Below, one piece after another: positions 1-64,000 of a DNA stretch of 64,000 nucleotides. The translations under genes were made by a program, and so were the position numbers. The number at the start of each line of letters is the position of its first letter. Position 1 is the stretch's first letter. Below the pieces are notes generated by a model. That model had not been told where the DNA came from, searched no databases, and saw only the letters and a list, made by a program, of their open reading frames with translations. Origin of the DNA: Qipengyuania seohaensis (GTDB lineage Bacteria; Pseudomonadota; Alphaproteobacteria; Sphingomonadales; Sphingomonadaceae); contig NZ_CP024920.1 in the NCBI RefSeq assembly GCF_002795865.1, forward strand, positions 124,001-188,000, written 5' to 3'.

Positions 1-476
1 AGCATCCGGTCCGCTTCATCGATGACGAGCAGCTCGCACCCGTTGAGCAGGATCTTCCCACGCTCGAACAGGTCCATGAGGCGTCCCGGCGTCGCGATCA
101 GCACGTCGACGCCTTCGTTCAGCGCCTTCACCTGGTCGCCCATCTGAACGCCGCCGATAAGCAGGGCGAGCCTCAGATCGTGGTTCTTGCCGTACTTTTC
201 GAAGTTTTCCGCAACCTGTGCAGCCAGCTCGCGGGTCGGTGCCAGGATCAGCGAACGCGGCATGAGCGCCCGGCGGCGACCGCTGGCCATGACGTCGATC
301 ATGGGCAAGACGAAGCTTGCCGTCTTGCCTGTTCCAGTCTGCGCAATCCCGATGATGTCTTTCATCATCAGGACGGGAGGAATGGCCTGGGCCTGGATCG
401 GTGTCGGCTCTGTATAGCCGGCATCGGAGACGGCTTTGAGCAAGTCAGGTGAAAGGCCGAGATCGGCGAAATTCAT
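1..476 (-). CDS. DEAD-box RNA helicase, N-terminal part (truncated by window edge)
   Basis: The minus strand reads an N-terminal RecA-like helicase domain that begins MNFADLGLSPDLLKAV and continues with a Q-motif (YTEPTPIQ), Walker A AQTGTGKT, motif Ia PTRELA, ATPGR and the DEAD box VIDEADRM before running off the window. ATP-dependent RNA helicases of this RhlE/DeaD type remodel RNA in ribosome assembly or decay in the cytoplasm. The RhlE subgroup is likely but cannot be fixed without the C-terminal domain. The start is the ATG at 474-476, directly ahead of the Q-motif. About 110 bases separate it from the next gene on the same strand. Confidence 0.93.
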   Translation of the reverse strand, partial: MNFADLGLSPDLLKAVSDAGYTEPTPIQAQAIPPVLMMKDIIGIAQTGTGKTASFVLPMIDVMASGRRRALMPRSLILAPTRELAAQVAENFEKYGKNHDLRLALLIGGVQMGDQVKALNEGVDVLIATPGRLMDLFERGKILLNGCELLVIDEADRM

Positions 477-586
477 GCGAGTTTCGGATGCCCCAAAAAT
501 TAGGAAAAAGGAAAGCGCCGCAACATGCAGCTTCTTCCGGTTGCGCCCTTTGACGTTTTACCCCGAACAGTCAAGGAAAAGCGCGG

Positions 587-1174
587 TTATTCGACTGTTT
601 CAAGCACCATCTGATGCAAGCGTGCAACCTTGCACTTGGCCCCCGACCGACTCATCAGCCGGTCGCGGTTGACACAGAGCAGCCCGTCCTCGGATGGCTC
701 CATGTAGAAACCCTGGTAAAATTCGCGCGGGCTGCACCCTTTTTCGAGCTGCGCGGAGAGCATCCGCCGGTCGCGAAGGAACAGCATCAGCCTGCTGCCC
801 TGATCGGCCACGCCGCCAATCCGCTTGGCATCGATACATTTACCGAACGGTCGTTCGACGAGTTGCCTGCTCTGCGGCTCGACTGTTTCAGCCATCAGGC
901 TTTGCCGAGCCGGTCCGCGAGCAGGGGAAACACGCAGGATGACCCTGCTCTCGATCCTGACCTGGTTCGCCGGCGGGGGTCTCGGGGCGTCGAAAATCGA
1001 ATTCCAAGCATCGCCGCTGGCGGAAAGCGGCAGGGCGGAAGACGAAGCCCTGCTCGTGCGTGACTGTTGCCAGGTCGGAGCCTCACACGTCGCACGCTCG
1101 GCCGTTTCCTCCTGCGCCGGAGTGGGCGCAAGCAACAGCGCCAGAGGCGCGGTCAGGGAAAACAAGCTGGGCAT
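587..1174 (-). CDS. Hypothetical secreted protein
   Basis: A 195-aa protein on the minus strand. The chosen ATG at 1172-1174 gives an N-terminus MPSLFSLTAPLALLLAPTPA that looks like a Sec signal peptide; an upstream in-frame ATG at 1246 would add 24 residues that do not. The C-terminal half carries cysteines (GKCIDAKRIGG, KGCSPREFYQGFY, LLCVNRDRL, GAKCKVARL) that could form disulfides in the periplasm. The C-terminal layout is typical of small conserved Sphingomonadales envelope proteins, but I recognise no named domain. It lies between the helicase gene and a divergently transcribed oxidase gene. Confidence 0.7.
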   Translation of the reverse strand: MPSLFSLTAPLALLLAPTPAQEETAERATCEAPTWQQSRTSRASSSALPLSASGDAWNSIFDAPRPPPANQVRIESRVILRVSPARGPARQSLMAETVEPQSRQLVERPFGKCIDAKRIGGVADQGSRLMLFLRDRRMLSAQLEKGCSPREFYQGFYMEPSEDGLLCVNRDRLMSRSGAKCKVARLHQMVLETVE

Positions 1175-1312
1175 CGGGGCGATAGGTTTCCTCGTGTCCA
1201 CGCCGAAAGAGCAGCGACGTGTGAGCAACGCCTTGCCTCCCGACAATTGAATACCGGCTTAATTGGATGGAGCGCGAAGGCAATAGCTGGTGACTTACCT
1301 ATCCAGTGTGGC

Positions 1313-2776
1313 ATGAGTGCATCAATGAATACGACGACACGATCCTTTATCACCGAGGCATCGGCCATCCTCGGTTCGCGCGGATTCACGCAGGATCTCG
1401 ACTTGATCGAACCGTGGCTCACGGATTGGCGCGGCCGGTATACGGGGACAGCACTCGGCCTGGCATCGCCTGCTTCGACTCAGGAGGTATCCCGCCTAAT
1501 GACCCTGTGTGCGCAGCACGGCGTTCCGATCGTCCCGCAGGGCGGGAACAGCGGGATGTCGGGCGGCGCCACTCCGGACGATACAGGTCGGGCCATCATC
1601 CTTTCGCTCCGACGGATGAATGCGATCAGGAACTTCGACGAACAGGCGCGGCAAATTACTTGCGAAGCTGGCGTCGTCCTCCAGACACTCCATGACGAAG
1701 CGGCCAAGCATCGGCTTCGGTTTCCCTTGACGCTAGGCGGCAAAGGGTCGGCGACCATTGGCGGGCTGATTTCCACCAATGCGGGCGGCACACAAGTTTT
1801 GCGGCACGGCACAATGCGCGCTCAGGTTCTCGGACTCGAAGCGGTCATGGCTGACGGCAGCATCATGGACACGCTTACGCCGCTCAAGAAGGACAACCGG
1901 GGCTTCGACCTGAAGCAATTGCTGATCGGATCGGAGGGGACGCTCGGGATCGTGACGGCCGCCACCCTCCGTCTGCTGCCCGAAATTGGCGGTCGATGCG
2001 TCATCTGGGCAGGGTTGAGTTCGCTCGCGCAGGCGCGCCAGTTGCTATTGCATTGCGAGGGTGCGGCTGCGGAGGAGATGGAGGGGTTCGAGGTCATTCC
2101 CTCGCATTGCCTCGACGCGGTGCTCAAGCACCTGCCCGATACGCGAAATCCACTGTCTGCCCATCATCACTGGCACGCCTTGATCGAACTCGTCGCCGAG
2201 CCGGAGAAAGTAGACGCCCTCCAGCCGCTTGCAGAGACGATGCTGGCCACTGCCATGGAGCAGGATTTGCTGGAAGACGCGGTGATTGCGGCGAACGAAA
2301 CGCAGGCAGAAGCATTCTGGCTAATCCGCGATTCGATCTCGCCAGCCGAGCGCGCGATCGGGCCGGCGATGCAGCATGACATTTCCGTCCCCGTCGCAAC
2401 GATGGCGCAATTCGTGGAACACGCCACTCCCTTGATCGAAGAACGTTTCCCCGGAACGTGTGCTGTCGCCTTCGGTCATCTTGGTGATGGGAACGTCCAT
2501 TTCCATGTCCTCGCCCCGCCGGATGCGGTCCCGGGCGAGTGGGAGTTGGGACAGGGCAAAGAAATAAGTGCCTATGTCCATGATCTCGTGACGCAGTGGC
2601 ATGGCTCGATCAGCGCAGAACACGGGATCGGGCAGATGAAGCGCGACGAACTTGGCCGGCTAGGGGATCCTGTTTCGCTCTCGCTGATGCGCGCGATAAA
2701 GGACGCGTTAGACCCCCGGGGATTGCTCAATCCCGGCAAGCTGCTCCCGCTTGCGAAAGGCGGTTTGAACGCCTAA
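1313..2776 (+). CDS. FAD-binding oxidoreductase (VAO/PCMH family, D-2-hydroxyacid type)
   Basis: A 487-aa flavoprotein of the FAD-linked oxidase/dehydrogenase family that includes D-lactate and D-2-hydroxyglutarate dehydrogenases. The FAD-binding PCMH domain sits near the N-terminus (VPIVPQGGNSGMSGGATPDD; later GTLGIVTAATLRLLPE), and the FAD-oxidase C-terminal domain carries the family signature SAEHGIGQMKR plus AFGHLGDGNVHFH. The reaction is oxidation of a D-2-hydroxyacid with electrons passed to an acceptor protein or quinone; the substrate cannot be told from sequence. ATG at 1313 is chosen, with ATG at 1325 a near alternative, and neither has a strong ribosome binding site. Reading the frame open to 1067 would add an unlikely Arg-rich extension. 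Confidence 0.9.
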   Translation: MSASMNTTTRSFITEASAILGSRGFTQDLDLIEPWLTDWRGRYTGTALGLASPASTQEVSRLMTLCAQHGVPIVPQGGNSGMSGGATPDDTGRAIILSLRRMNAIRNFDEQARQITCEAGVVLQTLHDEAAKHRLRFPLTLGGKGSATIGGLISTNAGGTQVLRHGTMRAQVLGLEAVMADGSIMDTLTPLKKDNRGFDLKQLLIGSEGTLGIVTAATLRLLPEIGGRCVIWAGLSSLAQARQLLLHCEGAAAEEMEGFEVIPSHCLDAVLKHLPDTRNPLSAHHHWHALIELVAEPEKVDALQPLAETMLATAMEQDLLEDAVIAANETQAEAFWLIRDSISPAERAIGPAMQHDISVPVATMAQFVEHATPLIEERFPGTCAVAFGHLGDGNVHFHVLAPPDAVPGEWELGQGKEISAYVHDLVTQWHGSISAEHGIGQMKRDELGRLGDPVSLSLMRAIKDALDPRGLLNPGKLLPLAKGGLNA

Positions 2777-2858
2777 AGCCCCACTCGAGGGCGCATGTGG
2801 GTCCACCACGGAACCGCATCTTATCCCACGCATATCAAAACGACTTCGGAGAAATTTC

Positions 2859-3647
2859 ATGGCGAGCGCGCCGCAGCAGCCTCAACTGCCCCTTTTCTTT
2901 AACGATCTCATGCCGCTGAACAGCAAGGATCATGCGAACTACAAGTCGCGTTCCCTGGATTCGGCACCTTGGCTGTCGAAGGCCCACGCTATTCCGCTGA
3001 CCGTGGAAGAGTTTGTGCAGGCCCAGCGTAATTTCCCGATCGTTTTCTCGACCGGCGACGCTCCCCTTCCCTTGGCCCTGATGGGTCTGAACGAAGGCGT
3101 TAACACCTTTGTCGACGATAAGGGCAAGGTCACCGATCCCGTCTACATTCCGGCATACATCCGCCGTTATCCCTTCATGCTCGCACGGCTCCAGAGGGAC
3201 AGCGACCAGCTCTCGCTTTGTTTCGACCCGACCAGCGATGCCGTGGGTGAATTCGATGAAGGCCGCCCGCTGTTCGAAAACGGCGAAGCTGCCGAAGCGA
3301 CCCAGCAGATTCTCGACTTCTGCCAGAACTTCGAAAGCGCAGCCCAGCGCACTCAGTCGTTCATTACGCAGCTGATCGAAAACGAGCTTCTCATGGACGG
3401 CGAAGTGTCGATCCAGACCGACGGCTCCGACAAGCCGTTCCTCTACCGCGGCTTCAAGATGGTCGATCAGGATAAGGTTCGTGAACTTCCTGCGGCGAAG
3501 GTCGAAGAGTTCAACAAGAACGGCCTGATGATGCTCATTCACGCCCACCTGTTCTCGCTCGACAACATGCGTACGATCTTCTCGCGCCAGGTCCAGCAGG
3601 GCTGGAAGCCCGAGGCAATCGCAGAAAACGGTGCCGCAAACGTCTAA
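2859..3647 (+). CDS. sapC: SapC family protein
   Basis: A 262-aa protein of the SapC family, first linked to S-layer secretion in Campylobacter but widespread with unclear function in Sphingomonadales. It starts MASAPQQPQLPLFFNDLMPL, with the typical early PLFY/F-x-x-PL pattern, then ARLQRDSDQLSLCFDP and a C-terminal block around LFSLDNMRTIFSRQVQQG. A GGAG Shine-Dalgarno stands about seven bases before the ATG. There is no signal peptide. The 3' end overlaps the following M48-like gene by 17 bases, so the two are probably cotranscribed, which fits an envelope role; the molecular function remains unknown. Confidence 0.9.
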   Translation: MASAPQQPQLPLFFNDLMPLNSKDHANYKSRSLDSAPWLSKAHAIPLTVEEFVQAQRNFPIVFSTGDAPLPLALMGLNEGVNTFVDDKGKVTDPVYIPAYIRRYPFMLARLQRDSDQLSLCFDPTSDAVGEFDEGRPLFENGEAAEATQQILDFCQNFESAAQRTQSFITQLIENELLMDGEVSIQTDGSDKPFLYRGFKMVDQDKVRELPAAKVEEFNKNGLMMLIHAHLFSLDNMRTIFSRQVQQGWKPEAIAENGAANV

Positions 3648-4647
3648 GAAACTGGTAGCGTGGCCGGGTCGCTTTCCCGCGCTCGGCCACGCCATCATTT
3701 TCGCCTGTCTGGCGAACATTTCCGTCTCTGCCAGCGCAGAGGCGAAAGCTCCCCCTTCCCTTTCCCCGCTCGACGTCTTCCAGCAACAGGAAGACCGTCT
3801 ATTCCAGACAGGCTTCCGCCTGGCCCGGGAAAACGCGCCGTTTTGCCTCCGCCAAACACAAAGTGTCGGATTGCTGGTTCACGACGCGGCATCCTACAAA
3901 CGTCCTGATCAAGTCCGCGCCCATTTCGATCTTCGCGGAGATGTAGCTGTCCAATCGGTAGCCGCAGGTTCGCCCGCCCACGAGGCAGGAATCCGCCAGA
4001 ACGATACACTGGTTTCCATTTCCGGTACCAGTGTCGAAACGCTCGCCGACGCCGCCGGCGAGACTTGGGAACGTGCCGCCAGAGTTAACAGGATGCTGGC
4101 GGAAACAGCCTCCGATGGCCGGTTGCATATTGAACTTGCCGAGGATGGGCACCGCGCCACATCGTTTGTACTCGAACCTGTAAAACTGTGCGCCTCGCGT
4201 TTCGAATTGCAAAGCGGAAACAGCAAGGCTGCCGCAGACGGCGAACGCGTGCTGGTCGGCAATTCGTTCCCCGGCTTCGGGTACTCGGATCCAAAATTCG
4301 CCGCTGCCCTCGCCCACGAAATGGCGCATAATCTCCTCGGCCATCTCGATCACTTCGAGAAGTATGGAAGGCGTGGCGGCCGCGTTCGCAATAGCGAGCG
4401 CGATGCCGACCGGTTAATGCCGTGGCTGCTTTATAACGCGGGATACGATCCGCAGGCGGCCGTAGACTTCATGCGGGATTGGGGCCCGAGGCACGGAGGC
4501 GGTATCCTTCGAAAGCGCACTCATGACGGGTGGGATGAAAGGGTGGAATTTATCCAGGCCGAGTTACCCCGGATCGAAGCTGTCTCGATCAACGGCAAGG
4601 CCGATTGGCGAACCAAATTCGTCCCGTTCCTCAAAGAGGATGATTGA
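3631..4647 (+). CDS. PDZ domain-containing M48-type metallopeptidase, exported
   Basis: A 338-aa predicted periplasmic zinc metalloprotease. The N-terminus has a positive patch then a hydrophobic stretch (AIIFACLANISVSASA, about residues 21-36) that reads as a signal peptide. A PDZ-like segment follows at about residues 100-185 (VAAGSPAHEAGIRQNDTLVSISG). The zinc motif HEMAH is at residues 229-233, and NSERDAD supplies a likely third ligand at Glu256 as in M48 peptidases. Known relatives degrade or quality-control envelope proteins. The start overlaps the end of sapC by 17 bases, suggesting coupling. The PDZ domain comes before the catalytic domain. Confidence 0.85.
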   Translation: MPQTSKKLVAWPGRFPALGHAIIFACLANISVSASAEAKAPPSLSPLDVFQQQEDRLFQTGFRLARENAPFCLRQTQSVGLLVHDAASYKRPDQVRAHFDLRGDVAVQSVAAGSPAHEAGIRQNDTLVSISGTSVETLADAAGETWERAARVNRMLAETASDGRLHIELAEDGHRATSFVLEPVKLCASRFELQSGNSKAAADGERVLVGNSFPGFGYSDPKFAAALAHEMAHNLLGHLDHFEKYGRRGGRVRNSERDADRLMPWLLYNAGYDPQAAVDFMRDWGPRHGGGILRKRTHDGWDERVEFIQAELPRIEAVSINGKADWRTKFVPFLKEDD

Positions 4648-4675
4648 CGAAAACTCGGGGTTACAGAGTAGCGGC

Positions 4676-5596
4676 TTACTCTGCGGCCTCTGCAAACTGG
4701 CTGCCGGATCTCAAATTGGCGACCTCGCTTCCCAGGACTTTTACTAGCCCGGCGAGCAGCCGTGCAACTCCCCCCAACCGCGCGCTTGGCTGGTCGAGAC
4801 GGGCATCCAGGTAGAGTGATCGGCACACCTCGATCTGCAGAGCATGCAAACCGCGTTTCGGCATTCCATGCCTGTCGAGCACGTACCCGCCCGAGTAAGG
4901 GCGATTGTGCGTTGCAAGGCGACCATTCCGAGAGAGATACCCGAGCGTTTCGGCCGAAATGGTCCCGCTGCAGCTTGTGCCGAACCTGTCACCGATCACG
5001 AATTCGGGCCTCGCTCCTCCGTACGCCCGATCGCTTAGAGGTGGCATCGAATGCAGGTCCACCAGCAATGCCGCTCCCCAGCGGTCCCGCAGCGTTTCCA
5101 GCGCCTTGCCGAGCGCGCTATGATAGGGGCGATGGATCGTCTCGATGCGGCGATCGAGTTCGGTCCTTTCGATAGGATCCCGCCAAATCTCGCCGACACC
5201 CGACAGTCGCCGAGGGATCAAGCCAAGGCCGCTACGCGCACGGCGGTTTGCGATTGAGTGAGACAGCGTCCGCTTGCCGCTCCCTGAAATCATGCCCCAG
5301 TCCACATCGTCGGGTGCGCGATTGAGGTCGATCTCGGCTCGCGGAGCCTTTGCAACCAGAAGTGCTGCGCCGCTGGCTTCCGCAACGGCTTCTGCCAGAC
5401 GGTCGACATACCGGTCCTCCAGCCGCAATTTGCATGACGGATCGCGAAAAGACTGCTCGACCCTCTCGGTATAGCGCCTTCCCCCGTGAGGTGCGGCAAT
5501 GAGGACCGGTATCGGCGATCGTTCCCCAAGCTTCAGCTCGAAAGGAGCGCAATCGGCAGGATCCGTATCACCGTCGGTGTTTTGGCGCGAAGTCAT
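4676..5596 (-). CDS. N-formylglutamate amidohydrolase family protein
   Basis: A 306-aa member of the N-formylglutamate amidohydrolase family (HutG-like), which hydrolyses N-formylglutamate to formate and glutamate at the end of one histidine degradation route, or acts on related N-acyl amino acids. Characteristic blocks are VLIAAPHGGRRY near the N-terminus, LVAKAPRAEIDLNRAPDD, ALLVDLHSMPP and the C-terminal ALQIEVCRSLYLD. The ATG at 5594-5596 gives MTSRQNTDGDTD; an upstream in-frame ATG would add a Cys-rich stretch that overlaps the likely promoter of the divergent cpdR. No other hut genes are nearby, so the physiological substrate is uncertain. Confidence 0.88.
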   Translation of the reverse strand: MTSRQNTDGDTDPADCAPFELKLGERSPIPVLIAAPHGGRRYTERVEQSFRDPSCKLRLEDRYVDRLAEAVAEASGAALLVAKAPRAEIDLNRAPDDVDWGMISGSGKRTLSHSIANRRARSGLGLIPRRLSGVGEIWRDPIERTELDRRIETIHRPYHSALGKALETLRDRWGAALLVDLHSMPPLSDRAYGGARPEFVIGDRFGTSCSGTISAETLGYLSRNGRLATHNRPYSGGYVLDRHGMPKRGLHALQIEVCRSLYLDARLDQPSARLGGVARLLAGLVKVLGSEVANLRSGSQFAEAAE

Positions 5597-5708
5597 GGCG
5601 TCAGGGATGGCGGACTGTGTTAGGCAAGTCAAAATCGATTGCGCCAAACAGGGACACGGACCAAATCCTATCAAGATTTGTTAAGCGGTTTCGGTTAGGA
5701 AGATTCCC

Positions 5709-6101
5709 ATGAGTGAGCCGAACCACCAGCGAATCCTGCTTGCAGAAGACGACGACGCAATGCGCACCTATCTGGAGCGCGCCCTCGACAACGCAGGATA
5801 CGTCGTCGACTCGGTTGACCGCGGCACGGCTGCGGTACCGCTGCTGGAACGCAACGAATACGACCTGCTCCTGTCCGACATCGTCATGCCGGAAATGGAC
5901 GGGATCGAGCTGGCTCAGAAATGCAACGAGATCAGCCCTGGCACGAAGGTCATGTTCATCACGGGCTTTGCAGCCGTGACGCTCAAAGCAAGTGCTGAGC
6001 AACCGAATGCCAAGGTGCTCTCCAAGCCTTTCCACCTGCGCGATCTCGTTCTCGAAGTGGAACGCGTGCTGGGCAGCCAGGTCAGCGCACAACTTTTGTA
6101 A
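5709..6101 (+). CDS. cpdR: Cell-cycle response regulator CpdR
   Basis: A 130-aa single-domain receiver protein. It begins MSEPNHQRILLAEDDDAM, carries the phosphoacceptor Asp57 in LLLSDIVMPEMDG, the alpha4 region MFITGFAAVTL that is nearly diagnostic for CpdR, and the conserved Lys in LSKPFHL. In Caulobacter CpdR is dephosphorylated when the CckA-ChpT relay is low and then acts as an adaptor delivering substrates to ClpXP. There is no DNA-binding output domain. The histidine kinase of the same relay, cckA, is also in this window at 43.6-46.1 kb, though not linked as an operon. Confidence 0.93.
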   Translation: MSEPNHQRILLAEDDDAMRTYLERALDNAGYVVDSVDRGTAAVPLLERNEYDLLLSDIVMPEMDGIELAQKCNEISPGTKVMFITGFAAVTLKASAEQPNAKVLSKPFHLRDLVLEVERVLGSQVSAQLL

Positions 6102-6186
6102 AGCAGTACCGTTTTGCCCCTTGCGCGGCCGGTGAGGCCCCGCTAATGGGCGCGCCTGTCGATTACTTCGGCACGTTCGATAGCGT

Positions 6187-6261
6187 GGGCGTATAGCTCA
6201 GTGGTAGAGCACTATGTTGACATCGTAGGGGTCCCAAGTTCGAACCTTGGTACGCCCACCA
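6187..6261 (+). tRNA. tRNA-Val(GAC)
   Basis: A complete cloverleaf: acceptor GGGCGTA pairs with TACGCCC, the D-arm contains AGCTCAGTGGTAGAGC, the anticodon stem CTATG/CGTAG holds loop TTGACAT (anticodon GAC, decoding GUC valine), the T-arm contains GTTCGAACC, and CCA is genome-encoded at 6259-6261. No integrase or duplicated 3' end was seen beside it. Confidence 0.96.
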
Positions 6262-6470
6262 TCGAACCCCGATAACCGCAAGATCCAGGAATTCCGGCTC
6301 CCAACCCGGCCAGCGGTTTCGGTTACCTCAAAAAATCTGCTAAAAACTTCTGGAAATCCGCTGCGCTTGCGACGGCGGAGGTTGCCTTCGAGGCAATTGG
6401 TTTCCATGGCTGGAGTGTACCGATAAATCGGACACATCCATGCGGCGTCGCAAGCCAAAGGTATTGAGTT

Positions 6471-7526
6471 TTGACCAAACGGGCTCTGATAACCGGCATC
6501 ACCGGTCAAGACGGCGCCTATTTAGCACGCCTTCTGCTCTCCAAGGGGTACGAAGTGCACGGGGTCAAGCGGCGATCCTCCTCATTCAATACCGCACGTA
6601 TCGAGGACATCTACGAAGATCCGCACGCGCCTGATCCAAGTCTCTTCCTCCACTACGGTGACATGACGGATGCAAGCAACCTCATCAGGTTGATGCAGGA
6701 AATACAGCCGGACGAAATCTATAACCTCGCTGCGCAGAGCCACGTTCGCGTCAGTTTCGAAACCCCCGAATACACCGCAAATGCGGATGCGACGGGTACC
6801 CTGCGACTGCTCGAGGCAATCCGGATCCTCGGGCTCGAGCGGAAAAGCCGTTTCTTCCAGGCGTCTACCAGTGAAATGTACGGGGACGCAGCTCATTGCC
6901 CCCAAAATGAAGAGACCCCGTTTCGCCCGCGAAGCCCATACGCAGTAGCCAAGCTTTATGCCTACTGGATCACGGTCAATTATCGAGAGGCCTACGGAAT
7001 TCACGCATCGAACGCGATCGCGTTCAACCACGAAAGCCCCTTGCGCGGCGAAACATTCGTGACCCGCAAGATTACGCGCGCCGCGGCTGCCATTGCCCAC
7101 GGCAAGCAGGAGAAGCTCTTTCTCGGCAACCTCAACGCACGCCGGGATTGGGGCCACGCCCGTGAATTCGTCGAAGCTATATGGCTCATGCTGCAGCAGG
7201 ACGAACCAGACGACTACGTCCTGGCGACCGGCAAGACGACCGAGGTCCGCGAGTTCGTACGTTGGGCATTCGATGATGCCGGTATCCCCGTCGAATTTGT
7301 CGGAGAAGGTCTGGAGGAGAAGGCGATCGCCAAATCGGATGGCCGTGTCCTGGTCGAGATCGACGAGCGCTATTTCCGACCAACCGAAGTCAAAGCCCTG
7401 CAAGGCGACGCCAGCAAGGCCGAGCGCATTTTGGGCTGGAAGGCTCAGACCAGTGCCCGCGAGCTCGCCCGTGAGATGGTCGAGGCGGACAGGACCGCGC
7501 TTCAGGCCGCACTCACGAATGAATAG
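6471..7526 (+). CDS. gmd: GDP-mannose 4,6-dehydratase
   Basis: A 351-aa short-chain dehydrogenase/reductase that converts GDP-mannose to GDP-4-keto-6-deoxymannose, the first step towards GDP-L-fucose. The NADP-binding glycine motif TGITGQDG is at residues 8-15, followed by the GMD signature [20 protein letters not shown] with the catalytic Thr/Ser-Glu, the SDR pair in [11 protein letters not shown], and [16 protein letters not shown]. The start is TTG at 6471, giving the canonical MTKRALITG; no in-frame ATG fits. The last eight bases overlap the GDP-fucose synthase gene, so the two consecutive pathway steps are translationally coupled. Confidence 0.95.
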
Positions 7527-8457
7527 CCTGCCCTATTCACTGGACCGTAAGCGGGTCTACATCTCCGGCCATCTCGGGATGGTGGGTTCTGCCATTGTCA
7601 GGCGGCTTGAAAGCGAAGACTGCATAGTCCTTTTCGCTGACCGTTCCATCGATTTACGCGAACAGGCGCAGGTGCGTAATTTCTTTCGTGATACGCGACC
7701 GGAGGTCGTGATCGTCGCTGCCGGCAAGGTCGGGGGAATCCTGGCGAACTCCGCATATCCCGCCCAGTTTCTCTACGACAACCTCATGATCGCAGCCAAC
7801 ACGATCCACGCTGCGCGCGAGGTTGCAGCTGAAAAGCTGCTCTATCTCGGCTCGTCATGCATCTACCCGAGGGAGGCGGAGCAGCCGATTTCGGAAGAGA
7901 GTTTGCTTTCAGGGCCACTCGAACCGACCAATGAATGGTATGCACTGGCAAAGATCGCAGGGGTAAAATTGTGCCAATCCTATCGCCGCGAATACGACTG
8001 CGATTTCATCAGTGCGATGCCCACCAACCTTTACGGTCCCGGCGACAATTACGATCCGCAAACGAGCCATGTTCTGCCCGCTCTGATCAAGAAGGCGCAC
8101 GAAGCTAAGGCTTCGGAATCACATTTCCTCGAGGTTCTGGGGTCAGGCAAACCGAAACGCGAATTCCTGCACGTTGACGATTTAGCCGATGCCTGCATCT
8201 ACCTGCTCAGTCACTATTCCGGGGCTGAGCCGATCAATGTCGGGTCGGGACACGAGCTTTCGATTGCCGAATTGGCAAATCTCGTCTGCAGCATCGTGGG
8301 CTTCTACGGGCAATTGCGCTTCGATCCGACCATGCCGGATGGCACGCCTCGCAAGCGGCTCGACACGTCAAGGCTGGACGAACTCGGATGGATGCCGTCC
8401 ATCCCTCTCGGGCGCGGAATTGCCGACACTTACGCCAGCGTAAAAAGCGAACTGTGA
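7519..8457 (+). CDS. fcl: GDP-L-fucose synthase
   Basis: A 312-aa NADPH-dependent epimerase/reductase that makes GDP-L-fucose from GDP-4-keto-6-deoxymannose. It shows the glycine motif GHLGMVGSA near residue 18, [18 protein letters not shown] typical of Fcl/Wca[15 protein letters not shown] with the catalytic Ser and Cys, and the Tyr-x3-Lys pair in [11 protein letters not shown]. The ATG at 7519 lies within the end of gmd (8-base overlap); the frame is open further upstream but that part is antiparallel to gmd coding sense and not used. Together with gmd it predicts fucose or a related 6-deoxyhexose in the polysaccharide. Confidence 0.95.
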
Positions 8458-8460
8458 AGT

Positions 8461-9699
8461 CTACCGGCTGCCACCGATAGCAGTCTGGTAAACTGCCCTG
8501 ACAGCTTTAAGCTTCAGCAGGTTGAACACACCCGCCACTGCCAACAAGGCAAGCGCAGCCCCATGAATTCCGGCCCACATCGAGGCGGGGATCAATGCAG
8601 CCATGAGGGTCACTGCAAATCCGACATTCAGCACCGAATAGGCATTGGCTGCACCTGCGCTATTGAGGACGGTCGAAAGGAAGTCGCCGACGAACCGTAC
8701 GATGGTCGCTACGATAATCGTCGCGCCGAATACCGGCGCCCAAGGGAAATTTGCTTGGGGGAAATAGGTATGGACCAAGAATACAAAGGCATAGATACCC
8801 GCACCAAGAACGGACCCCGAGACCATAACGATTGCTGCCAACTGCCTGATTTGTTTCTTCCAGGCCACGACGTCTTCCCTGTGAAGCTGGATCAGTTTCG
8901 GCAATGACGGAGTGATGATCGCCGCTTGGATGAGGGTCTGGGCAACATTGGCGAAGCTCCAAAAAAACACGAATATCCCCAACTCGCGCTCGTCCACTGT
9001 GCCCGAGAGGATGAACCGGTCTCCGAACGCGATCAGGACCAGTGCGAGGTCACTCGGCCAGATGCGCAGGCCATCCTTGATGGTCGCGCGCGACCAGCCT
9101 TCTCCCATAGAGCCGGAGCTTCGCAGACGGCTGCCAAGAACTGCGAAGACGATTATGATGTTAGCGACCTGCCCGGCTATCCAGCAGGCGAGAATGGTCT
9201 GCAAGTTGGCATATTCGGGCGAATATCCGGCCAGACCGACAGCGACCGGAATCCAGAACGCGCTTCGCATCGCGAGACTGAAGTTCGCCAGCACATTGAA
9301 GCGCAGCGCGGTCAGCGCGATGTAAATATCCATTCCCAGAGCCTCGCCCCATAGGATCGCGGCGATGAACAAGACGAGGGCGAGAGGCATGCCTGCCTCC
9401 GATATGGCAAACGGAAGCCCTGTGATGGTTGCCAGAAGCAGGACGGCCAGCGTGAAACCCATACGGCTGCGGATGATTCCGACCTGCCGTTCTTCGTCGG
9501 AACCCACGATCGCGCGGGCCATGTGGAAGTTGAGTCCGAAGCCGAAAAGCGCAGGTGCCAATGCTCCGAGCCCGAGCACTAGCCCGAACTGCCCCATCGC
9601 CTCAAGACCGAGATTGGCCGTAATGAAGATCGTCAGCGCGAAGCGCATAGCGATCGCCGTCAGGCGAATGCTCGCAATACTTCCGCCCACTCGCCACAT
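8461..9699 (-). CDS. Wzx-like polysaccharide flippase / MATE-MOP family membrane protein
   Basis: A 412-aa integral membrane protein with roughly ten to twelve hydrophobic segments spread over its whole length (for example FALTIFITANLGLEAMGQFG and VLFIAAILWGEALGMDIYI). The pattern and locus fit the oligosaccharide flippase (Wzx/RfbX, MOP superfamily) that moves undecaprenyl-linked repeat units across the inner membrane. It is transcribed opposite to gmd-fcl, with its stop only three bases from the fcl stop, and divergently from the GT4 gene to its right across an 83-base gap. Assignment rests on topology and neighbourhood, because Wzx proteins have little sequence signature. Confidence 0.75.
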   Translation of the reverse strand: MWRVGGSIASIRLTAIAMRFALTIFITANLGLEAMGQFGLVLGLGALAPALFGFGLNFHMARAIVGSDEERQVGIIRSRMGFTLAVLLLATITGLPFAISEAGMPLALVLFIAAILWGEALGMDIYIALTALRFNVLANFSLAMRSAFWIPVAVGLAGYSPEYANLQTILACWIAGQVANIIIVFAVLGSRLRSSGSMGEGWSRATIKDGLRIWPSDLALVLIAFGDRFILSGTVDERELGIFVFFWSFANVAQTLIQAAIITPSLPKLIQLHREDVVAWKKQIRQLAAIVMVSGSVLGAGIYAFVFLVHTYFPQANFPWAPVFGATIIVATIVRFVGDFLSTVLNSAGAANAYSVLNVGFAVTLMAALIPASMWAGIHGAALALLAVAGVFNLLKLKAVRAVYQTAIGGSR

Positions 9700-9782
9700 C
9701 GCAACCGCATTCCTTGATCCAAGTCCTCTGTCCGCCTAGAGGTCCGCCACGATTTCGCAAGCATTCACCAAGAGTTTTCCAA

Positions 9783-10853
9783 GTGATCTATCTCAATGCC
9801 CGTTTCACCGGGCAAGGCATGACCGGTGTGCAGCGCGTTGCCTATGAACTGGGGCGCAGGGTACTGGAACGCCGACCGGACATGCGCGCTCTGGCTCCGG
9901 TCGGGCCGCTTTCCGAGTATGCCTTGCCCGCCCAAGTGATCCCCTCCCCACTTCCCGCAGCGGGCGGGCATTTCTGGGAACAGGTCATTTTGCGCGGAAA
10001 GGTCGGCAGTGACGATCTGCTGGTCAATCTCTGCAGCACCGCGCCGGTCGGGGTGAAGCGCCAGATCGTCATGATGCACGACGTCAATTACCAGCTCGGC
10101 CCCAAGGGATATTCGCGCAAGTTCCGCTATTGGTACACCGCGCTTCAAGGACAACTGGTCAAGCGCGCCACCATTTGCACCGTATCGCACTGGTCCGCCA
10201 AGGAAATCGCCAAAACCTTCGATATCCCGGTCGACAGCATCACGGTGATTCCGAACGCTGCAGGTCACCTCGACGATGTCGAGGCCGATCCGGCAACCTG
10301 CGCGCGGTACGGCATCGATGGGCGCCCCTATGTCCTGTGCGTGGGAAGCGCCAATCCCAACAAGAATTTCGACACCGCCCTCGCGGCCTATGCCGGGCTG
10401 GAAAATCCGCCCTTCGACCTCGTCATCGTGGGCGGCAGCAATCCGAAGATATTTCAGGCCGAAATGTCGATGGTGAGCAAGCCCAACGTGCATCGTCTCC
10501 CGCGGATAAGCGATGCCGAACTCAAGGCGGTCTTCCAGGGAGCGAGTGCCTTCGTGATGCCGTCATTTCTCGAAGGCTTCGGCATTCCGGCAATCGAGGC
10601 CATGCATCTCGGCGTACCCGTCATCGCGGCCCGGGCATCCGCCCTCCCCGAAGTTTGCGCAGATGCGGCGCTATACTTCGATCCGCAAGATGCATCCGAA
10701 CTCGCACAGGCGATGAACGCGCTTACTTCGGACGCAAGTCTGCACGCGGACCTCGTGGCGCGCGGATATCGCAACGTGGCGAGATACGACTGGGATAGTT
10801 CCGCAGATCAACTGGACCAATTGATCGAGCGTGCCTACGGCAAGGTACAATAA
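9783..10853 (+). CDS. Glycosyltransferase family 4 protein
   Basis: A retaining GT-B glycosyltransferase of about 356 aa. The N-terminal acceptor domain starts VIYLNARFTGQGMTGVQRVA with the glycine-rich GT4 opening. The C-terminal nucleotide-sugar domain contains RPYVLCVGSANPNKNFDTAL and the E-x7-E region MPSFLEGFGIPAIEAMHLG. GTG at 9783 is preferred because it places the first beta strand at the N-terminus; an ATG at 9714 would add 23 Pro/Arg-rich residues. Donor and acceptor sugars cannot be deduced. It is the first of four co-directional genes running into the spike-base pair. Confidence 0.88.
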   Translation: MIYLNARFTGQGMTGVQRVAYELGRRVLERRPDMRALAPVGPLSEYALPAQVIPSPLPAAGGHFWEQVILRGKVGSDDLLVNLCSTAPVGVKRQIVMMHDVNYQLGPKGYSRKFRYWYTALQGQLVKRATICTVSHWSAKEIAKTFDIPVDSITVIPNAAGHLDDVEADPATCARYGIDGRPYVLCVGSANPNKNFDTALAAYAGLENPPFDLVIVGGSNPKIFQAEMSMVSKPNVHRLPRISDAELKAVFQGASAFVMPSFLEGFGIPAIEAMHLGVPVIAARASALPEVCADAALYFDPQDASELAQAMNALTSDASLHADLVARGYRNVARYDWDSSADQLDQLIERAYGKVQ

Positions 10854-10955
10854 CTGTCGGTTGGCCCGGACCTTACGTTCAGCCTGGCGCCTTGTTTAAT
10901 TGGCTAGACCGGACGAGCACTGCCGCGACTGGCAAGAAATACTGGAGCAAATGAA

Positions 10956-12104
10956 TTGTCCCGCGACTACGATGGCAAGGTAGCGATCGTCCATGACTGG
11001 TTCCCGGTCATATCTGGTGCCGAGCGCGTCGTAGAGCAGTTCAACCTGCTCTATCCGCAGGCGGGCATCTACAGCCTGTTCGATTTCCTCACCGACGCTC
11101 AAAGAGCCGAAATCCTCGGCGACAAGGCAATCCACACGAGCAACCTCAACCGGCTGCCTGGGGTCAGCAAGTACTACCGTAGCCTTATCCTGCCTTGCAC
11201 TCAGGCGATCGAACGGTTCGACCTGTCCTCCTACGATCTCGTGGTATCCTCCAGTGCGGCCCTGGCGAAGGGGGTCATAACTGGCCCGAACCAGCTTCAT
11301 GTTGCCTATGTTCACAGCCCTGCCCGCTATGCCTGGGACCTGACCCACGAGTATATCGACAATATGTCGGGCACCTTCGGCGGCGTGAAGCGCGCGATCG
11401 CGCATTCGATGATGCACCGGTTCCGCAAATGGGATGCGCGCACTCCCAATCTCGTCGATCAGTTCGTCGCCAACTCCGATTTCATCCGCCGCCGGATCTG
11501 GAAGATTTACCGGCGCGAAGCCGAAGTCGTCTATCCGCCAGTCAATGTTGCGGACTTCGTGCCAAGCGAAGAGCCCAAGGAAGATTTCTTCCTCTTTGCC
11601 TCGCGCCTCGTCCCTTACAAGCGCGCCCCGATGGTGGTCGAAGCCTTCAACCGTCGACCCGATCTGAAACTCGTCGTGGTCGGCGGCGGCCCTGAACTCG
11701 ACCGGGTGCGCTCCTTGGCAGGACCCAATGTCGAAGTTCGCGGTCACGTTTCCTTCGCCGAGTTGCAGCGGCTGATGCAGAAGGCGCGCGCGTTTGTATT
11801 CGCCGCGCTGGAAGATTTCGGCATCGCGCCGGTCGAGGCACAGGCTTGCGGCACACCGGTGATCGCACTTGGCAAGGGCGGTACCGCCGAAACTGTCATT
11901 CCCCTGGGTTCGTCCGGCGCCAGCGGCGTGCTGTACGGGGAACAGACGCTGGAAGCACTGCTGGCAGCTATCGATACTTTCGTGGCGGAAGGCGCATCCA
12001 TCTCGTCAGAGGATTGCCGTGCGAATGCGGAACGCTTCTCGATCGAGGCGTTCCGGCAGAACTTCAGGAACACCGTATCGCGCGCCTTTGCCAATCACGG
12101 CTAG
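10956..12104 (+). CDS. Glycosyltransferase family 4 protein (WbaZ-like)
   Basis: A 382-aa GT-B glycosyltransferase. The N-terminal part KVAIVHDWFPVISGAERVVE and HVAYVHSPARYAWDLTHEY resembles WbaZ/mannosyltransferase-type GT4 enzymes. The C-terminal donor domain has YFLFASRLVPYKRAP-like spacing (DFFLFASRLVPYKRAPMVVE) and the E-x7-E motif LEDFGIAPVEAQACGTPVIA. The start is TTG at 10956, preceded by GGAG about nine bases upstream; the ATG five bases earlier is out of frame. It probably adds one sugar of the repeat unit on the cytoplasmic face of the inner membrane. Sugar specificity is unknown. Confidence 0.88.
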   Translation: MSRDYDGKVAIVHDWFPVISGAERVVEQFNLLYPQAGIYSLFDFLTDAQRAEILGDKAIHTSNLNRLPGVSKYYRSLILPCTQAIERFDLSSYDLVVSSSAALAKGVITGPNQLHVAYVHSPARYAWDLTHEYIDNMSGTFGGVKRAIAHSMMHRFRKWDARTPNLVDQFVANSDFIRRRIWKIYRREAEVVYPPVNVADFVPSEEPKEDFFLFASRLVPYKRAPMVVEAFNRRPDLKLVVVGGGPELDRVRSLAGPNVEVRGHVSFAELQRLMQKARAFVFAALEDFGIAPVEAQACGTPVIALGKGGTAETVIPLGSSGASGVLYGEQTLEALLAAIDTFVAEGASISSEDCRANAERFSIEAFRQNFRNTVSRAFANHG

Positions 12105-12188
12105 TCTCGGCCGCTTTCTGACTATTTCGTTTTCCTACAACCACTTCGTCTGATTATTGGCGCAGCTCCCTGAACAAGGAGCAGCCAG

Positions 12189-12452
12189 ATGGACAGATTC
12201 GAAGACTTTCGCGACAGCGTCGGGCACCCGTCGCGCTCGCCTTTCCCGATTGCGCCCAGCGACGACGACGCATTGCCCCTCGTTCCGAAGGGCATCTATG
12301 TCGGGACCGGCGGAGATGTCACCCTTCGGGGGGTCGATGGTGATCAGGACGTCACCTACCGCAACCTGCCCGACGCCAGCTGCATTGCGGTACGGGCAGG
12401 TTTCGTCCGCGCGACCGGGACTACCGCAACCGATCTGATTGCGGAGGTCTGA
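12189..12452 (+). CDS. GTA/phage spike base protein, RCAP_Rcc01079 (GhsA) family
   Basis: An 87-aa protein matching what I know of the RcGTA head-spike base family: APSDDDALPLVPKGIYVGTG, then GDVTLRG, a short turn, ITYRNLP-like VTYRNLPDAS, a VR strand and the conserved end VRATGTTATDLIAEV. In Rhodobacter capsulatus the homologue (rcc01079, GhsA) anchors a spike fibre to the particle head, and the spike binds the cell capsule. An AAGGAG Shine-Dalgarno stands eight bases before the ATG. It ends two bases before the next gene. No other capsid, portal, terminase or tail gene occurs in the window, so it is either the detached spike locus of a GTA encoded elsewhere or a relic. The family call comes from memory of the pattern and should be confirmed by profile search. 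Confidence 0.8.
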   Translation: MDRFEDFRDSVGHPSRSPFPIAPSDDDALPLVPKGIYVGTGGDVTLRGVDGDQDVTYRNLPDASCIAVRAGFVRATGTTATDLIAEV

Positions 12453-12454
12453 GC

Positions 12455-13924
12455 ATGAGGACGAGCGGCGCAATCGGCGGGGCAAATCCCGCATCACTTT
12501 CACGACTTGGCACGCCTACCGGCCTGCATTTCGAACCCTTGCATTTGCCGGACGAGTGGCTGGCAGGATGGCGGGTGGCCGAATGGCAACCTGCTGGTTC
12601 GATCGCGTTCGGCGGCGCGCATAATGTTGCAGCGATCGACGAGTCCGCTGCGGATATCTTCGACCGCTTCAGCGACGCACGCGTATTGCCGGGGACTGTT
12701 CTGCACGTTTCTCCCAGCGGGAACGACAGCTCGGGAACGGGTCAGCAGGCCGCGCCTTACCGATCGATCAACAAGGCAATCCGGTCTGCCAACGAGGCAG
12801 GACTGCCAGCAAGGATCATGATCGAAGCCGGCGCCTATTCGCGAGGGGCATGCCCGGGCTTCGCCGGCACCTCGCCCAGTGTCGATATCGCCTTTATCGC
12901 GCACGGCGGACGCGTCGTAACCGGCAGCTGGGATGAGACCGGGAATGCACCGGTCGATACGCAATACCCGAACACCCATGTGGTCGCGACAAGCAGCGTC
13001 GATCGCGTGCTGGACCGGTTGCGCCTGGACCGGGACGGCTTCCACCCGGAGTATATTCGCGTCGCGAGTGCCGCGATCTGCAATCGTGTTCCCGGAAGCT
13101 GGGCCTACCAGGACGGCAAGGCCTATATCCATCGTCACGACGGCGCGCCGGTCACGACCGCCAACACCTATTTCCTCCGGCCTAGCACGGCCGTCTGGTC
13201 CTTCGCATCACCGGTCAGCATCTATCTCGGGGGGAATGACGCCCTTTCCGGCTTCGATACCATCGGAGGCAATACGGGCGCTGCCCTCGTCTACGAAACG
13301 AGCGGATTGCCTGCGCAAATGAAAGCCCTGGTCGTCGAAGGATGCACGTTCCGCTACAATGGCGGCGCATGGTCGGTTCCCTCCGGAGGCAGCGGGGTCC
13401 GCGTGAAGAACCTGCACGGGTTAGCCCTGTTTTCGGATTGCGACGCCAGCAACAACACGCGCGACGGCTTCTCGGCCGGAAACGCCGTTGCCGGCGCGGC
13501 GACCCACATGGTGACGGTGAATTGCCGGGCAATCCGGAACGGTGACCGCGGGGCGGGTTACAACACCTCGCAGTCGGACAATGCCTACACGCTGCATGAC
13601 GACAGCATCGGTCTGGATCTCGCAGGACAATTCCGAGAGACGAGCGGCGGTGGCGTGAGGAACGTGGGGATCTCCATGGGCCTGATGATCGGGACGCATA
13701 TTTCCGACGACCGGGGCGACCGGATGGTTGGCGGCATCGTCGATCCAGGAGCGGTCGTCGCAGACGAGCAATCCCGGATCTGGCTCGACCGGGTAGCTCT
13801 TGCAATGCCGCCCGCGTCTGCCCCGATCAGGATCGCCAGCGGAGCAAAGGTCAGGTGTTACCGGACAGCGGCTTTCCGAAGCCCGCCGCAGGTGCAGGGA
13901 TCGCTCGAGGCTTACCAGGCGTGA
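12455..13924 (+). CDS. Right-handed beta-helix protein, candidate GTA head-spike fibre (GhsB position)
   Basis: A 489-aa protein without a signal peptide. After an N-terminal region of about 80 residues comes LHVSPSGNDSSGTG (83-96) and APYRSINKAIRSANEAG, the usual opening of pectate-lyase-like parallel beta-helices. Turn-rich repeats with Asn/Gly/Asp ladders continue to about residue 430 (for example VEGCTFRYNGGAWSVPSGGS and FSDCDASNNTRDGFSAGNAV). It begins two bases after the spike-base gene with GGAGG inside that gene, so the pair is translationally linked as rcc01079-rcc01080 are. The inferred role is capsule-binding or capsule-cleaving spike; a polysaccharide lyase of the EPS system is the alternative. 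Its last 74 bases overlap, tail to tail, the convergent O-antigen ligase gene. Confidence 0.8.
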   Translation: MRTSGAIGGANPASLSRLGTPTGLHFEPLHLPDEWLAGWRVAEWQPAGSIAFGGAHNVAAIDESAADIFDRFSDARVLPGTVLHVSPSGNDSSGTGQQAAPYRSINKAIRSANEAGLPARIMIEAGAYSRGACPGFAGTSPSVDIAFIAHGGRVVTGSWDETGNAPVDTQYPNTHVVATSSVDRVLDRLRLDRDGFHPEYIRVASAAICNRVPGSWAYQDGKAYIHRHDGAPVTTANTYFLRPSTAVWSFASPVSIYLGGNDALSGFDTIGGNTGAALVYETSGLPAQMKALVVEGCTFRYNGGAWSVPSGGSGVRVKNLHGLALFSDCDASNNTRDGFSAGNAVAGAATHMVTVNCRAIRNGDRGAGYNTSQSDNAYTLHDDSIGLDLAGQFRETSGGGVRNVGISMGLMIGTHISDDRGDRMVGGIVDPGAVVADEQSRIWLDRVALAMPPASAPIRIASGAKVRCYRTAAFRSPPQVQGSLEAYQA

Positions 13925-15290
13925 TCCCGGATGGCGCGGCTGCATAGCCATAGCTTGGCGCCGCACGCGGCCGCGCCCCTTTCCGTTCGATAATCGTGCT
14001 CATCGCCAGGCCGACGCCAACGAGCATCCAGAGAACCGGCATGGTTGAACCGCCGAGCGAATCGCTCGAAGAGTTGCTGATGATGAACAGGATCATGGCG
14101 ACCAGCACGAGACCGGCCGATCGGAAGAGCTGCCTGTTGTAGGCGCTCGCGTGAATTCCGAACGCGAGTTTCTTCGAGACCCTTATAGTCGAGTAGATCA
14201 CCAACAGGAAGAAAGCGACGATCAGGAGAAGACCCAAGATACCGGTTTCCAGCAGGTAATTGATGAAGACGTTGTGCGCGTGGGTGTAGTTGATGCACGC
14301 ATTGGCATTCCCGCCGCCGATCCCGAAAACCGGTTTTTCGAGCATGCAGTTGATCGAGTCCTGCCACATGCCACCACGCGATTGCGTGCTGTCGGCACGG
14401 TCCGGATTGGTGATGAACTCTTGGAGCTTGCGGTAGAAGTAGTTGTTGTAGGTCTTCAGGCCGAAAACGATTGCCGCAAGTCCTGCGACGGCCGCAATCA
14501 GGCCCGCGATGGCGCCGCCAAGCGCCTCTACTGCCCGGCCTTCACGCGCCGGCAACCAGAAGAACACCACCGGGATGATGAGAATTGCCAAGGCGATGTT
14601 CGTCTTCGATCCTGCCGTCACCAGGACGAATAACAAAGCCGCCATCACGACAAGCCACAATTTGCGGTTCAGGAGGCCGGGCAATTGCGCAAGCACCAGA
14701 GCCACCAGCGAGACCATCGCCAGCTGGTTCGGGTGCTCGAAAAAGCCGTTGCTTCGATAGGACCACAGATCCCAGAAAACCAGTTCGCCCAGCGGCTGGT
14801 AGAAATACCCGATCACTAGCGCGGGAACCGTCGCGACCCCGCCATAGAGGAATGCCCGGATGACCTTCCGCAAACGCTCGGCGTCAAGCGTGACGAATTG
14901 CACGAACGAGACGAGGTAGAGAATGCCGAAAACCCAGCGGCTCAGGAACCTGATAGTTAGAACCGGGTCCGGCGCGACAACCATGGATGCCATACCCACA
15001 AGGATCATCGCCGTACTGACCCAGACGATCGGATGCAGGGCCGTGCGGGTCGCACGCGGGATAGCATCACCGAAGACCATCCACTGGAACACGCAGGCGC
15101 TGAAGGCGATGGCGATGAAAATCTGGGTTGCCGAGACCTTGAAGAATTCCGGCCCGATCCCCCAGGTGAACCAGACGGCGAAGGTCGCCACGACGATACT
15201 GACAAATCCAACCCAACTCGAGATCGAGCGATCCGCCTGATCAATCAGCGGCAGGGTTTTCTTTGAGCTATAGGAAGGCGTTTGGTTCAC
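13851..15290 (-). CDS. O-antigen ligase/polymerase family membrane protein (first)
   Basis: A 479-aa inner-membrane protein with ten or more hydrophobic segments and the Wzy_C/O-antigen ligase hallmark: a large periplasmic loop at about residues 280-330 (SRGGMWQDSINCMLEKPVFG, IGGGNANACINYTHAHNVFI) followed by YLLETGILGLLLIVAFF. Such proteins polymerise or ligate lipid-linked repeat units in the periplasm. It is the last gene of the minus-strand EPS block and lies seven bases after the TPR-like gene. The C-terminus is a proline-rich cytoplasmic tail (PGKPRAIPAPAAGFGKPLSG) whose codons overlap the beta-helix gene. Confidence 0.88.
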   Translation of the reverse strand: MNQTPSYSSKKTLPLIDQADRSISSWVGFVSIVVATFAVWFTWGIGPEFFKVSATQIFIAIAFSACVFQWMVFGDAIPRATRTALHPIVWVSTAMILVGMASMVVAPDPVLTIRFLSRWVFGILYLVSFVQFVTLDAERLRKVIRAFLYGGVATVPALVIGYFYQPLGELVFWDLWSYRSNGFFEHPNQLAMVSLVALVLAQLPGLLNRKLWLVVMAALLFVLVTAGSKTNIALAILIIPVVFFWLPAREGRAVEALGGAIAGLIAAVAGLAAIVFGLKTYNNYFYRKLQEFITNPDRADSTQSRGGMWQDSINCMLEKPVFGIGGGNANACINYTHAHNVFINYLLETGILGLLLIVAFFLLVIYSTIRVSKKLAFGIHASAYNRQLFRSAGLVLVAMILFIISNSSSDSLGGSTMPVLWMLVGVGLAMSTIIERKGARPRAAPSYGYAAAPSGITPGKPRAIPAPAAGFGKPLSGNT

Positions 15291-15297
15291 TTCGCCC

Positions 15298-16485
15298 TCA
15301 ATCTAACGGAAGCACGCGAGGATTCGCAATCCAGCGGCTATCGGAAACGCCGCTTGGAGCGAACACGCGGATTTGAGTGAGCATGCATTCCGGTCCGACT
15401 ACGAACAGCCGGTAGAACGAGCCGTCCTCGAAAACGGCAGGGCCGAGTTCCATCGGGCGCGTAGGCAATGCGCAATCGGCCGAAAGCAACAGGTCGGGAC
15501 GCCCAGACACCGCTGCACTGCTGTTCCAGCCCAGCACATATCGTCCCGAGGTAAGCCGGACGTGCTGGTTGGTGAGGTTCTCGGCAGCGAAATTGCGACC
15601 GGTCACAGTGAGCCTGATTTGCCCGTCTTCTTCTGCGATACCGAGAGTCTGCGTGGTACGACGCTCCCGGCGCCATTCGAACGGAGCGCGGCCGCCAAAG
15701 GAGCTTTCCTTGATTGTCGAGAAATCGGCATCCCACAGCCCTGTCTCATCGACCGCTCCGGGCCCGCTCATCGCCGTCCATACTTCCCACCCAAGAAGAG
15801 GATTAACGGCATAGATCCGATCGGTTTCGCGCCGTGCGAATAATTCGGTCGGCCGAAAGTCATTGGAACTTGCTGACCGCAGGATTGGCAAGCGCGCGGC
15901 GATCTCATCCTCTGGAAGTTCGTGTAGCCCGATGATTAGATTGTCGCCCCAGCCCTCACCGGCCGCCATGGCCGCGCCTAGCGCTCTCCGCGAATCAGGA
16001 ACGTCCGCAATAACGACCAGCAATTGCCGGGTCACAGGGCTTCTGGGCTCTGCCCGGACCAGCGCTTCCATCCGGCTTGCGGCGATATCGTATTCGCCAT
16101 TCGCAAGCGCCAGCTGGACCGCGTTGCCCTGTGCCAGCAGATCGCGCCATCCGAGCGAGCTCGCAATCCGGAAGATATCGGCCGAAGCCTGGGCATTGCC
16201 CGCAAGCTGGTGCGCTGTGGCGAGTAGGGACAGGTTAGAGCGTCGAAGCGGGGCGTTGAGAACCAGCCGCTCGGCCGCTTCGAGAGCGGCCGAGCCTTCG
16301 CCATCCTCGATTGCGGAGGCGACCTCGCTACGTGCGTTCGCTATTGCGTAGGGCCACTGCTGGGTGACCGAAATCCCTGCACGGTCGGTCATGGCCGCCA
16401 CCGTGAGAACGGCAGCTGCAGCCAGGCCTGCGAGTAAGCTGGCCTTGCCGATGAGCGACAGGGTTAAATTAGCTGCCATACTCAT
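15298..16485 (-). CDS. Membrane-anchored TPR-like protein of the EPS locus
   Basis: A protein of about 395 aa with one N-terminal membrane segment (LIGKASLLAGLAAAAVLTVA). About 150 residues of short alpha-helical repeats resembling TPRs follow (EGSAALEAAERLVLNAPLRR, LATAHQLAGNAQASADIFRI). The C-terminal half is beta-rich and looks like a carbohydrate-binding module (DFSTIKESSFGGRAPFEWRR to the end). Position between the Wzc-like kinase and the O-antigen ligase suggests a periplasmic scaffold in polymer assembly. ATG at 16485 (or 16479) overlaps the end of the kinase gene by 11-17 bases. I do not recognise a named family. Confidence 0.75.
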   Translation of the reverse strand: MSMAANLTLSLIGKASLLAGLAAAAVLTVAAMTDRAGISVTQQWPYAIANARSEVASAIEDGEGSAALEAAERLVLNAPLRRSNLSLLATAHQLAGNAQASADIFRIASSLGWRDLLAQGNAVQLALANGEYDIAASRMEALVRAEPRSPVTRQLLVVIADVPDSRRALGAAMAAGEGWGDNLIIGLHELPEDEIAARLPILRSASSNDFRPTELFARRETDRIYAVNPLLGWEVWTAMSGPGAVDETGLWDADFSTIKESSFGGRAPFEWRRERRTTQTLGIAEEDGQIRLTVTGRNFAAENLTNQHVRLTSGRYVLGWNSSAAVSGRPDLLLSADCALPTRPMELGPAVFEDGSFYRLFVVGPECMLTQIRVFAPSGVSDSRWIANPRVLPLD

Positions 16486-18667
16486 AATAGCTGTATGAGT
16501 AGTCTGTGCCGCCTCCCAAGCCGAGACGTTTGGCCTTAGCGAAATCGAACTGGGTGAAGACGCCGCCGACGACGTTGGCTCCGGCACTGCTCAGGCGGCG
16601 CAGGGCATTGCGAGCGGCGCCACGATGGCTGTCTTCCGCCTCAACCACGAACACGGTCGCAGTGTTGGGGATGGCCGACAGGATCGGCGCATCGGCAAGA
16701 CCCATGACCGGCGGCGCATCCAGGACGACGAGATCGTATTGGTCTTCGATAGTTGCCAGCAGATTGACGAAAGCATGCGAAGCGAGGAGGTCGCTCGGAT
16801 TCATCGGAAGTGGACCGCTGGTCACAGCGCCGAAGGACTCGATATCGGTCTCGCGAACCACGCTCGATAGCGGCGCATCGGTCGTGAGCACGGTGACGAG
16901 GCCGGTGTCGTTGTCGGTCCCGATTGCTCGGTGAACTGAAGGACGACGCAGGTCGCAGTCGATCAGCAGCACGCGCTTTCCGCCATCTGCCATTGTCTTC
17001 GCGATACCGAAGGCAGTGGAGGACTTGCCCTCGCCCTGCCTCGTCGAGGTGACGAGCATGCGCGGAGGCAGGCCGGACGGCACTGCGAACTGCAGCGCGG
17101 TGCGTAGTGAGTAGAAGCTTTCCGTCAGCGGAGCCTTGCGATCCTCCATCGCCTCGATCGGGGATTCCCCATCCTTCAGCGCCGGAGTGATACCGAGCAG
17201 CTTGAGGCCGAGCTTCTCTTCCAACTCGTTGGCCGTGCGGAGGCGATCGTCCATCTGCTCGCGCAGGAAAATGACGAAGCCGGCAACACCTACGCCCGCA
17301 ATAAGAGAAAGGAGGAGGTTCAATAGCAGGTTCGGAGACGAAGGCTCGATGGGCTGCTGGGCAATGTCGATCTGCTGGACGTTGTTGCTGGTGATGTTCG
17401 CTTCTGCACTCAGGGTGCGGAAACGCTGGAGGAAGCCGTCGTAAAGCTCGCGGCTGCTTTCGACTTCACGCGTGAGGGTGTTAAGCTGCACGCTGCGGTC
17501 ACGCTCGGCCTGTGTATCGCCCTTGAGCGAATTCACACGATCCTGGAGCTCGGATTCTCGCTCCGCAGCGATTCGATAAGCATCCCGGATGGAAGCGCGG
17601 ACGCCGGCAGCCAGACGCGAGATCTGGGCATCGTACTCGTCGAGCTGCTTCTGCAGGGGAATGACGGTTGGATGCGTCGGCTGTTTGACCGCGAGTTCCG
17701 CCTCGAGCAGCGACTGAACCCGCGCGCGTTCAGCGATGAGATCCTGCATCGCATTGTTCTGCAAAGCCTCTGCGATTGCGTAATCTGGTGCCCTCGCGAC
17801 GCTATTCCAGCGACTTTCCGCTGCGATACGGTCGGTCCGAGCCTCCGCAAGTGCATCATTGTAGCGACCAAGGTCAATCGTAGTGATGGTGGTGTCGGCG
17901 ACTCCGGGGGTAGCCGACGGCAGGCGGACCAGCCCGGTGTTGCGCGCGTAGTCATTGGCTTCGCGCTCGGCGTTCTGAAGGCGCTCACGCGCTTCTTCGA
18001 GCTGGCGTGAGAGAAAATCGCGAGCGTAGGCGGTCTTATCGAGGCGGCGCTCGATATTGTAGCGCAGGTAACTTGCCACGAAGGTATTGGCGAACTGTGC
18101 CGAAAACGCAGGATTGGGACTGGTGAAGCTCACCCGTACAACGCGCGAATCCTGCGGCAAGCCGATATCAAGATTGTCCTCGATCGTTTCGAGCACTTCG
18201 TCTCGCCGGGCGAGTTCGGGATTGGGTTCATCTTCGCCGGGAGGATCGATGTTCATCAGATCGAGGAACTCATCGTTATCGAAAAGGCCCATTTCCTCGG
18301 CTACGCGTTCCGCCATGCGTCGGCTGCGGAGCACGTCTACATTGGTCTGTAGGAAACGGTCCGCGTCCTGGTAGGCTGCGGAGGCGGCCTGATCTTCGGC
18401 ATCGAGGATGCGCTGCTCTTCCTGGTCGATCTGAAGCGTTGCCGACGCCGTGTACATGGGCGTCATCAGGAACGTCACCGCAATCCCCAGCAAGAGGAAG
18501 GCGGCAACGATCCCAGCAATCAGCAGACGATACTGCCAGAGGCTACCGACGAGCCTACGGAAATCCAGCGACCCGGCAGTCGGCGCGCCATAGGCGTTAT
18601 CGCCCGGCGGGAGGATTATGACCTCCTGACTTGAATCCGTGGCAGGGCTAGAAGCGTGTGAATACAT
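16469..18667 (-). CDS. Polysaccharide co-polymerase with BY-kinase domain (Wzc/ExoP/GumC-like)
   Basis: A 732-aa protein joining a Wzz chain-length domain to a bacterial tyrosine kinase. TM1 is at about 48-68 and TM2 at about 447-468, with a long periplasmic coiled-coil between them (QLEEARERLQNAEREANDYA). The cytoplasmic kinase has Walker A STRQGEGKSS (541-550), Walker A' LLIDCDLRRP and Walker B VVLDAPPVMG. The C-terminus is a tyrosine cluster (GTDYSYSYYEYGS) where autophosphorylation would occur. It controls polymer length and export together with the Wza-like protein encoded immediately upstream, with which it overlaps by 20 bases. Confidence 0.95.
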   Translation of the reverse strand: MYSHASSPATDSSQEVIILPPGDNAYGAPTAGSLDFRRLVGSLWQYRLLIAGIVAAFLLLGIAVTFLMTPMYTASATLQIDQEEQRILDAEDQAASAAYQDADRFLQTNVDVLRSRRMAERVAEEMGLFDNDEFLDLMNIDPPGEDEPNPELARRDEVLETIEDNLDIGLPQDSRVVRVSFTSPNPAFSAQFANTFVASYLRYNIERRLDKTAYARDFLSRQLEEARERLQNAEREANDYARNTGLVRLPSATPGVADTTITTIDLGRYNDALAEARTDRIAAESRWNSVARAPDYAIAEALQNNAMQDLIAERARVQSLLEAELAVKQPTHPTVIPLQKQLDEYDAQISRLAAGVRASIRDAYRIAAERESELQDRVNSLKGDTQAERDRSVQLNTLTREVESSRELYDGFLQRFRTLSAEANITSNNVQQIDIAQQPIEPSSPNLLLNLLLSLIAGVGVAGFVIFLREQMDDRLRTANELEEKLGLKLLGITPALKDGESPIEAMEDRKAPLTESFYSLRTALQFAVPSGLPPRMLVTSTRQGEGKSSTAFGIAKTMADGGKRVLLIDCDLRRPSVHRAIGTDNDTGLVTVLTTDAPLSSVVRETDIESFGAVTSGPLPMNPSDLLASHAFVNLLATIEDQYDLVVLDAPPVMGLADAPILSAIPNTATVFVVEAEDSHRGAARNALRRLSSAGANVVGGVFTQFDFAKAKRLGLGGGTDYSYSYYEYGS

Positions 18668-19355
18668 TGAAGAACGGTGCCGTTGTGAGGAAGTCGCGAA
18701 ATGCGCCTTTTAGGGAAGAGAAGCCGACGACGACAACGTCGCCGCCGCGCAGGATCGGATCATCAGCCTTGCCGTTCCGGATATCCGCAAGATTGAATAC
18801 CGCGCCATAGCGCTCTCCATCCTCATTACGGAACACCATGACTTGGTCTAGGTTCGCAGTGCGGGTCGGGCTCTTCGCGAGCGCAATAACCTCGACCAAC
18901 GATGCCCGACCGTTGGTAAGTTCGTAACGACCAGGTTCCTCGACACTACCTTCGACCACCACAAAGCGGCTGGCCGAATTGGTCACAAACACGGTCACGC
19001 GGGCATCGCGGTAATAAGTCGCGTCGAGCCGCTGCTTGATTTCGCCAGTCAACTCTTCGGTCGTCAGTCCTGCGGCATCGACAGTGCCGATCAACGGATA
19101 ATCGAACCTCCCTTCCGCATCGACCGGAATGTCCGCGAACGAAAGGGCAGGTTCGTTGTAGACGGTGACCGTGAGCCGATCAAAAGGACCGACTCTATAG
19201 GTCACGACCTCACCGTCTTGCGAAATCAGATCATAAGCCGCTGCGTCACGGGCGAGCGACTGGGAAGGCGTCGTCTGACACCCTGCCAGAGCGAGGCTCG
19301 CCAAACACAAAAAGAGGCCTGCCCGGCCAAAAGGGTTTTTAGTTCCGTTTTTCAA
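18648..19355 (-). CDS. Wza/GumB-like outer-membrane polysaccharide export lipoprotein
   Basis: A protein of about 235 aa. Starting at the TTG at 19353-19355 gives MKNGTKNPFGRAGLFLCLAS and a lipobox LALAGC with the lipidated Cys at residue 26; the only ATG upstream (19409) would bury the signal peptide. A polysaccharide export (Poly_export) domain follows (VTYRVGPFDRLTVTVYNEPA) and then one SLBB-type beta-grasp domain (SRFVVVEGSVEEPGRYELTN). The length is short compared with E. coli Wza and similar to GumB. It forms the outer-membrane outlet paired with the Wzc-like protein. The start overlaps the preceding ligase gene by 17 bases. Confidence 0.9.
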   Translation of the reverse strand: MKNGTKNPFGRAGLFLCLASLALAGCQTTPSQSLARDAAAYDLISQDGEVVTYRVGPFDRLTVTVYNEPALSFADIPVDAEGRFDYPLIGTVDAAGLTTEELTGEIKQRLDATYYRDARVTVFVTNSASRFVVVEGSVEEPGRYELTNGRASLVEVIALAKSPTRTANLDQVMVFRNEDGERYGAVFNLADIRNGKADDPILRGGDVVVVGFSSLKGAFRDFLTTAPFFNVFTRF

Positions 19356-20679
19356 GGTGCGTCCCGTCCGAAAGTATCCAGGCCATAGCAGTTGAGGCCA
19401 ACACAGCAAGACTTATAGCCCGGAGAGGATAATCGACAGTCGAATGCAGGGCAATGACAATAAGGGCAACGATTGAGAATACCTCCGCTTGCCCGAGGCG
19501 TTCGCGCTTCTTCCACACCGACCACACTATCGCCACAATTGCCGCTGCCAGCAGGATTACGCCAGGCAATCCGGCTTCGATCACGAACTCGAGCCAGTCT
19601 TGGTGAGCCCTGTTCGCAGTCGTCTGGTCCACGACTTCCAGACGTTCGACAAGTTCGAATGAGTAGCGGAACGTGCCGACACCCATTCCCCAGGGCCAGG
19701 CTTCCTGAGCGAGATAAAATGAGTCCGGCCAGATATCTTGCGCACGGCCGCTGCTGAGGTCCGAGAACCGGTCAGCAAGCTTCCTCACCTGCTCGATCTG
19801 GAGCAATCCGAACACGAGCAAGGGAACCGACGCCGCGCCAAGCGCCGAACCGATTGCCCAGGTTCTCTTGTTGGAAGAGCGGGCAAAAGCGATGGTAACG
19901 ATGAGCAACGCAGGCACGAGCAATAGTGTAGTGCCGGCGCGCGAACCCGTCATGAGAATGCATACTACTAGGAAAAGTCCGGCAGCCGCGAAGGCAGGGC
20001 GCCACTTCCTCGAGCGCTTGTCCATGAAGGCCAAGGTTATCAGCGCAACTATTCCGATCACGAGGAATGTAGCCTGAGAATTCTGGTTGGCGAACAGGCC
20101 GCTTGGTCCGGCATCGATCGACCGGGGATGGATAAAGAATGCTTCGCCTACCAGCGCCTGCAGCGCCTCCAGCAATCCTGAGGCTACCGCCAGCAGGGCG
20201 ATTGCCAGAAGCACAGCCGGCACCTTGTCGCGCCGCAAGGTGTACGCCATCACGAATGCGGCAATTGGCGGCGTTAGGCTGGCCAAGCTCCACCAAGTGG
20301 AAGCAGGGTCGATTGATAGCGGCCAGGAGGGGAGACCGCCTCCGAGGCTTTGGAGGGCCGATGCGAGCGGCCCGCGCATAGGCAGTGCGGTCCATGCTGC
20401 GGCTGGCAGCGGGATCAGCTGAAGCGCAATCAGAAGCGGCAAGGCCGCCACAGCGATCCAGGCGGTGACCGGAAGCCTGCCGTCAAGAGCGTCTGGCTTG
20501 ACAGTCAGGAGCGCGAGCACTGCCAGAGCGACGAGGATAACGAGCCCTTCCGTGCCAACGGAAGGAACGCCGCCGCCACCCAGAATCGTGGCGAAGGACA
20601 AAAAGCCGATAAAAAGCAAACCGCTCAGCCCAAGATGCATCGGTTGCGACATGGGCCTGCGTGAACGTTTTCTTGGCAT
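19339..20679 (-). CDS. O-antigen ligase/polymerase family membrane protein (second)
   Basis: A 446-aa multi-pass membrane protein with about twelve hydrophobic segments. The family loop sits at about residues 320-365 (YLAQEAWPWGMGVGTFRYSF, then RAHQDWLEFVIEAGLPGVIL), preceded by GPSGLFANQNSQATFLVIGI and LMTGSRAGTTLLL, all typical of Wzy_C proteins. It is the first gene of the minus-strand EPS operon reading from about 20.7 to 13.85 kb. Two ligase/polymerase homologues in one operon suggest one acts as Wzy and the other as ligase or as polymerase of a second glycan; sequence alone does not say which. Confidence 0.88.
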   Translation of the reverse strand: MPRKRSRRPMSQPMHLGLSGLLFIGFLSFATILGGGGVPSVGTEGLVILVALAVLALLTVKPDALDGRLPVTAWIAVAALPLLIALQLIPLPAAAWTALPMRGPLASALQSLGGGLPSWPLSIDPASTWWSLASLTPPIAAFVMAYTLRRDKVPAVLLAIALLAVASGLLEALQALVGEAFFIHPRSIDAGPSGLFANQNSQATFLVIGIVALITLAFMDKRSRKWRPAFAAAGLFLVVCILMTGSRAGTTLLLVPALLIVTIAFARSSNKRTWAIGSALGAASVPLLVFGLLQIEQVRKLADRFSDLSSGRAQDIWPDSFYLAQEAWPWGMGVGTFRYSFELVERLEVVDQTTANRAHQDWLEFVIEAGLPGVILLAAAIVAIVWSVWKKRERLGQAEVFSIVALIVIALHSTVDYPLRAISLAVLASTAMAWILSDGTHLEKRN

Positions 20680-20935
20680 TCTAAGGCTGCCCCCATTCGA
20701 AGTGGGTTGCGCTATATTGGATTGAAATTCTCATCGATAGAGTGGCTGAAGTGCAACAATCGCCAGACTTTTTCGCAGTTGCGATAAATCGTTTAAAAAT
20801 AGCGATAGATTGACCGCCCATCGTCCCAGGAACCAACCCCAGTGAGGTCGGAATTTGTGAAGAAGAGAGAATTCCCGACAGTCAGCCACGGCCGATTCGA
20901 AGAAAATCGGAAGGCCCCGACAATCACAAAAGGCG
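20680..20935. promoter_or_regulatory. Intergenic stretch with the probable promoter of the minus-strand EPS operon
   Basis: About 340 bases between the EPS operon and the 86-aa gene hold no convincing CDS. The part next to the operon is distinctly AT-richer, with the repeated hexamer GCGATA at about 20784 and 20801 around ATCGTTTAAAAATA, a plausible promoter or operator region for the leftward operon. I cannot assign exact -35/-10 boxes. A 61-codon frame at 20842-21027 runs through a terminator and is not accepted. Confidence 0.35.
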
Positions 20936-20972
20936 ATAAAAAGGGGCCACCGCCAAGCTTAGCGGTGGCCCC
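20936..20972 (-). terminator. Rho-independent terminator of the 86-aa gene
   Basis: A perfect 11-bp stem (20943-20953 with 20962-20972, GGGGCCACCGC) and 8-base loop. On the minus strand it is followed by CCTTTTTATC. It lies about 50 bases downstream of the stop codon at 21024. Confidence 0.88.
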
Positions 20973-21023
20973 AGAGCTAACTCGGATCGAGGGTGCCGGA
21001 GCGGCTCGCCTCAGATCGAATTA

Positions 21024-21284
21024 TTAGCCGTTGCTGTCGTCGTCGTCAGCGGCAACAACGATGCCGGCGATCACAGCGGCAGCAGCCAGAATAGCCACAA
21101 TCGTAGCCGAACCGCCGAGTTCCGACTTCCGTTCGCTACGCTTCGAAGCGCGGCTCACAGGCGCTTCAGCCGAAGCCTTAGCCGCAGCCGGTACGGCCTG
21201 CGATGCGCGAAGCGGTTCAGCAGCCGACGCAGCGCTACCGAGAGCCAAAGAGGCTGCTGCAGCAACGAGAAATACATTCTTCAT
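21024..21284 (-). CDS. Small exported/membrane protein, 86 aa, unknown function
   Basis: Begins MKNVFLVAAAASLALGSAAS with a clean Sec signal peptide cut near ASAAEP. A short basic middle (ASKRSERKSELGG) follows, then a C-terminal hydrophobic segment (SATIVAILAAAAVIAGIVVA) and an acidic tail DDDDSNG. The mature product would be a single-pass peptide of about 65 residues with its tail on one face of a membrane. It has a good GGAGA ribosome binding site, its own terminator, and sits alone between two arms of the EPS locus. I do not recognise the family. A regulatory or structural role in polysaccharide export is only a guess from position. Confidence 0.8.
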   Translation of the reverse strand: MKNVFLVAAAASLALGSAASAAEPLRASQAVPAAAKASAEAPVSRASKRSERKSELGGSATIVAILAAAAVIAGIVVAADDDDSNG

Positions 21285-21472
21285 TATTCATTCTCCTGAT
21301 TTCACGACACGCCTCGTGCCGCCTTGAATAAAAGGTCTACAAAACGCCTATATTTTGTCAACCGCACCGGGAGTTGACCAAACCCGATTTGGAGGCAAAA
21401 CGATCCCGAAATCTCCTGCCTGAAAGCCCGACAACAGCTCGGATAAAGCAAATCACACGATGTGGGTCGCAT

Positions 21473-22678
21473 ATGACGATGAAAATTTTATTACTCAATA
21501 GCTTATTCCCACCCTCGACGGTTGGGGGTGCAGAAAGAAGTGTAGAGGTCCTTGCCAAGGGTCTCTCTAGTGCTGGTTTTCACATTACTGTAATATCTTT
21601 AACCGACGGCGATGACATTACCGAGGTCAGGGACGGCGTAAAAATTCATCGACTTGCTCACGGCAATATTTACTGGCCATATGACGGCATCCGCCGGGGT
21701 GGCGGCTCCCGATTGCGCTGGCACATGAACGACGGAATGAAATTCGCACATCAGTCGAAGATTGCGGATATTCTTCAAAGAGTATCTCCAGATGTTGTGC
21801 ATACGAATAACCTGACCGGGTTCGGGTCCGAGGTGATCCCGCTGGCGAAAAGCCATGGCCTGCCAGTCGTCCATACCCTTAGAGATTTCGGGATCATGTG
21901 TTCGAGATCCAGCGTGTTCAAGAACCTGCGAGATTGCACTACCCGTTGCCTATCCTGTCGCATCCTGACATCGAACAAGGTAGCGGGCGCCAGCGAGGTT
22001 GACCTCGTGGTTGGAAACAGCTCGTACATGATCGAACGGCATCGCGAACTAGGTGTTTTCCGCGATGTGCCTGCACGGGTGATCTACAACGCCGTGCCTG
22101 GAATTCTCGATAACCGTCCGGTCGCCGCCCAGGCAGCCGGGGACGACGCCTACCATCTTGGCTTCGCAGGAGCGATCAAGCCGGAGAAAGGCATCGAAGT
22201 ACTCCTGCGAGCTCTGCGCTCGCTGGACAGGAGCGACTGGAAGTTGTCGATCGCCGGCAAGGGGGACGACGAATACATTCGCAGTCTTAAGGGCACCTAT
22301 TCGGACCTACCCATCGAGTGGCTCGGCTTCGTCCCGGTCGAGCCATTCTTGGATTCGATCGACATGATGGTGATCCCCTCGATCTGGCCAGAACCCATGC
22401 CGCGCACGCTCATCGAAGCGATGGCGCATCGCTTGCCTGCCGTCGTGAGCGATGCCGGCGGATCACCGGAAGTTGCGGCCATGTATCCCGGAGCTCAGGT
22501 ATATCCGCGCCAGGACGCGGATGCCCTTGCAGAAATCCTGGCTGCATCCATTGCGCAGCGCCCTCCCCGCCAGGAAGTTGATGAAGGGATTCTCGAGACA
22601 TTCAGCGTGGACAGGCTGGTGGAAAATTATCTGGGCGCCTATCGAGAGGCAATCGCCTTGAGGCGCAGGGAGGCATGA
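21473..22678 (+). CDS. Glycosyltransferase family 4 protein
   Basis: A 401-aa GT-B enzyme. It opens MTMKILLLNSLFPPSTVGGA with the GT4 glycine loop and continues with DVVHTNNLTGFGSEVIPLAK, a four-Cys insert CTTRCLSCRI at about residues 156-165 (plausible metal site), the donor-domain strand YHLGFAGAIKPEKGIEVLLR and the E-x7-E equivalent PSIWPEPMPRTLIEAMAHRL. ATG at 21473 is chosen; ATG at 21479 is equally possible. The frame is open to 21374, but that part is AT-rich leader. The acetyltransferase gene follows after four bases. The 5' region is noticeably AT-richer than neighbours, hinting at transfer. Confidence 0.88.
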   Translation: MTMKILLLNSLFPPSTVGGAERSVEVLAKGLSSAGFHITVISLTDGDDITEVRDGVKIHRLAHGNIYWPYDGIRRGGGSRLRWHMNDGMKFAHQSKIADILQRVSPDVVHTNNLTGFGSEVIPLAKSHGLPVVHTLRDFGIMCSRSSVFKNLRDCTTRCLSCRILTSNKVAGASEVDLVVGNSSYMIERHRELGVFRDVPARVIYNAVPGILDNRPVAAQAAGDDAYHLGFAGAIKPEKGIEVLLRALRSLDRSDWKLSIAGKGDDEYIRSLKGTYSDLPIEWLGFVPVEPFLDSIDMMVIPSIWPEPMPRTLIEAMAHRLPAVVSDAGGSPEVAAMYPGAQVYPRQDADALAEILAASIAQRPPRQEVDEGILETFSVDRLVENYLGAYREAIALRRREA

Positions 22679-22682
22679 GGGA

Positions 22683-23276
22683 ATGACCGAGGCTGATGAG
22701 GGCGCCCGGCAGGATGGCTTTCGCCGAAGCGTGAGGATGGACATCGCCTTCTGGGCCGAACGGTGCCGTTCGCAGCCGGGGCCGGGATTTTTCGTAAGAC
22801 AATTGCTTCTCAGACCCGGTTTCCATTTCGTCTTCTGGCACCGGTTCGCACGCCTGCTTCGACGCGTCCCCTTGATCGGGAAGCCGCTGGCCCGCATCCT
22901 CATCTTCATGCTCGAGATAGCTTTCTCGTCCGAAATCGCCATCAGCGCCACGATCGGCGGGGGCTTTTATGTCCCTCATCCGTTCGGCATCGTGATCGGG
23001 ACGAACTGCAGGATCGGCAGGAACGTGACGATGCTGCAGAATGTGACCCTGGGCAACCGGTCGATGACAGAGCCGGAAACGCCAGTCATCGAGGATTCCG
23101 CCTACATCGGCGCAGGTGCAGCACTCATCGGGGGCATCACCATCGGACAGGGGGCGTCGGTTGGCGCAAATGCCGTTGTACTGCGCGACGTTCCCGCAGA
23201 TCAGGTAGCGGTCGGGAACCCGGCCAGGCTCCTGACTGATGCTTCATCGAAGAATGGGCCTGAAATCGGTCAATAA
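22683..23276 (+). CDS. Serine O-acetyltransferase-like hexapeptide acetyltransferase
   Basis: A 197-aa left-handed beta-helix acyltransferase. The N-terminal helical part contains RQLLLRPGFHFVFWHRFARL. The hexapeptide region has IGGGFYVPHPFGIVIGTNCR, NVTMLQNVTLGN, and ends with GASVGANAVVLRDVPADQVA and VGNPARLL, as in CysE/EpsC-type enzymes. In this locus it most likely transfers acetyl from acetyl-CoA to a sugar of the exopolysaccharide rather than to serine. It starts four bases after the GT4 gene and overlaps the convergent transferase gene by seven bases. Confidence 0.88.
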   Translation: MTEADEGARQDGFRRSVRMDIAFWAERCRSQPGPGFFVRQLLLRPGFHFVFWHRFARLLRRVPLIGKPLARILIFMLEIAFSSEIAISATIGGGFYVPHPFGIVIGTNCRIGRNVTMLQNVTLGNRSMTEPETPVIEDSAYIGAGAALIGGITIGQGASVGANAVVLRDVPADQVAVGNPARLLTDASSKNGPEIGQ

Positions 23277-24670
23277 GCGGAATCGTGCACGACGACACGA
23301 AGCGTCGCGAACAGTATTCTGATATCCTTGAGGATAGACCAATCGGCCAGGTACTCGAGGTCGGCCGCCACTCGGTCGGTCAGGTGCCGTTCCTCGTGCG
23401 TTGCCCCCCGGAATCCCCGCACTTGCGCCAATCCGGTCATGCCGGGCTTGATCTTGTGACGCTCCCAATAACGCGGATCGATATCCCAGTAGAGCCGTTC
23501 CTGCACACGACCGACGATAGCGTGGGGCCGCGGGCCGACCACGCTCATATGTCCTAGCAGCACATTGAAGAGTTGCGGCAGCTCATCGATCGACGTCTTG
23601 CGGATGAAATTGCCGACCCGGGTCACGCGGGGATCGTTCCGGCTGGTGACCATAGTCGCCGCGTCGTCCCTGAGGGCATGCGACATCGACCGGAACTTGA
23701 AGATATTGAAGGATCGGTTTCCCTGTCCGGTCCGCCTCTGAAGGAACAGTACCGGGCGGCCGTCCTCGATAAGGATTGCGATAGCGGCAGCCAGCAGGAT
23801 GGGCGACAGGAGAATGATCGCCACGCTGGCCACGAAGATATCGAACAGACGCTTCACCAGCTGCTGGCGCAGATTGAGGGCATTGGGTGTCACCACGAAG
23901 GTTCGCTTGCCTTCCAGGTCCGCGGTTCCCACGATCCCGATCTCGTTGAGAGCACGATCGAAAATCTCCCCCTGCACATCCAGTCCGCGAAGCAACTTGC
24001 TCCACTCGTTCCTTCGCTCGCGCGAACAAGACACCACAACTCGATCCATGCCGACCACGCTCTGGCTGATGGCTTCAAATTGAGCAGGATTGTTGAGGAT
24101 CTGCCCAATATCGATGTGGGTCACCGGCACATGGCCGAAGTTCTCGGATTGGTGAATTGCAACATCATCTTCGAAAACGATTACTCGATCGACGAAGGTG
24201 CCGGTACGCCTGCGATTTCGGCGCACGAGATAAAAGCGGAAGAGCGTGGCAATGATCGCCCCTCCGAAGAGGCCCATCGAAAGGCTCAGGCGCGAGATCT
24301 GGTTCGTAGCCTTGACTGCGAAGAGGAACAGAAGACAGATGCTCACGGCCGCGATGAGGCCTTGGGCAAACCCGGAAACCGACCTGGTATAGCTCACCAG
24401 CGCAGAGTTGCTGTAGGCACCGAAATAGGCCGCGCAGATCCAAAGAACCGGAATGGAGCCTGTTGCCACATTGAAGGTCGGATGCTCGACGCTCAAACCG
24501 TTCAGCCAGAGCGCAATAAAGATGCTCGCGATCATCGCGCCAAAATCGACCAGGATGAGCTGATATTTCTGAAATATACGCGTCCGCGGATGAATACCCT
24601 TGGGCTCTGCGGTGCTTAGCAACGCGATTGGCGCCGAATTTGCGATGGTCGAATTCTCGTTCATAATCAC
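23270..24670 (-). CDS. Exopolysaccharide polyprenyl glycosylphosphotransferase (WcaJ/GumD-like)
   Basis: A 466-aa initiating enzyme that transfers a sugar-1-phosphate from a nucleotide sugar to undecaprenyl phosphate. It has four or so N-terminal TM segments, a cytoplasmic nucleotide-binding-like middle domain, one further membrane hairpin (RLFDIFVASVAIILLSPILL) and the catalytic bacterial sugar transferase domain: GRPVLFLQRRTGQGNRSFNI, KFRSM, SIDELPQLFNVLLGHMSVVG and GPRPHA. It is monocistronic on the minus strand at the edge of the EPS locus. The start is ATG at 24668-24670 (MIMNENS) or two codons later. Sugar specificity is probably a hexose-1-phosphate. Confidence 0.93.
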   Translation of the reverse strand: MIMNENSTIANSAPIALLSTAEPKGIHPRTRIFQKYQLILVDFGAMIASIFIALWLNGLSVEHPTFNVATGSIPVLWICAAYFGAYSNSALVSYTRSVSGFAQGLIAAVSICLLFLFAVKATNQISRLSLSMGLFGGAIIATLFRFYLVRRNRRRTGTFVDRVIVFEDDVAIHQSENFGHVPVTHIDIGQILNNPAQFEAISQSVVGMDRVVVSCSRERRNEWSKLLRGLDVQGEIFDRALNEIGIVGTADLEGKRTFVVTPNALNLRQQLVKRLFDIFVASVAIILLSPILLAAAIAILIEDGRPVLFLQRRTGQGNRSFNIFKFRSMSHALRDDAATMVTSRNDPRVTRVGNFIRKTSIDELPQLFNVLLGHMSVVGPRPHAIVGRVQERLYWDIDPRYWERHKIKPGMTGLAQVRGFRGATHEERHLTDRVAADLEYLADWSILKDIRILFATLRVVVHDSAY

Positions 24671-24959
24671 GTCGATCGAAAGATATCAGTCCGGCAGCCG
24701 AGTTAGCACCGCGTCATCTCGCATGCATTTTGCTGCCACCGATTTCGGAACTGGTTTTCTGGTAACGCCCGGCACGTTTCTTGGCAACTCTTGCATTCCT
24801 GAATCGGAGCTATCCGCACACTCGAATGATCTGGCCTATTCGTCCGGCTGGCAAGCATTTGCACGAGATGCCGGGCGCAGCTGCTCCGAGCAGTGGCCTT
24901 GCCCTTGCCCGTTGCTCTGCTAAAGCGCGCGCAACTCAATTCGAACTGACAGGAAACCC

Positions 24960-26180
24960 ATGGCCAAGATCAAGGTAGCCAACCCCGTCGTCGAACTCGA
25001 CGGCGACGAAATGACGAAGATCATCTGGAAGTGGATCCGCGAGCGGCTGATCCTTCCGTATCTCGATGTCGACCTGAAGTATTACGACCTCTCCATTGAG
25101 AAGCGCGACGAGACCGATGACCAGATCACGGTCGACGCGGCCAACGCGATCAAGGAACACGGTGTCGGCGTCAAATGCGCCACCATCACCCCCGATGAAG
25201 CGCGCGTCGAGGAATTCGGCCTCAAGAAGATGTGGCGTTCGCCCAACGGCACGATCCGCAACATCCTCGGCGGCGTTGTTTTCCGCGAGCCGATCGTGAT
25301 CGACAACGTGCCGCGCCTTGTCCCCGGCTGGACCGATCCCATCGTGGTTGGCCGTCACGCCTTCGGTGACCAGTATCGAGCCACCGACACCCTGATCCCC
25401 GGCGCCGGCAAGCTGCGCCTCGTGTTCGAAGGTGCCGACGGGAAGAACATCGACCTCGACGTGTTCGAGTTCGAAAGCCCGGGCGTCGCCATGGCGATGT
25501 ACAATCTCGACGACAGCATCCGCGATTTTGCCCGCGCCAGCTTCCAGTACGGTCTCGACCGCAAGTGGCCGGTCTACCTGTCGACCAAGAACACCATCCT
25601 CAAGAAGTACGATGGTCGCTTCAAGGACCTGTTCCAGGAAATTTTCGACGCCGAATACAAGGAACAGTTCGACAAGCATGGCATCACCTACGAACACCGC
25701 CTGATCGACGACATGGTCGCCGCGGCGCTCAAGTGGAACGGCAAGTTCGTATGGGCCTGCAAGAACTACGATGGTGACGTCCAGTCGGACATCGTCGCGC
25801 AGGGCTTCGGCTCGCTCGGCCTCATGACTTCGGTCCTTATGACGCCCGACGGCAAGACCGTCGAAGCGGAAGCAGCCCACGGCACCGTCACCCGCCACTA
25901 TCGCCAGCACCAGCAGGGCAAGGCGACGTCGACCAACCCGATCGCCAGCATTTTCGCCTGGACGCGCGGCCTCATGTATCGCGGCAAGTTCGACAACACT
26001 CCTGAAGTGGTGAAGTTCGCCGAGACGCTGGAGCGGGTCTGCATCGAGACCGTCGAAAGCGGCAAGATGACCAAGGACCTCGCACTGCTCATCGGTCCGG
26101 AACAGAGCTGGATGACCACCGAACAGTTCTTCGAAGCCATCGTAGAAGGCCTCGAAGCAGAAATGGCGAACTGGGGCTGA
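24960..26180 (+). CDS. icd: NADP-dependent isocitrate dehydrogenase
   Basis: A 406-aa enzyme of the eukaryotic-like (subfamily II) NADP-isocitrate dehydrogenases usual in alphaproteobacteria. It converts isocitrate to 2-oxoglutarate in the TCA cycle. Diagnostic segments are [20 protein letters not shown], the substrate-binding [42 protein letters not shown] and [12 protein letters not shown]. It is full length, with a tight hairpin and a terminator just downstream. The 289-base gap to the left carries no gene and should contain its promoter. Confidence 0.96.
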
Positions 26181-26222
26181 AACTTCAGCGCATCTGGGTC
26201 ATTACCCAGATAAGCCAGATCA

Positions 26223-26251
26223 TCGGGGTCGGCATGATGCCGGCCCCGTTT
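26223..26251 (+). terminator. Rho-independent terminator after icd
   Basis: A 10-bp stem (26223-26232 with 26238-26247, one G-U pair), loop ATGAT, followed by TTTT. A second perfect 7-bp hairpin (TCTGGGT/ACCCAGA, 26193-26210) lies between it and the icd stop. The stem is nearly the same sequence as the one ending the candidate RNA at 60.25 kb. Confidence 0.8.
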
Positions 26252-26285
26252 TCGTTTGGGGTCGACTGAAATATACGGGGTAGGA

Positions 26286-27941
<1,656 letters not shown>

Positions 27942-27944
27942 GGC

Positions 27945-30380
27945 TCAGAAGCGCGCGTTGAAGCTCGCGGCTGCGCCCACATCCGCAGGGGCATCGGCAA
28001 TATGGTCCGGCTGGTGCCGGTAAAAAAGCGAAGCACCGCCCCAGCCGAATGACACGGGGCCTGTCCATCGTGCTTCTCCAACAAGTTCGCGCCCGCTCGG
28101 TGAGAGCGAGAGGCGACGGTCGGAGAAGAGTGCACTTTCGGCCGCATAGTCGTAGCTGGTGGGCACGCGCAGGTTCAGACCGCCCTGCTCTACGCGGATC
28201 GGCTGCGAGACCCTGAACGCCATGCTGTCGGCGAGATCGAAAACGCCACGGCGCTGAAGGTCGATCGACCAACCCGAGGTCCTCAGGCCGTTCGAGTTGA
28301 GCACGAGACCCGCCTCGTCCGCGAAAGACCACCCGTTCTGCACCGCTCCCGCCACGGTCCAGCGCCGGGCGAAGGAATGGGCCATGCGCGCGGTCACGCT
28401 GAGGCTCTGCGAACCAGCGCCGCCCAGAGAGCCGCCGAACCAGCCACCGAGCAGAGTCTTGTCTTCGCGCGTCCAGTCCACAGCGACCGAGCTTTCGATC
28501 GGCAGCCCCCGGCTGCTGAATTCGATTCCTGCCCGCGCGAAACCCAGCCGGTCGAACAATTCAGGCTGGCGATCGACGAGGAAAGCGTCCGTCCCCAGGC
28601 CAATGCGACCCTGCTCGAACGTCGCGGTTGCGCGAATGTCCGGTGACAGATCGAAGCCTGCCGCGAATGCGCGCTGGTCACGGCTGCGGAACGGCGTCGC
28701 TCCATTCCCCGAACCTGCAATCAGGAATGCCGGCTCGGCAGAACCTGCCAATTGCGTCGTAAGCCCGCGAGCGCCCTCGTTGACCGAGAACCCAAAGGAT
28801 AGCTTCGGTGAAAGGCGGGCGATAACCCTGCCAGCGAGCAACCTTGCCGTGTCGGCTTGCCCACTCGACAAGAGCAGTTCCTGCGGAGCTTCAAGACCGC
28901 CTCGTGCGGCAAATCTGTCGGTGACACTGAACGCCATCGACAACGCGCCTTCATTCACGACATGGCGCTTGGCACCTGTCGCGAGTGCAGCACGCAGCCT
29001 GTCGTTGTCGCGGTTCGCGTCCTTCAACCCGCCGCCAAGGTCAACCGAGAAAGCGCGGTCGTATTTGTCGGTCGCAACGACGGTCATGCCCCCGTACGAA
29101 GAGAGCGCATCGCCCATCGCTGGCGATCCCACGGCGGTCGGCTGGTTGCCCGTCAAGGCAATCGAAGTCCCTGCAACGGACATTGCGCCAGCCGGGCGGA
29201 AGGCTTGCGCGACATCCAGGATACCCCTGCCGAAAATCGCGTCGGTGCCGGCAGCTCCGCCATCCCTCGCGCTTTCGAGCAGGAGTTGCACGATCTCAGC
29301 GCCCGTCAGATTGGGAAATGCCTGCCGGATCAACGCAACTGCGCCTGCGACCTGCGGAGCAGCGAAGCTCGTTCCCGAAAAGAGGATGACGAACTGACCC
29401 TGAGGGGTCGTTTCAATGTAGATTTCACCATCCTCGTACACGCAGCAAATCGCCTCTCCGCGTGCCGAGAGATAGAATTGCGCGTCGTCCCCTGCCGGGT
29501 TGGCGAAGCTCGAGAAATCGCCGTTCTGATCGACCGATCCAACGATGATCACATTGTCGCCGCCCGCGGCCCGAATGTCGGACGCGAACGGGGTCGGCTG
29601 GAACTGGTCGAAATCGGGATCGCTGCCGTCGCCGTAATTGCCGGATGACACGACGATAACGACGCCCGCAGCCGAAGCGCGCCTGACCGCATCGAGAAGC
29701 GCAGTCCCGGGGGACTGACCGCCAAGGCTCAGGTTGACCACGGTTGCGCCGGCGCTGACCGCGACGTCGATCCCGCGGGCAATATCGCGGTCGAAAAAGC
29801 TGCATCCCAATGAAGGGTCATCAGGCGTGTCCGTCGCACAACTGCCCGGAGCATCGGCGCGCAAGGCGAGGATTTCCGCGTCGAAAGCCATGCCCAGGAC
29901 ACCGATACCATTACGCGCAGCCGCCGCCACCAGGCTCACATTGGTCCCGTGATCATCTTCTCCGTTGACCGAGCGGTTGCCTGCGACATCCTGCGATTGC
30001 GGATGGATGCGATTGGCGAATTCGGGGCTGTCGAGGTCGATGCCCGAATCGATGACGGCGATGATCGACCCTCCCCCGGTCGCTCCGCTTTCCCAGGCAG
30101 TTATCGCGCCATGGAACTTGGGTCCGTCGGACTCGTCGAATTCGCGCGTCTGGAAGCTGGTGGGTGTCGGCGTGGGGCTGGGGGTTGGCGTAGGAGTTGG
30201 TGTCGGCGTCGGCGTCGGGCTCGGTGTGGGCGACGGAGCGGGGCGAGGAGTGCTGATTGGACGGTCGCTGCCGCCCCCTCCTCCACAAGCGTGGAGAACG
30301 GTTGCCATGCTCAAGACGGCACATGCACGTAGCAGGTTCGAACGGATGGGTTTTCTCTTCAAAGCGCGACCTTTCCCCAT
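27945..30380 (-). CDS. S8 subtilisin-like serine protease autotransporter, lipoprotein-type signal
   Basis: An 811-aa protein. The signal peptide ends in a lipobox-like VLHAC (Cys32), followed by a Gly run and a Pro-Thr/Ser linker (about 45-74). The subtilase domain carries catalytic Asp111 ([15 protein letters not shown]), His144 (EDDHGTNVS) and Ser338 ([13 protein letters not shown]), and its oxyanion Asn falls in [11 protein letters not shown]. From about residue 400 the sequence turns into a beta-strand-rich passenger/barrel region ending ...AAASFNARF, with the terminal aromatic expected for a BAM substrate. A lipobox plus autotransporter barrel is an uncommon mix. The protease is probably displayed or released at the cell surface. 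Confidence 0.9.
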
Positions 30381-30487
30381 GCATTTATCGCTCTTGGGTT
30401 AGCGAACCCTGAACCATTCGATTCATCGGTGCATTCACCGACCGAAGCCGGATGACAAGAGTGCTTGAAGCCCATAAGGCTTAAGGC

Positions 30488-32248
30488 ATGGCATCAGGCG
30501 ACCTGGCATCCCCCGCAATATCCGACGCGCTCGTCATTCTCGGCGCGGCGGGGCTGGTGATCCCGGTCTTCACACGGTTCCGCATTACCCCGGTTATCGG
30601 TTTCATCCTGATCGGGATCCTGGTCGGCCCCTATGGCCTTGGACAGCTGGTCTACGAAAGACCCCTGCTTGAACACATAACCATATCCGATCCCGAAGCG
30701 CTCGAGCCATTTGCAGAGTTCGGGATCATCCTGCTCCTCTTCGCAATCGGCCTCGAGCTCTCTTTCAACCGTCTCTGGCAGCTGCGGAGGCTGGTCTTCG
30801 GTCTTGGAGCCATGGAATTGATGATCGGCGGCCTGTGTCTGGCGGCCGTGCTGGCAATGATGGGGCAGTATTGGACGGGCGCTCTCGCCCTCGGTTTTGC
30901 TCTCGCCTTCTCCTCGACGGCAATCGTGTTGCCGATCTCGGGCAGTACCAGCCCGGTTGGCCGCGCGGCGCTGTCGATGCTCCTGTTCGAGGATATCATG
31001 ATCGTCCCGATCATCTTCATCCTCGGCGCCATGGCCCCCAATGCGCAGGCAGAAGGCTGGAGCGGGATGATCGACACGCTGTGGCAAGGCGCCCTGGTCA
31101 TCGCGGTAATGATGATCGCGGGCAGGATCGCCCTGCCCCGCCTCTTCGCGCAGGCCGCTCGCACGAAGAGCCCTGAACTGTTTCTCGCAGCCGCACTGCT
31201 CGTCGTTATCGGCGCGAGCCTAGCCACGGCTGCAGTCGGCCTTTCGCCCATCGTCGGGGCGCTGATCGCCGGCCTGCTGATCGCGGAAACCGAATATCAC
31301 GGCGAAGTCGAAACCATCATGGAGCCGTTCAAGGGCCTGGCGCTCGGTATCTTCCTTATCACCGTCGGCATGAGCATCGACCTGCGGACGATCTGGGAGA
31401 ATCTCGGCACCATCGCCATCGCGGTCCTCGGCGTTCTCGTGTTCAAGGCGCTGCTCACCGGCACGCTCCTGAGGCTCATGGGCGCACGGCGCAGCACAGC
31501 TGCCGAAACCGGAATCCTGATGGCCAGCCCGTCGGAAACGACCCTCATCGTGCTCGCTGCGGCCAGCAGCGCCATGCTGATCCAGCCGGGTACCGCCCAG
31601 TTCTGGCAAATCGTGACTGCCATCGGCCTGACCTTCACTCCCCTGCTTGCTCGCCTTGGCCGCGTGGTCGGACGCCGTGTGGAATCTGCACCCGAACTGC
31701 CGGAAGAGGACGAGGGAGAACCGCGCGTCATCATCATCGGCGCAGGCCGCGTCGGCAGGCTGATTGCGCAAATGCTGGACGAGCACGGCAAGCCCTATGT
31801 CGCGATCGATTCCGATGCCGACATGATTCAAAGCGCCAAGCGCAAGGGTTATCGCGCGGTGTTCGGCGATGCAGCCCGCGGCGATGCGTTGCAACGCCTC
31901 GGCATAGAAGACGCGCTTGCCGTTGTCCTGACCATGGACGAGCCGATCCTGGCTCAGCGACTGGTGGCGAAGCTGCGTGCAAGCCATCCCGATCTGCTGA
32001 TCGTGGCGCGTGCGCGAGACATCGCACACGCTTCGGCGCTTTACCGTGCCGGAGCCAGCCATGCCGTTCCCGAAACGCTCGAAGCGACGCTGCAATTGTC
32101 CGAAGCGGTGCTTGTCGACATCGGCGTCGCCATGGGGCCGGTTATCGCCTCAATCCACGAAAAGCGGGATGAATTCCGCGCCCGTATCGAGGAGGACGGC
32201 GCCCTCACCTATAAGCCGAAGCTACGCTCAGGCACGGTAGACGGCTGA
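30488..32248 (+). CDS. Cation:proton antiporter, CPA2 family with RCK/TrkA-N domain (KefB-like)
   Basis: A 586-aa membrane protein. Residues about 12-400 contain twelve or so hydrophobic segments of the Na+/H+ exchanger domain (GFILIGILVGPYGLGQLVYE; LLFAIGLELSFNRLWQLRRL; ALAFSSTAIVLPI). The C-terminal cytoplasmic part is an NAD-binding RCK_N domain (VIIIGAGRVGRLIAQMLDEH). This plan matches the glutathione-gated K+ efflux proteins KefB/KefC and relatives such as YbaL. Ion specificity and gating ligand cannot be determined here; no KefF/KefG partner is adjacent. Confidence 0.92.
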   Translation: MASGDLASPAISDALVILGAAGLVIPVFTRFRITPVIGFILIGILVGPYGLGQLVYERPLLEHITISDPEALEPFAEFGIILLLFAIGLELSFNRLWQLRRLVFGLGAMELMIGGLCLAAVLAMMGQYWTGALALGFALAFSSTAIVLPISGSTSPVGRAALSMLLFEDIMIVPIIFILGAMAPNAQAEGWSGMIDTLWQGALVIAVMMIAGRIALPRLFAQAARTKSPELFLAAALLVVIGASLATAAVGLSPIVGALIAGLLIAETEYHGEVETIMEPFKGLALGIFLITVGMSIDLRTIWENLGTIAIAVLGVLVFKALLTGTLLRLMGARRSTAAETGILMASPSETTLIVLAAASSAMLIQPGTAQFWQIVTAIGLTFTPLLARLGRVVGRRVESAPELPEEDEGEPRVIIIGAGRVGRLIAQMLDEHGKPYVAIDSDADMIQSAKRKGYRAVFGDAARGDALQRLGIEDALAVVLTMDEPILAQRLVAKLRASHPDLLIVARARDIAHASALYRAGASHAVPETLEATLQLSEAVLVDIGVAMGPVIASIHEKRDEFRARIEEDGALTYKPKLRSGTVDG

Positions 32249-32301
32249 TTATATATGAACTCTTGCGTTTCCGGTGCGTTGATTAGGCAAAGGAGACACA
32301 A

Positions 32302-32481
32302 ATGAGCGACATAGATCCGACCAAACCGATCCCGAACGACGAAAAGTTCAAGCCGCAGAACGTGGCCGATCCGCTGAAGGACCGCGCGCCCGATCAACTG
32401 CGCGGTAAGCCCGGTGACACCGACGGCTACGATATCGAGCAGGGCTCCAGCGGCGTGACGAAGAAAACGCCCAGCGCCTGA
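32302..32481 (+). CDS. Small acidic hydrophilic protein, 59 aa
   Basis: A short gene with a strong AGGAGA Shine-Dalgarno seven bases before the ATG, starting MSDIDPTKPIPNDEKFKPQN and ending VTKKTPSA. It is rich in Asp, Lys, Pro and Gln and lacks hydrophobic stretches, so it is probably disordered or a small cytosolic protein. It stands 53 bases after the antiporter gene and 20 bases before a terminator, so it may be the last gene of that transcript. I do not recognise a family. The good ribosome binding site, plausible codon use and terminator support it being real. Confidence 0.72.
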   Translation: MSDIDPTKPIPNDEKFKPQNVADPLKDRAPDQLRGKPGDTDGYDIEQGSSGVTKKTPSA

Positions 32482-32501
32482 TCTACGGTGAGAATTGAAA
32501 G

Positions 32502-32533
32502 CGCCTGACGGACCTCGGTTCGTCAGGCGTTTT
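32502..32533 (+). terminator. Terminator between the 59-aa gene and alaS
   Basis: A perfect 9-bp stem CGCCTGACG/CGTCAGGCG (32502-32510 with 32521-32529) followed by TTTT on the plus strand. The stem includes the alaS stop codon, and TTTC on the other side could let it serve both strands. Confidence 0.82.
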
Positions 32534-35186
32534 CGCGTTCTAGCGCAGCACGCGCGGCTGCGATCGCCTCGTCTGCCTTGCTGCCATCCGGACCGCCGCC
32601 TTGCGCCATGTCGGGGCGGCCGCCGCCGCCCTTGCCGCCCAGGGCCTCGACGCCGGCACGGACGAGGTCCACCGCACTAACGCGGTCGGTTAGATCGTCG
32701 GTCACCGCGACAGCGAAGGCGCCTTTGCCTTCATTCACCGCGCAGATCGCGGCTACGCCCGATCCCAACCGCTTCTTCGCATCATCGAGGAGCGGGCGAA
32801 GTTCCTTGGGATTGAGGCCTTCGATAACTTGTCCGGAGAAACTGATACCGCCGATGTCCTCATCGGCAGGGCCAGCATCGCCCGATCCACCGCCGCCCAG
32901 AGCGAGTGAGCGCTTGGCTTCGGCCAGTTCCTTCTCAAGGCGCTTGCGCTCTTCCACCAGGGCAGACACGCGCGCGGCCGCTTCATCGGGCGAAGTCTTG
33001 AGGGCGCCTGCGATCGCGCGCACCGTTTCGTCGCGGGCCAGCAGCCATTGACGCGCAGCCTCGCCCGTCAGGGCTTCGATACGGCGCACGCCGGAGCTGA
33101 CGGCGCTTTCGCTGACGATCTTGAACAGGCCGATATCGCCCGTCGCCTCGACGTGAGTGCCACCGCACAGTTCGACCGAGTAATTCTTCCCTTCATCGCC
33201 CCGACGACCCATCGACAGGACGCGAACCTCGTCGCCATACTTCTCGCCGAACAGCGCCAGCGCGCCTGCGGCCACGGCGTCGTCGGGCGTCATCAAACGC
33301 GTGCCGACGGTTTCGTTGGCGCGAATTTCCTCGTTCACCTCTGCCTCGACTGCCGCGATATCCTCGTCGGAAAGCGGCTTGGGGTGAGAAAAATCGAAGC
33401 GGAAGCGATCGTCGGAAACCAGCGAACCCTTCTGTGTCACGTGGCCGCCAAGGCGGTTGCGCAGCGCTGCATGTACGAGGTGCGTAGCAGAGTGGTTTGC
33501 GCGGATACGGTCACGGCGTCCAGCATCGATCTCGAGATGCACCGCCTCGCCGACCTTGATCGTTCCCTTGGCAACCTTGGCGACATGGGTGTGCAAGCGA
33601 CCCAGCGGCTTGTTCGTGGTCGAAACGGCGATTTCCAGCCCCTCGGGCGTCCAGATGCGCCCGGCATCGCCGGTCTGGCCGCCGCTCTCGCCATAGAAGG
33701 GGGTCTGGTTGGTAAGGACGATGACGTCGTCGCCTTCCGACGCGCTGTCGATTTCCTTGCCATCCTTCACCAGCGCGACGACCTCGGCCTCGCCCGTGTC
33801 GGAGCTGTAGCCGGTGAACTCGGTCGAGCCTTCGCGTTCGGCGATGTCGAACCAGACTTCGTCGTTCGCCGTTTCGCCCGAACCTTTCCAGGCGGCACGG
33901 GCAGCGGCTTTCTGCTGGGCCATTGCGGCATCAAAACCGTCCTTGTCGACGCCGATACCGCGATTGCGCAGCGCGTCTTCAGTAAGGTCGTAAGGGAAGC
34001 CGTAAGTGTCGTAGAGCTTGAACGCGGTCTCGCCGTCGAGCGTGCCGCCCTCGCCCATGTCGCCGGTGGCATCGTCGAGGAGCTTGAGACCCTTGTCGAG
34101 CGTGCGGCGGAACTGCGTTTCTTCTCGCTCCAGCACTTCCTGGATCAGCGGCTGGCCGCGTACCAGCTCCGGATAGGCAGCGCCCATTTCGCTGACGAGT
34201 TCGGGCACGAGGCGATGCATGAGCGGTTCGCTTGCACCCAGCAGGTGCGCGTGGCGCATGGCGCGGCGCATGATGCGGCGAAGAACATAGCCGCGCCCTT
34301 CGTTGCTCGGCAGGACGCCGTCGGCCAGCAGGAAGCTGGTCGAGCGCAAGTGGTCGGCGATCACGCGGTGGCTGGCGGTCTGGTCGCCTTCGGCCTTCAC
34401 ACCGGTCAGCGCTTCGCTGGCGCCGATCAGGGCCTTGAACGTGTCGGTATCGTAGTTGTCGTGCACGCCCTGCATGACTGCCGCCACGCGTTCGATGCCC
34501 ATCCCGGTGTCGATGCTGGGCTTGGGCAGGTCGCCGACGATCTCGTCCGCTTCCTGCGTGAATTGCATGAAGACCAGGTTCCAGATTTCGACGAACCGGT
34601 CGCCATCTTCCTCGGGGCTACCCGGAGGGCCGCCCCAGATATGTTCGCCGTGGTCGTAGAAAATTTCCGAACACGGGCCACACGGACCGTCCGATCCCAT
34701 CGCCCAGAAATTGTCCTTCGTCGGGATGCGGATGATCTTGTCGTCGGCAAAGCCCGTGCGCTTCTTCCACAGATCGAATGCTTCGTCATCCGTGTGGTAA
34801 ACCGTGACCAGCAGCTTCTCGGGGTCGAGGCCCCACTCCTTGGTCAGCAGCGTCCAGGCGTGGTCGATCGCCTGTTCCTTGAAATAGTCGCCAAAGCTGA
34901 AATTGCCGAGCATTTCGAAGAACGTATGGTGGCGCGCGGTGTAGCCGACGTTGTCGAGGTCGTTGTGCTTTCCGCCTGCGCGCACACACTTCTGCGAACT
35001 TGTCGCGCGCGGCGCCGGCGGCGTTTCGAGGCCGGTGAACGCGTTCTTGAACGGCACCATGCCCGCATTGACGAACATCAGCGTGGGATCGCTGAAAGGC
35101 ACCAGGGGTGCGCTCGGCACTTCCTCGTGGCCGTTGGAGGCGAAGTAATCGAGAAAAGAGCGGCGGATTTCGTTGGTCGACGTCAT
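32523..35186 (-). CDS. alaS: Alanyl-tRNA synthetase
   Basis: An 887-aa class II synthetase of the usual length that charges tRNA-Ala. The N-terminal catalytic core starts [20 protein letters not shown], with [15 protein letters not shown] and the motif-2 region [13 protein letters not shown]-like [20 protein letters not shown]. The editing domain has the zinc/catalytic histidines [12 protein letters not shown] and [10 protein letters not shown]. The C-terminal coiled coil and glycine-rich domain ends with [16 protein letters not shown]. It is complete, single, and not overlapped by any credible antisense gene. The start at 35186 puts the first residues exactly at the family N-terminus. Confidence 0.97.
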
Positions 35187-35259
35187 GGCTTGCGCACGTA
35201 AGCAATCGGCGCGCAGCCGACAAGCGCGAAAGACCGGTGAAAGTGTGCGGATTCCCCGA

Positions 35260-36096
35260 TTATCGGGCCAATGTGGCGCTTACGATCCAGCAGCTGGCGG
35301 GCAATTCGATGCGGTCGCCCTTGCGATGGCTATCGAGCATCGTGCGCAATCTCGAGATCGCCCCGTCGCGCTCTTCACCCGACATCGCCGCAATTGCCCG
35401 GGCGGCCGGACCAATCCTCAGGAAATAGGAGGTCGCATCGTCGAGTGCGTCCGACCCCTCGCCCGCGACCATGCCGTAATCGATTGCATCGAACCGAAGC
35501 GCTTCCCAACCGGCCTCTTCAAGAGTTCCCGTGACGTAGTCACGTTCTCCAAAGGCAAACGGGCCGGGCGCGCGTGGATCGGCAGGTGCAGGCGAGACGT
35601 CGAGGATCGATGACAATTCCTGCGCCCAGAGGTTCTCTGAGCGCTTGCGAAAGCAGGAAAACACCATGCGCGCACCGGGTGAAACCTGGCCAGAAACATG
35701 CGAAAACGCAGCGACCGGATCTTCGAAGAACATCACCCCGTGGCGCGAGACGACGAGGTCCGGCTCTCTATCCGGCGCATTCCATTGCGATGCATCTGCC
35801 AGTTCGAAACTCGCATTGGAAAGGCCGGCGGCGCGCTCCCTCGCCACCGCGAGCAGTTCCTCGCTGATATCGACACCCGATACCTGCGAAGTGGGACACT
35901 TTCGGGCGAGACTTATCGAAATCTCCCCGGCCCCGCATCCGATGTCCAGCGCTTGGTCGAAGGGTTCTGCTGCCGCCTCGGCCAAGAGCCGCTGTGTCAG
36001 GGGTCCGAAGCTGCGATCGGTCCGCTGCCATTCATGCGCCCAGCTCTTGCCGGTCTTTCCCGTCCATTCGGATACCGAAACGCTCGCATCAGACAT
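35260..36096 (-). CDS. Class I SAM-dependent methyltransferase
   Basis: A 278-aa Rossmann-fold methyltransferase. Motif I is [18 protein letters not shown] at about residues 50-67, motif [21 protein letters not shown], and the post-II acidic block [20 protein letters not shown]. The substrate is unknown; UbiE-like and trans-aconitate-methyltransferase-like enzymes share this form. The ATG at 36096 overlaps the end of the epimerase gene by eight bases, so it is the third gene of a UDP-glucose dehydrogenase-epimerase-methyltransferase operon. That context makes a sugar or glycolipid substrate possible, but this is inference. Confidence 0.85.
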
Positions 36097-37114
36097 TATA
36101 ATACTTCCGGTACCACTGCGTGAAGCGAGCGACCCCGTCCTTGATATCGGTAGAGGGTACGTAGCCGGTGAGACTTTGAAGAAGCTCTGCATCCGCCCAG
36201 GTCGCGGGCACGTCGCCGGGTTGCATGGGCATCAGATTGCGTTTGGCCGTCACTCCCAGCGCGTCCTCGATTGCCGCGATCATGTCGCCCAGCTGGACGG
36301 GTTTGGAATTGCCGATGTTGACGACCCGCCATGGGGCGACAGGCGACAGGCTGTCTCCGTCCTCGACATCTTCAGGCCGTTCCGGTCGCACGGGCACCGT
36401 TTCGATCAGGCGGCGGACAGCCTCCACCAGGTCCTCGACGTAGGTGAAGTCGCGCATCATTTCGCCGTGATTGTAAACATCGATCGGCTCACCGCAGAGC
36501 ATGGCGCGAGTAAACTTGAACAGGGCCATATCGGGGCGTCCCCACGGACCGTAGACGGTGAAAAAGCGAAACATCGTGATCGGCAGGCCGAAGAGGTGCG
36601 CGTAGGAGTGCGCCATCGCCTCGTTGGCCTTCTTCGTCGCCGCATAGAACGACATCTGGTGATCTGCCTTCATCGTCTCGCGATACGGCATTTCGGTGTT
36701 GGCACCGTAGGCCGAGGAGGTCGAGGCAAGCAGCATGTGTTGCGGCGGATGGGCGCGCGCCGCTTCCAGCAGCTCGAAAGTTCCGACGAGATTGCTCTCG
36801 AGGTACGACCGCGGGTTCTCGATCGAATACCGCACGCCGGCCTGCGCGGCGAGGTGAACGACGACATCGGGCTTTTCGGCTTCGAACAGGTCCATGAGCA
36901 GAGCAGGCTGCTCGATCGGGTCGTTGATGATCCGGAATCCCGGATTCTGAAGCAATTCCGACTGGCGCCGCCGTTTCAGCGCGGGATCGTAATAATCACT
37001 GAGCGAGTCGACACCGATAACGCGGAACCCGTCCGCCAGGAGCCGTTTGCACGTGAAATACCCGATGAATCCGGCAGCCCCGGTTACAAGAGCCGTGCGG
37101 TTTTCCTGCATCAA
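36089..37114 (-). CDS. NAD-dependent epimerase, UDP-glucuronate 4-epimerase type
   Basis: A 341-aa extended SDR enzyme. The NAD motif TGAAGFIG is near residue 10. [19 protein letters not shown] is the phrase characteristic of UDP-glucuronate 4-epimerases (LspL/CapI), followed by [22 protein letters not shown] and the Tyr-x3-Lys pair in [31 protein letters not shown] supports the same subgroup. It would interconvert UDP-glucuronate and UDP-galacturonate. It overlaps the UDP-glucose dehydrogenase gene by four bases, which supplies exactly its substrate. Confidence 0.92.
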
Positions 37115-38277
37115 TCGGCCCCGAAAAGATCACGCGTGAAAACCTTGTCGCGCACGTCGGCAAGCTCTTCCGTCAAACGGTTGGCAACGATGACATCCGA
37201 GACCCGCTTGAACGCTTCCAGATCGCGTTCGACGCGCGAACCGAAGAAGCTGTCTTCTTCCATGACAGGTTCGTAAATGATGACCTCGATACCCTTGGCC
37301 TTGATCCGTTTCATTATGCCCTGGATCGAGGACTGGCGGAAATTGTCCGAACCGGCCTTCATCACGAGGCGGAACACGCCAACCGTCTTGGGTTCTTTCG
37401 CAATGATGCGATCGGCCAGATAGTCCTTTCGCGTGCGGTTGGCATCGACAATCGCGCGGATAAGGTTCTGCGGCACCTCGCTGTAATTGGCGAGCAGCTG
37501 CTTGGTATCCTTGGGCAGGCAATAACCGCCATAGCCGAAGGAAGGATTATTATAGTGCGACCCGATCCGGGGATCGTGGCCGATGCCCTCGATGATCTGC
37601 CGTGTGTCGAGACCGCGCGACAGGGCGTAGCTATCCAGTTCGTTGAAGAAGGCGACCCTCATGGCAAGATAGGTGTTGGCGAAAAGCTTGATCGCCTCTG
37701 CCTCGTCGGCATCGGTCAGGAGGACGGGTACATCCTCGTCCAAGGCTGGTTGGAGCAGCAGGTCGGCAAACTTCCGTGCCCTTTCCGAGCGTCCTCCCAC
37801 GATGATGCGGGAGGGGTGGAGGTTATCGTATAGCGCCTTGCCTTCGCGCAGGAACTCGGGACTGAAAATGATTCGATCGCTTCCGAAGCGTTCGCGCGCC
37901 GATGCAACATAGCCGACCGGAATGGTGGATTTGATCACCACGGTAACATCCGGATTTGCAGACAGCACCTTCTGCGTGACGGAATCCACAGCAGACGTGT
38001 CGAAGAAATTCGTTTCGACATCGTAATTGGTCGGCACTGCGACCACGGCGAACTCCGCGCCTTCTACTGCATTGTCGAAATCGGTCGTGAAATCGAGGTC
38101 GAGATCGTCCCTGCGCAGGTATTCCTCGACCAATGCATCCTGGATGGGAGATTGGCGGTCGCGAAGCATGGCGATCCGCTCTGCGGAAACGTCGACGCCC
38201 ACAACCCTGTTATGCTGCGACAGCATGATGGCATTGGACAATCCTACATATCCAAGTCCGAAAACTGCGATCTTCAT
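37111..38277 (-). CDS. ugd: UDP-glucose 6-dehydrogenase (nucleotide sugar dehydrogenase)
   Basis: A 388-aa enzyme oxidising UDP-glucose to UDP-glucuronate in two NAD-dependent steps. It starts [20 protein letters not shown] with the GxGYVG motif. The catalytic Cys lies in [20 protein letters not shown] and the conserved Lys in [20 protein letters not shown]. The short form matches Ugd of the Gram-negative capsule type. ATG at 38277 gives this canonical start; an upstream ATG adds 15 unlikely residues. It heads a three-gene operon with the epimerase (ATGA overlap) and the methyltransferase. Its product could feed uronic acid into the polysaccharide made by the locus at 6-25 kb. Confidence 0.94.
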
Positions 38278-38373
38278 TGAATTACCTGTTTTGCGTAAAG
38301 TGTGCGTGCGTGTCTTCGGCAAACCAATTCAGCTGCCTCATGAAAGGCGCGGCGAGCCGACGACAATCGAGGC

Positions 38374-39000
38374 TTACCAGACGAAATAGGCACCGCCCTT
38401 TTCACGTGCGCGCTGCCACGCCGGTCGTGCATGGATCGCCTCGACGAACCGTGCAAGTTTGGGCGCTTTCTCGGCGAACCCCTGCATCACGGCAATTTCT
38501 GCCGGGAAGCTCATCATGACATCGGCCGCGCTCCAGTCCTGACCGACGAAATGAAGATCATCGCCGATCTTTTCCTCGGCGAATGCGACATGGGCCGCGA
38601 GCTGTTCATCGACACGCGGCATCAGGGGAGCGGCAGCGTCACCGAGCCTCCCGGCATAGATCTTGAGCATGACCGGAACGAAGAAAGAGCTTTCACCGAA
38701 TTGCATCCATTCCAGATGGTCGATCCAGACATCGCTGCTGCGGTCGGGCAACCAGTCCTTGCCGCCGTGCCGTTCGCACAGATACTCGATGATCGCCCCG
38801 CTCTCGCTGATCAATCGGCCATTGTCTTCGATGACCGGTGACTTGCCCAAGGGATGAACCTGCTTGAGCTCGGGCGGAGCGAGATTGGTCTCGGCATCGC
38901 GCTGATACGACCGTATCTCGTATTCCGCGCCCAACTCTTCCAGTAGCCAGAGAATGCGCTGCGAGCGACTGTTGTTAAGGTGATGGACGATTACGGTCAT
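38374..39000 (-). CDS. Glutathione S-transferase family protein
   Basis: A 208-aa two-domain GST. The N-terminal thioredoxin-like domain begins MTVIVHHLNNSRSQRILWLL with Ser in the position of the catalytic Ser/Cys and carries the glutathione-binding turn HPLGKSPVIED with the cis-Pro, then SESGAIIEYL. The helical C-terminal domain contains LHFVGQDWSAADVMMSFPAE with the N-capping motif. It is most like the bacterial beta/theta-type enzymes for detoxification; the substrate is not predictable. It is single, with gaps of roughly 100 and 200 bases to its neighbours. Confidence 0.92.
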   Translation of the reverse strand: MTVIVHHLNNSRSQRILWLLEELGAEYEIRSYQRDAETNLAPPELKQVHPLGKSPVIEDNGRLISESGAIIEYLCERHGGKDWLPDRSSDVWIDHLEWMQFGESSFFVPVMLKIYAGRLGDAAAPLMPRVDEQLAAHVAFAEEKIGDDLHFVGQDWSAADVMMSFPAEIAVMQGFAEKAPKLARFVEAIHARPAWQRAREKGGAYFVW

Positions 39001-39070
39001 TTTCAGTTCCAGAGTGGCGGCCAGGCCTGCCTAGTCGCAGCCGAAACGTAATGCCAGTATCGAATACGGA

Positions 39071-39116
39071 AAAGCCGGTGCGGCAACATCCATGAAGGAG
39101 TGCGCGCACCGGCTTT
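39071..39116 (-). terminator. Probable terminator downstream of recA
   Basis: A 12-bp perfect stem (39071-39082 with 39105-39116, AAAGCCGGTGCG) with a 22-base loop. On the minus strand it ends in GGCTTTTCC. It is about 90 bases past the recA stop, between recA and the GST gene. Confidence 0.6.
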
Positions 39117-39205
39117 CCGTTTCATCGGGAGCACCGGGGGACAGTCCGGCTTGCAAGTGGCTGGGGTTGAAGTGCCACTCACGCTCCCGCTTCGAGGGGC
39201 TGTGA

Positions 39206-40267
39206 TCAGTCGTCCGCGTCCGGACCGGTCATCATCTCCTCGGCGACCTCGTCGGTTTTGCCGCGAATGGCGGCTTCCAACTTGGCACACATCTCTGGAT
39301 TTTCTTTCAGGAAGGTCTTCGCATTTTCGCGGCCCTGGCCGATGCGGACGCTGTCGTAGCTGAACCAGCTGCCCGATTTCTCGACGAGGCCCGCCTTGAC
39401 GCCCAGGTCGAGGATTTCACCGATCTTGGAGATACCTTCCCCGTACATGATGTCGAATTCGACCTGCTTGAACGGCGGCGCAACCTTGTTCTTGACCACT
39501 TTCACACGGGTCGAGTTGCCGACCACTTCGTCGCGGTCCTTGATCTGGCCCGTGCGACGGATGTCGAGGCGCACCGAAGCGTAGAACTTGAGCGCGTTAC
39601 CGCCCGTCGTCGTCTCGGGGTTGCCGTACATTACGCCGATCTTCATGCGCAGCTGGTTGATGAAGATCACCATGCACTTCGAGCGGTTGATCGAACCGGT
39701 CAGCTTGCGCAGCGACTGCGACATGAGGCGCGCCTGGAGGCCGACGTGGCTATCGCCCATCTCGCCTTCGATTTCGGCGCGCGGTACCAGCGCAGCGACG
39801 GAGTCGACTACGAGGATATCGATCGCGTTCGAACGCACCAGCGTATCGGTGATTTCCAGCGCCTGTTCGCCGGTATCGGGCTGCGACACGATCAGTTCGT
39901 CGATATCGACGCCAAGCTTCTTGGCATAGACCGGATCGAGCGCGTGCTCTGCATCGACGAAAGCGGCCGTACCGCCAGCCTTCTGGGCTTCGGCGATGGC
40001 ATGCAGGGCCAGCGTGGTCTTACCCGAGCTTTCCGGGCCGTAAACTTCAATGACACGGCCCTTGGGCAGGCCGCCAATTCCCAGCGCGATATCAAGGCCG
40101 AGCGAACCGGTGGAAATCGATTCCACATTCATCGCTTCCTTGCTGCCCAGCTTCATGGCCGAGCCTTTACCGAACGCGCGGTCGATCTGTGCGAGGGCGG
40201 CATCCAGCGCCTTCTGACGGTCTGCAGACATTTCTTTATCCTTCACGAGCTTCAGACTGGCCGCCAT
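39206..40267 (-). CDS. recA: Recombinase RecA
   Basis: A 353-aa RecA of normal length. Walker A GPESSGKT is at residues 77-84 and Walker [21 protein letters not shown] follows. Loops L1 and L2 include the invariant [20 protein letters not shown] and [19 protein letters not shown]. It pairs homologous DNA and stimulates LexA self-cleavage. The C-terminal tail is acidic ([14 protein letters not shown]). A perfect alphaproteobacterial LexA box lies about 80 bases before the ATG. ATG at 40267 gives [17 protein letters not shown]; the second Met at residue 13 is an alternative start. Confidence 0.97.
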
Positions 40268-40344
40268 GACACATACCCCTTTCGCTTATCCAGAGCCGTT
40301 TTCGACTCTTCAACACAACAGGGTGTACCGTTTTTGTTCCACAA

Positions 40345-40359
40345 GAACAAGAGTGGAAC
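40345..40359 (-). promoter_or_regulatory. LexA (SOS) box upstream of recA
   Basis: On the minus strand the sequence is GTTCCACTCTTGTTC, exactly the alphaproteobacterial LexA operator GTTC-N7-GTTC. It lies 78-92 bases before the recA ATG, where it would cover a promoter, and predicts classical SOS control. Confidence 0.88.
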
Positions 40360-40377
40360 GAAATTTTAGTTGGAAAA

Positions 40378-42003
40378 CTAGTCATTTTGTTGGCGGAAAC
40401 GCAGAACTCTGCGGGAATTCGCAGCTATTTCAGTCTCGTAGATCAACCTGCCGTCCTTGATCCGCGTACCCTTCAGCCCGCGAAGTTTGGTGTAGCCTGC
40501 CGTTCCGAGATCGAGCCTTACCGTAACAGGGGCATCGTTGGCATTTGAAATCTGCGCACGCTTGCGGACCCAGCGACGTTCTTTTTCCAGATCCTCGCGA
40601 TCGACTCCGCCGCATTGGGCAAAAACCTGGGTGCTTTGCGGCAGCTCGAGCTCGATGTCCTCGGACAGGGCGAAGTCACGCAGCCTCGTTTCCGCGACCA
40701 GTAAGTCACCGAAGGAAGTCGGCTCGTAAATGGCGATGCCGCCCATCGGCAGGGACTGGCCCAGGCCTTTCGCCTTGTCGTTCTTGGTCGCCAGGATCAG
40801 CCGGGCAGGATCGAAATATTCCACCTCGTCGGCATCGTCGACCTCACCATAATCGCAGCCGACAACGTAAATGAAACGCGCTTCGACCTCGTCCTTGTCG
40901 AGAAATGCGACCTGCTTCTGCCCCTGAGCTGCAACTGTAACGGGTTCCGGAATACGGTAGAGCTTGAGGTCGCCAAGCGCCTCCTCGGCCGCGATCACAG
41001 CCAGGGGCGCTGCAGCTTCGGCCATGACCTTCTGCATCCGGCTGCCGGTCACGACGATCGCTTCGCTGTCCATCGACATCACTGCTGCAGGTGGCGGCGG
41101 AGGCGGTGGTGGCGGAGGAATCAGATAGCCAGGTGGAGATCCGGCCGATGTGCTGCCAAACGGATAGCAGGTCAGTCGAAGGGGCCGCGCCTCGGGCTCG
41201 TCAGCCAGCTCTTCGAAATCGCTTTCTACATTGAGTTTCCCTGCAACCGCCATGAGATCGGCATCGGGAAAGCTCTGGCCGTTATCGTTGAGGATCGTCA
41301 GCCAAGACAGCAATTCCATCCGCAAGCTGCCGTCCGCCCTCGCCTCGTGCAAACGGGCGACGTAATTCGCTTCCCAGTCGAAACCCCATGCAAGGTAGGA
41401 CAGCGTGACGGTGTAGGTCCCGCCCGCATCGCTTCGCGTATCGATCGAGAAGACCGGCTGCGAGGACAAGCCTGAAGGCACTTCGTCGAAAGTCAGCTTT
41501 TCCGGCAGACCGGAGCATCGCACGGCCTCGAACCCTTGCTGGGTTTCGAGCACCAGTCCGCCGTCTGCTCGGGTTCGCACAATGGCGCTTTCGGACCGGG
41601 CCACACCGGTTGCCGGATCGGTGCGGGTAATGGTGACGCGGTTGCCGAGTGTACGGTCGACCAGCGCAGCAGGGCTGAGGAGATCGGCGTTGCGGTTCTT
41701 CTCGATTGTCCCGCCTGGCAGGCCGGTGACGATAGCGCTGACGGCCACCATGCCTTCCGCAACTCCCGTAAAGCGTATGCTGGACTCGCCAGGCGGCAGA
41801 GTCACGGTCCTGATTTCGCTGATCATGGCGAAGCCTCGTGGCCACCTGCGATCCATACGCTGGTCCTGGCCGCGCTGTGGGTCGCGATAGACCGTCACCG
41901 CAAGCTCTTGTGGCGTCGATGCATCGACGGTTTCGCGCGCCAGCAGGCCATCGGCCGGCACCATTGCCGCGATTGCCGCTATGAGGACGAATGGACGGGT
42001 CAC
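40378..42003 (-). CDS. DUF4139 domain protein with Pro-rich and TonB-box-like insert
   Basis: A 541-aa exported protein (N-terminus MTRPFVLIAAIAAMVPADGL). The DUF4140/DUF4139 mucoidy-inhibitor-type architecture shows in TVTLPPGESSIRFTGVAEGM, LSYLAWGFDWEANYVARLHE and the C-terminal RAQISNANDAPVTVRLDL. Between the two beta-rich halves sits an insert with ten consecutive prolines and then MDSEAIVVTGSRMQKV (about residues 318-333). The latter resembles the TonB-box/plug start of sphingomonad TonB-dependent receptors. It is 13 bases after a paralogue of the same family, so the two are probably one operon. Function is unknown; an envelope role is inferred. Confidence 0.85.
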   Translation of the reverse strand: MTRPFVLIAAIAAMVPADGLLARETVDASTPQELAVTVYRDPQRGQDQRMDRRWPRGFAMISEIRTVTLPPGESSIRFTGVAEGMVAVSAIVTGLPGGTIEKNRNADLLSPAALVDRTLGNRVTITRTDPATGVARSESAIVRTRADGGLVLETQQGFEAVRCSGLPEKLTFDEVPSGLSSQPVFSIDTRSDAGGTYTVTLSYLAWGFDWEANYVARLHEARADGSLRMELLSWLTILNDNGQSFPDADLMAVAGKLNVESDFEELADEPEARPLRLTCYPFGSTSAGSPPGYLIPPPPPPPPPPAAVMSMDSEAIVVTGSRMQKVMAEAAAPLAVIAAEEALGDLKLYRIPEPVTVAAQGQKQVAFLDKDEVEARFIYVVGCDYGEVDDADEVEYFDPARLILATKNDKAKGLGQSLPMGGIAIYEPTSFGDLLVAETRLRDFALSEDIELELPQSTQVFAQCGGVDREDLEKERRWVRKRAQISNANDAPVTVRLDLGTAGYTKLRGLKGTRIKDGRLIYETEIAANSRRVLRFRQQND

Positions 42004-42016
42004 GCCGATGCGGAGA

Positions 42017-43540
42017 TCAGTAGCGCGTTTCGAAAGTAACGGTGACTTCGCGCTTACTGTTCGCAGCCACGGGCACCGTCCACTCGCGCCGATCGAGGCC
42101 CGCGCTACGCCCGGCGACGTCTTCGCTGATCACGCGGTAATCTCGCGACCACCAGCCGCGATAGAGGCCGCCCTGCGTAAGTTCGACTTCGACCGGCGTC
42201 GGCTTGGCGTTGGTAATCGTGTAACGCATGGTCGTGCGCCAGAAGGTCTTGGCTTCCTCGACCTCGATTTCGCGTGTCACTTCGCCGTTCTCGATGACAC
42301 GATAGCGCGCGCTTTTTTCGTATTCGCTGGCCGTGATCTTTTCACGATCCACTACTTCGGCAAGCACGAGCACGTCGAAGGCATCGCCGGTCCGCAGGGT
42401 CAGTTCGCTGCCCATCGGCGTGTGGCCGATGCTGTTTTCGCCAATAAACTGCGGATTTCCCTCGGCATCGCGCTGGTAGAAGCGCACCGCCCCGGCAGGC
42501 AGGGCATCGCCCAGTCCCTGCTCGCGGCTGGTGCCGAACTGGACCTGGCTGGCGACGTTGATGGAGCGGTCGTCATTTGTCAGCCAGTCGACAGTGCGCT
42601 GATAACGCCTGCGCGCTGGAACGCTCTGCACATCGAGGAAACTGACCTGCTTGGTCTGGTTGTTGGCAATCGTCGTACGCTCGGACAGCGGATAAAGATA
42701 GAAATCGCCCAGCCGTTCGCGATCCGCAGTTTCTGTGCCAGGCACCATCGAATTGCCCCGCGGCGGCGGTGGCGGAGCGGGCCGGCGGCGCGGATCGTAA
42801 CCATTCGAACCGGGCGAGCCGGCGACCAGCAGCGTGTCCGCATTATGGAACGTCGTGCCAGTCTGGTTGGTCAACGTCACCCAGCCCTGCATATCGACCG
42901 TGCCCTTTTCTTCATCGAACAGGGCGACGTAATCGGCGCTCCAGCCTAGGCTCGGCGTGAGGTAGCGGATCGAAGCGGGCCGCGTTCCGGCGCGGGTGCT
43001 GTCCACGGTCACCGACAAGGTCGGGCGCGCGCGTAAATTGGTCGGCACCCGGTCGAAGATCGCCCTGACCGGCAAGCCGTCGTCGCGCAGCACCTCGATA
43101 CGGTCGCCGATTTTCACCACCACGCCGCCAGCCGTGGAGAGGACGGTGGCCCGTTCGCGCGTTTCGGCGCCCGTTGCGGGATTGGTGCGGATCAGGGTGA
43201 TGGTCTGGCCGATGGCCTTTTCCATGAGCTTGGTCGGGGTCAGCAGGTCGAAGTCGAAATTCTGTTCGACGATCCCTGCCCCGGCAGCTGCGAAACTGAG
43301 CGTTTCGGGCCTTATTCGGGCCGATACGTCGGGAAATTCGATCCGGCTGCGTCCGGCAGCGATCGAAAGCTGGCGCACATCCTGCACCAGCGCCTGTCCG
43401 TTGTTGTAGATGGTGACGGAAACGTCGCCCTGCGCCGTGGCATCGGGGTCCGCCAGTGCCTGTTCCGCGGTCTGGGCCAGCAGCGGCGCACCGCCGAGAA
43501 TGGCCAGTCCCGCCAGTGCCGAAATCGAATACGCCTTCAT
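42017..43540 (-). CDS. DUF4139 domain-containing exported protein
   Basis: A 507-aa protein with signal peptide MKAYSISALAGLAILGGAPL cut near LLAQTAEQ. The family core is clear: VSVTIYNNGQALVQDVRQLS, TPSLGWSADYVALFDEEKGT, DMQGWVTLTNQTGTTFHNAD, a Pro-rich linker RRRPAPPPPPRGN, KQVSFLDVQSVPARRRY, and the C-terminal TMRYTITNAKPTPVEVELTQ. Family members are widespread in sphingomonads with no established activity. It precedes the second DUF4139 gene by 13 bases on the same strand, and the pair looks like an ancient tandem duplication that diverged. Confidence 0.88.
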   Translation of the reverse strand: MKAYSISALAGLAILGGAPLLAQTAEQALADPDATAQGDVSVTIYNNGQALVQDVRQLSIAAGRSRIEFPDVSARIRPETLSFAAAGAGIVEQNFDFDLLTPTKLMEKAIGQTITLIRTNPATGAETRERATVLSTAGGVVVKIGDRIEVLRDDGLPVRAIFDRVPTNLRARPTLSVTVDSTRAGTRPASIRYLTPSLGWSADYVALFDEEKGTVDMQGWVTLTNQTGTTFHNADTLLVAGSPGSNGYDPRRRPAPPPPPRGNSMVPGTETADRERLGDFYLYPLSERTTIANNQTKQVSFLDVQSVPARRRYQRTVDWLTNDDRSINVASQVQFGTSREQGLGDALPAGAVRFYQRDAEGNPQFIGENSIGHTPMGSELTLRTGDAFDVLVLAEVVDREKITASEYEKSARYRVIENGEVTREIEVEEAKTFWRTTMRYTITNAKPTPVEVELTQGGLYRGWWSRDYRVISEDVAGRSAGLDRREWTVPVAANSKREVTVTFETRY

Positions 43541-43577
43541 CGCAGTCCCCTTACCACAGCCAGGGGCGCCCGATTAC

Positions 43578-46061
43578 TTAGGCGTCCGTCTTGGCTTGTT
43601 CTCCAAGTACCTCTGATACCTTGCCGTTTATTTGCTGTACGCTGAACGGCTTGGGAATAAAGTGCATGTTGTCGATGTCGATATCGTTACGCAACTGCTC
43701 TTCTGCATAACCCGACATGAAAAGTATCGGGATTTTCGGTTTCACCTTGCGAATGGCGCGGGCCATTGCCGGACCGTCCATCGCGGGCATGACCACGTCG
43801 GAAACGATGAGATCGAATTCGGTCTTTCCGTTGGCGATTGCCGCGAGACCTTCTTCTCCGTCGCGCGCAGTAGTGACCTGGTAGCCTGCGCGGGTCAGGG
43901 CACGCTCCGCCACAGCCCGGACCATGTCCTCGTCCTCTACCAGCAGCAACTTGCCACCGCCGGACCATTCGCTGGCCTTGGCCTCTTCGGCATCCTCGGG
44001 CCGCTGGACGGCGGGCATTTCACCTTTGTGGACCGGCAGGTAGATCGTGAAGCGGGCACCCGCAGGCCGTCCGTCGGGACCGCCGATATTATCCGCAAAG
44101 ATGAAGCCGTTCGATTGCTTCACGATACCGTAGACGGTGGACAGGCCAAGACCGGTGCCCTTCCCCTGCTCCTTGGTCGTAAAGAACGGTTCGAAGATCT
44201 TGCTGAGATGTTCGCCCGGGATGCCGCCGCCCGTGTCCTGCACGATCAGCACGGTGTAATCGTCGGCAGGCATGATATCGATGCCCATCTTGCGCACATC
44301 GCGTGCCGACACGCGGCGCGTGGCGAGCGTCAGTCGGCCCTTCCAGTTTTCCTTGCCGGATTTGGCGGCATGGGCCTGCATCGCATCGCGTGCGTTCACG
44401 GCGAGGTTGATGATAACCTGCTCGAGCTGCTGAGGGTCGGCGCGCACCGGCCCAAGCTCGCGGTCGTGGCGCACGGCGAATTCGATCTTGTCACCCATAA
44501 GGCGCTTCAGAAGCTGGCTGACTTCGCTGACCACATCGGGAAGCTGGAGCACTACGGGGCGCAATGTCTGCTGGCGGCTGAAGGCGAGCAATTGCCGCGT
44601 CAGACTGGCGGCCCGATTGGAGTTTGCCTTGATCTGCTGGATATCGTCGTAATCGCTGTCGCCCGGCGTGTGGCGCAGCAGCATGAGATCGCAATAACCG
44701 ATGATCGCGGTCAGCACATTGTTGAAATCGTGTGCGACACCGCCTGCCAGCTGGCCCACGGCCTGCATCTTGGTCGCCTGCGCGACTTGGCGGCGAAGGC
44801 GCTTTTCTTCCGTGGAGTCGGAGATCGACAGCAGGACCGCCGCATCGCCGAGGCCGCGCACACCGGCAAGGCCGATAGACACAGGTTCTTCCTTGTCGCC
44901 CGAAAGACGGACGGCCATGTCCCCGCTCGACGTCGCGCCTCTCGCGAAGCGGCGTACGGTGTCGGAAATGGCTGGCTTGTCCTCGCGCACGACCAGGTCG
45001 GAGGGGAATTGCGGCAACCCCTTTTCCTCACGCTCGACCGCGCGCAGGAACGCCTTGTTGGCATAAAGGAAGCGCCCGTCGCGGTCGGTCAGCGCAAGGC
45101 CAAGCGGCAATGCGGACAGGAGGGCTTCCAATTGCGGGACGGCAGCCTTGCCGCTACCCTGCCAGCCGCCACCGATGCCGACATTGCTGTCCACCAGCAG
45201 CATCAGCGAAGGCGACTGGTCGGCAGCCTTCTTCTTGTCCGCTGGCGGCTGGGTGAGCGGAATGTGCACGAGCGTCTGCGGCGTTCCCTGCTGGCCTTCC
45301 TGCGCAAAGAAAATGCGATCGCGATCGTCGGATCGCAGCAATTGTACGAATTCCTGTCCGGCAAGACTATCCTGCGAATTTCCGGCTGCACGTTCCGCGA
45401 GGCCAGGTGTTGCCGACTGGACGATGCCGTCCGGCGCCACCAGAGCAAGCTCGATACCTGCGCTGGACAGGATGGCGCCGAATGGTCCGGAGACCCGCTC
45501 TGCAAGCGTGTCGTGGCCGTCTTCCTCCACCCGCTCGCCAAAGCGCCAGACGAGGTAGTCCTCGCCGCGCCCTACCCGTTCGATGCGCAGGCTGAACTTG
45601 CGCTCTGCAGACGGGGTCTCGAGTTCCTCGCTCTGTGCATCGCCTTCGCGCCATGCCTGGCGAGCAGCATCGGTCAGCCGCTTCTTGCCCCGTTCGGACA
45701 AGGCGATCTCGTGCGGTGCGACCTGTCCGCCGAACCAGTCCTCATACGTCGCATTGGCGCACACTAGCCGGTTGGCCCTGTCGATGATGGCGACCGCCCT
45801 GCGGCGGTTTTCTATCGCTGCAGCAGTCACGGCCCAATCGGGTTGGGCCAGCTGCCCCGCTTCTTCGGGAGCCTTGAGGCGTGCGGCTAGCAATAGCGTC
45901 AGAAGGACAGTCAGTAACCCGCCGCCATAAGCCAGCGCCACAAGCGACGAACCCGCCACCAGCCACACCAGAACGACCGAGGTCACCAGCGCGAAAACGA
46001 TACCCAGCAGGAGGGGAATGGGCGGGAGTGCGTGAGCCTCGCCCGGATCGGACCGGCTCAT
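43578..46061 (-). CDS. cckA: Hybrid sensor histidine kinase CckA
   Basis: An 827-aa hybrid kinase that heads the alphaproteobacterial CckA-ChpT-CtrA/CpdR phosphorelay. Two N-terminal TM segments (about 12-60) are followed by PAS-type regions (about 80-180 and 305-415). The HisKA dimerisation domain has phospho-His444 in [20 protein letters not shown], and the HATPase domain shows [20 protein letters not shown] and [13 protein letters not shown]. The C-terminal receiver has Asp755 in [16 protein letters not shown]. The [10 protein letters not shown]-box plus C-terminal receiver is typical for CckA. It overlaps the upstream DUF2062 gene by four bases. The relay target CpdR is encoded at 5.7 kb. 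Confidence 0.94.
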
Positions 46062-46648
46062 TGGCCGCGTTCCTTGAGGCGCTCGGCAAGCCGCTGTTCC
46101 ATCCGGATCAGCCGCTTGCGGCGCTTGCGGGCGACGATGAAGCGCCAGCTGAAACTGGCGATCAGATAGCCGAGCGCTGCACTGAACAGGGCCAGCACGA
46201 GAAAGCCGAACGCGGTCACGCCGCCCACTTCGAGCCAGCGCGCCAGTGCGCCGCCGTCCTCGGCCAGCGTGCCTGCACTGCCGCCGAGGCTGGCGTCGAT
46301 GTTCAGCATGGTCTCGCCCGTCCGGTTCGCAACGATCAGCCAGAACGGCAGGGTGAACGGGTTGGTCACGAAGGTAACGAGCGCCGAAAGGGGCACGTTC
46401 GCCCTTGCCGGAAGCGCGAGGAATGCTGCGAGAAAAATCTGGCCTAGCGGTACGATGAAGGCCGCGAACAGTCCCAGCGCCACACCACGCGGTACGCTGC
46501 GGCGGGTAAAGCGCCAGAGTTCGGGCGTCAGGAATCGGTGCGCGATGGGCTTGAGGTACTTGTTGCGCGCCATCTCCTCACGCGTGGGCATATGTTTGCG
46601 GATCAGGTCCGCTGCCCAAGTTTTCGACCTGTTACCGCTCATCGCCAT
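46058..46648 (-). CDS. DUF2062 domain-containing membrane protein
   Basis: A protein of about 196 aa with three hydrophobic stretches (RGVALGLFAAFIVPLGQIFL, VTFVTNPFTLPFWLIVANRT, FLVLALFSAALGYLIASFSW). FVTNPFTLP is the DUF2062 hallmark. The ends are basic, the C-terminus strongly so (RKRRKRLIRMEQRLAERLKE). The function of the family is unknown. ATG at 46648 is chosen over 46681 because GGGA precedes it and MSGNRSKTW follows; 46642 is also possible. The gene overlaps cckA by four bases, a conserved neighbourhood in related genomes as far as I recall. Confidence 0.85.
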   Translation of the reverse strand: MAMSGNRSKTWAADLIRKHMPTREEMARNKYLKPIAHRFLTPELWRFTRRSVPRGVALGLFAAFIVPLGQIFLAAFLALPARANVPLSALVTFVTNPFTLPFWLIVANRTGETMLNIDASLGGSAGTLAEDGGALARWLEVGGVTAFGFLVLALFSAALGYLIASFSWRFIVARKRRKRLIRMEQRLAERLKERGQ

Positions 46649-46766
46649 GATCCCGACATGGCGTTGGCCCGTGCGCTGCACAAGCCGGTGATTCCAGTTT
46701 TATGCGGTGAAGAGGCCATGATGGGAGACATACCTAGCACGGCTGACGTTTCCGTCGCGTGAAGCT

Positions 46767-47249
46767 TCATCCCTTTTCGCGCATCAGGCGAGCCTTGTCG
46801 CGCTTCCAGTCGCGGTCCTTGATCGTCTGGCGCTTGTCGTGGGCCTGCTTGCCCTTGGCCAGCGCCAGCTCGACTTTCGCGCGGCCTGTAGAATTGAAAT
46901 AGATCGACAGCGGGACAAGGGTCATGCCCTTGCGTTCCACCGCGCCGAACAGTTTCTCGATCTCGCGTTCGTGCAGCAGGAGCTTGCGCGGGCGGCGCGG
47001 TTCGTGGTTGAGCCGGTTGCCGTGCGAATATTCCGGGATATTCGCGTTGATCAGCAACACCTGCCCGTCGCGCACCTCGGCATAGCTTTCCTTGATGCTG
47101 GCCTCACCTGCGCGCAGGGCCTTTACTTCGGTCCCCTGCAGGGCAAGGCCGGCCTCGAAGGTTTCCTCGACATGATAGTCGAACCGCACACGCCGGTTGT
47201 CGGCGACGGTTTTCTGCTTGTCGAAGGTAGCTGGTTTGGGTCGTGCCAT
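46767..47249 (-). CDS. smpB: SsrA-binding protein SmpB
   Basis: A 160-aa tmRNA partner required for trans-translation at stalled ribosomes. Family segments are [73 protein letters not shown], and the basic C-terminal tail KAHDKRQ-like [20 protein letters not shown] that enters the mRNA channel. It lies 72 bases downstream of dapA on the same strand, a common alphaproteobacterial arrangement. The tmRNA gene itself was not found in the window. Confidence 0.96.
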
Positions 47250-47321
47250 ATCGGCGGTGCATGTAGGCGCTTGGGACCGAAAGGTGAAGGGTAAGCTCTG
47301 CCTTTGCCCGTGCCTGTGAAA

Positions 47322-48203
47322 TCAGATCAGCCCGGCGTGCTCCAGCGCTTCGTCTACCGCCTTGCGGCTCGCGTCGCTGGCCTTGCAGATCGGCAGGCGC
47401 ACATCGTCGGAAAACCAGTCGTGCACGCGGCTGAGCGCGTATTTCACCGGCGCCGGGCTGGCATCGGAGAACATCGCGTAGTGCAACGGGAAAAGGCGGT
47501 CGTTGATCTCGCGCGCCTTGATCAGGTCGGCAGCGGCAATAGCGTCATGGAATTCTGCGCAAAGCGCGGGCGCGACGTTGGCGGTCACCGAAATGCAGCC
47601 CGACCCGCCAGCGGCGCTATGCGGAAGCCACAATTCGTCGTTTCCGGAAAGCTGGCAGAAATCACGGCCGATACCCATGCGGTGATCGGCCACGCGCGAC
47701 AGGTCGCCGCTTGCATCCTTGATCGCGACGATGCGGTCGGGATACTTGTTCACCAGTTCGCAGACCGTATCATCCTCGATATCCGTCACCGTTCGACCGG
47801 GCACGTTGTAGAGCACGATCGGAAGGTCGCTGTTCTCTGCGAGGAAGCTGAAATGGGCGATCAGGCCTGCCTGGCTCGGCCGGTTGTAATAGGGCGCAAC
47901 GCACAGGCCAGCCGCTGCCCCTGCCTTCTTAGCAAACTGCATGTGGAGTAGCGCATTGCGGGTATCGTTTGACCCGCAACCGGCGATCACGGGCACACGC
48001 CCGGCAGCTTGCTCGATGCAGACCTCGATGACCCGGTGATGCTCTGCATTGGAGATCGTCGAGGCCTCTCCCGTCGTGCCGCAGGGGACCAGTCCCTTGC
48101 TGCCATTCTCTATCTGCCAGTCGACCAGCTTGCGAAACGCAGCCTCGTCGAACGATCCGTCGCGAAAAGGAGTCGCAAGAGCGGGAATTGAGCCAGAGAA
48201 CAT
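47322..48203 (-). CDS. dapA: 4-Hydroxy-tetrahydrodipicolinate synthase
   Basis: A 293-aa TIM-barrel aldolase of the lysine/diaminopimelate pathway that condenses pyruvate with aspartate semialdehyde. It begins MFSGSIPALATPFRDGSFDE. Substrate-binding Thr-Thr is in VPCGTTGEASTIS, the catalytic Tyr in IVLYNVPGRTVTDI and the Schiff-base Lys in RIVAIKDASGDLSRV. It is full length and precedes smpB on the same strand. It starts about 100 bases from the divergent lytic transglycosylase gene. Confidence 0.95.
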   Translation of the reverse strand: MFSGSIPALATPFRDGSFDEAAFRKLVDWQIENGSKGLVPCGTTGEASTISNAEHHRVIEVCIEQAAGRVPVIAGCGSNDTRNALLHMQFAKKAGAAAGLCVAPYYNRPSQAGLIAHFSFLAENSDLPIVLYNVPGRTVTDIEDDTVCELVNKYPDRIVAIKDASGDLSRVADHRMGIGRDFCQLSGNDELWLPHSAAGGSGCISVTANVAPALCAEFHDAIAAADLIKAREINDRLFPLHYAMFSDASPAPVKYALSRVHDWFSDDVRLPICKASDASRKAVDEALEHAGLI

Positions 48204-48299
48204 TTACGCGAGTCCTGCGTTAGAGGTATGAAAACGGGACGCTTTGTGGCGACCCATGCCGCAATTCATTCAGCGCCTGATAAGGAGGGGCCGGGCACT

Positions 48300-50249
48300 A
48301 TGTCCAGCATGGCCAATAAAACTTTCGCTTCGTTCGCATTTCTCGCCGGTACTGCACTGGCGAGCCCCGCAATCGCACAGACGATCGCCGTACCCGAACG
48401 CAGCATGGTGGCACAGCAACCCAGCCGCATGACGCAGGCGCTGTCGCAGTGGGAATATCTGACGAAGGAGGACGACCTCTCCTTCTCGCAATATGCGGGG
48501 TTCCTCTCGACCTATCCCGAATTTCCGAAGGCCGCGCTGATCCAGCGCCGGGCCGAGGCCGCTCTCGATAACGAGGCGATCTCGCCGCAATCGCTGGTCG
48601 CCTTTTTCGAGAAGAACCCTCCCCTCTCCAACGGCGCGAAAGCGCGCTATGCATTGGCGCTGGCGGCGATGAACCGGCCCGAGGCGTTCGACCTTGCGCG
48701 CGAAGCATGGCGCGGCGGTTCGATGAGCGGACCGGCAGAAGCCTATATGCAGGGCCTGTTCGGCCAGCGCCTGTCGCCCGAAGATCACGATGCGCGGATG
48801 GACGCGCTCCTGTGGCAGGGACAACAGGAAGCCGCAGCACGCCAGATCGTGCGCGTCTCGCCCGCTTATCGCGACATGGCACAGGCTCGCCTGGCGCTGC
48901 TCCAGGGAACCGAACCCGCCAGCATCGGCCTCACCGTGCCTTCAGGCGCGATGAACGACAGCGGTTATGTCTATAATCTCGCTCGCTATTACCGCAGCAA
49001 CGGTCGCCTGCCGCAGGCGATCAACCTGCTGGCCACGCGCGCTCCGGCGTCCAGCCCGGCGTTCGACGGGGCCGATTTCGTCACCGAGGCGCTTCGTGCC
49101 GCCCAGGGCGCGGGAACCTCGCAGGCCGTCGCTATCGCAAGCAAGGTCGATGACCTCTTCGCGCCGGGCACCGACATCTCCGAAGGCTCCTTCCAGCTGC
49201 GCGACAAGTACACCGACCTGATGTGGCTCGGCGGTACGAAGGCGCTCTGGTCCATGGGTGACGGGGCCAAGGCTGCCCCGTTGTTCTACCGATATGGCGC
49301 TGCTGCCAAGACGCAGCTCACGCGCGCAAAGGGCTTTTACTGGGCGGGTCGTGCCGCAGCGAAGGCCGGCGACCGCGAGGAAGCGCGCCGTTACTGGGAA
49401 ATGGCTTCGAGCCACCCCGAATATTACTATGGCCAGCTGGCGCTCAGCGAACTCGGTCTTCCGGTGAAGAATTTCGCCAAGGCCGCGCCCGTCCAGCCCA
49501 CCGCCGAACAGCGTGCCGAATTCAATTCCCGACCGCTGACGCAAGCCTTGCGCGAAATGGCGCGCAACCGCCGTGCATGGCAGACCGAGCGTGCTTTCTT
49601 CGAGGCTATCGCCGAGAATGCCGAAACGCCTGCCGAAATGGCTCTCGTCGCCGAACTCGCACGTGAGACCGGGCTCGAGGAAATGGCCGTCGTCGCCGGA
49701 ATGGTCGCTGGAGAGCGCGACTTCGCGGACTTCGAATGGCTGGGCTTCCCGACCGTGCCGACGCATTCGGGCGCGAACTGGACCATGGTCCACGCCATCG
49801 CGCGCCAGGAAAGCGAATTCGACCGCACCCGCGTCAGCCACGCCGGTGCGCGCGGCATGATGCAGCTTATGCCCGGGACTGCGCGCGAGGAAGCCGGCAA
49901 GATCGGCGTGCAGTACATGTCGGCCAGCCTGACGGGCGATCCCGGCTACAACATCCGCCTTGGCGACGCGCATTTCGCGCGCCTGATGGATCGCTATAAT
50001 GGCGCTTATCCGCTGGCTATTGCGGCCTATAATGCAGGTCCGGGCCGGGTGAACCAGTGGCTGCGCCTCAATGGCGATCCGCGTACGGGTGCGGTCGACT
50101 GGGTATCCTGGATCGAGCAGATCCCCGCCAATTTCGAGACGCGTTACTACGTGATGCGCGTGATCGGGAACGCGGTGACCTATGCCAATCTCCACCCAGA
50201 CAAGTCCGCCTCTTACGAGCGCGATATCCGCCATTACGTCGGGCGCTGA
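48300..50249 (+). CDS. Soluble lytic murein transglycosylase
   Basis: A 649-aa exported enzyme. The signal peptide MSSMANKTFASFAFLAGTAL ends in ASPAIAQ. A long alpha-superhelical U/L region follows (for example AIGWRGGS-type helices in AFDLAREAWRGGSMSGPAEA), then a C-terminal GEWL/SLT domain with the catalytic Glu in HAIARQESEFDRTRVSHAGA, RGMMQLMPGTA and NIRLGDAHFARLMDRYNGAY / AIAAYNAGPGRVNQWL. It cleaves peptidoglycan, leaving 1,6-anhydromuramyl ends. ATG at 48300 with GAGG upstream is preferred to the earlier frame-open ATG at 48228, which overlaps the promoter region. Confidence 0.92.
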   Translation: MSSMANKTFASFAFLAGTALASPAIAQTIAVPERSMVAQQPSRMTQALSQWEYLTKEDDLSFSQYAGFLSTYPEFPKAALIQRRAEAALDNEAISPQSLVAFFEKNPPLSNGAKARYALALAAMNRPEAFDLAREAWRGGSMSGPAEAYMQGLFGQRLSPEDHDARMDALLWQGQQEAAARQIVRVSPAYRDMAQARLALLQGTEPASIGLTVPSGAMNDSGYVYNLARYYRSNGRLPQAINLLATRAPASSPAFDGADFVTEALRAAQGAGTSQAVAIASKVDDLFAPGTDISEGSFQLRDKYTDLMWLGGTKALWSMGDGAKAAPLFYRYGAAAKTQLTRAKGFYWAGRAAAKAGDREEARRYWEMASSHPEYYYGQLALSELGLPVKNFAKAAPVQPTAEQRAEFNSRPLTQALREMARNRRAWQTERAFFEAIAENAETPAEMALVAELARETGLEEMAVVAGMVAGERDFADFEWLGFPTVPTHSGANWTMVHAIARQESEFDRTRVSHAGARGMMQLMPGTAREEAGKIGVQYMSASLTGDPGYNIRLGDAHFARLMDRYNGAYPLAIAAYNAGPGRVNQWLRLNGDPRTGAVDWVSWIEQIPANFETRYYVMRVIGNAVTYANLHPDKSASYERDIRHYVGR

Positions 50250-50272
50250 TCTGCGCTAGGGCTCGCCGCCTG

Positions 50273-50752
50273 ATGCAGAACCGCAGCAACCCGATTACCC
50301 CAGCCGGCTATGCCGCCATGAAGGCGCGGTACGACCATCTCCTGGGCAAGGAACGCCCGGAGATCGTCGAGATCGTGAGCTGGGCTGCGGGCAATGGCGA
50401 CCGGAGCGAGAACGGCGATTACCTGTATGGTCGCAAGAAGATGCGCGAGATCGACCGCGAACTCGCCCACCTCGCCCGGCGCATGAAGGCCGCACAGGTC
50501 ATTTCTCCGACCGACCAGCCCGACAAGAGCAAGGCTTTTTTCGGCGCGCGCGTCACGATGGCCGACGAAGACGACAACGAGAAGATCGTCGCTCTCGTCG
50601 GCGATGACGAACAGGACGCAGGTAAAGGGCGCATCGGCTGGTCGAGCCCCCTCGCCCGCGCTCTGAGGGGCTCGAGCGTGGGGGATTTGCGCACGGTCAG
50701 GCTTCCTTCCGGCGTCAAGGAATGGGAAGTGATAGCGATCGACTATGACTAG
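50273..50752 (+). CDS. greB: Transcription elongation factor GreB
   Basis: A 159-aa Gre factor. The N-terminal coiled coil has NPITPAGYAAMKARYDHLLG and the acidic tip region GDRSENGDYLYGRKKMREID, whose YLYGRK phrase is typical of GreB. The FKBP-like C-terminal domain has FFGARVTMADEDDNEKIVAL and IGWSSPLARALRGSSVGDLR. It stimulates the RNA-cleavage activity of stalled RNA polymerase. The start at 50273 gives MQNRSNPITPAGY; the frame is open upstream but inside the transglycosylase gene. It overlaps the following small gene by eight bases. Confidence 0.94.
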   Translation: MQNRSNPITPAGYAAMKARYDHLLGKERPEIVEIVSWAAGNGDRSENGDYLYGRKKMREIDRELAHLARRMKAAQVISPTDQPDKSKAFFGARVTMADEDDNEKIVALVGDDEQDAGKGRIGWSSPLARALRGSSVGDLRTVRLPSGVKEWEVIAIDYD

Positions 50753-51233
50753 GATCGCCGCCGCCCTTGCCGTGATGATCGCTACAGCCGCTCCGCTTGC
50801 GGCCAAGGATAGCCTCGGCGTGTTCTCCGGCTGGGCCGCCTTTCGCGACGCCAATGTTCCGCGCTGCTATGCCATTGCCGCAGCCGAACCTGCGCGCGAC
50901 GGCACCGCATCGAGCGGCTACGCGACCGTAGGACACTGGCCGAAGCGCAGCATTCGCGGACAGGTCCACCTGCGCCTGTCTCAACCCCTGCGCGCCAAAC
51001 AGGCCACCATGCGGATCGGACGCCAGAGCTTTTCCCTGACCGTAGACGGGAAAAACGCTTGGGCGCGCGACAAGACCATGGACGCCGCGATCATCGCCGC
51101 CATGCGGTCTGCACCGGCCATGCGGGTCACGGCGATCGGTGCCAATGGCCGCCGCTTCACCGACAATTACGAGCTCTCAGGAGCCGCCACGGCAATAGAC
51201 GCCGCCACCCTGGGCTGCCGCCGCTTCAGATAA
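50745..51233 (+). CDS. Small exported protein, unknown function
   Basis: A 162-aa protein with signal peptide MTRIAAALAVMIATAAPLAA cut near LAAKDS. The mature part opens LGVFSGWAAFRDANVPRCYA and has a second Cys near the end (TLGCRRFR), so a disulfide in the periplasm is likely. The arrangement resembles the invasion-associated locus B group of alphaproteobacteria, but the match is weak. It starts within greB (8-base overlap). Its final codons and stop are part of a 20-bp tandem duplication, the second copy of which lies just after the stop. Confidence 0.8.
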   Translation: MTRIAAALAVMIATAAPLAAKDSLGVFSGWAAFRDANVPRCYAIAAAEPARDGTASSGYATVGHWPKRSIRGQVHLRLSQPLRAKQATMRIGRQSFSLTVDGKNAWARDKTMDAAIIAAMRSAPAMRVTAIGANGRRFTDNYELSGAATAIDAATLGCRRFR

Positions 51234-51256
51234 AGAGCCGCCGCTTCAGATAAAGA
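51217..51256. repeat. Perfect 20-bp tandem duplication spanning a stop codon
   Basis: The unit GCCGCCGCTTCAGATAAAGA occurs twice, at 51217-51236 and 51237-51256. The first copy supplies the last residues and TAA stop of the small exported protein; the second is untranslated and abuts a terminator hairpin. Confidence 0.97.
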
Positions 51257-51288
51257 AAGGGCCGATGGCATCGCTGCCACCGGCCCTT
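51257..51288. terminator. Convergent (bidirectional) terminator
   Basis: A long hairpin: outer stem AAGGGCCG/CGGCCCTT, one mismatch, inner stem TGGCA/TGCCA and loop TCGC. It lies between the convergent exported-protein and OMP genes. On the minus strand TTTCTTTATC follows; the plus side has only TTAACTTC, so it is stronger for the OMP gene. Confidence 0.75.
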
Positions 51289-51306
51289 AACTTCACTCAG
51301 GTTCGA

Positions 51307-51969
51307 TTAGAAACGGTAACCGAAGCCGACCATGACCTGGTGACGGTCGGTATCGATTTCACCGACATCGACGTCAGCGATGTCGCCCTCGAAATCGAGT
51401 TCCGCATCGCTGTAGTTCGAATAGCGATACTCGACCTTGGCGAAGGTGTTCGCATCAAGCGCGTATTCCACGCCGGCACCCAGACGATAGCCGTCGGTGT
51501 CGAGCTTGGCATTGAATTCGTCACCGTCGAACGAGTTGTTGATGTTGTAACGAGCGTTCGTGTAGCCGCCCTTGGCGTAGACCAGCAGGTCCGGCTGCGC
51601 GAGCACACCGACGCGTGCGCCGACATAGATGTCACGGCCAGCGTTCACATCGCCGAGCCCGAAGCCTTCGAAATCGCCGTCATCGAATTCGACGTCTGCG
51701 GTGGAGTCGGTCAGTTCACCTTCAAGGCCGAGGACCACGCCGCCGGCATTGAAGTCGTAACCGAGGCCGACGCCGTACACGACACCTTCGATCGACTGGT
51801 CGTTGTCTTCGTTCACATCGTCATCGATCGAGCTGCCAGCCTTGCTGACGTCGTAACCGCCGACGACTTCGACACGCGGGCCGGTGAAGGGCGAATTGTC
51901 CTGTGCCGCGGCGGGGGCTGCCATGGCGATTGCCGAACCGGCGACCAGAAGTGTTGCGACCTTTTTCAT
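51307..51969 (-). CDS. Outer-membrane beta-barrel protein (OmpA/Omp25-like, 8-strand porin family)
   Basis: A 220-aa protein. Signal peptide MKKVATLLVAGSAIAMAAPA is cut at AAAQDNS. The mature chain alternates short beta strands ending on aromatics with acidic loops (VEVVGGYDVSKAGSS, GLGYDFNAGGVVLGLEGEL, RDIYVGARVGVLAQPDLLVY). It ends HQVMVGFGYRF with the C-terminal Phe needed for BAM recognition. It resembles the Omp25/31 outer-membrane proteins of alphaproteobacteria. GGAG six bases before the ATG at 51969 supports this start. An upstream ATG would destroy the signal peptide. Confidence 0.92.
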   Translation of the reverse strand: MKKVATLLVAGSAIAMAAPAAAQDNSPFTGPRVEVVGGYDVSKAGSSIDDDVNEDNDQSIEGVVYGVGLGYDFNAGGVVLGLEGELTDSTADVEFDDGDFEGFGLGDVNAGRDIYVGARVGVLAQPDLLVYAKGGYTNARYNINNSFDGDEFNAKLDTDGYRLGAGVEYALDANTFAKVEYRYSNYSDAELDFEGDIADVDVGEIDTDRHQVMVGFGYRF

Positions 51970-52250
51970 AGTATACTCCATTGTTGTTTTCGACGCGCCA
52001 TGTGCGGCGCGTGGACCCATTCAACGGCGGTTTCCCGCTGGAGTTTCATTAACGTCGCACAACAAGAATGTGTTGCATTCACGCAACATTATTAGCGACG
52101 AAATGCATCACCGCGTCGACCAACTGCATCCCCGAATAATTTCGACGAACGGAGAGTTACGACGGTGAATTTGTGGAAACCCAATGCACGATCCTGCATT
52201 GAGCACGCCCCTTCCCTTTCACCCCTCATCCGCCTATATGCGCCGCTCCC

Positions 52251-53501
52251 ATGGCAGATACGACTTTGATGAGCATCCCCGGGCAGATCGACCCGGTTCC
52301 TGTCGCGCGTGACATCACGCCGCGTCCCGACGGGCGTGTGGACCTGATGGGCTTGCCCAAGGCGCGTATCCGCGAATTGTTCGAAACCGCAGGGCTCGAA
52401 CCGAAGCAGGCCAAGCTGCGCTCGAAGCAGGTGTTCCACTGGCTCTACCATCGCGGCGTCACCGAATTCGAGGCGATGACAGACATCGCCAAGACGATGC
52501 GCCCCTGGCTGACCGAACGCTTCGTCATCGGGCGGCCGGAAATCGTGGAAGCCCAGCATTCTAACGACGGCACCCGCAAATGGCTGCTGAAGACCGCCGA
52601 CGGGCACGAGTTCGAAATGGTCTTCATCCCGGACGCCGATCGCGGCACGCTGTGCGTATCGAGCCAGGTCGGCTGCACTCTCAACTGCCGCTTCTGCCAC
52701 ACCGGCACCATGCGGCTCGTGCGCAACCTGACGCCGGGCGAAATCGTGGGACAGGTCATGCTGGCCCGCGATGCGCTGGGCGAATGGCCCAAGGGCAAGA
52801 TGGATTTTGCCGAAGAAGCGGACGAAACCGAATACCGCTCCGACGGACGCCTGCTGACGAACATCGTCATGATGGGCATGGGTGAACCGCTGTATAACTT
52901 CGAGAACGTGCGCGATGCGCTCAAGCTCGTGATGGACGGCGAAGGCCTGGCACTTTCCAAGCGCCGCATCACCCTGTCGACCAGCGGCGTGGTCCCGGCG
53001 ATGGAACGCTGCGGCGAAGAGATCGGCGTGAACCTTGCCGTGTCGCTTCACGCGGTGACCAAGGAAGTCCGCGACGAGATCGTACCGATCAACAAGAAAT
53101 ACGGTATCGAGGAACTGCTCGCTGCCTGTGCCGCCTATCCGGGCGCGAGCAATGCCCGGCGCATCACATTCGAATACGTGATGCTGAAGGACAAGAACGA
53201 TTCCGACGACGATGCGCGCGAACTGGTGCGCCTGATCAAGGAATACGACCTTCCCGCCAAAGTGAACCTGATCCCGTTCAATCCGTGGCCCGGCGCGCCC
53301 TATGAATGCTCCACTCCCGAGCGTGTGCGCGCATTTTCGAACATCGTTTTCGAGAATGGCATTTCCGCGCCCGTCCGGACCCCGCGCGGCCGCGACATCG
53401 ACGCAGCCTGCGGCCAGCTGAAAACCTCAGCCGAAAAGAAGAGCCGTGCCCAGCGCGATCGCGAAGCGGCAGAGGCAGAAGCAGGGGCTGCGCAGGAGTG
53501 A
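52251..53501 (+). CDS. rlmN: Dual-specificity rRNA/tRNA (adenine C2)-methyltransferase RlmN
   Basis: A 416-aa radical-SAM enzyme that methylates C2 of A2503 in 23S rRNA and A37 in some tRNAs. The [4Fe-4S] motif CTLNCRFC places cysteines at 142, 146 and 149. [14 protein letters not shown] is the SAM-binding GxGEP-type motif, and the methyl-carrying Cys lies late in [17 protein letters not shown] or the nearby DAACGQL. The N-terminal HhH-like part contains [23 protein letters not shown] at 52251 is the natural start. The C-terminus is a low-complexity Glu/Ala tail. The stop overlaps the next gene's GTG by four bases. Confidence 0.95.
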
Positions 53502-54109
53502 GCGCGGACGCGGACACGATCGCCTATTACGAGGCGAACGCACCGCGCTACACCCTGTCATTCGGCCAAGGGCCGAGCCGCTTTCTCGATACTTTTCTCG
53601 ACAGGCTTGAGCTGGGGGCCGAAATCCTCGAACTCGGCTGTGGAAGTGGCCGGGATTCCGCGCGCATGGTCGAACGCGGCTTCGCTGTCGATCCGACCGA
53701 CGGGACCGAGGCCATGGCCCGCAAGGCGCGCGAGCGGTTCGGCCTGCCCGCACGCAAGCTGCTGTTTTCCGACCTCGACGCGCTGTCGGCTTATGACGCG
53801 GTCTGGGCGCACGCCTGCCTGCTCCACCTGCCCCGCGCCGATCTATTGCCCGTCCTGCGATCCATCCACGAAGCCTTGCGTCCCGGCGGCCTGCACTTCG
53901 CCAATTACAAGCTGGGCGACGAGGCGCATCCGGACGAAGGCCGCGATCCGCTGGGTCGCTGGACCAACCTCCCCTCGCCCGAATGGCTGGAGGAGCGTTA
54001 CCGTGAAGCGGGTTTCGCGATCCTCGATGCCGTGCGCTATCGCGGCGAAGGAGCCGACGGCGTGCAGCGCGACTGGTATGCCCTGACGGTCCGGCGCGCT
54101 GACGATTGA
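53498..54109 (+). CDS. Class I SAM-dependent methyltransferase
   Basis: A 203-aa methyltransferase starting at GTG 53498, which overlaps the rlmN stop as GTGA and is preceded by AGGA. Motif I is [19 protein letters not shown], then [19 protein letters not shown] and the post-motif [20 protein letters not shown], with [15 protein letters not shown] as motif III. The LHLPR phrase groups it with small-molecule methyltransferases of the UbiE/Coq5 or tellurite-resistance type. Substrate unknown; the coupling to rlmN is translational and need not mean a shared pathway. Confidence 0.88.
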
Positions 54110-54227
54110 CCGCAGCGGCTGAAGCCTTTCCTACTTTGGCGGCATGTGCTGGAAGGGGCAGATGACCGTGCCAAAGCCTCGAGAAACGACAGGAATGCGC
54201 CGCTTGGAAGGTGCCGAGAATTTCCTC

Positions 54228-54262
54228 CCCAGGACCGTGTTCCATCCGTTCCACTCTGTAGG
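54228..54262 (+). repeat. 35-bp dispersed repeat, copy 1 (upstream of MOSC gene)
   Basis: Begins CCCAGGACCGTGTTCC and ends CCACTCTGTAGG. It matches 61291-61325 on the opposite strand at 33 of 35 positions. It lies in the 168-base leader of the MOSC gene. A 45-codon frame at 54144-54281 (starting MCWKGQMTVPKPRET) runs through it and ends in an ATGA overlap with the MOSC start, so it could be a small coupled leader ORF or just repeat-derived. Confidence 0.85.
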
Positions 54263-54277
54263 ATTTCGGGGCCGGAT

Positions 54278-54925
54278 ATGAGCGTGCGCGTGGATGCGAT
54301 CTGTATCGGACTGCCCAAGCCCTTCAACGGTGCGGAACTCAGCGCCATCGACAAACGCCCGCTGGAAGGAAAGGCGACCTTTCGCAGTTTCGGCATCGAA
54401 GGGGACATGGTCGCCGATACGAAGCACCACGGCGGGATCGACATGGCGGTGCACCAGTATCCGACCGACCATTATCACGCCTGGAACGAGGAACTGGGTG
54501 GACATTGCCTCCTGACAGGCCCTGCCCCTTTCGGCGAAAACCTGATGGCTGCTGGCCTGACAGAGGACGAGGTCCTGATCGGCGATCGCTTCCGCCTCGG
54601 GACTGCCTTGCTGGAAGTCAGCCAACCGCGCCAGCCATGCTGGAAGATAGAGCATCGCTTTGGCCGGAGAGGCATGGTCGCGCGCATCCTTAGCAATCAC
54701 AATTGTGGCTGGTACTACCGCGTCGTCGAGGAAGGCGAAGCAGAAGCAGGCGACGAATTGCACAAGATCGAAGAAGGCCATGATGCATGGAGCGTGGCCC
54801 GCGTTTTCGCAGCACTCTACGATCTGGCCGCAACGCCGAATCGGGACGAGCTTCAGGCTATTGCGGCGCTCGAACGCCTTACCCTAAAATGGCGCGGCAA
54901 GGCACGCAACAAGCTGCAATCATAG
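54278..54925 (+). CDS. MOSC domain-containing protein (YiiM-like)
   Basis: A 215-aa MOSC protein. The core FRSFGIEGDMVADTKHHGGI, DMAVHQYPTDHYHAW, PFGENLMAAGLTEDEVLIGD and the conserved Cys in VSQPRQPCWKIEHRFG match the YiiM/MOSC family, which relates to molybdenum-cofactor sulfurases and N-hydroxylated base reduction. The Cys in the QPRxPC motif is the expected ligand or persulfide site. ATG at 54278 gives MSVRVDAICIG; the longer frame from 54146 runs through the dispersed repeat and is rejected. A molybdopterin oxidoreductase is encoded 2 kb further on, without direct operon linkage. Confidence 0.92.
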   Translation: MSVRVDAICIGLPKPFNGAELSAIDKRPLEGKATFRSFGIEGDMVADTKHHGGIDMAVHQYPTDHYHAWNEELGGHCLLTGPAPFGENLMAAGLTEDEVLIGDRFRLGTALLEVSQPRQPCWKIEHRFGRRGMVARILSNHNCGWYYRVVEEGEAEAGDELHKIEEGHDAWSVARVFAALYDLAATPNRDELQAIAALERLTLKWRGKARNKLQS

Positions 54926-55045
54926 CATTTCGTCGCAGGCCGCCGGTCGGTTTATCGCTAATTTCAGGTTAAAGGCGTTTGTTCATCCGCGGTTGTAATC
55001 CCCGCCGCAAACTAGCGACCAATCACTCTCACTAGGGGACGCACA

Positions 55046-55429
55046 ATGAAGAAGATCGCACTCGCATTCGCCGCCGGCACGATGGCCGTGACCGGCCTCG
55101 GAACCGCCGCTCCGGCAGCCGCCGATCCGCCCAGCTGGGCTCCGGCCCACGGCAAGCGCGCCAAGGAGCGGATGTACAACAACCAGGGCTATTACGTCAC
55201 TCCGCGCCGCATCACGCGCGACAGCTACATGTGGCGTGGCCGCGACGGACGCTATTACTGCAAGCGAGACAACGGCACGACCGGTCTCGTCATCGGCGCC
55301 GGTGTCGGTGCACTTGCGGGCCACGAACTCGCGGGTCGCGGCGATCGCACACTGGGCGCGATCCTCGGCGGCGCAGTAGGCGCAATTGTCGGACGCGAGA
55401 TCGACCGGGGCAGCCTGCGCTGCCGCTGA
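55046..55429 (+). CDS. Glycine-zipper 2TM domain envelope protein
   Basis: A 127-aa protein with signal peptide MKKIALAFAAGTMAVTGLGT cut after APAAA. A basic region with aromatic residues follows (YMWRGRDGRYYCKRDNG), then a glycine zipper TGLVIGAGVGALAGHELAGR ... LGAILGGAVGAIVGREIDRG of the RcnB/17-kDa-antigen type. Such proteins sit in the periplasm or outer membrane. The two Cys (YYCKR, LRCR) may pair. AGGGG precedes the ATG and a strong terminator follows the stop, so it is monocistronic. Exact role unknown. Confidence 0.88.
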   Translation: MKKIALAFAAGTMAVTGLGTAAPAAADPPSWAPAHGKRAKERMYNNQGYYVTPRRITRDSYMWRGRDGRYYCKRDNGTTGLVIGAGVGALAGHELAGRGDRTLGAILGGAVGAIVGREIDRGSLRCR

Positions 55430-55450
55430 TCGGCGTGAGATAACAGCAAG

Positions 55451-55480
55451 CGCCGCAGGCCGATGGGCCTGCGGCGTTTT
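55451..55480 (+). terminator. Rho-independent terminator after the glycine-zipper gene
   Basis: A perfect 10-bp stem CGCCGCAGGC/GCCTGCGGCG (55451-55460 with 55467-55476), loop CGATGG, then TTTT. It lies 22 bases after the stop codon. Confidence 0.92.
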
Positions 55481-55572
55481 GCTTGTCCGCACCTCATCGG
55501 CCTAAAGCGCTTGATCGCACAGGCATTGCTGGTCCAGACCGGCACTATGGATCGATCCGACGAGCTTTTCCG

Positions 55573-56340
55573 ATGACCCGGCCCGCCGTCCTTGTGACCG
55601 GTGGCGCAAAGCGGCTCGGGGCTGCGATCGTGAAGGCCTTCGCTGCGAAGGGCTGGCACGCAATCATCCACTACCACAGCTCCGACGGGGCCGCGCAGGA
55701 ACTGGCCGACAGCCTGCCGAGCGCGGAGACGTTCTGCTGCGACCTGCGCGACGGCGATGCCGCGGTCGCGATGATCGAACAGCTTGCCGAGCGCCACGAT
55801 GATTGGCGGGTGCTGGTCAACTCCGCCTCCGCTTTCTCGCCAGACGATGTAACCGGTCTCGATCCCGACACGAACCAGAGGGCGATGCAGATCAACGCCC
55901 GCTCCCCCGCCCGCATGGCACAGACCTTCCTGAAGGGCGCAAAGTCCGAAGATGGGCGCTGCGTCATCCAGGTCACCGACCAGAAGTTGCGGAACCCCAA
56001 TCCCGACTTCTTCAGCTACACGATGAGCAAGCACGCGCTCGACTCCACCATCGCAATGCTCTCCATGGGCGCCACCCGCGATAACGACCGGGTGTACGGC
56101 CTTGCTCCCGGAGCGATCCTGCCGAGCCACGACCAGACGGAAGAGGAGGCTGAGCGCTCGCACCGGATGAACCTGCTCCAACGTCGTACCGGGGCTGACG
56201 AGATTGCTGATGCCGCGGTGTTCCTCGCGCAAGGTGACCTCGCCAGCGGCCAGACGCTCTTCATCGACAGCGGCCAGCACCTGCTGCAGCAGGACAGGGA
56301 TGTCATCTACCTCGCGCGAAACGAGGAGGTCGGCGCTTGA
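55573..56340 (+). CDS. SDR family oxidoreductase (FolM/pteridine-reductase-like)
   Basis: A 255-aa classical SDR. It opens MTRPAVLVTGGAKRLGAAIV; the GGAKRLG loop (Arg in place of the usual small residue) is typical of pteridine reductases and FolM dihydromonapterin reductase. VLVNSASAFSPDDV is the NNAG-region variant. The active-site Tyr-x3-Lys is FSYTMSKHALDS, and GLAPGAILPSHDQ follows. It could reduce a pterin or a molybdopterin-related substrate, but a generic NADPH reductase is possible. The stop overlaps the TTG start of the cytochrome b gene by four bases, and the molybdopterin oxidoreductase follows, so the three form one operon. Confidence 0.88.
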   Translation: MTRPAVLVTGGAKRLGAAIVKAFAAKGWHAIIHYHSSDGAAQELADSLPSAETFCCDLRDGDAAVAMIEQLAERHDDWRVLVNSASAFSPDDVTGLDPDTNQRAMQINARSPARMAQTFLKGAKSEDGRCVIQVTDQKLRNPNPDFFSYTMSKHALDSTIAMLSMGATRDNDRVYGLAPGAILPSHDQTEEEAERSHRMNLLQRRTGADEIADAAVFLAQGDLASGQTLFIDSGQHLLQQDRDVIYLARNEEVGA

Positions 56341-57008
56341 AACGGCACGCTCTCAGCACGCGGTTATGGCATTGGCTGAACCTGTTCTGCGTGGTCGTCC
56401 TGTTCATGTCGGGCCTGACGATCTCCAACGCCCACCGCCTCCTCTATTGGGGCGATTGGGGATTTTCCCGCCAGCAGGCCTGGCTGGAAGTCCCCCGCTT
56501 TCCGGACTGGATGACGATCCCCGGCTATTACAGCCTGGCGGTGGCGCGCGATTGGCATATCCTAGTGGCGTGGCCCTTTGCCGTAGGACTGCTTCTGATG
56601 TGGGCTGCCATGCTCCTGAACCGGCATTTCAAGCGCGACATCGCCACGAGCAAACGCGAATGGCGCTGGTCGAACATCAAGCAGGATGTGATCCAGCACC
56701 TGAAGCTCGACTTCGACCACGGGGACGGCAAGTACAATTTCCTCCAGAAGCTGGCATACGGCTTGGTGCTGGGCGTTTTCCTGCCGATGATGATCTTCAC
56801 CGGCATGGCAATCAGCCCCGGGCTCGAACCCGTACTGGGATGGATGGTCGACCTGATGGGCGGCCGACAGTCGGCCCGCAGCCTGCATTTCATCTTCGCC
56901 TTTGTCATTTTCGGTTTCTTCGTGGTGCACCTCGCCCTCGTCATCCTGGCGGGTCCTTACCGCCAGATTAGGGACATGATTGCGGGAGGCCGTGTCGATG
57001 AAGCGTAG
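56337..57008 (+). CDS. Cytochrome b561-type membrane subunit
   Basis: A 223-aa integral membrane cytochrome b with four hydrophobic segments. The first haem-ligand motif is STRLWHWLNLFCVVVLFMSG and a C-terminal His lies in SARSLHFIFAFVIFGFFVVH. This is the thiosulfate-reductase/formate-dehydrogenase gamma type that passes electrons between quinones and a periplasmic molybdoenzyme. The start is TTG at 56337, coupled to the SDR gene. The downstream molybdopterin oxidoreductase overlaps it by 11 bases, making it the obvious redox partner, parallel to MsrPQ-like or YedYZ-like pairs. Confidence 0.9.
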   Translation: MKRHALSTRLWHWLNLFCVVVLFMSGLTISNAHRLLYWGDWGFSRQQAWLEVPRFPDWMTIPGYYSLAVARDWHILVAWPFAVGLLLMWAAMLLNRHFKRDIATSKREWRWSNIKQDVIQHLKLDFDHGDGKYNFLQKLAYGLVLGVFLPMMIFTGMAISPGLEPVLGWMVDLMGGRQSARSLHFIFAFVIFGFFVVHLALVILAGPYRQIRDMIAGGRVDEA

Positions 57009-57738
57009 AGGATTCCTTGCAGTGCTCGGCGCAGGTTTCGTTGCCGGGTGCAACAAGTTCGCCGATAGCGATGCGGGCTCCAAACTGCTCGGTGCGGCGG
57101 AGAAATGGCACAAGGGCGCGCACGAGTTCCTGACCGACAGGAACGCTCTCGCCCCCGAATTCCCGCGCAGTGCCATCTCTCCCTTTTTCCGGGGCAACGG
57201 TTCGGTCGATCCGCAAAACGGCGACTATCCTGCGCAGGCTGCAGCAGGCTTCGCAGACTGGCGGCTGCAAGTCGGCGGCTTGGTCAAGCACCCGCTTTCC
57301 CTCAGTCTCGAGAATATTCGCAAGCTGCCTCAGCGCACGCAGGTAACACGCCACGACTGCGTCGAGGGCTGGAGCGCTATCGGCGAATGGACCGGGCCGC
57401 AGCTGTCCCTGCTTCTCGACGCGGCCAAGCTGAAGCCCGAGGCCAAATTCATCGTCTTTCGCTGCGCAGACAATCTCAACGGGCAGGATTATTACGAGAG
57501 CGTCGACCTGATCGACGCTTACCACCCGCAGACAATTATCGCGCACGAGCTGAACGGCAAACCGCTTCCCATCCGCAACGGTGCTCCTCTGCGCATGCGC
57601 ATCGAACGCCAGCTTGGCTACAAACACGCCAAGTATCTCACGGCTATCGAAGCTGTGGCCAGTCTAGACGATATTGCGGGCGGAAAAGGTGGCTACTGGG
57701 AAGACCGGGCCGGTTACCAATGGTACGCAGGTATCTGA
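56998..57738 (+). CDS. Molybdopterin-dependent oxidoreductase, Tat lipoprotein-like (sulfite oxidase/MsrP fold)
   Basis: A 246-aa oxidoreductase. MKRRGFLAVLGAGFVAGCNK combines a twin-arginine motif (RRGFL) with a lipobox (VAGC, Cys18), predicting Tat export and lipid anchoring. The sulfite-oxidase-type molybdopterin domain follows: FADWRLQVGGLVKHPLSLSL, the Mo-ligating Cys121 in VTRHDCVEGWSAIGEWTGPQ, HPQTIIAHELNGKPLPIRNG and LGYKHAKYLTAIEAV. Relatives include MsrP (YedY) and plant-type sulfite oxidases. The natural substrate is unknown. It overlaps the cytochrome b gene by 11 bases. The ATG at 56998 rather than 56980 leaves the Tat motif at the very N-terminus. Confidence 0.92.
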   Translation: MKRRGFLAVLGAGFVAGCNKFADSDAGSKLLGAAEKWHKGAHEFLTDRNALAPEFPRSAISPFFRGNGSVDPQNGDYPAQAAAGFADWRLQVGGLVKHPLSLSLENIRKLPQRTQVTRHDCVEGWSAIGEWTGPQLSLLLDAAKLKPEAKFIVFRCADNLNGQDYYESVDLIDAYHPQTIIAHELNGKPLPIRNGAPLRMRIERQLGYKHAKYLTAIEAVASLDDIAGGKGGYWEDRAGYQWYAGI

Positions 57739-58176
57739 TCAGTCAGGGTATTTGCGCGCCATACCGTCCCAGTCGTTGCGAACCAGTTGCTCGAGCACGT
57801 CCATATCTACGTCGGCTAGCTTGTTGATGTAGAGGCAGCTTTTCCCGGTCGCGTACTTGCCGAGCCTTGCAAGAAGCTCGTCTCGCCGCTTCCCGGCTTG
57901 GGGGTCGCAGTATCCGCCCATGAGGTAGAGCGAATGCTTGGCCTTGCGCGGGCTGAATCCGCTTCGCATCCAGTGAACCTCGCGCCCGCTGTCATAGGTC
58001 GTCCGGTATTCTCCGTACCCGATGATGGAAGGCCCCCACATTTGCGGAGCCTTGCCAGTGACCTTGCGAAACAAGGCATCCAGTCGCTCGGCTTCCTCTC
58101 GTTTCCGTTGCGGCTCCACCGAAGCAATGAAGTCGGCTGGATCGCGGTCGGTAAGCTGCGTCTTTGCCTCTGCCAT
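57739..58176 (-). CDS. DUF1801 domain-containing protein
   Basis: A 145-aa small cytosolic protein of the DUF1801/YdhG-like fold: [57 protein letters not shown] and a C-terminal [20 protein letters not shown]. Proteins of this family bind small ligands or iron-sulfur partners, but the role is undefined. Its stop directly abuts the stop of the molybdoenzyme gene (convergent). It has no obvious functional partner nearby. Confidence 0.88.
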
Positions 58177-58343
58177 GTGGAGTCCATAGCATTGCTCGCG
58201 ATTTCGACCAACGCATCCGCCAATCTTGCAGACTGCGATCTACTTCCAGAAACCTGCCGCTTTCCACCGGCCTAGCGCTTCTTGATTGCCTACCGCATCA
58301 CGCTCCTGCTAGCCGCGCGGCCAAGCTAACCAAGGTGCATTCC

Positions 58344-59558
<1,215 letters not shown>

Positions 59559-59644
59559 AGAATTATCGGCCAGCTTGCTCGTAGGCGCGTAAAATTGCGC
59601 GCATAGCGGCGGTAGGGTTCGAATCTTTGCGACGAACGGTTGAC

Positions 59645-59687
59645 TTATCCACCTCCCTCCACAGCGAATTGTGTGGAAAGTGGATAA
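59645..59687. promoter_or_regulatory. Inverted repeat with two DnaA-box-like 9-mers
   Basis: Outer arms TTATCCAC (59645-59652) and GTGGATAA (59680-59687), and inner arms TCCACA (58-63) and TGTGGA (72-77), form a compound inverted repeat. Each outer arm matches the DnaA consensus TTATNCACA at eight of nine positions, on opposite strands. It lies 87 bases after the argG stop and just before the candidate RNA. No poly-T tract follows. Confidence 0.45.
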
Positions 59688-59739
59688 CTCGCCTCTTGTG
59701 CGCTTGAAGAATCACGCAATCAGGAGCAGCTTTAACTCA

Positions 59740-60280
59740 TCGGAACGGCGAAGAAAGCTTCCGGTCTGGACGATCTAACGATCTGAAAGACTTAGGAAAT
59801 TCGGAACCGGAAAGACGTAGCGGAACCTGTCCGCGCGACTTAAGAGACCCTCGTGCCGAAGGCTCACGCCGGACGCAAGGCGGGTCGATGACGAAGACGC
59901 GTAACGTTCCATTACGAGCCGGGCCAACCCGGTCAGATGCCGAAGGAGGCGTCGCGACAAGGTCTTCGGACCGGATGGCGATGCAACCGTTTGAGGCTCT
60001 GGCCACCAGCGGAAGGTCGGGCTGCGGAGCTGCCTGTTGAAGGTCGGCTGGGGAAAGTAAGCGAACGGCTTCGGCCGCGACGCGACTGGACCGGGCTGAT
60101 TGGAGGGTGGAGCCGGATGCCGGTGCGAGCGCCGGTGACAGAACCGGAAGGGAAGTCTTCGGACGGAACGGAAGGGAAAACATCGGATGCCAAGTCTGCG
60201 TCCCTTGAACTTCGGTTGAAGGAACACGGCCACGTATCGGTGAGAGTGGGGTCGGCAGCAATGCCGGCCCCATTTGCTAT
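59740..60280 (+). ncRNA. Candidate structured non-coding RNA, about 540 nt, GGA-rich
   Basis: The 941 bases between argG and the rlpA-family gene hold no credible CDS. From about 59.74 to 60.28 kb the plus strand has 26 GGA triplets against only a few TCC, far from strand symmetry. It contains several compact hairpins: CGTAA/TTACG (59900-59916), CCGGG-CCAA-CCCGG (59919-59932), CGGC-TTCG-GCCG with a UUCG tetraloop (60066-60077), CCGGTG-CGAG-CGCCGG (60120-60135), and a terminal GNRA-capped stem. Boundaries are approximate, and a TTGAAG box at about 59704 could be part of its promoter. It is not tmRNA (no tag frame or CCA) nor RNase P RNA (no conserved P4 strings). Open frames on the minus strand look like read-through of a stop-poor RNA gene. 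Confidence 0.45.
60248..60275 (+). terminator. Terminator-like hairpin ending the candidate RNA
   Basis: A 10-bp stem (60248-60257 with 60262-60271, one G-U) closed by a GCAA tetraloop, followed by ATTTGCT. It is almost the same stem as the icd terminator at 26.22 kb. The U-tract is short, so termination strength is uncertain. Confidence 0.6.
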
Positions 60281-60499
60281 GCGGCACCCTTCCCCGCCAA
60301 TCACGCAACTGCCTCCAGATGCCCCGAATCGCTCTCTGGTATGCACGCCACCTGGCACACCCCAGATGCAGTAGGAAAGCGCGACCACCTCCGTATCGAC
60401 ACGCTGAAACGTGGCCAAAACGAGGCAGTTTCCGTCCACGTTAACGACTCCGCGCGGCGCATCGCCTATATCCTCCCGAACCGAACGGGAGGTCCATTC

Positions 60500-61012
60500 A
60501 TGGCCAAACGCGCGCTACGCAGCGCACTCTTCGTTGCAGCACTGGTGCTGCCCGGCACTGCCGGTCATTCGGAAGAGCGCGAGCTTACCCCAGTATCCGA
60601 CACCCATTTCCAGGCGAGCTTCGCCGAGTACGCCCCCCTGCCCGCTGCGCCTGCGCCGGGTCCGGAGGCGGTGGATCTCGGCACCTTCGATCCCCCGATC
60701 GAGGTGGAGCCTGTCACGACTTCGCTCGGCAGCGGGGTTGCCTCCTATTACGGCCGCCGGTTCCACGGCCGCCGCACCGCCAATGGCGAGCGGTTCGACA
60801 TGAACGCCATGACAGCTGCGCACAAGACGCTGCCCTTCGGAAGCCTGGTCCAGGTCACCAACCCGCGCACGGGGGCTTCGGTCATCGTGCGCATCAACGA
60901 CCGCGGTCCCTACGCACATGGCCGCACCATCGACCTCAGCCGCGCCGCGGCCCAAGAGATCGGCATCATCCAGCGCGGTCACGGCTCGGTAGAGCTGGAG
61001 CTGGTGAAGTAG
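60500..61012 (+). CDS. RlpA-family septal ring lytic transglycosylase-like protein
   Basis: A 170-aa exported protein. The signal peptide [20 protein letters not shown] leads to a short acidic linker. The double-psi beta-barrel RlpA domain follows: [39 protein letters not shown] and [20 protein letters not shown], with the Asp/His region of the active site. It lacks a lipobox and an SPOR domain, unlike E. coli RlpA. It probably cleaves denuded peptidoglycan or binds it. GGGAGG eight bases before the ATG at 60500 fixes the start; earlier in-frame ATGs lie in the RNA-rich leader. Confidence 0.9.
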
Positions 61013-61041
61013 GCCCGCGCCTTCGCGCCAGCCCCTCGCCG

Positions 61042-61803
61042 CTACCACACGAACGCGCCCTTCCGGTCCTCTCCGGTGAAGAGCCACCACTCCTGCCTGC
61101 GCCCCTCGTAGGCGGATAGCTGCAGCTCCTCCAGCGCGAGAGGCTCCATCCCCAGCGCCTCCGCCTGTTCCTCGATGCTCGGCGCATCGGCAGGCCGCGC
61201 ATCGTGCATTGCCAGCACCCGCTCGACCCATGTGGCGCAGCACGCGCACATGTCCTCCTCGTCCAGCGTGTCGGATTGTGCCCCGCATTCCCTACAGAGT
61301 GGAACGGGTGGAACACAGTCCTGGGCCAATTCTTGCGGAGAGCGCGCCGCCGCCAGTTCCTCGCCCCGCTCCAGCGCCTCGATCCGGTCGTCGAGCACAT
61401 CCAGCTCGGCCGCGATTTCGGGCTTTTCCTCGAGCCGGTCGAGCCGCGCCAGGTGCGCGAGCAGCAGGCGGTCGGAATAGCGCCTGCGCCGCGCCACCTC
61501 CTCGCCGTGGTAATAGACCGCCTCCTCCACCCCGTTGATCGCGCGATCGGCGAGCGTTGCCTCTGCCGAAGCCCGCGCCGCGAGCAGCGCCGCATCCCAC
61601 GCCCGCGCAAAGCCGGAGGAGCGCCGCCGCGCCCGATAAGCCGTCTGCGCCGAGCACGAGGCCGCCCGGCACGCGAGCCGGACATTGCCGAACAGCTGGA
61701 GGCTCTTGAGAAACTCCGCCTGGAGCGAAGGCGTCAACACCGTCCGCCCCTCCCCATGCGGACCGTGGGTCGGAGCGGTTTCGATCGGGACGATGGCGTT
61801 CAT
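61042..61803 (-). CDS. HTH/terminase-small-subunit-like protein with CxxC pairs
   Basis: A 253-aa protein. The N-terminal helix-turn-helix-like part LTPSLQAEFLKSLQLFGNVR, LACRAASCSAQTAYRARRRS and FARAWDAALLAARASAEATL, then RRRRYSDRLLLAHLARLDRL, resembles small sphingomonad proteins related to phage terminase small subunits. A coiled-coil section (EIAAELDVLDDRIEALERGE) follows, then two Cys pairs (CRECGA and CACC) that could bind zinc. The 35-bp dispersed repeat lies in frame at the first Cys pair. No phage genes flank it, so a domesticated DNA-binding role is possible. Function not established. Confidence 0.75.
   Translation of the reverse strand: MNAIVPIETAPTHGPHGEGRTVLTPSLQAEFLKSLQLFGNVRLACRAASCSAQTAYRARRRSSGFARAWDAALLAARASAEATLADRAINGVEEAVYYHGEEVARRRRYSDRLLLAHLARLDRLEEKPEIAAELDVLDDRIEALERGEELAAARSPQELAQDCVPPVPLCRECGAQSDTLDEEDMCACCATWVERVLAMHDARPADAPSIEEQAEALGMEPLALEELQLSAYEGRRQEWWLFTGEDRKGAFVW
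61291..61325 (-). repeat. 35-bp dispersed repeat, copy 2 (inside the HTH-like gene)
   Basis: On the minus strand it matches 54228-54262 at 33 of 35 bases, with looser similarity extending a few bases outwards on both sides (AGAATT before, CGGGGC after). Here it is translated as part of CVPPVPLCRECG in the 61042-61803 gene. Confidence 0.85.
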
Positions 61804-62018
61804 GCGGCCCCTCCAACGCAGGCGTGTGGCGAAAGTACCGAGCCGATAGGCGAGGCAAGGCCGACCGGCCGCCCGAGCTTATGCGAGGAAGCCAAGGCGC
61901 ACGGACGTGCGCCGCCCGGCGTTTGAGGGCGCAAACAATAAACAAGATTCATGGTTCACCTCATGGATTGGAGTGAACCGGCGTAATTAAAAGGGGATTG
62001 GGAAGTAGGACAGGAACT

Positions 62019-62555
62019 TCACTTTCCATGCCCATCCTTGTCAGTCGGTCGATCACGCGTGTGATCGTCGAGGAGGGTTAGCAGATTGGTGAAGTTGATC
62101 ACTGACCAACACTCCCGTATTGTTATTGATATCAGAAAATACATCCAAAATGACGATATAAAAACAGACACGTCATCACTGATGAAGGAAAATGAAAATC
62201 CCCCAGCAGCCATGATTGCTATATAAACAACGCAACAAAATAAAATAAGAATAGAGGTCTGAAAGCCATAAACATAGTCGCTTAAAGGATTATTTTCACC
62301 AATTATTCTATCCCTAAACTCTGCGTTATTTAGTATCGTCGATGCCCGAGAGGTCCAAGCGAACGCCATGCCAGCCAAAATCGAAGCCGCTGGGAACAAC
62401 GCTTTTTGAGCAAATTCGAAGCCATTCAGCTTAAGTCCGATGGTAAGAGCCGCAGCAACGCCCAGATCGAGTAAGGTCCATCGCGAAAATAGCAGGCGGT
62501 ATCCTGTTTTGCGGCCGGATTTTGCGCTAAACCAACTCCAATATTCTTCAATCAT
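62019..62555 (-). CDS. Four-TM membrane protein of a two-gene islet
   Basis: A 178-aa protein with about four hydrophobic segments at residues 28-44, 52-68, 99-122 and 129-148 (for example TSILILFCCVVYIAIMAAGG and VFISSFWMYFLISITIRECW) and a basic N-terminus and hydrophilic C-terminal tail (LLDDHTRDRPTDKDGHGK). Base composition is clearly lower in GC than the neighbours. Its ATG overlaps the stop of the upstream gene by eight bases, so expression is coupled. I recognise no family. Size and topology are like lambda RexB and other small effector membrane proteins of phage-defence pairs; this is analogy, not homology. Confidence 0.75.
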   Translation of the reverse strand: MIEEYWSWFSAKSGRKTGYRLLFSRWTLLDLGVAAALTIGLKLNGFEFAQKALFPAASILAGMAFAWTSRASTILNNAEFRDRIIGENNPLSDYVYGFQTSILILFCCVVYIAIMAAGGFSFSFISDDVSVFISSFWMYFLISITIRECWSVINFTNLLTLLDDHTRDRPTDKDGHGK

Positions 62556-63396
62556 CCCGTGGATACCTCAGCCGGATATAAGCAGCTTTCAATGCCGCAA
62601 GCATTCGCTCTTTGATATCCTCCAGCCCAGCGGAAAATTCCAATTTCTCAAGGAGCGGTGTCCCTCTGAGATAGATGACCCTGCCCCTGCCTCGCTCGCC
62701 ATCAAGGATAGTCGCACTGGCGGTATCGCCCACAGAAGCCGCACTTCGAGCCATCTCCTCCACCACATCCTTGTTTAAATCTTCACCGCGAGTTTCGACC
62801 GTAGTTTTTTGCCCCCTGATCTGCTCGTTATACTGCTCCGCAGGTTCGTGAATCAATTTGTAGACGTCATGCGGGTTCTCAAACTCGGCGGTAAACTGAA
62901 AGCGTGTGATACGCTCCGCCTGCCGAACCTGTTCGATAAAGTTCTCAGGATCGCGGAGCTCATCGACCACCACGCGAAATCCAGACTTCGCGGGAAAATC
63001 GACACTATTCAACAACTTCTGGAGTTTAGCTGCAACCTCACTAGGTTTAGCTGTCACACCCGATTTTTTCTCAATGACACACGCCTGGGTTTCGCCGTCA
63101 AACACGCCATGCACGTACGGAGCACGCTCAGCTTCAGCCTCGTAGAAACGCTCCCGCGTTCCATCATATTGTGGACTTGTGATCGACTGCACCCTTCCGA
63201 ACTGGAAGATTATGGCTCGACCGGCAAATTTCTCGGCTGCCGCAATATGCCACTCACTACCACCACCTACTTCAGCCGTGGGATGGGCCAATATCGAATC
63301 TAGAATAACATCAGACGCTTCACGTTCTTCGGCGAACAGATCAGTTTGATCGAACGGCTCGCATCGAATACGAAAAACATGTAGCCACTTTTGCAT
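62548..63396 (-). CDS. Soluble protein of the two-gene islet, unknown family
   Basis: A 282-aa protein with no signal peptide or membrane segment, starting MQKWLHVFRIRCEPFDQTDL. It mixes beta-rich N-terminal sequence (AGRAIIFQFGRVQSITSPQY; YVHGVFDGETQACVIEKKSG) with helical C-terminal sequence (EDLNKDVVEEMARSAASVGD; EDIKERMLAALKAAYIRLRY). Codon use and GC are lower than the chromosome around it, suggesting horizontal origin. Two inverted repeats stand just upstream. With the overlapping four-TM gene it forms a sensor-plus-membrane-effector arrangement similar in size to RexA (279 aa)/RexB. No catalytic motif is visible and I do not recognise the family. Confidence 0.78.
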   Translation of the reverse strand: MQKWLHVFRIRCEPFDQTDLFAEEREASDVILDSILAHPTAEVGGGSEWHIAAAEKFAGRAIIFQFGRVQSITSPQYDGTRERFYEAEAERAPYVHGVFDGETQACVIEKKSGVTAKPSEVAAKLQKLLNSVDFPAKSGFRVVVDELRDPENFIEQVRQAERITRFQFTAEFENPHDVYKLIHEPAEQYNEQIRGQKTTVETRGEDLNKDVVEEMARSAASVGDTASATILDGERGRGRVIYLRGTPLLEKLEFSAGLEDIKERMLAALKAAYIRLRYPRDD

Positions 63397-63405
63397 ACAA
63401 CCCCC

Positions 63406-63467
63406 GTGAAGCGTAATTTCACTTCTGAACCATGTGCAACGTCTAGTCTATTGATATTCGAGAATAT
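63406..63467. promoter_or_regulatory. Two inverted repeats in the promoter region of the two-gene islet
   Basis: GTGAA-N7-TTCAC at 63406-63422 lies ten bases before the ATG at 63394-63396, and ATATTC-GA-GAATAT at 63454-63467 lies in an AT-rich block further up. On the minus strand TTGCAC with TTACGC 17 bases later could be the promoter. These are operator-like but unproven. Confidence 0.35.
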
Positions 63468-63468
63468 A

Positions 63469-63504
63469 TTAAAAATAAGGAGCGCCTTGTCGCCAAGACG
63501 CTCC
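63469..63504 (-). terminator. Rho-independent terminator of the 40-aa gene
   Basis: Stem GGAGCG/CGCTCC, one mismatch, then CTTG/CAAG with loop TCGC (63479-63504). On the minus strand it is followed by TTATTTTTAA. It lies nine bases after the stop of the 40-aa ORF. Confidence 0.82.
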
Positions 63505-63512
63505 CCGTTACA

Positions 63513-63635
63513 TCAAGACAGCCCAAAAAAACTGAGCAGCGCCAAGATCAAGCCAACGGGGATAGCAATCCCCATGCCCAATCGGAACGTCGCTCCATTA
63601 GGCTGGCTGGCTTCGATGGCGAAGGTAATCTGCAT
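63513..63635 (-). CDS. Small hydrophobic protein, 40 aa
   Basis: Reads MQITFAIEASQPNGATFRLG followed by a single membrane-spanning stretch GIAIPVGLILALLSFFGLS. A GGAGGAC Shine-Dalgarno stands five bases before the ATG, and a good terminator lies just after the stop, so the small transcript unit looks genuine. It could be a single-TM small protein, possibly a type I toxin or a holin-like peptide, but no antisense RNA was recognised. It is the gene immediately upstream of the two-gene islet on the same strand, separated by the terminator. Confidence 0.6.
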   Translation of the reverse strand: MQITFAIEASQPNGATFRLGMGIAIPVGLILALLSFFGLS

Positions 63636-63935
63636 ATGCAGTCCTCCTCAATCTAGCGCGGACCTCTTGATGAGCCGAATACCGCGCTTAAGGCCAGCTA
63701 TGGCAAACTTCCGGTTTTAGAAGCAGCCCCGAGGTGTTCGCCACACGCTTTCGGCTGCACAAGGAGGCCAAGATAAACGAGCAGAGTTTTCTCAGCAAGC
63801 TTTTGTTTATTATGACCTACTACTCCCGTTGCCGCTCCAGCATCGACTTCTGGTACTGGACAGTTGACCCTTCTGGCAACTCGGCCAAGTCCTCCGACGT
63901 GCCTCGGGCGACAATCTCACCACCACTACCCCCCC
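63636..63935. other. Gene-free stretch
   Basis: About 300 bases with no credible CDS, tRNA or hairpin with a T-tract. It mixes AT-rich (TTTTGTTTATTATGACC near 63802) and GC-rich blocks. It probably contains the promoter of the 40-aa gene and the trailer of the truncated gene at the edge. Confidence 0.4.
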
Positions 63936-64000
63936 CTACATCGCGTTGCGCGCGCAGCCCTGCACGACGGTCCGCATCTCCGCATTGTCCTCGCCGAAGG
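63936..64000 (-). CDS. C-terminal end of an unidentified gene (truncated)
   Basis: The minus strand entering the window reads FGEDNAEMRTVVQGCARNAM then TAG at 63936-63938. Only about 20 residues are visible. The composition is normal for the genome, but the family cannot be recognised. Confidence 0.4.
   Translation of the reverse strand, partial: FGEDNAEMRTVVQGCARNAM

Follow-up and report, generated by a model that had tools for sequence, protein, structure and literature searches.

Why should two genes that resemble the head spike of a gene transfer agent (GTA) lie among genes for a surface polysaccharide? The question is raised by a stretch of 64,000 nucleotides from Qipengyuania seohaensis (hereafter the window), which spans positions 124001-188000 of a genome of 2.94 Mb in one contig. 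On its forward strand, an 87-aa ORF (12189..12452) is followed after a gap of 2 nt by a 489-aa ORF (12455..13924). A preliminary description of this DNA had located both ORFs correctly and proposed that they encode the base and the fibre of a spike like that of the Rhodobacter capsulatus agent, RcGTA. The fibre gene lies directly behind the base gene, as it presumably does in RcGTA, where Rcc01079 (GhsA) precedes Rcc01080 (GhsB) in the order of locus tags. The pair most likely serves as a head spike of a GTA-like particle encoded in this genome, one directed at what its own locus produces.

The spike pair and its surroundings

By sequence and predicted fold, the 87-aa protein is a bona fide member of the RCAP_Rcc01079 (GhsA) family of RcGTA spike bases, as first surmised. 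In the profile search that the preliminary description recommended, NCBIfam model NF048002 ('spike base protein, RCAP_Rcc01079 family') matched with an E-value of 2.5e-26 and 91.8 bits, over a curated cut-off of 28. A PDB sequence search returned 6tb9, 'Head spike base Rcc01079', at 2e-5, and a profile built from 14 sequences reached the 6tb9 chain at 1e-18. The AlphaFold model of the base (pLDDT 92) had 6tb9 as its sole Foldseek match at or below 0.001 (E 7e-6, TM 0.76/0.78); the second match, at 0.011, was the phage Carin1 structure 8cjz. The genome holds one family member over the cut-off, and it is of subtype B, which is marked by an NLPDAS motif.

What kind of protein is the putative fibre? 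It had been called a beta-helix protein. The ORF is present as described and has a strong match to PHROG 16653, a 'hydrolase' family that covers residues 59-466 at 2.5e-81; the Pfam Beta_helix match (2.9e-4, 20.9 bits) stays under the family cut-off of 25.9. The body matches 19 phage records, including phages of Arthrobacter, Gordonia, Rhodococcus, Caulobacter, and Bradyrhizobium. Nine of the 19 records span 80% or more of the fibre, and there its identity to the PHROG 16653 hydrolases (Arthrobacter Sarge, Gordonia Rofo, and Caulobacter Cr30) is 29.8-37%; by organism tallies, the only carriers of this family that also have a (weak) base match, 20 kb off, are Caulobacter phages. Likeness to phages sets in between residues 53 and 88 for 12 of the 19, and at residue 21 for another four. 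Thus, the first 20 residues of the fibre are not common to the phage relatives in those records. A viral-contig scan with the fibre gave no match, nor did a PDB sequence search find Rcc01080 in a set that may not hold the full protein, and a structure model built from two sequences reached a pLDDT of 29. Spike-family membership applies to the base and not to the fibre, in which the alternating-leucine (star) peptide of RcGTA is absent.

Might the pair instead be a polysaccharide-editing enzyme of the locus itself, and not part of a particle? The window fibre matches phage 'hydrolases', and a Pfam search of nine fibres found GDSL/SGNH or SASA esterase domains in seven, two of which also have an arabinofuranosidase-like domain, and none in the other two. 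Such a role is nevertheless highly improbable. The preliminary description had named a secretion route for the fibre as evidence that would speak against a spike, and a simple hydropathy measure detected no Sec-like start on the window fibre; by the same measure, a hydrophobic run lies near the start of five of 63 fibres whose base is not GTA-located (a set that includes the best 80 of 114 relatives). Moreover, the base belongs to a family of capsid-vertex proteins, and GTA clusters hold 25 of the bases in the best 80 of 114 relatives.

The pair sits between glycosyltransferase and polymerase genes, as originally described. Two genes for group 1 glycosyltransferases precede it on the same strand (9714..10853, PF00534 8.6e-29; and, directly upstream, 10956..12104, PF00534 4.8e-25). 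On the minus strand, a convergent gene for a Wzy/O-antigen ligase-type protein (13851..15290, PF04932 5.8e-16) has 74 nt in common with the 3' end of the fibre gene, and further minus-strand genes encode a Wzz/tyrosine-kinase-type chain-length protein (16469..18667, PF02706 1.5e-16), a polysaccharide export protein of the Poly_export family (18648..19409, PF02563 7.2e-22), a second Wzy-type protein (19339..20679, PF04932 6.4e-16), and a bacterial sugar transferase (23270..24670, PF02397 1.7e-62). By Pfam, seven of the nine neighbouring proteins are of polysaccharide type, one has no family, and one has weak TPR-like matches; none has a phage family, which agrees with the earlier statement that no other phage gene surrounds the pair. 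Linked head or tail genes of the kind found in a P2-like phage were likewise not detected at this locus, where six structural HMMs were silent within ~10 kb.

Is this arrangement new? PMC10218006 and PMC7296036 already place the R. capsulatus spike genes beside polysaccharide/capsule genes, away from the main GTA cluster. According to PMC13420450, receptor-binding proteins are among the products of ectopic GTA loci, and a fragmented layout allows faster evolution of some GTA genes. The pair varies a known theme, and spike genes next to capsule genes are not in themselves new. It shares with the RcGTA head spike (GhsA/GhsB) the base family and the location among polysaccharide genes away from the main cluster; the RcGTA host belongs to another bacterial order, the neighbours in the window are Wzy, Wzz, export, and glycosyltransferase genes, and the fibre has an SG-x-x-GG motif instead of the alternating-leucine peptide. 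The RcGTA tailspike TspA (PMC13420450) is described as a GTA-associated polysaccharide-degrading spike, as the window pair would be; TspA is loosely attached to the tail baseplate, whereas the spike proposed here would belong to the head. In the open-access literature, no account was found of Sphingomonadales spike genes, their two homes, a second anchor type, or promoters of their own.

The gene transfer agent cluster and the homes of the base gene

Does the genome encode a particle that could carry the spike? A search for the main GTA cluster elsewhere in the genome, as suggested at the outset, revealed an RcGTA-like head-tail cluster at ~1.683-1.697 Mb, 1.55 Mb from the pair. Its capsid matches Rcc01687 at 6.3e-87, and its g12-like protein matches Rcc01695 in the DUF2460 part (2.9e-42) and the phage protein Gp64 of 9lc0 in the middle part (6.5e-46); portal, hub, Rcc01698_C, and TerL are also present. 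No base lies behind the capsid gene of this cluster, where a 99-aa ORF of another kind is seen by eye. PF13547 (GTA_TIM) was found neither in this genome nor in 118 related genomes; a reading of its absence as 'no GTA' was dropped because the capsid and adjoining genes revealed the cluster. A second HK97 capsid is encoded at 2.205 Mb, and an ORF ~3 kb away from it resembles an integrase by eye.

How regularly do spike and GTA genes occur together? A base over the cut-off is present in 14 of the 118 related genomes (the window's included), one in each. With TerL sought at E 1e-60 and the capsid and g12-like genes at E 1e-5, all three genes are nearly full length in five of these 14 spike carriers (G000, G004, G008, G047, and G068), partly present in four (G001, G038, G039, and G051), and not found in five (G013, which is 75% complete, G022, G033, G053, and G057). 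No HK97-family capsid was found at E 1e-5 in five of the nine carriers with an incomplete GTA. TerL occurs in eight of the 14 carriers and in 77 of the 118 genomes overall; thus, the spike has no positive association with TerL in the family set. A lack of GTA structural genes, which had been named as evidence against the proposal, is not the case in the window's genome, but in five of the family's carriers the three genes sought were not found. A present-day GTA role is therefore not certain for every spike carrier.

These data raise another explanation, in which the pair is a functionless leftover of a GTA that is under loss in the genus. In nine of the 14 carriers the spike genes persist where the GTA genes sought are incomplete or were not found, and in G033, the closest relative of the window's genome, in which none of the three genes was found, the start codon of the fibre gene is changed and its frame ends early, with the base intact. 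However, all three GTA genes in the window's genome have open frames, as do the base and fibre genes. The base has a dN/dS of 0.10-0.13 in three close pairs, some of whose genomes lack a full GTA, and of 0.22-0.39 in three distant ones, and an upstream element, TTTCCTA[CT], precedes 13 of the 14 family bases. A mere leftover is thus distinctly improbable.

Where do base genes live in other species? A scan with a single peptide pattern covered 84,980 species, with one genome per species, and the best 80 of 114 relatives were classified; together with the 14 family loci, and minus three genomes in both sets, they give 91 distinct loci, nearly all of which are titled Sphingomonadales. Loci were classed in six frames over ~10 kb by HMMs of 20 gene families (11 polysaccharide, three type I secretion, and six GTA), which were built from these same loci and whose labels rest on Pfam matches of representatives; two or more polysaccharide marker genes define a polysaccharide locus. 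All 14 base loci of the family set have at least two polysaccharide genes. For the best 80 of the 114 relatives, at least two such genes are found at 35 loci and one at nine, 25 loci lie in a GTA cluster, and 11 are neither. The 91 distinct loci (best 80 of 114 included) comprise 46, nine, 25, and 11, respectively, and none has both the GTA and the polysaccharide class. Among 40 control stretches of 20 kb, spaced along six genomes of the window's family only, none had two polysaccharide genes, six had one, and one had a lone TerL match. Fisher's test of 46/91 (best 80 of 114 included) against 0/40 gives 4e-10, a value that is only indicative since the loci share ancestry.

Among the best 80 of 114, the base match of 24 of the 25 GTA loci begins 24-273 nt downstream of the capsid frame and shares its strand; the 25th, L052, is without a capsid match, and L075 and L097 owe their GTA class to the six-frame HMM search. 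A base tree (88 columns, with many forks unresolved and with tips from the best 80 of 114) requires no fewer than three switches between a GTA home and another, and a single GTA clade is rejected (p-AU 0.0035). The base gene in this order has two homes, one immediately after the GTA capsid gene and one among polysaccharide genes, and is joined to varied fibre bodies. Three aspects are surprising: the homes alternate, two conserved starts carry varied bodies, and spike pairs occur in genomes that lack GTA genes. The known sphingan genes gelS/gelR were considered as a possible spike pair, but the base of Sphingomonas ATCC 31555 lies instead in a GTA cluster (L068).

One of the 11 loci of neither class, L042 from Novosphingobium umbonatum, has a type-B pair between the TerL and capsid genes of a P2-like prophage. 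Is the window pair likewise the spike of a temperate phage, for example a P2-like one, that was left in or moved into the polysaccharide locus and serves, or once served, prophages and not the GTA? Weak to fair relatives of the base do exist in phages: tblastn gave Pben1 (2e-5), RcapNL (0.03), and Cr30 (0.4), with 26.9-46% identity to the window base among the 20 matches listed, and the spike base solved on Carin1 (8cjz) is similar by profile (3.7e-4) as well as by fold. In RcapNL and Pben1, the next ORF overlaps the end of the base by one base. The phage relatives of the fibre body, and the second HK97 capsid with the integrase-like ORF in the genome, are consistent with the same origin. Against it, the six GTA/phage structural HMMs have no match within ~10 kb at any of the 14 family loci, and the dN/dS of the base is low in the three close pairs. 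A lesser point is that M, D, and F/Y occur in register at the base start in the window and in all 74 type-A bases (25 of them GTA-located; best 80 of 114 included) and are absent from the L042 base as called; this argument is weak because four other type-B bases also lack that start. On balance, a phage origin of this kind seems rather unlikely.

Fibre starts, fibre bodies and upstream elements

How would fibres be held on their bases? According to PMC7296036, the N-terminus of Rcc01080 is an alternating hydrophobic-Gly peptide that binds five pockets of the base. In Sphingomonadales, two types were distinguished by a base motif picked after the sequences had been viewed: 17 of the 91 bases, including that of the window, have NLPDAS or a close variant (type B), and the other 74 are type A (best 80 of 114 included). 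The type-B bases form one clade of 17 rows with a support of 100/96. None of the 17 lies in a GTA cluster (same set, with the best 80 of 114), and all 24 capsid-adjacent bases are of type A. A fibre motif, SG..GG, worded after viewing the sequences and sought in the first 22 residues, occurs in 15 of 17 type-B fibres, two of 74 type-A fibres, and 40 of 1782 background windows (best 80 of 114 included). The two type-B fibres without it are L030, where the start codon is changed and the frame still reads the motif, and L032, which is one residue off. Several type-A fibres begin with alternating hydrophobic and small residues (LGFGF, LGLHL), similar to the RcGTA peptide. The window fibre, which begins with MRTSGAIGG, is of the second N-terminal type, and its SG-x-x-GG start (about residues 1-21, 12455..12517 on the forward strand) may serve as the anchor.

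The bodies behind these starts are varied: single linkage sorts the 86 fibres with a length of 120 aa or more into 19 families (best 80 of 114 included). Some bodies are common to both types, as in L041 and L048 (31% identity over 493 aa), and others to both homes, as in L050 (polysaccharide locus) and L074 (GTA cluster), with 28% over 307 aa, and in L064 (polysaccharide locus) and L080 (GTA cluster), with 35.8% over 257 aa.

Are the pairs under separate control? Three upstream patterns were noticed in these same sequences. In the set that includes the best 80 of 114 relatives, 66 bases are not GTA-located, of which 27 are preceded by TTTCCTA[CT], 20 by the alphaproteobacterial LexA box (GTTC-N7-GTTC or GAAC-N7-GAAC), and 11 by AACC-N5-GGTT; each of the three occurs before none of the 25 GTA-located bases. 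The background, 250 nt before each of 240 annotated neighbours, has one TTTCCTA[CT], one LexA-like box, and three AACC-N5-GGTT sites, two of which share a divergent region with a spike pair. Thirteen of the 30 best GTA matches of relatives, with that of the window's genome among them, have AACC-N5-GGTT within 1.5 kb before TerL; no LexA-like box was found in this interval in the 30 GTA loci examined. As a candidate for joint control of spike and GTA genes, AACC-N5-GGTT occurs in some upstream regions of either kind in relatives, but it is absent before the window's pair, as is a LexA-like box. The Caulobacter GafY/GafZ elements, as given in PMC11150451, show no likeness by eye to those described here.

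Upstream of the window pair is TTTTCCTACA (12130..12139, forward strand), 50-59 nt before the base start, which in view of the TTTCCTA[CT] counts is a putative promoter-like element. It occurs five times in the genome. Besides the spike pair, it precedes a 143-aa ORF and a 674-aa tail-spike-like protein (PHROG tail, 1.1e-5) that adjoin a glycosyltransferase and also have AACC-N5-GGTT; a pilin-looking ORF (by eye) and TraE, with a LexA-like box; and a 109-aa ORF and a TraD/TrwB-type coupling protein. The fifth copy has no clear target. Since the other sites precede tail-spike-like and conjugation-type genes, the element is not specific to GTA genes.

A proposed recogniser and its polymer in one locus

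It is probable that the pair encodes the head spike of the genome's own RcGTA-like particle, with its genes inside the locus that makes the polysaccharide target of that particle. By analogy, the base is predicted to form a pentamer, so that five copies of the 87-aa protein would sit on the five-fold vertices of the capsid, and each vertex would carry a single 489-aa fibre, attached through its N-terminal anchor. The fibre, again by analogy, is predicted to bind or cut the surface polysaccharide made by the same locus. The evidence establishes that the base belongs to the family, that the gene pair is conserved, that it has two genomic homes and two N-terminal types, and that its upstream elements are separate. 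Five further points are inferred: that the spike assembles on this GTA, that the start of the fibre anchors it, what its ligand is, that release is by lysis, and that fibre bodies are exchanged along with polysaccharide genes.

A head spike of the resident GTA-like particle is favoured because the base belongs to the RcGTA family by sequence and fold, because an RcGTA-like cluster is present and the single base is not behind its capsid, and because the bases of relatives lie behind a GTA capsid or in polysaccharide loci, the latter a class into which none of the 40 controls falls. It is also favoured by the related fibres in both homes (L064 and L080), by the AACC-N5-GGTT element in the upstream regions of some GTAs and some non-GTA-located bases, and by the relation of fibre likeness to neighbour sharing given base likeness. 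Furthermore, of 55 genomes whose base is not GTA-located, 49 were examined and 40 gave a g12-like match, one of these a fragment (best 80 of 114 included; the GTA-located L097 is left out of this count); the matches are full length in L060, L072, L102, and L113, which are titled Erythrobacter or Qipengyuania. Counted against it are the full GTA gene sets in only five of 14 carriers, with TerL no commoner among them; the absence of type-B bases from GTA clusters (0 of 17, best 80 of 114 included) and the L042 pair in a P2-like prophage; the fibre without an alternating-leucine peptide, whose model has a low pLDDT, and the lack of AACC-N5-GGTT and a LexA-like box in the window; and the small share of alike fibres (four of 17 neighbour-sharing pairs) once near-identical bases are left aside.

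Could these features be parts of one system? A more tentative and somewhat doubtful proposal is that the Sphingomonadales spike is a mobile recognition cassette, with self-directed GTA delivery, a second anchor, and reuse on other capsids. A base of fixed kind and a conserved anchor would carry exchangeable bodies that bind or cut polysaccharides, and the cassette would shuttle from its slot after the GTA capsid gene to polysaccharide loci and back. In those loci a stress-type promoter of its own, CTTTCCTACA, would drive it, in many cases together with a LexA-like box. With recogniser and recognised polymer in one locus, DNA would reach cells that share the locus, and the particle could carry the polysaccharide locus along. 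Type-B pairs would use the second anchor system, and a pair could outlive its GTA and arm other capsids. The occurrence of the element before conjugation genes hints at one control circuit for several routes of gene transfer.

The finding bears on the evolutionary question of whether gene transfer agents target kin. A recogniser gene inside the cluster for the recognised polymer, and changing with it, would provide a concrete mechanism of kin targeting that is testable by locus exchange. The pairs are also candidate receptor-binding proteins for Sphingomonadales GTAs, of which none was found described in the open-access literature. Varied versions of the pair, in polysaccharide loci or beside the shell gene, may let the particle and its target coat evolve together.

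Do spike and glycan genes in fact vary together, as the preliminary description anticipated? The association is present, but it lies mostly among close copies and some fibres differ in place. The comparison used 44 of the 46 polysaccharide-located loci, with fibres of at least 150 aa and with base likeness computed without low-complexity masking; like the figures that follow, it draws on the best 80 of 114 relatives. Fibre likeness and shared neighbour genes, given base likeness, have a partial rank r of 0.215, a value that none of 2000 permutations reached. Alike fibres occur in 16 of 21 pairs that share at least 30% of their neighbours and in one of 898 that share under 10%; where the base ratio is under 0.85, 17 pairs have 15% or more of their neighbours in common and four of these have alike fibres, as against one of the 898. 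There is thus weak support for the idea that fibre type goes with the polysaccharide genes around it. Close copies account for much of the association, and common descent may therefore explain it. There are also differences in place: L053, L054, and L057 have the base and much of the locus in common with L055 and L056, and the fibres of the two groups are unrelated.

Shared promoter-like element within the genome

The promoter-like element TTTTCCTACA is also found at conjugation genes in the window's own genome: at ~410.5 kb (locus L210) with a TraD/TrwB-type coupling protein, and at ~378.7 kb (L211) with a pilin-like ORF (judged by eye) and TraE, where a LexA-like box is additionally present. 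The occurrence of TTTTCCTACA at both sets of genes, together with the LexA-like box at L211, suggests that the conjugation and spike genes are under shared control.

Is there a second receptor-binding locus in this genome? One possible candidate is L208, where a 143-aa ORF overlaps a gene for a 674-aa tail-spike-like protein (1294318-1296764; L208:6319-8765). This pair has TTTTCCTACA in common with the window's spike pair and carries an AACC-N5-GGTT site, as found before the GTA cluster; a glycosyltransferase gene is divergent from it.

Spike pairs in other settings

In Novosphingobium umbonatum, a type-B base-fibre pair lies inside a prophage, with terminase on one side and P2-type capsid genes on the other (L042:7616-15044). 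In four Sphingomonas loci (L078, L085, L110, and L111), the genes next to the spike pair are of the type I secretion type, identified by HMM as a peptidase-C39 ABC transporter, HlyD, and OEP. Spike loci resembling those of Sphingomonads also appear in records titled 'Bacillus sp. 2B10' (L073) and 'Actinobacteria bacterium 21-64-8' (L045), which are probably mislabelled or contaminated assemblies.

Apparently interrupted and shortened GTA genes

The g12-like GTA gene match spans one or two in-frame stop codons in nine of the 41 genomes with a match (G130, G134, G135, G137, G138, G147, G155, G161, and G166), several of which are Sphingobium. The stops are TGA, with TAG too in one case; the interruptions may reflect a split gene, recoding, or decay. 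In G015, G028, G034, and G042 the TerL match, at 67-93% identity, stops near residue 157 (roughly residues 1-157 are covered), which gives the impression of genes truncated at much the same point.
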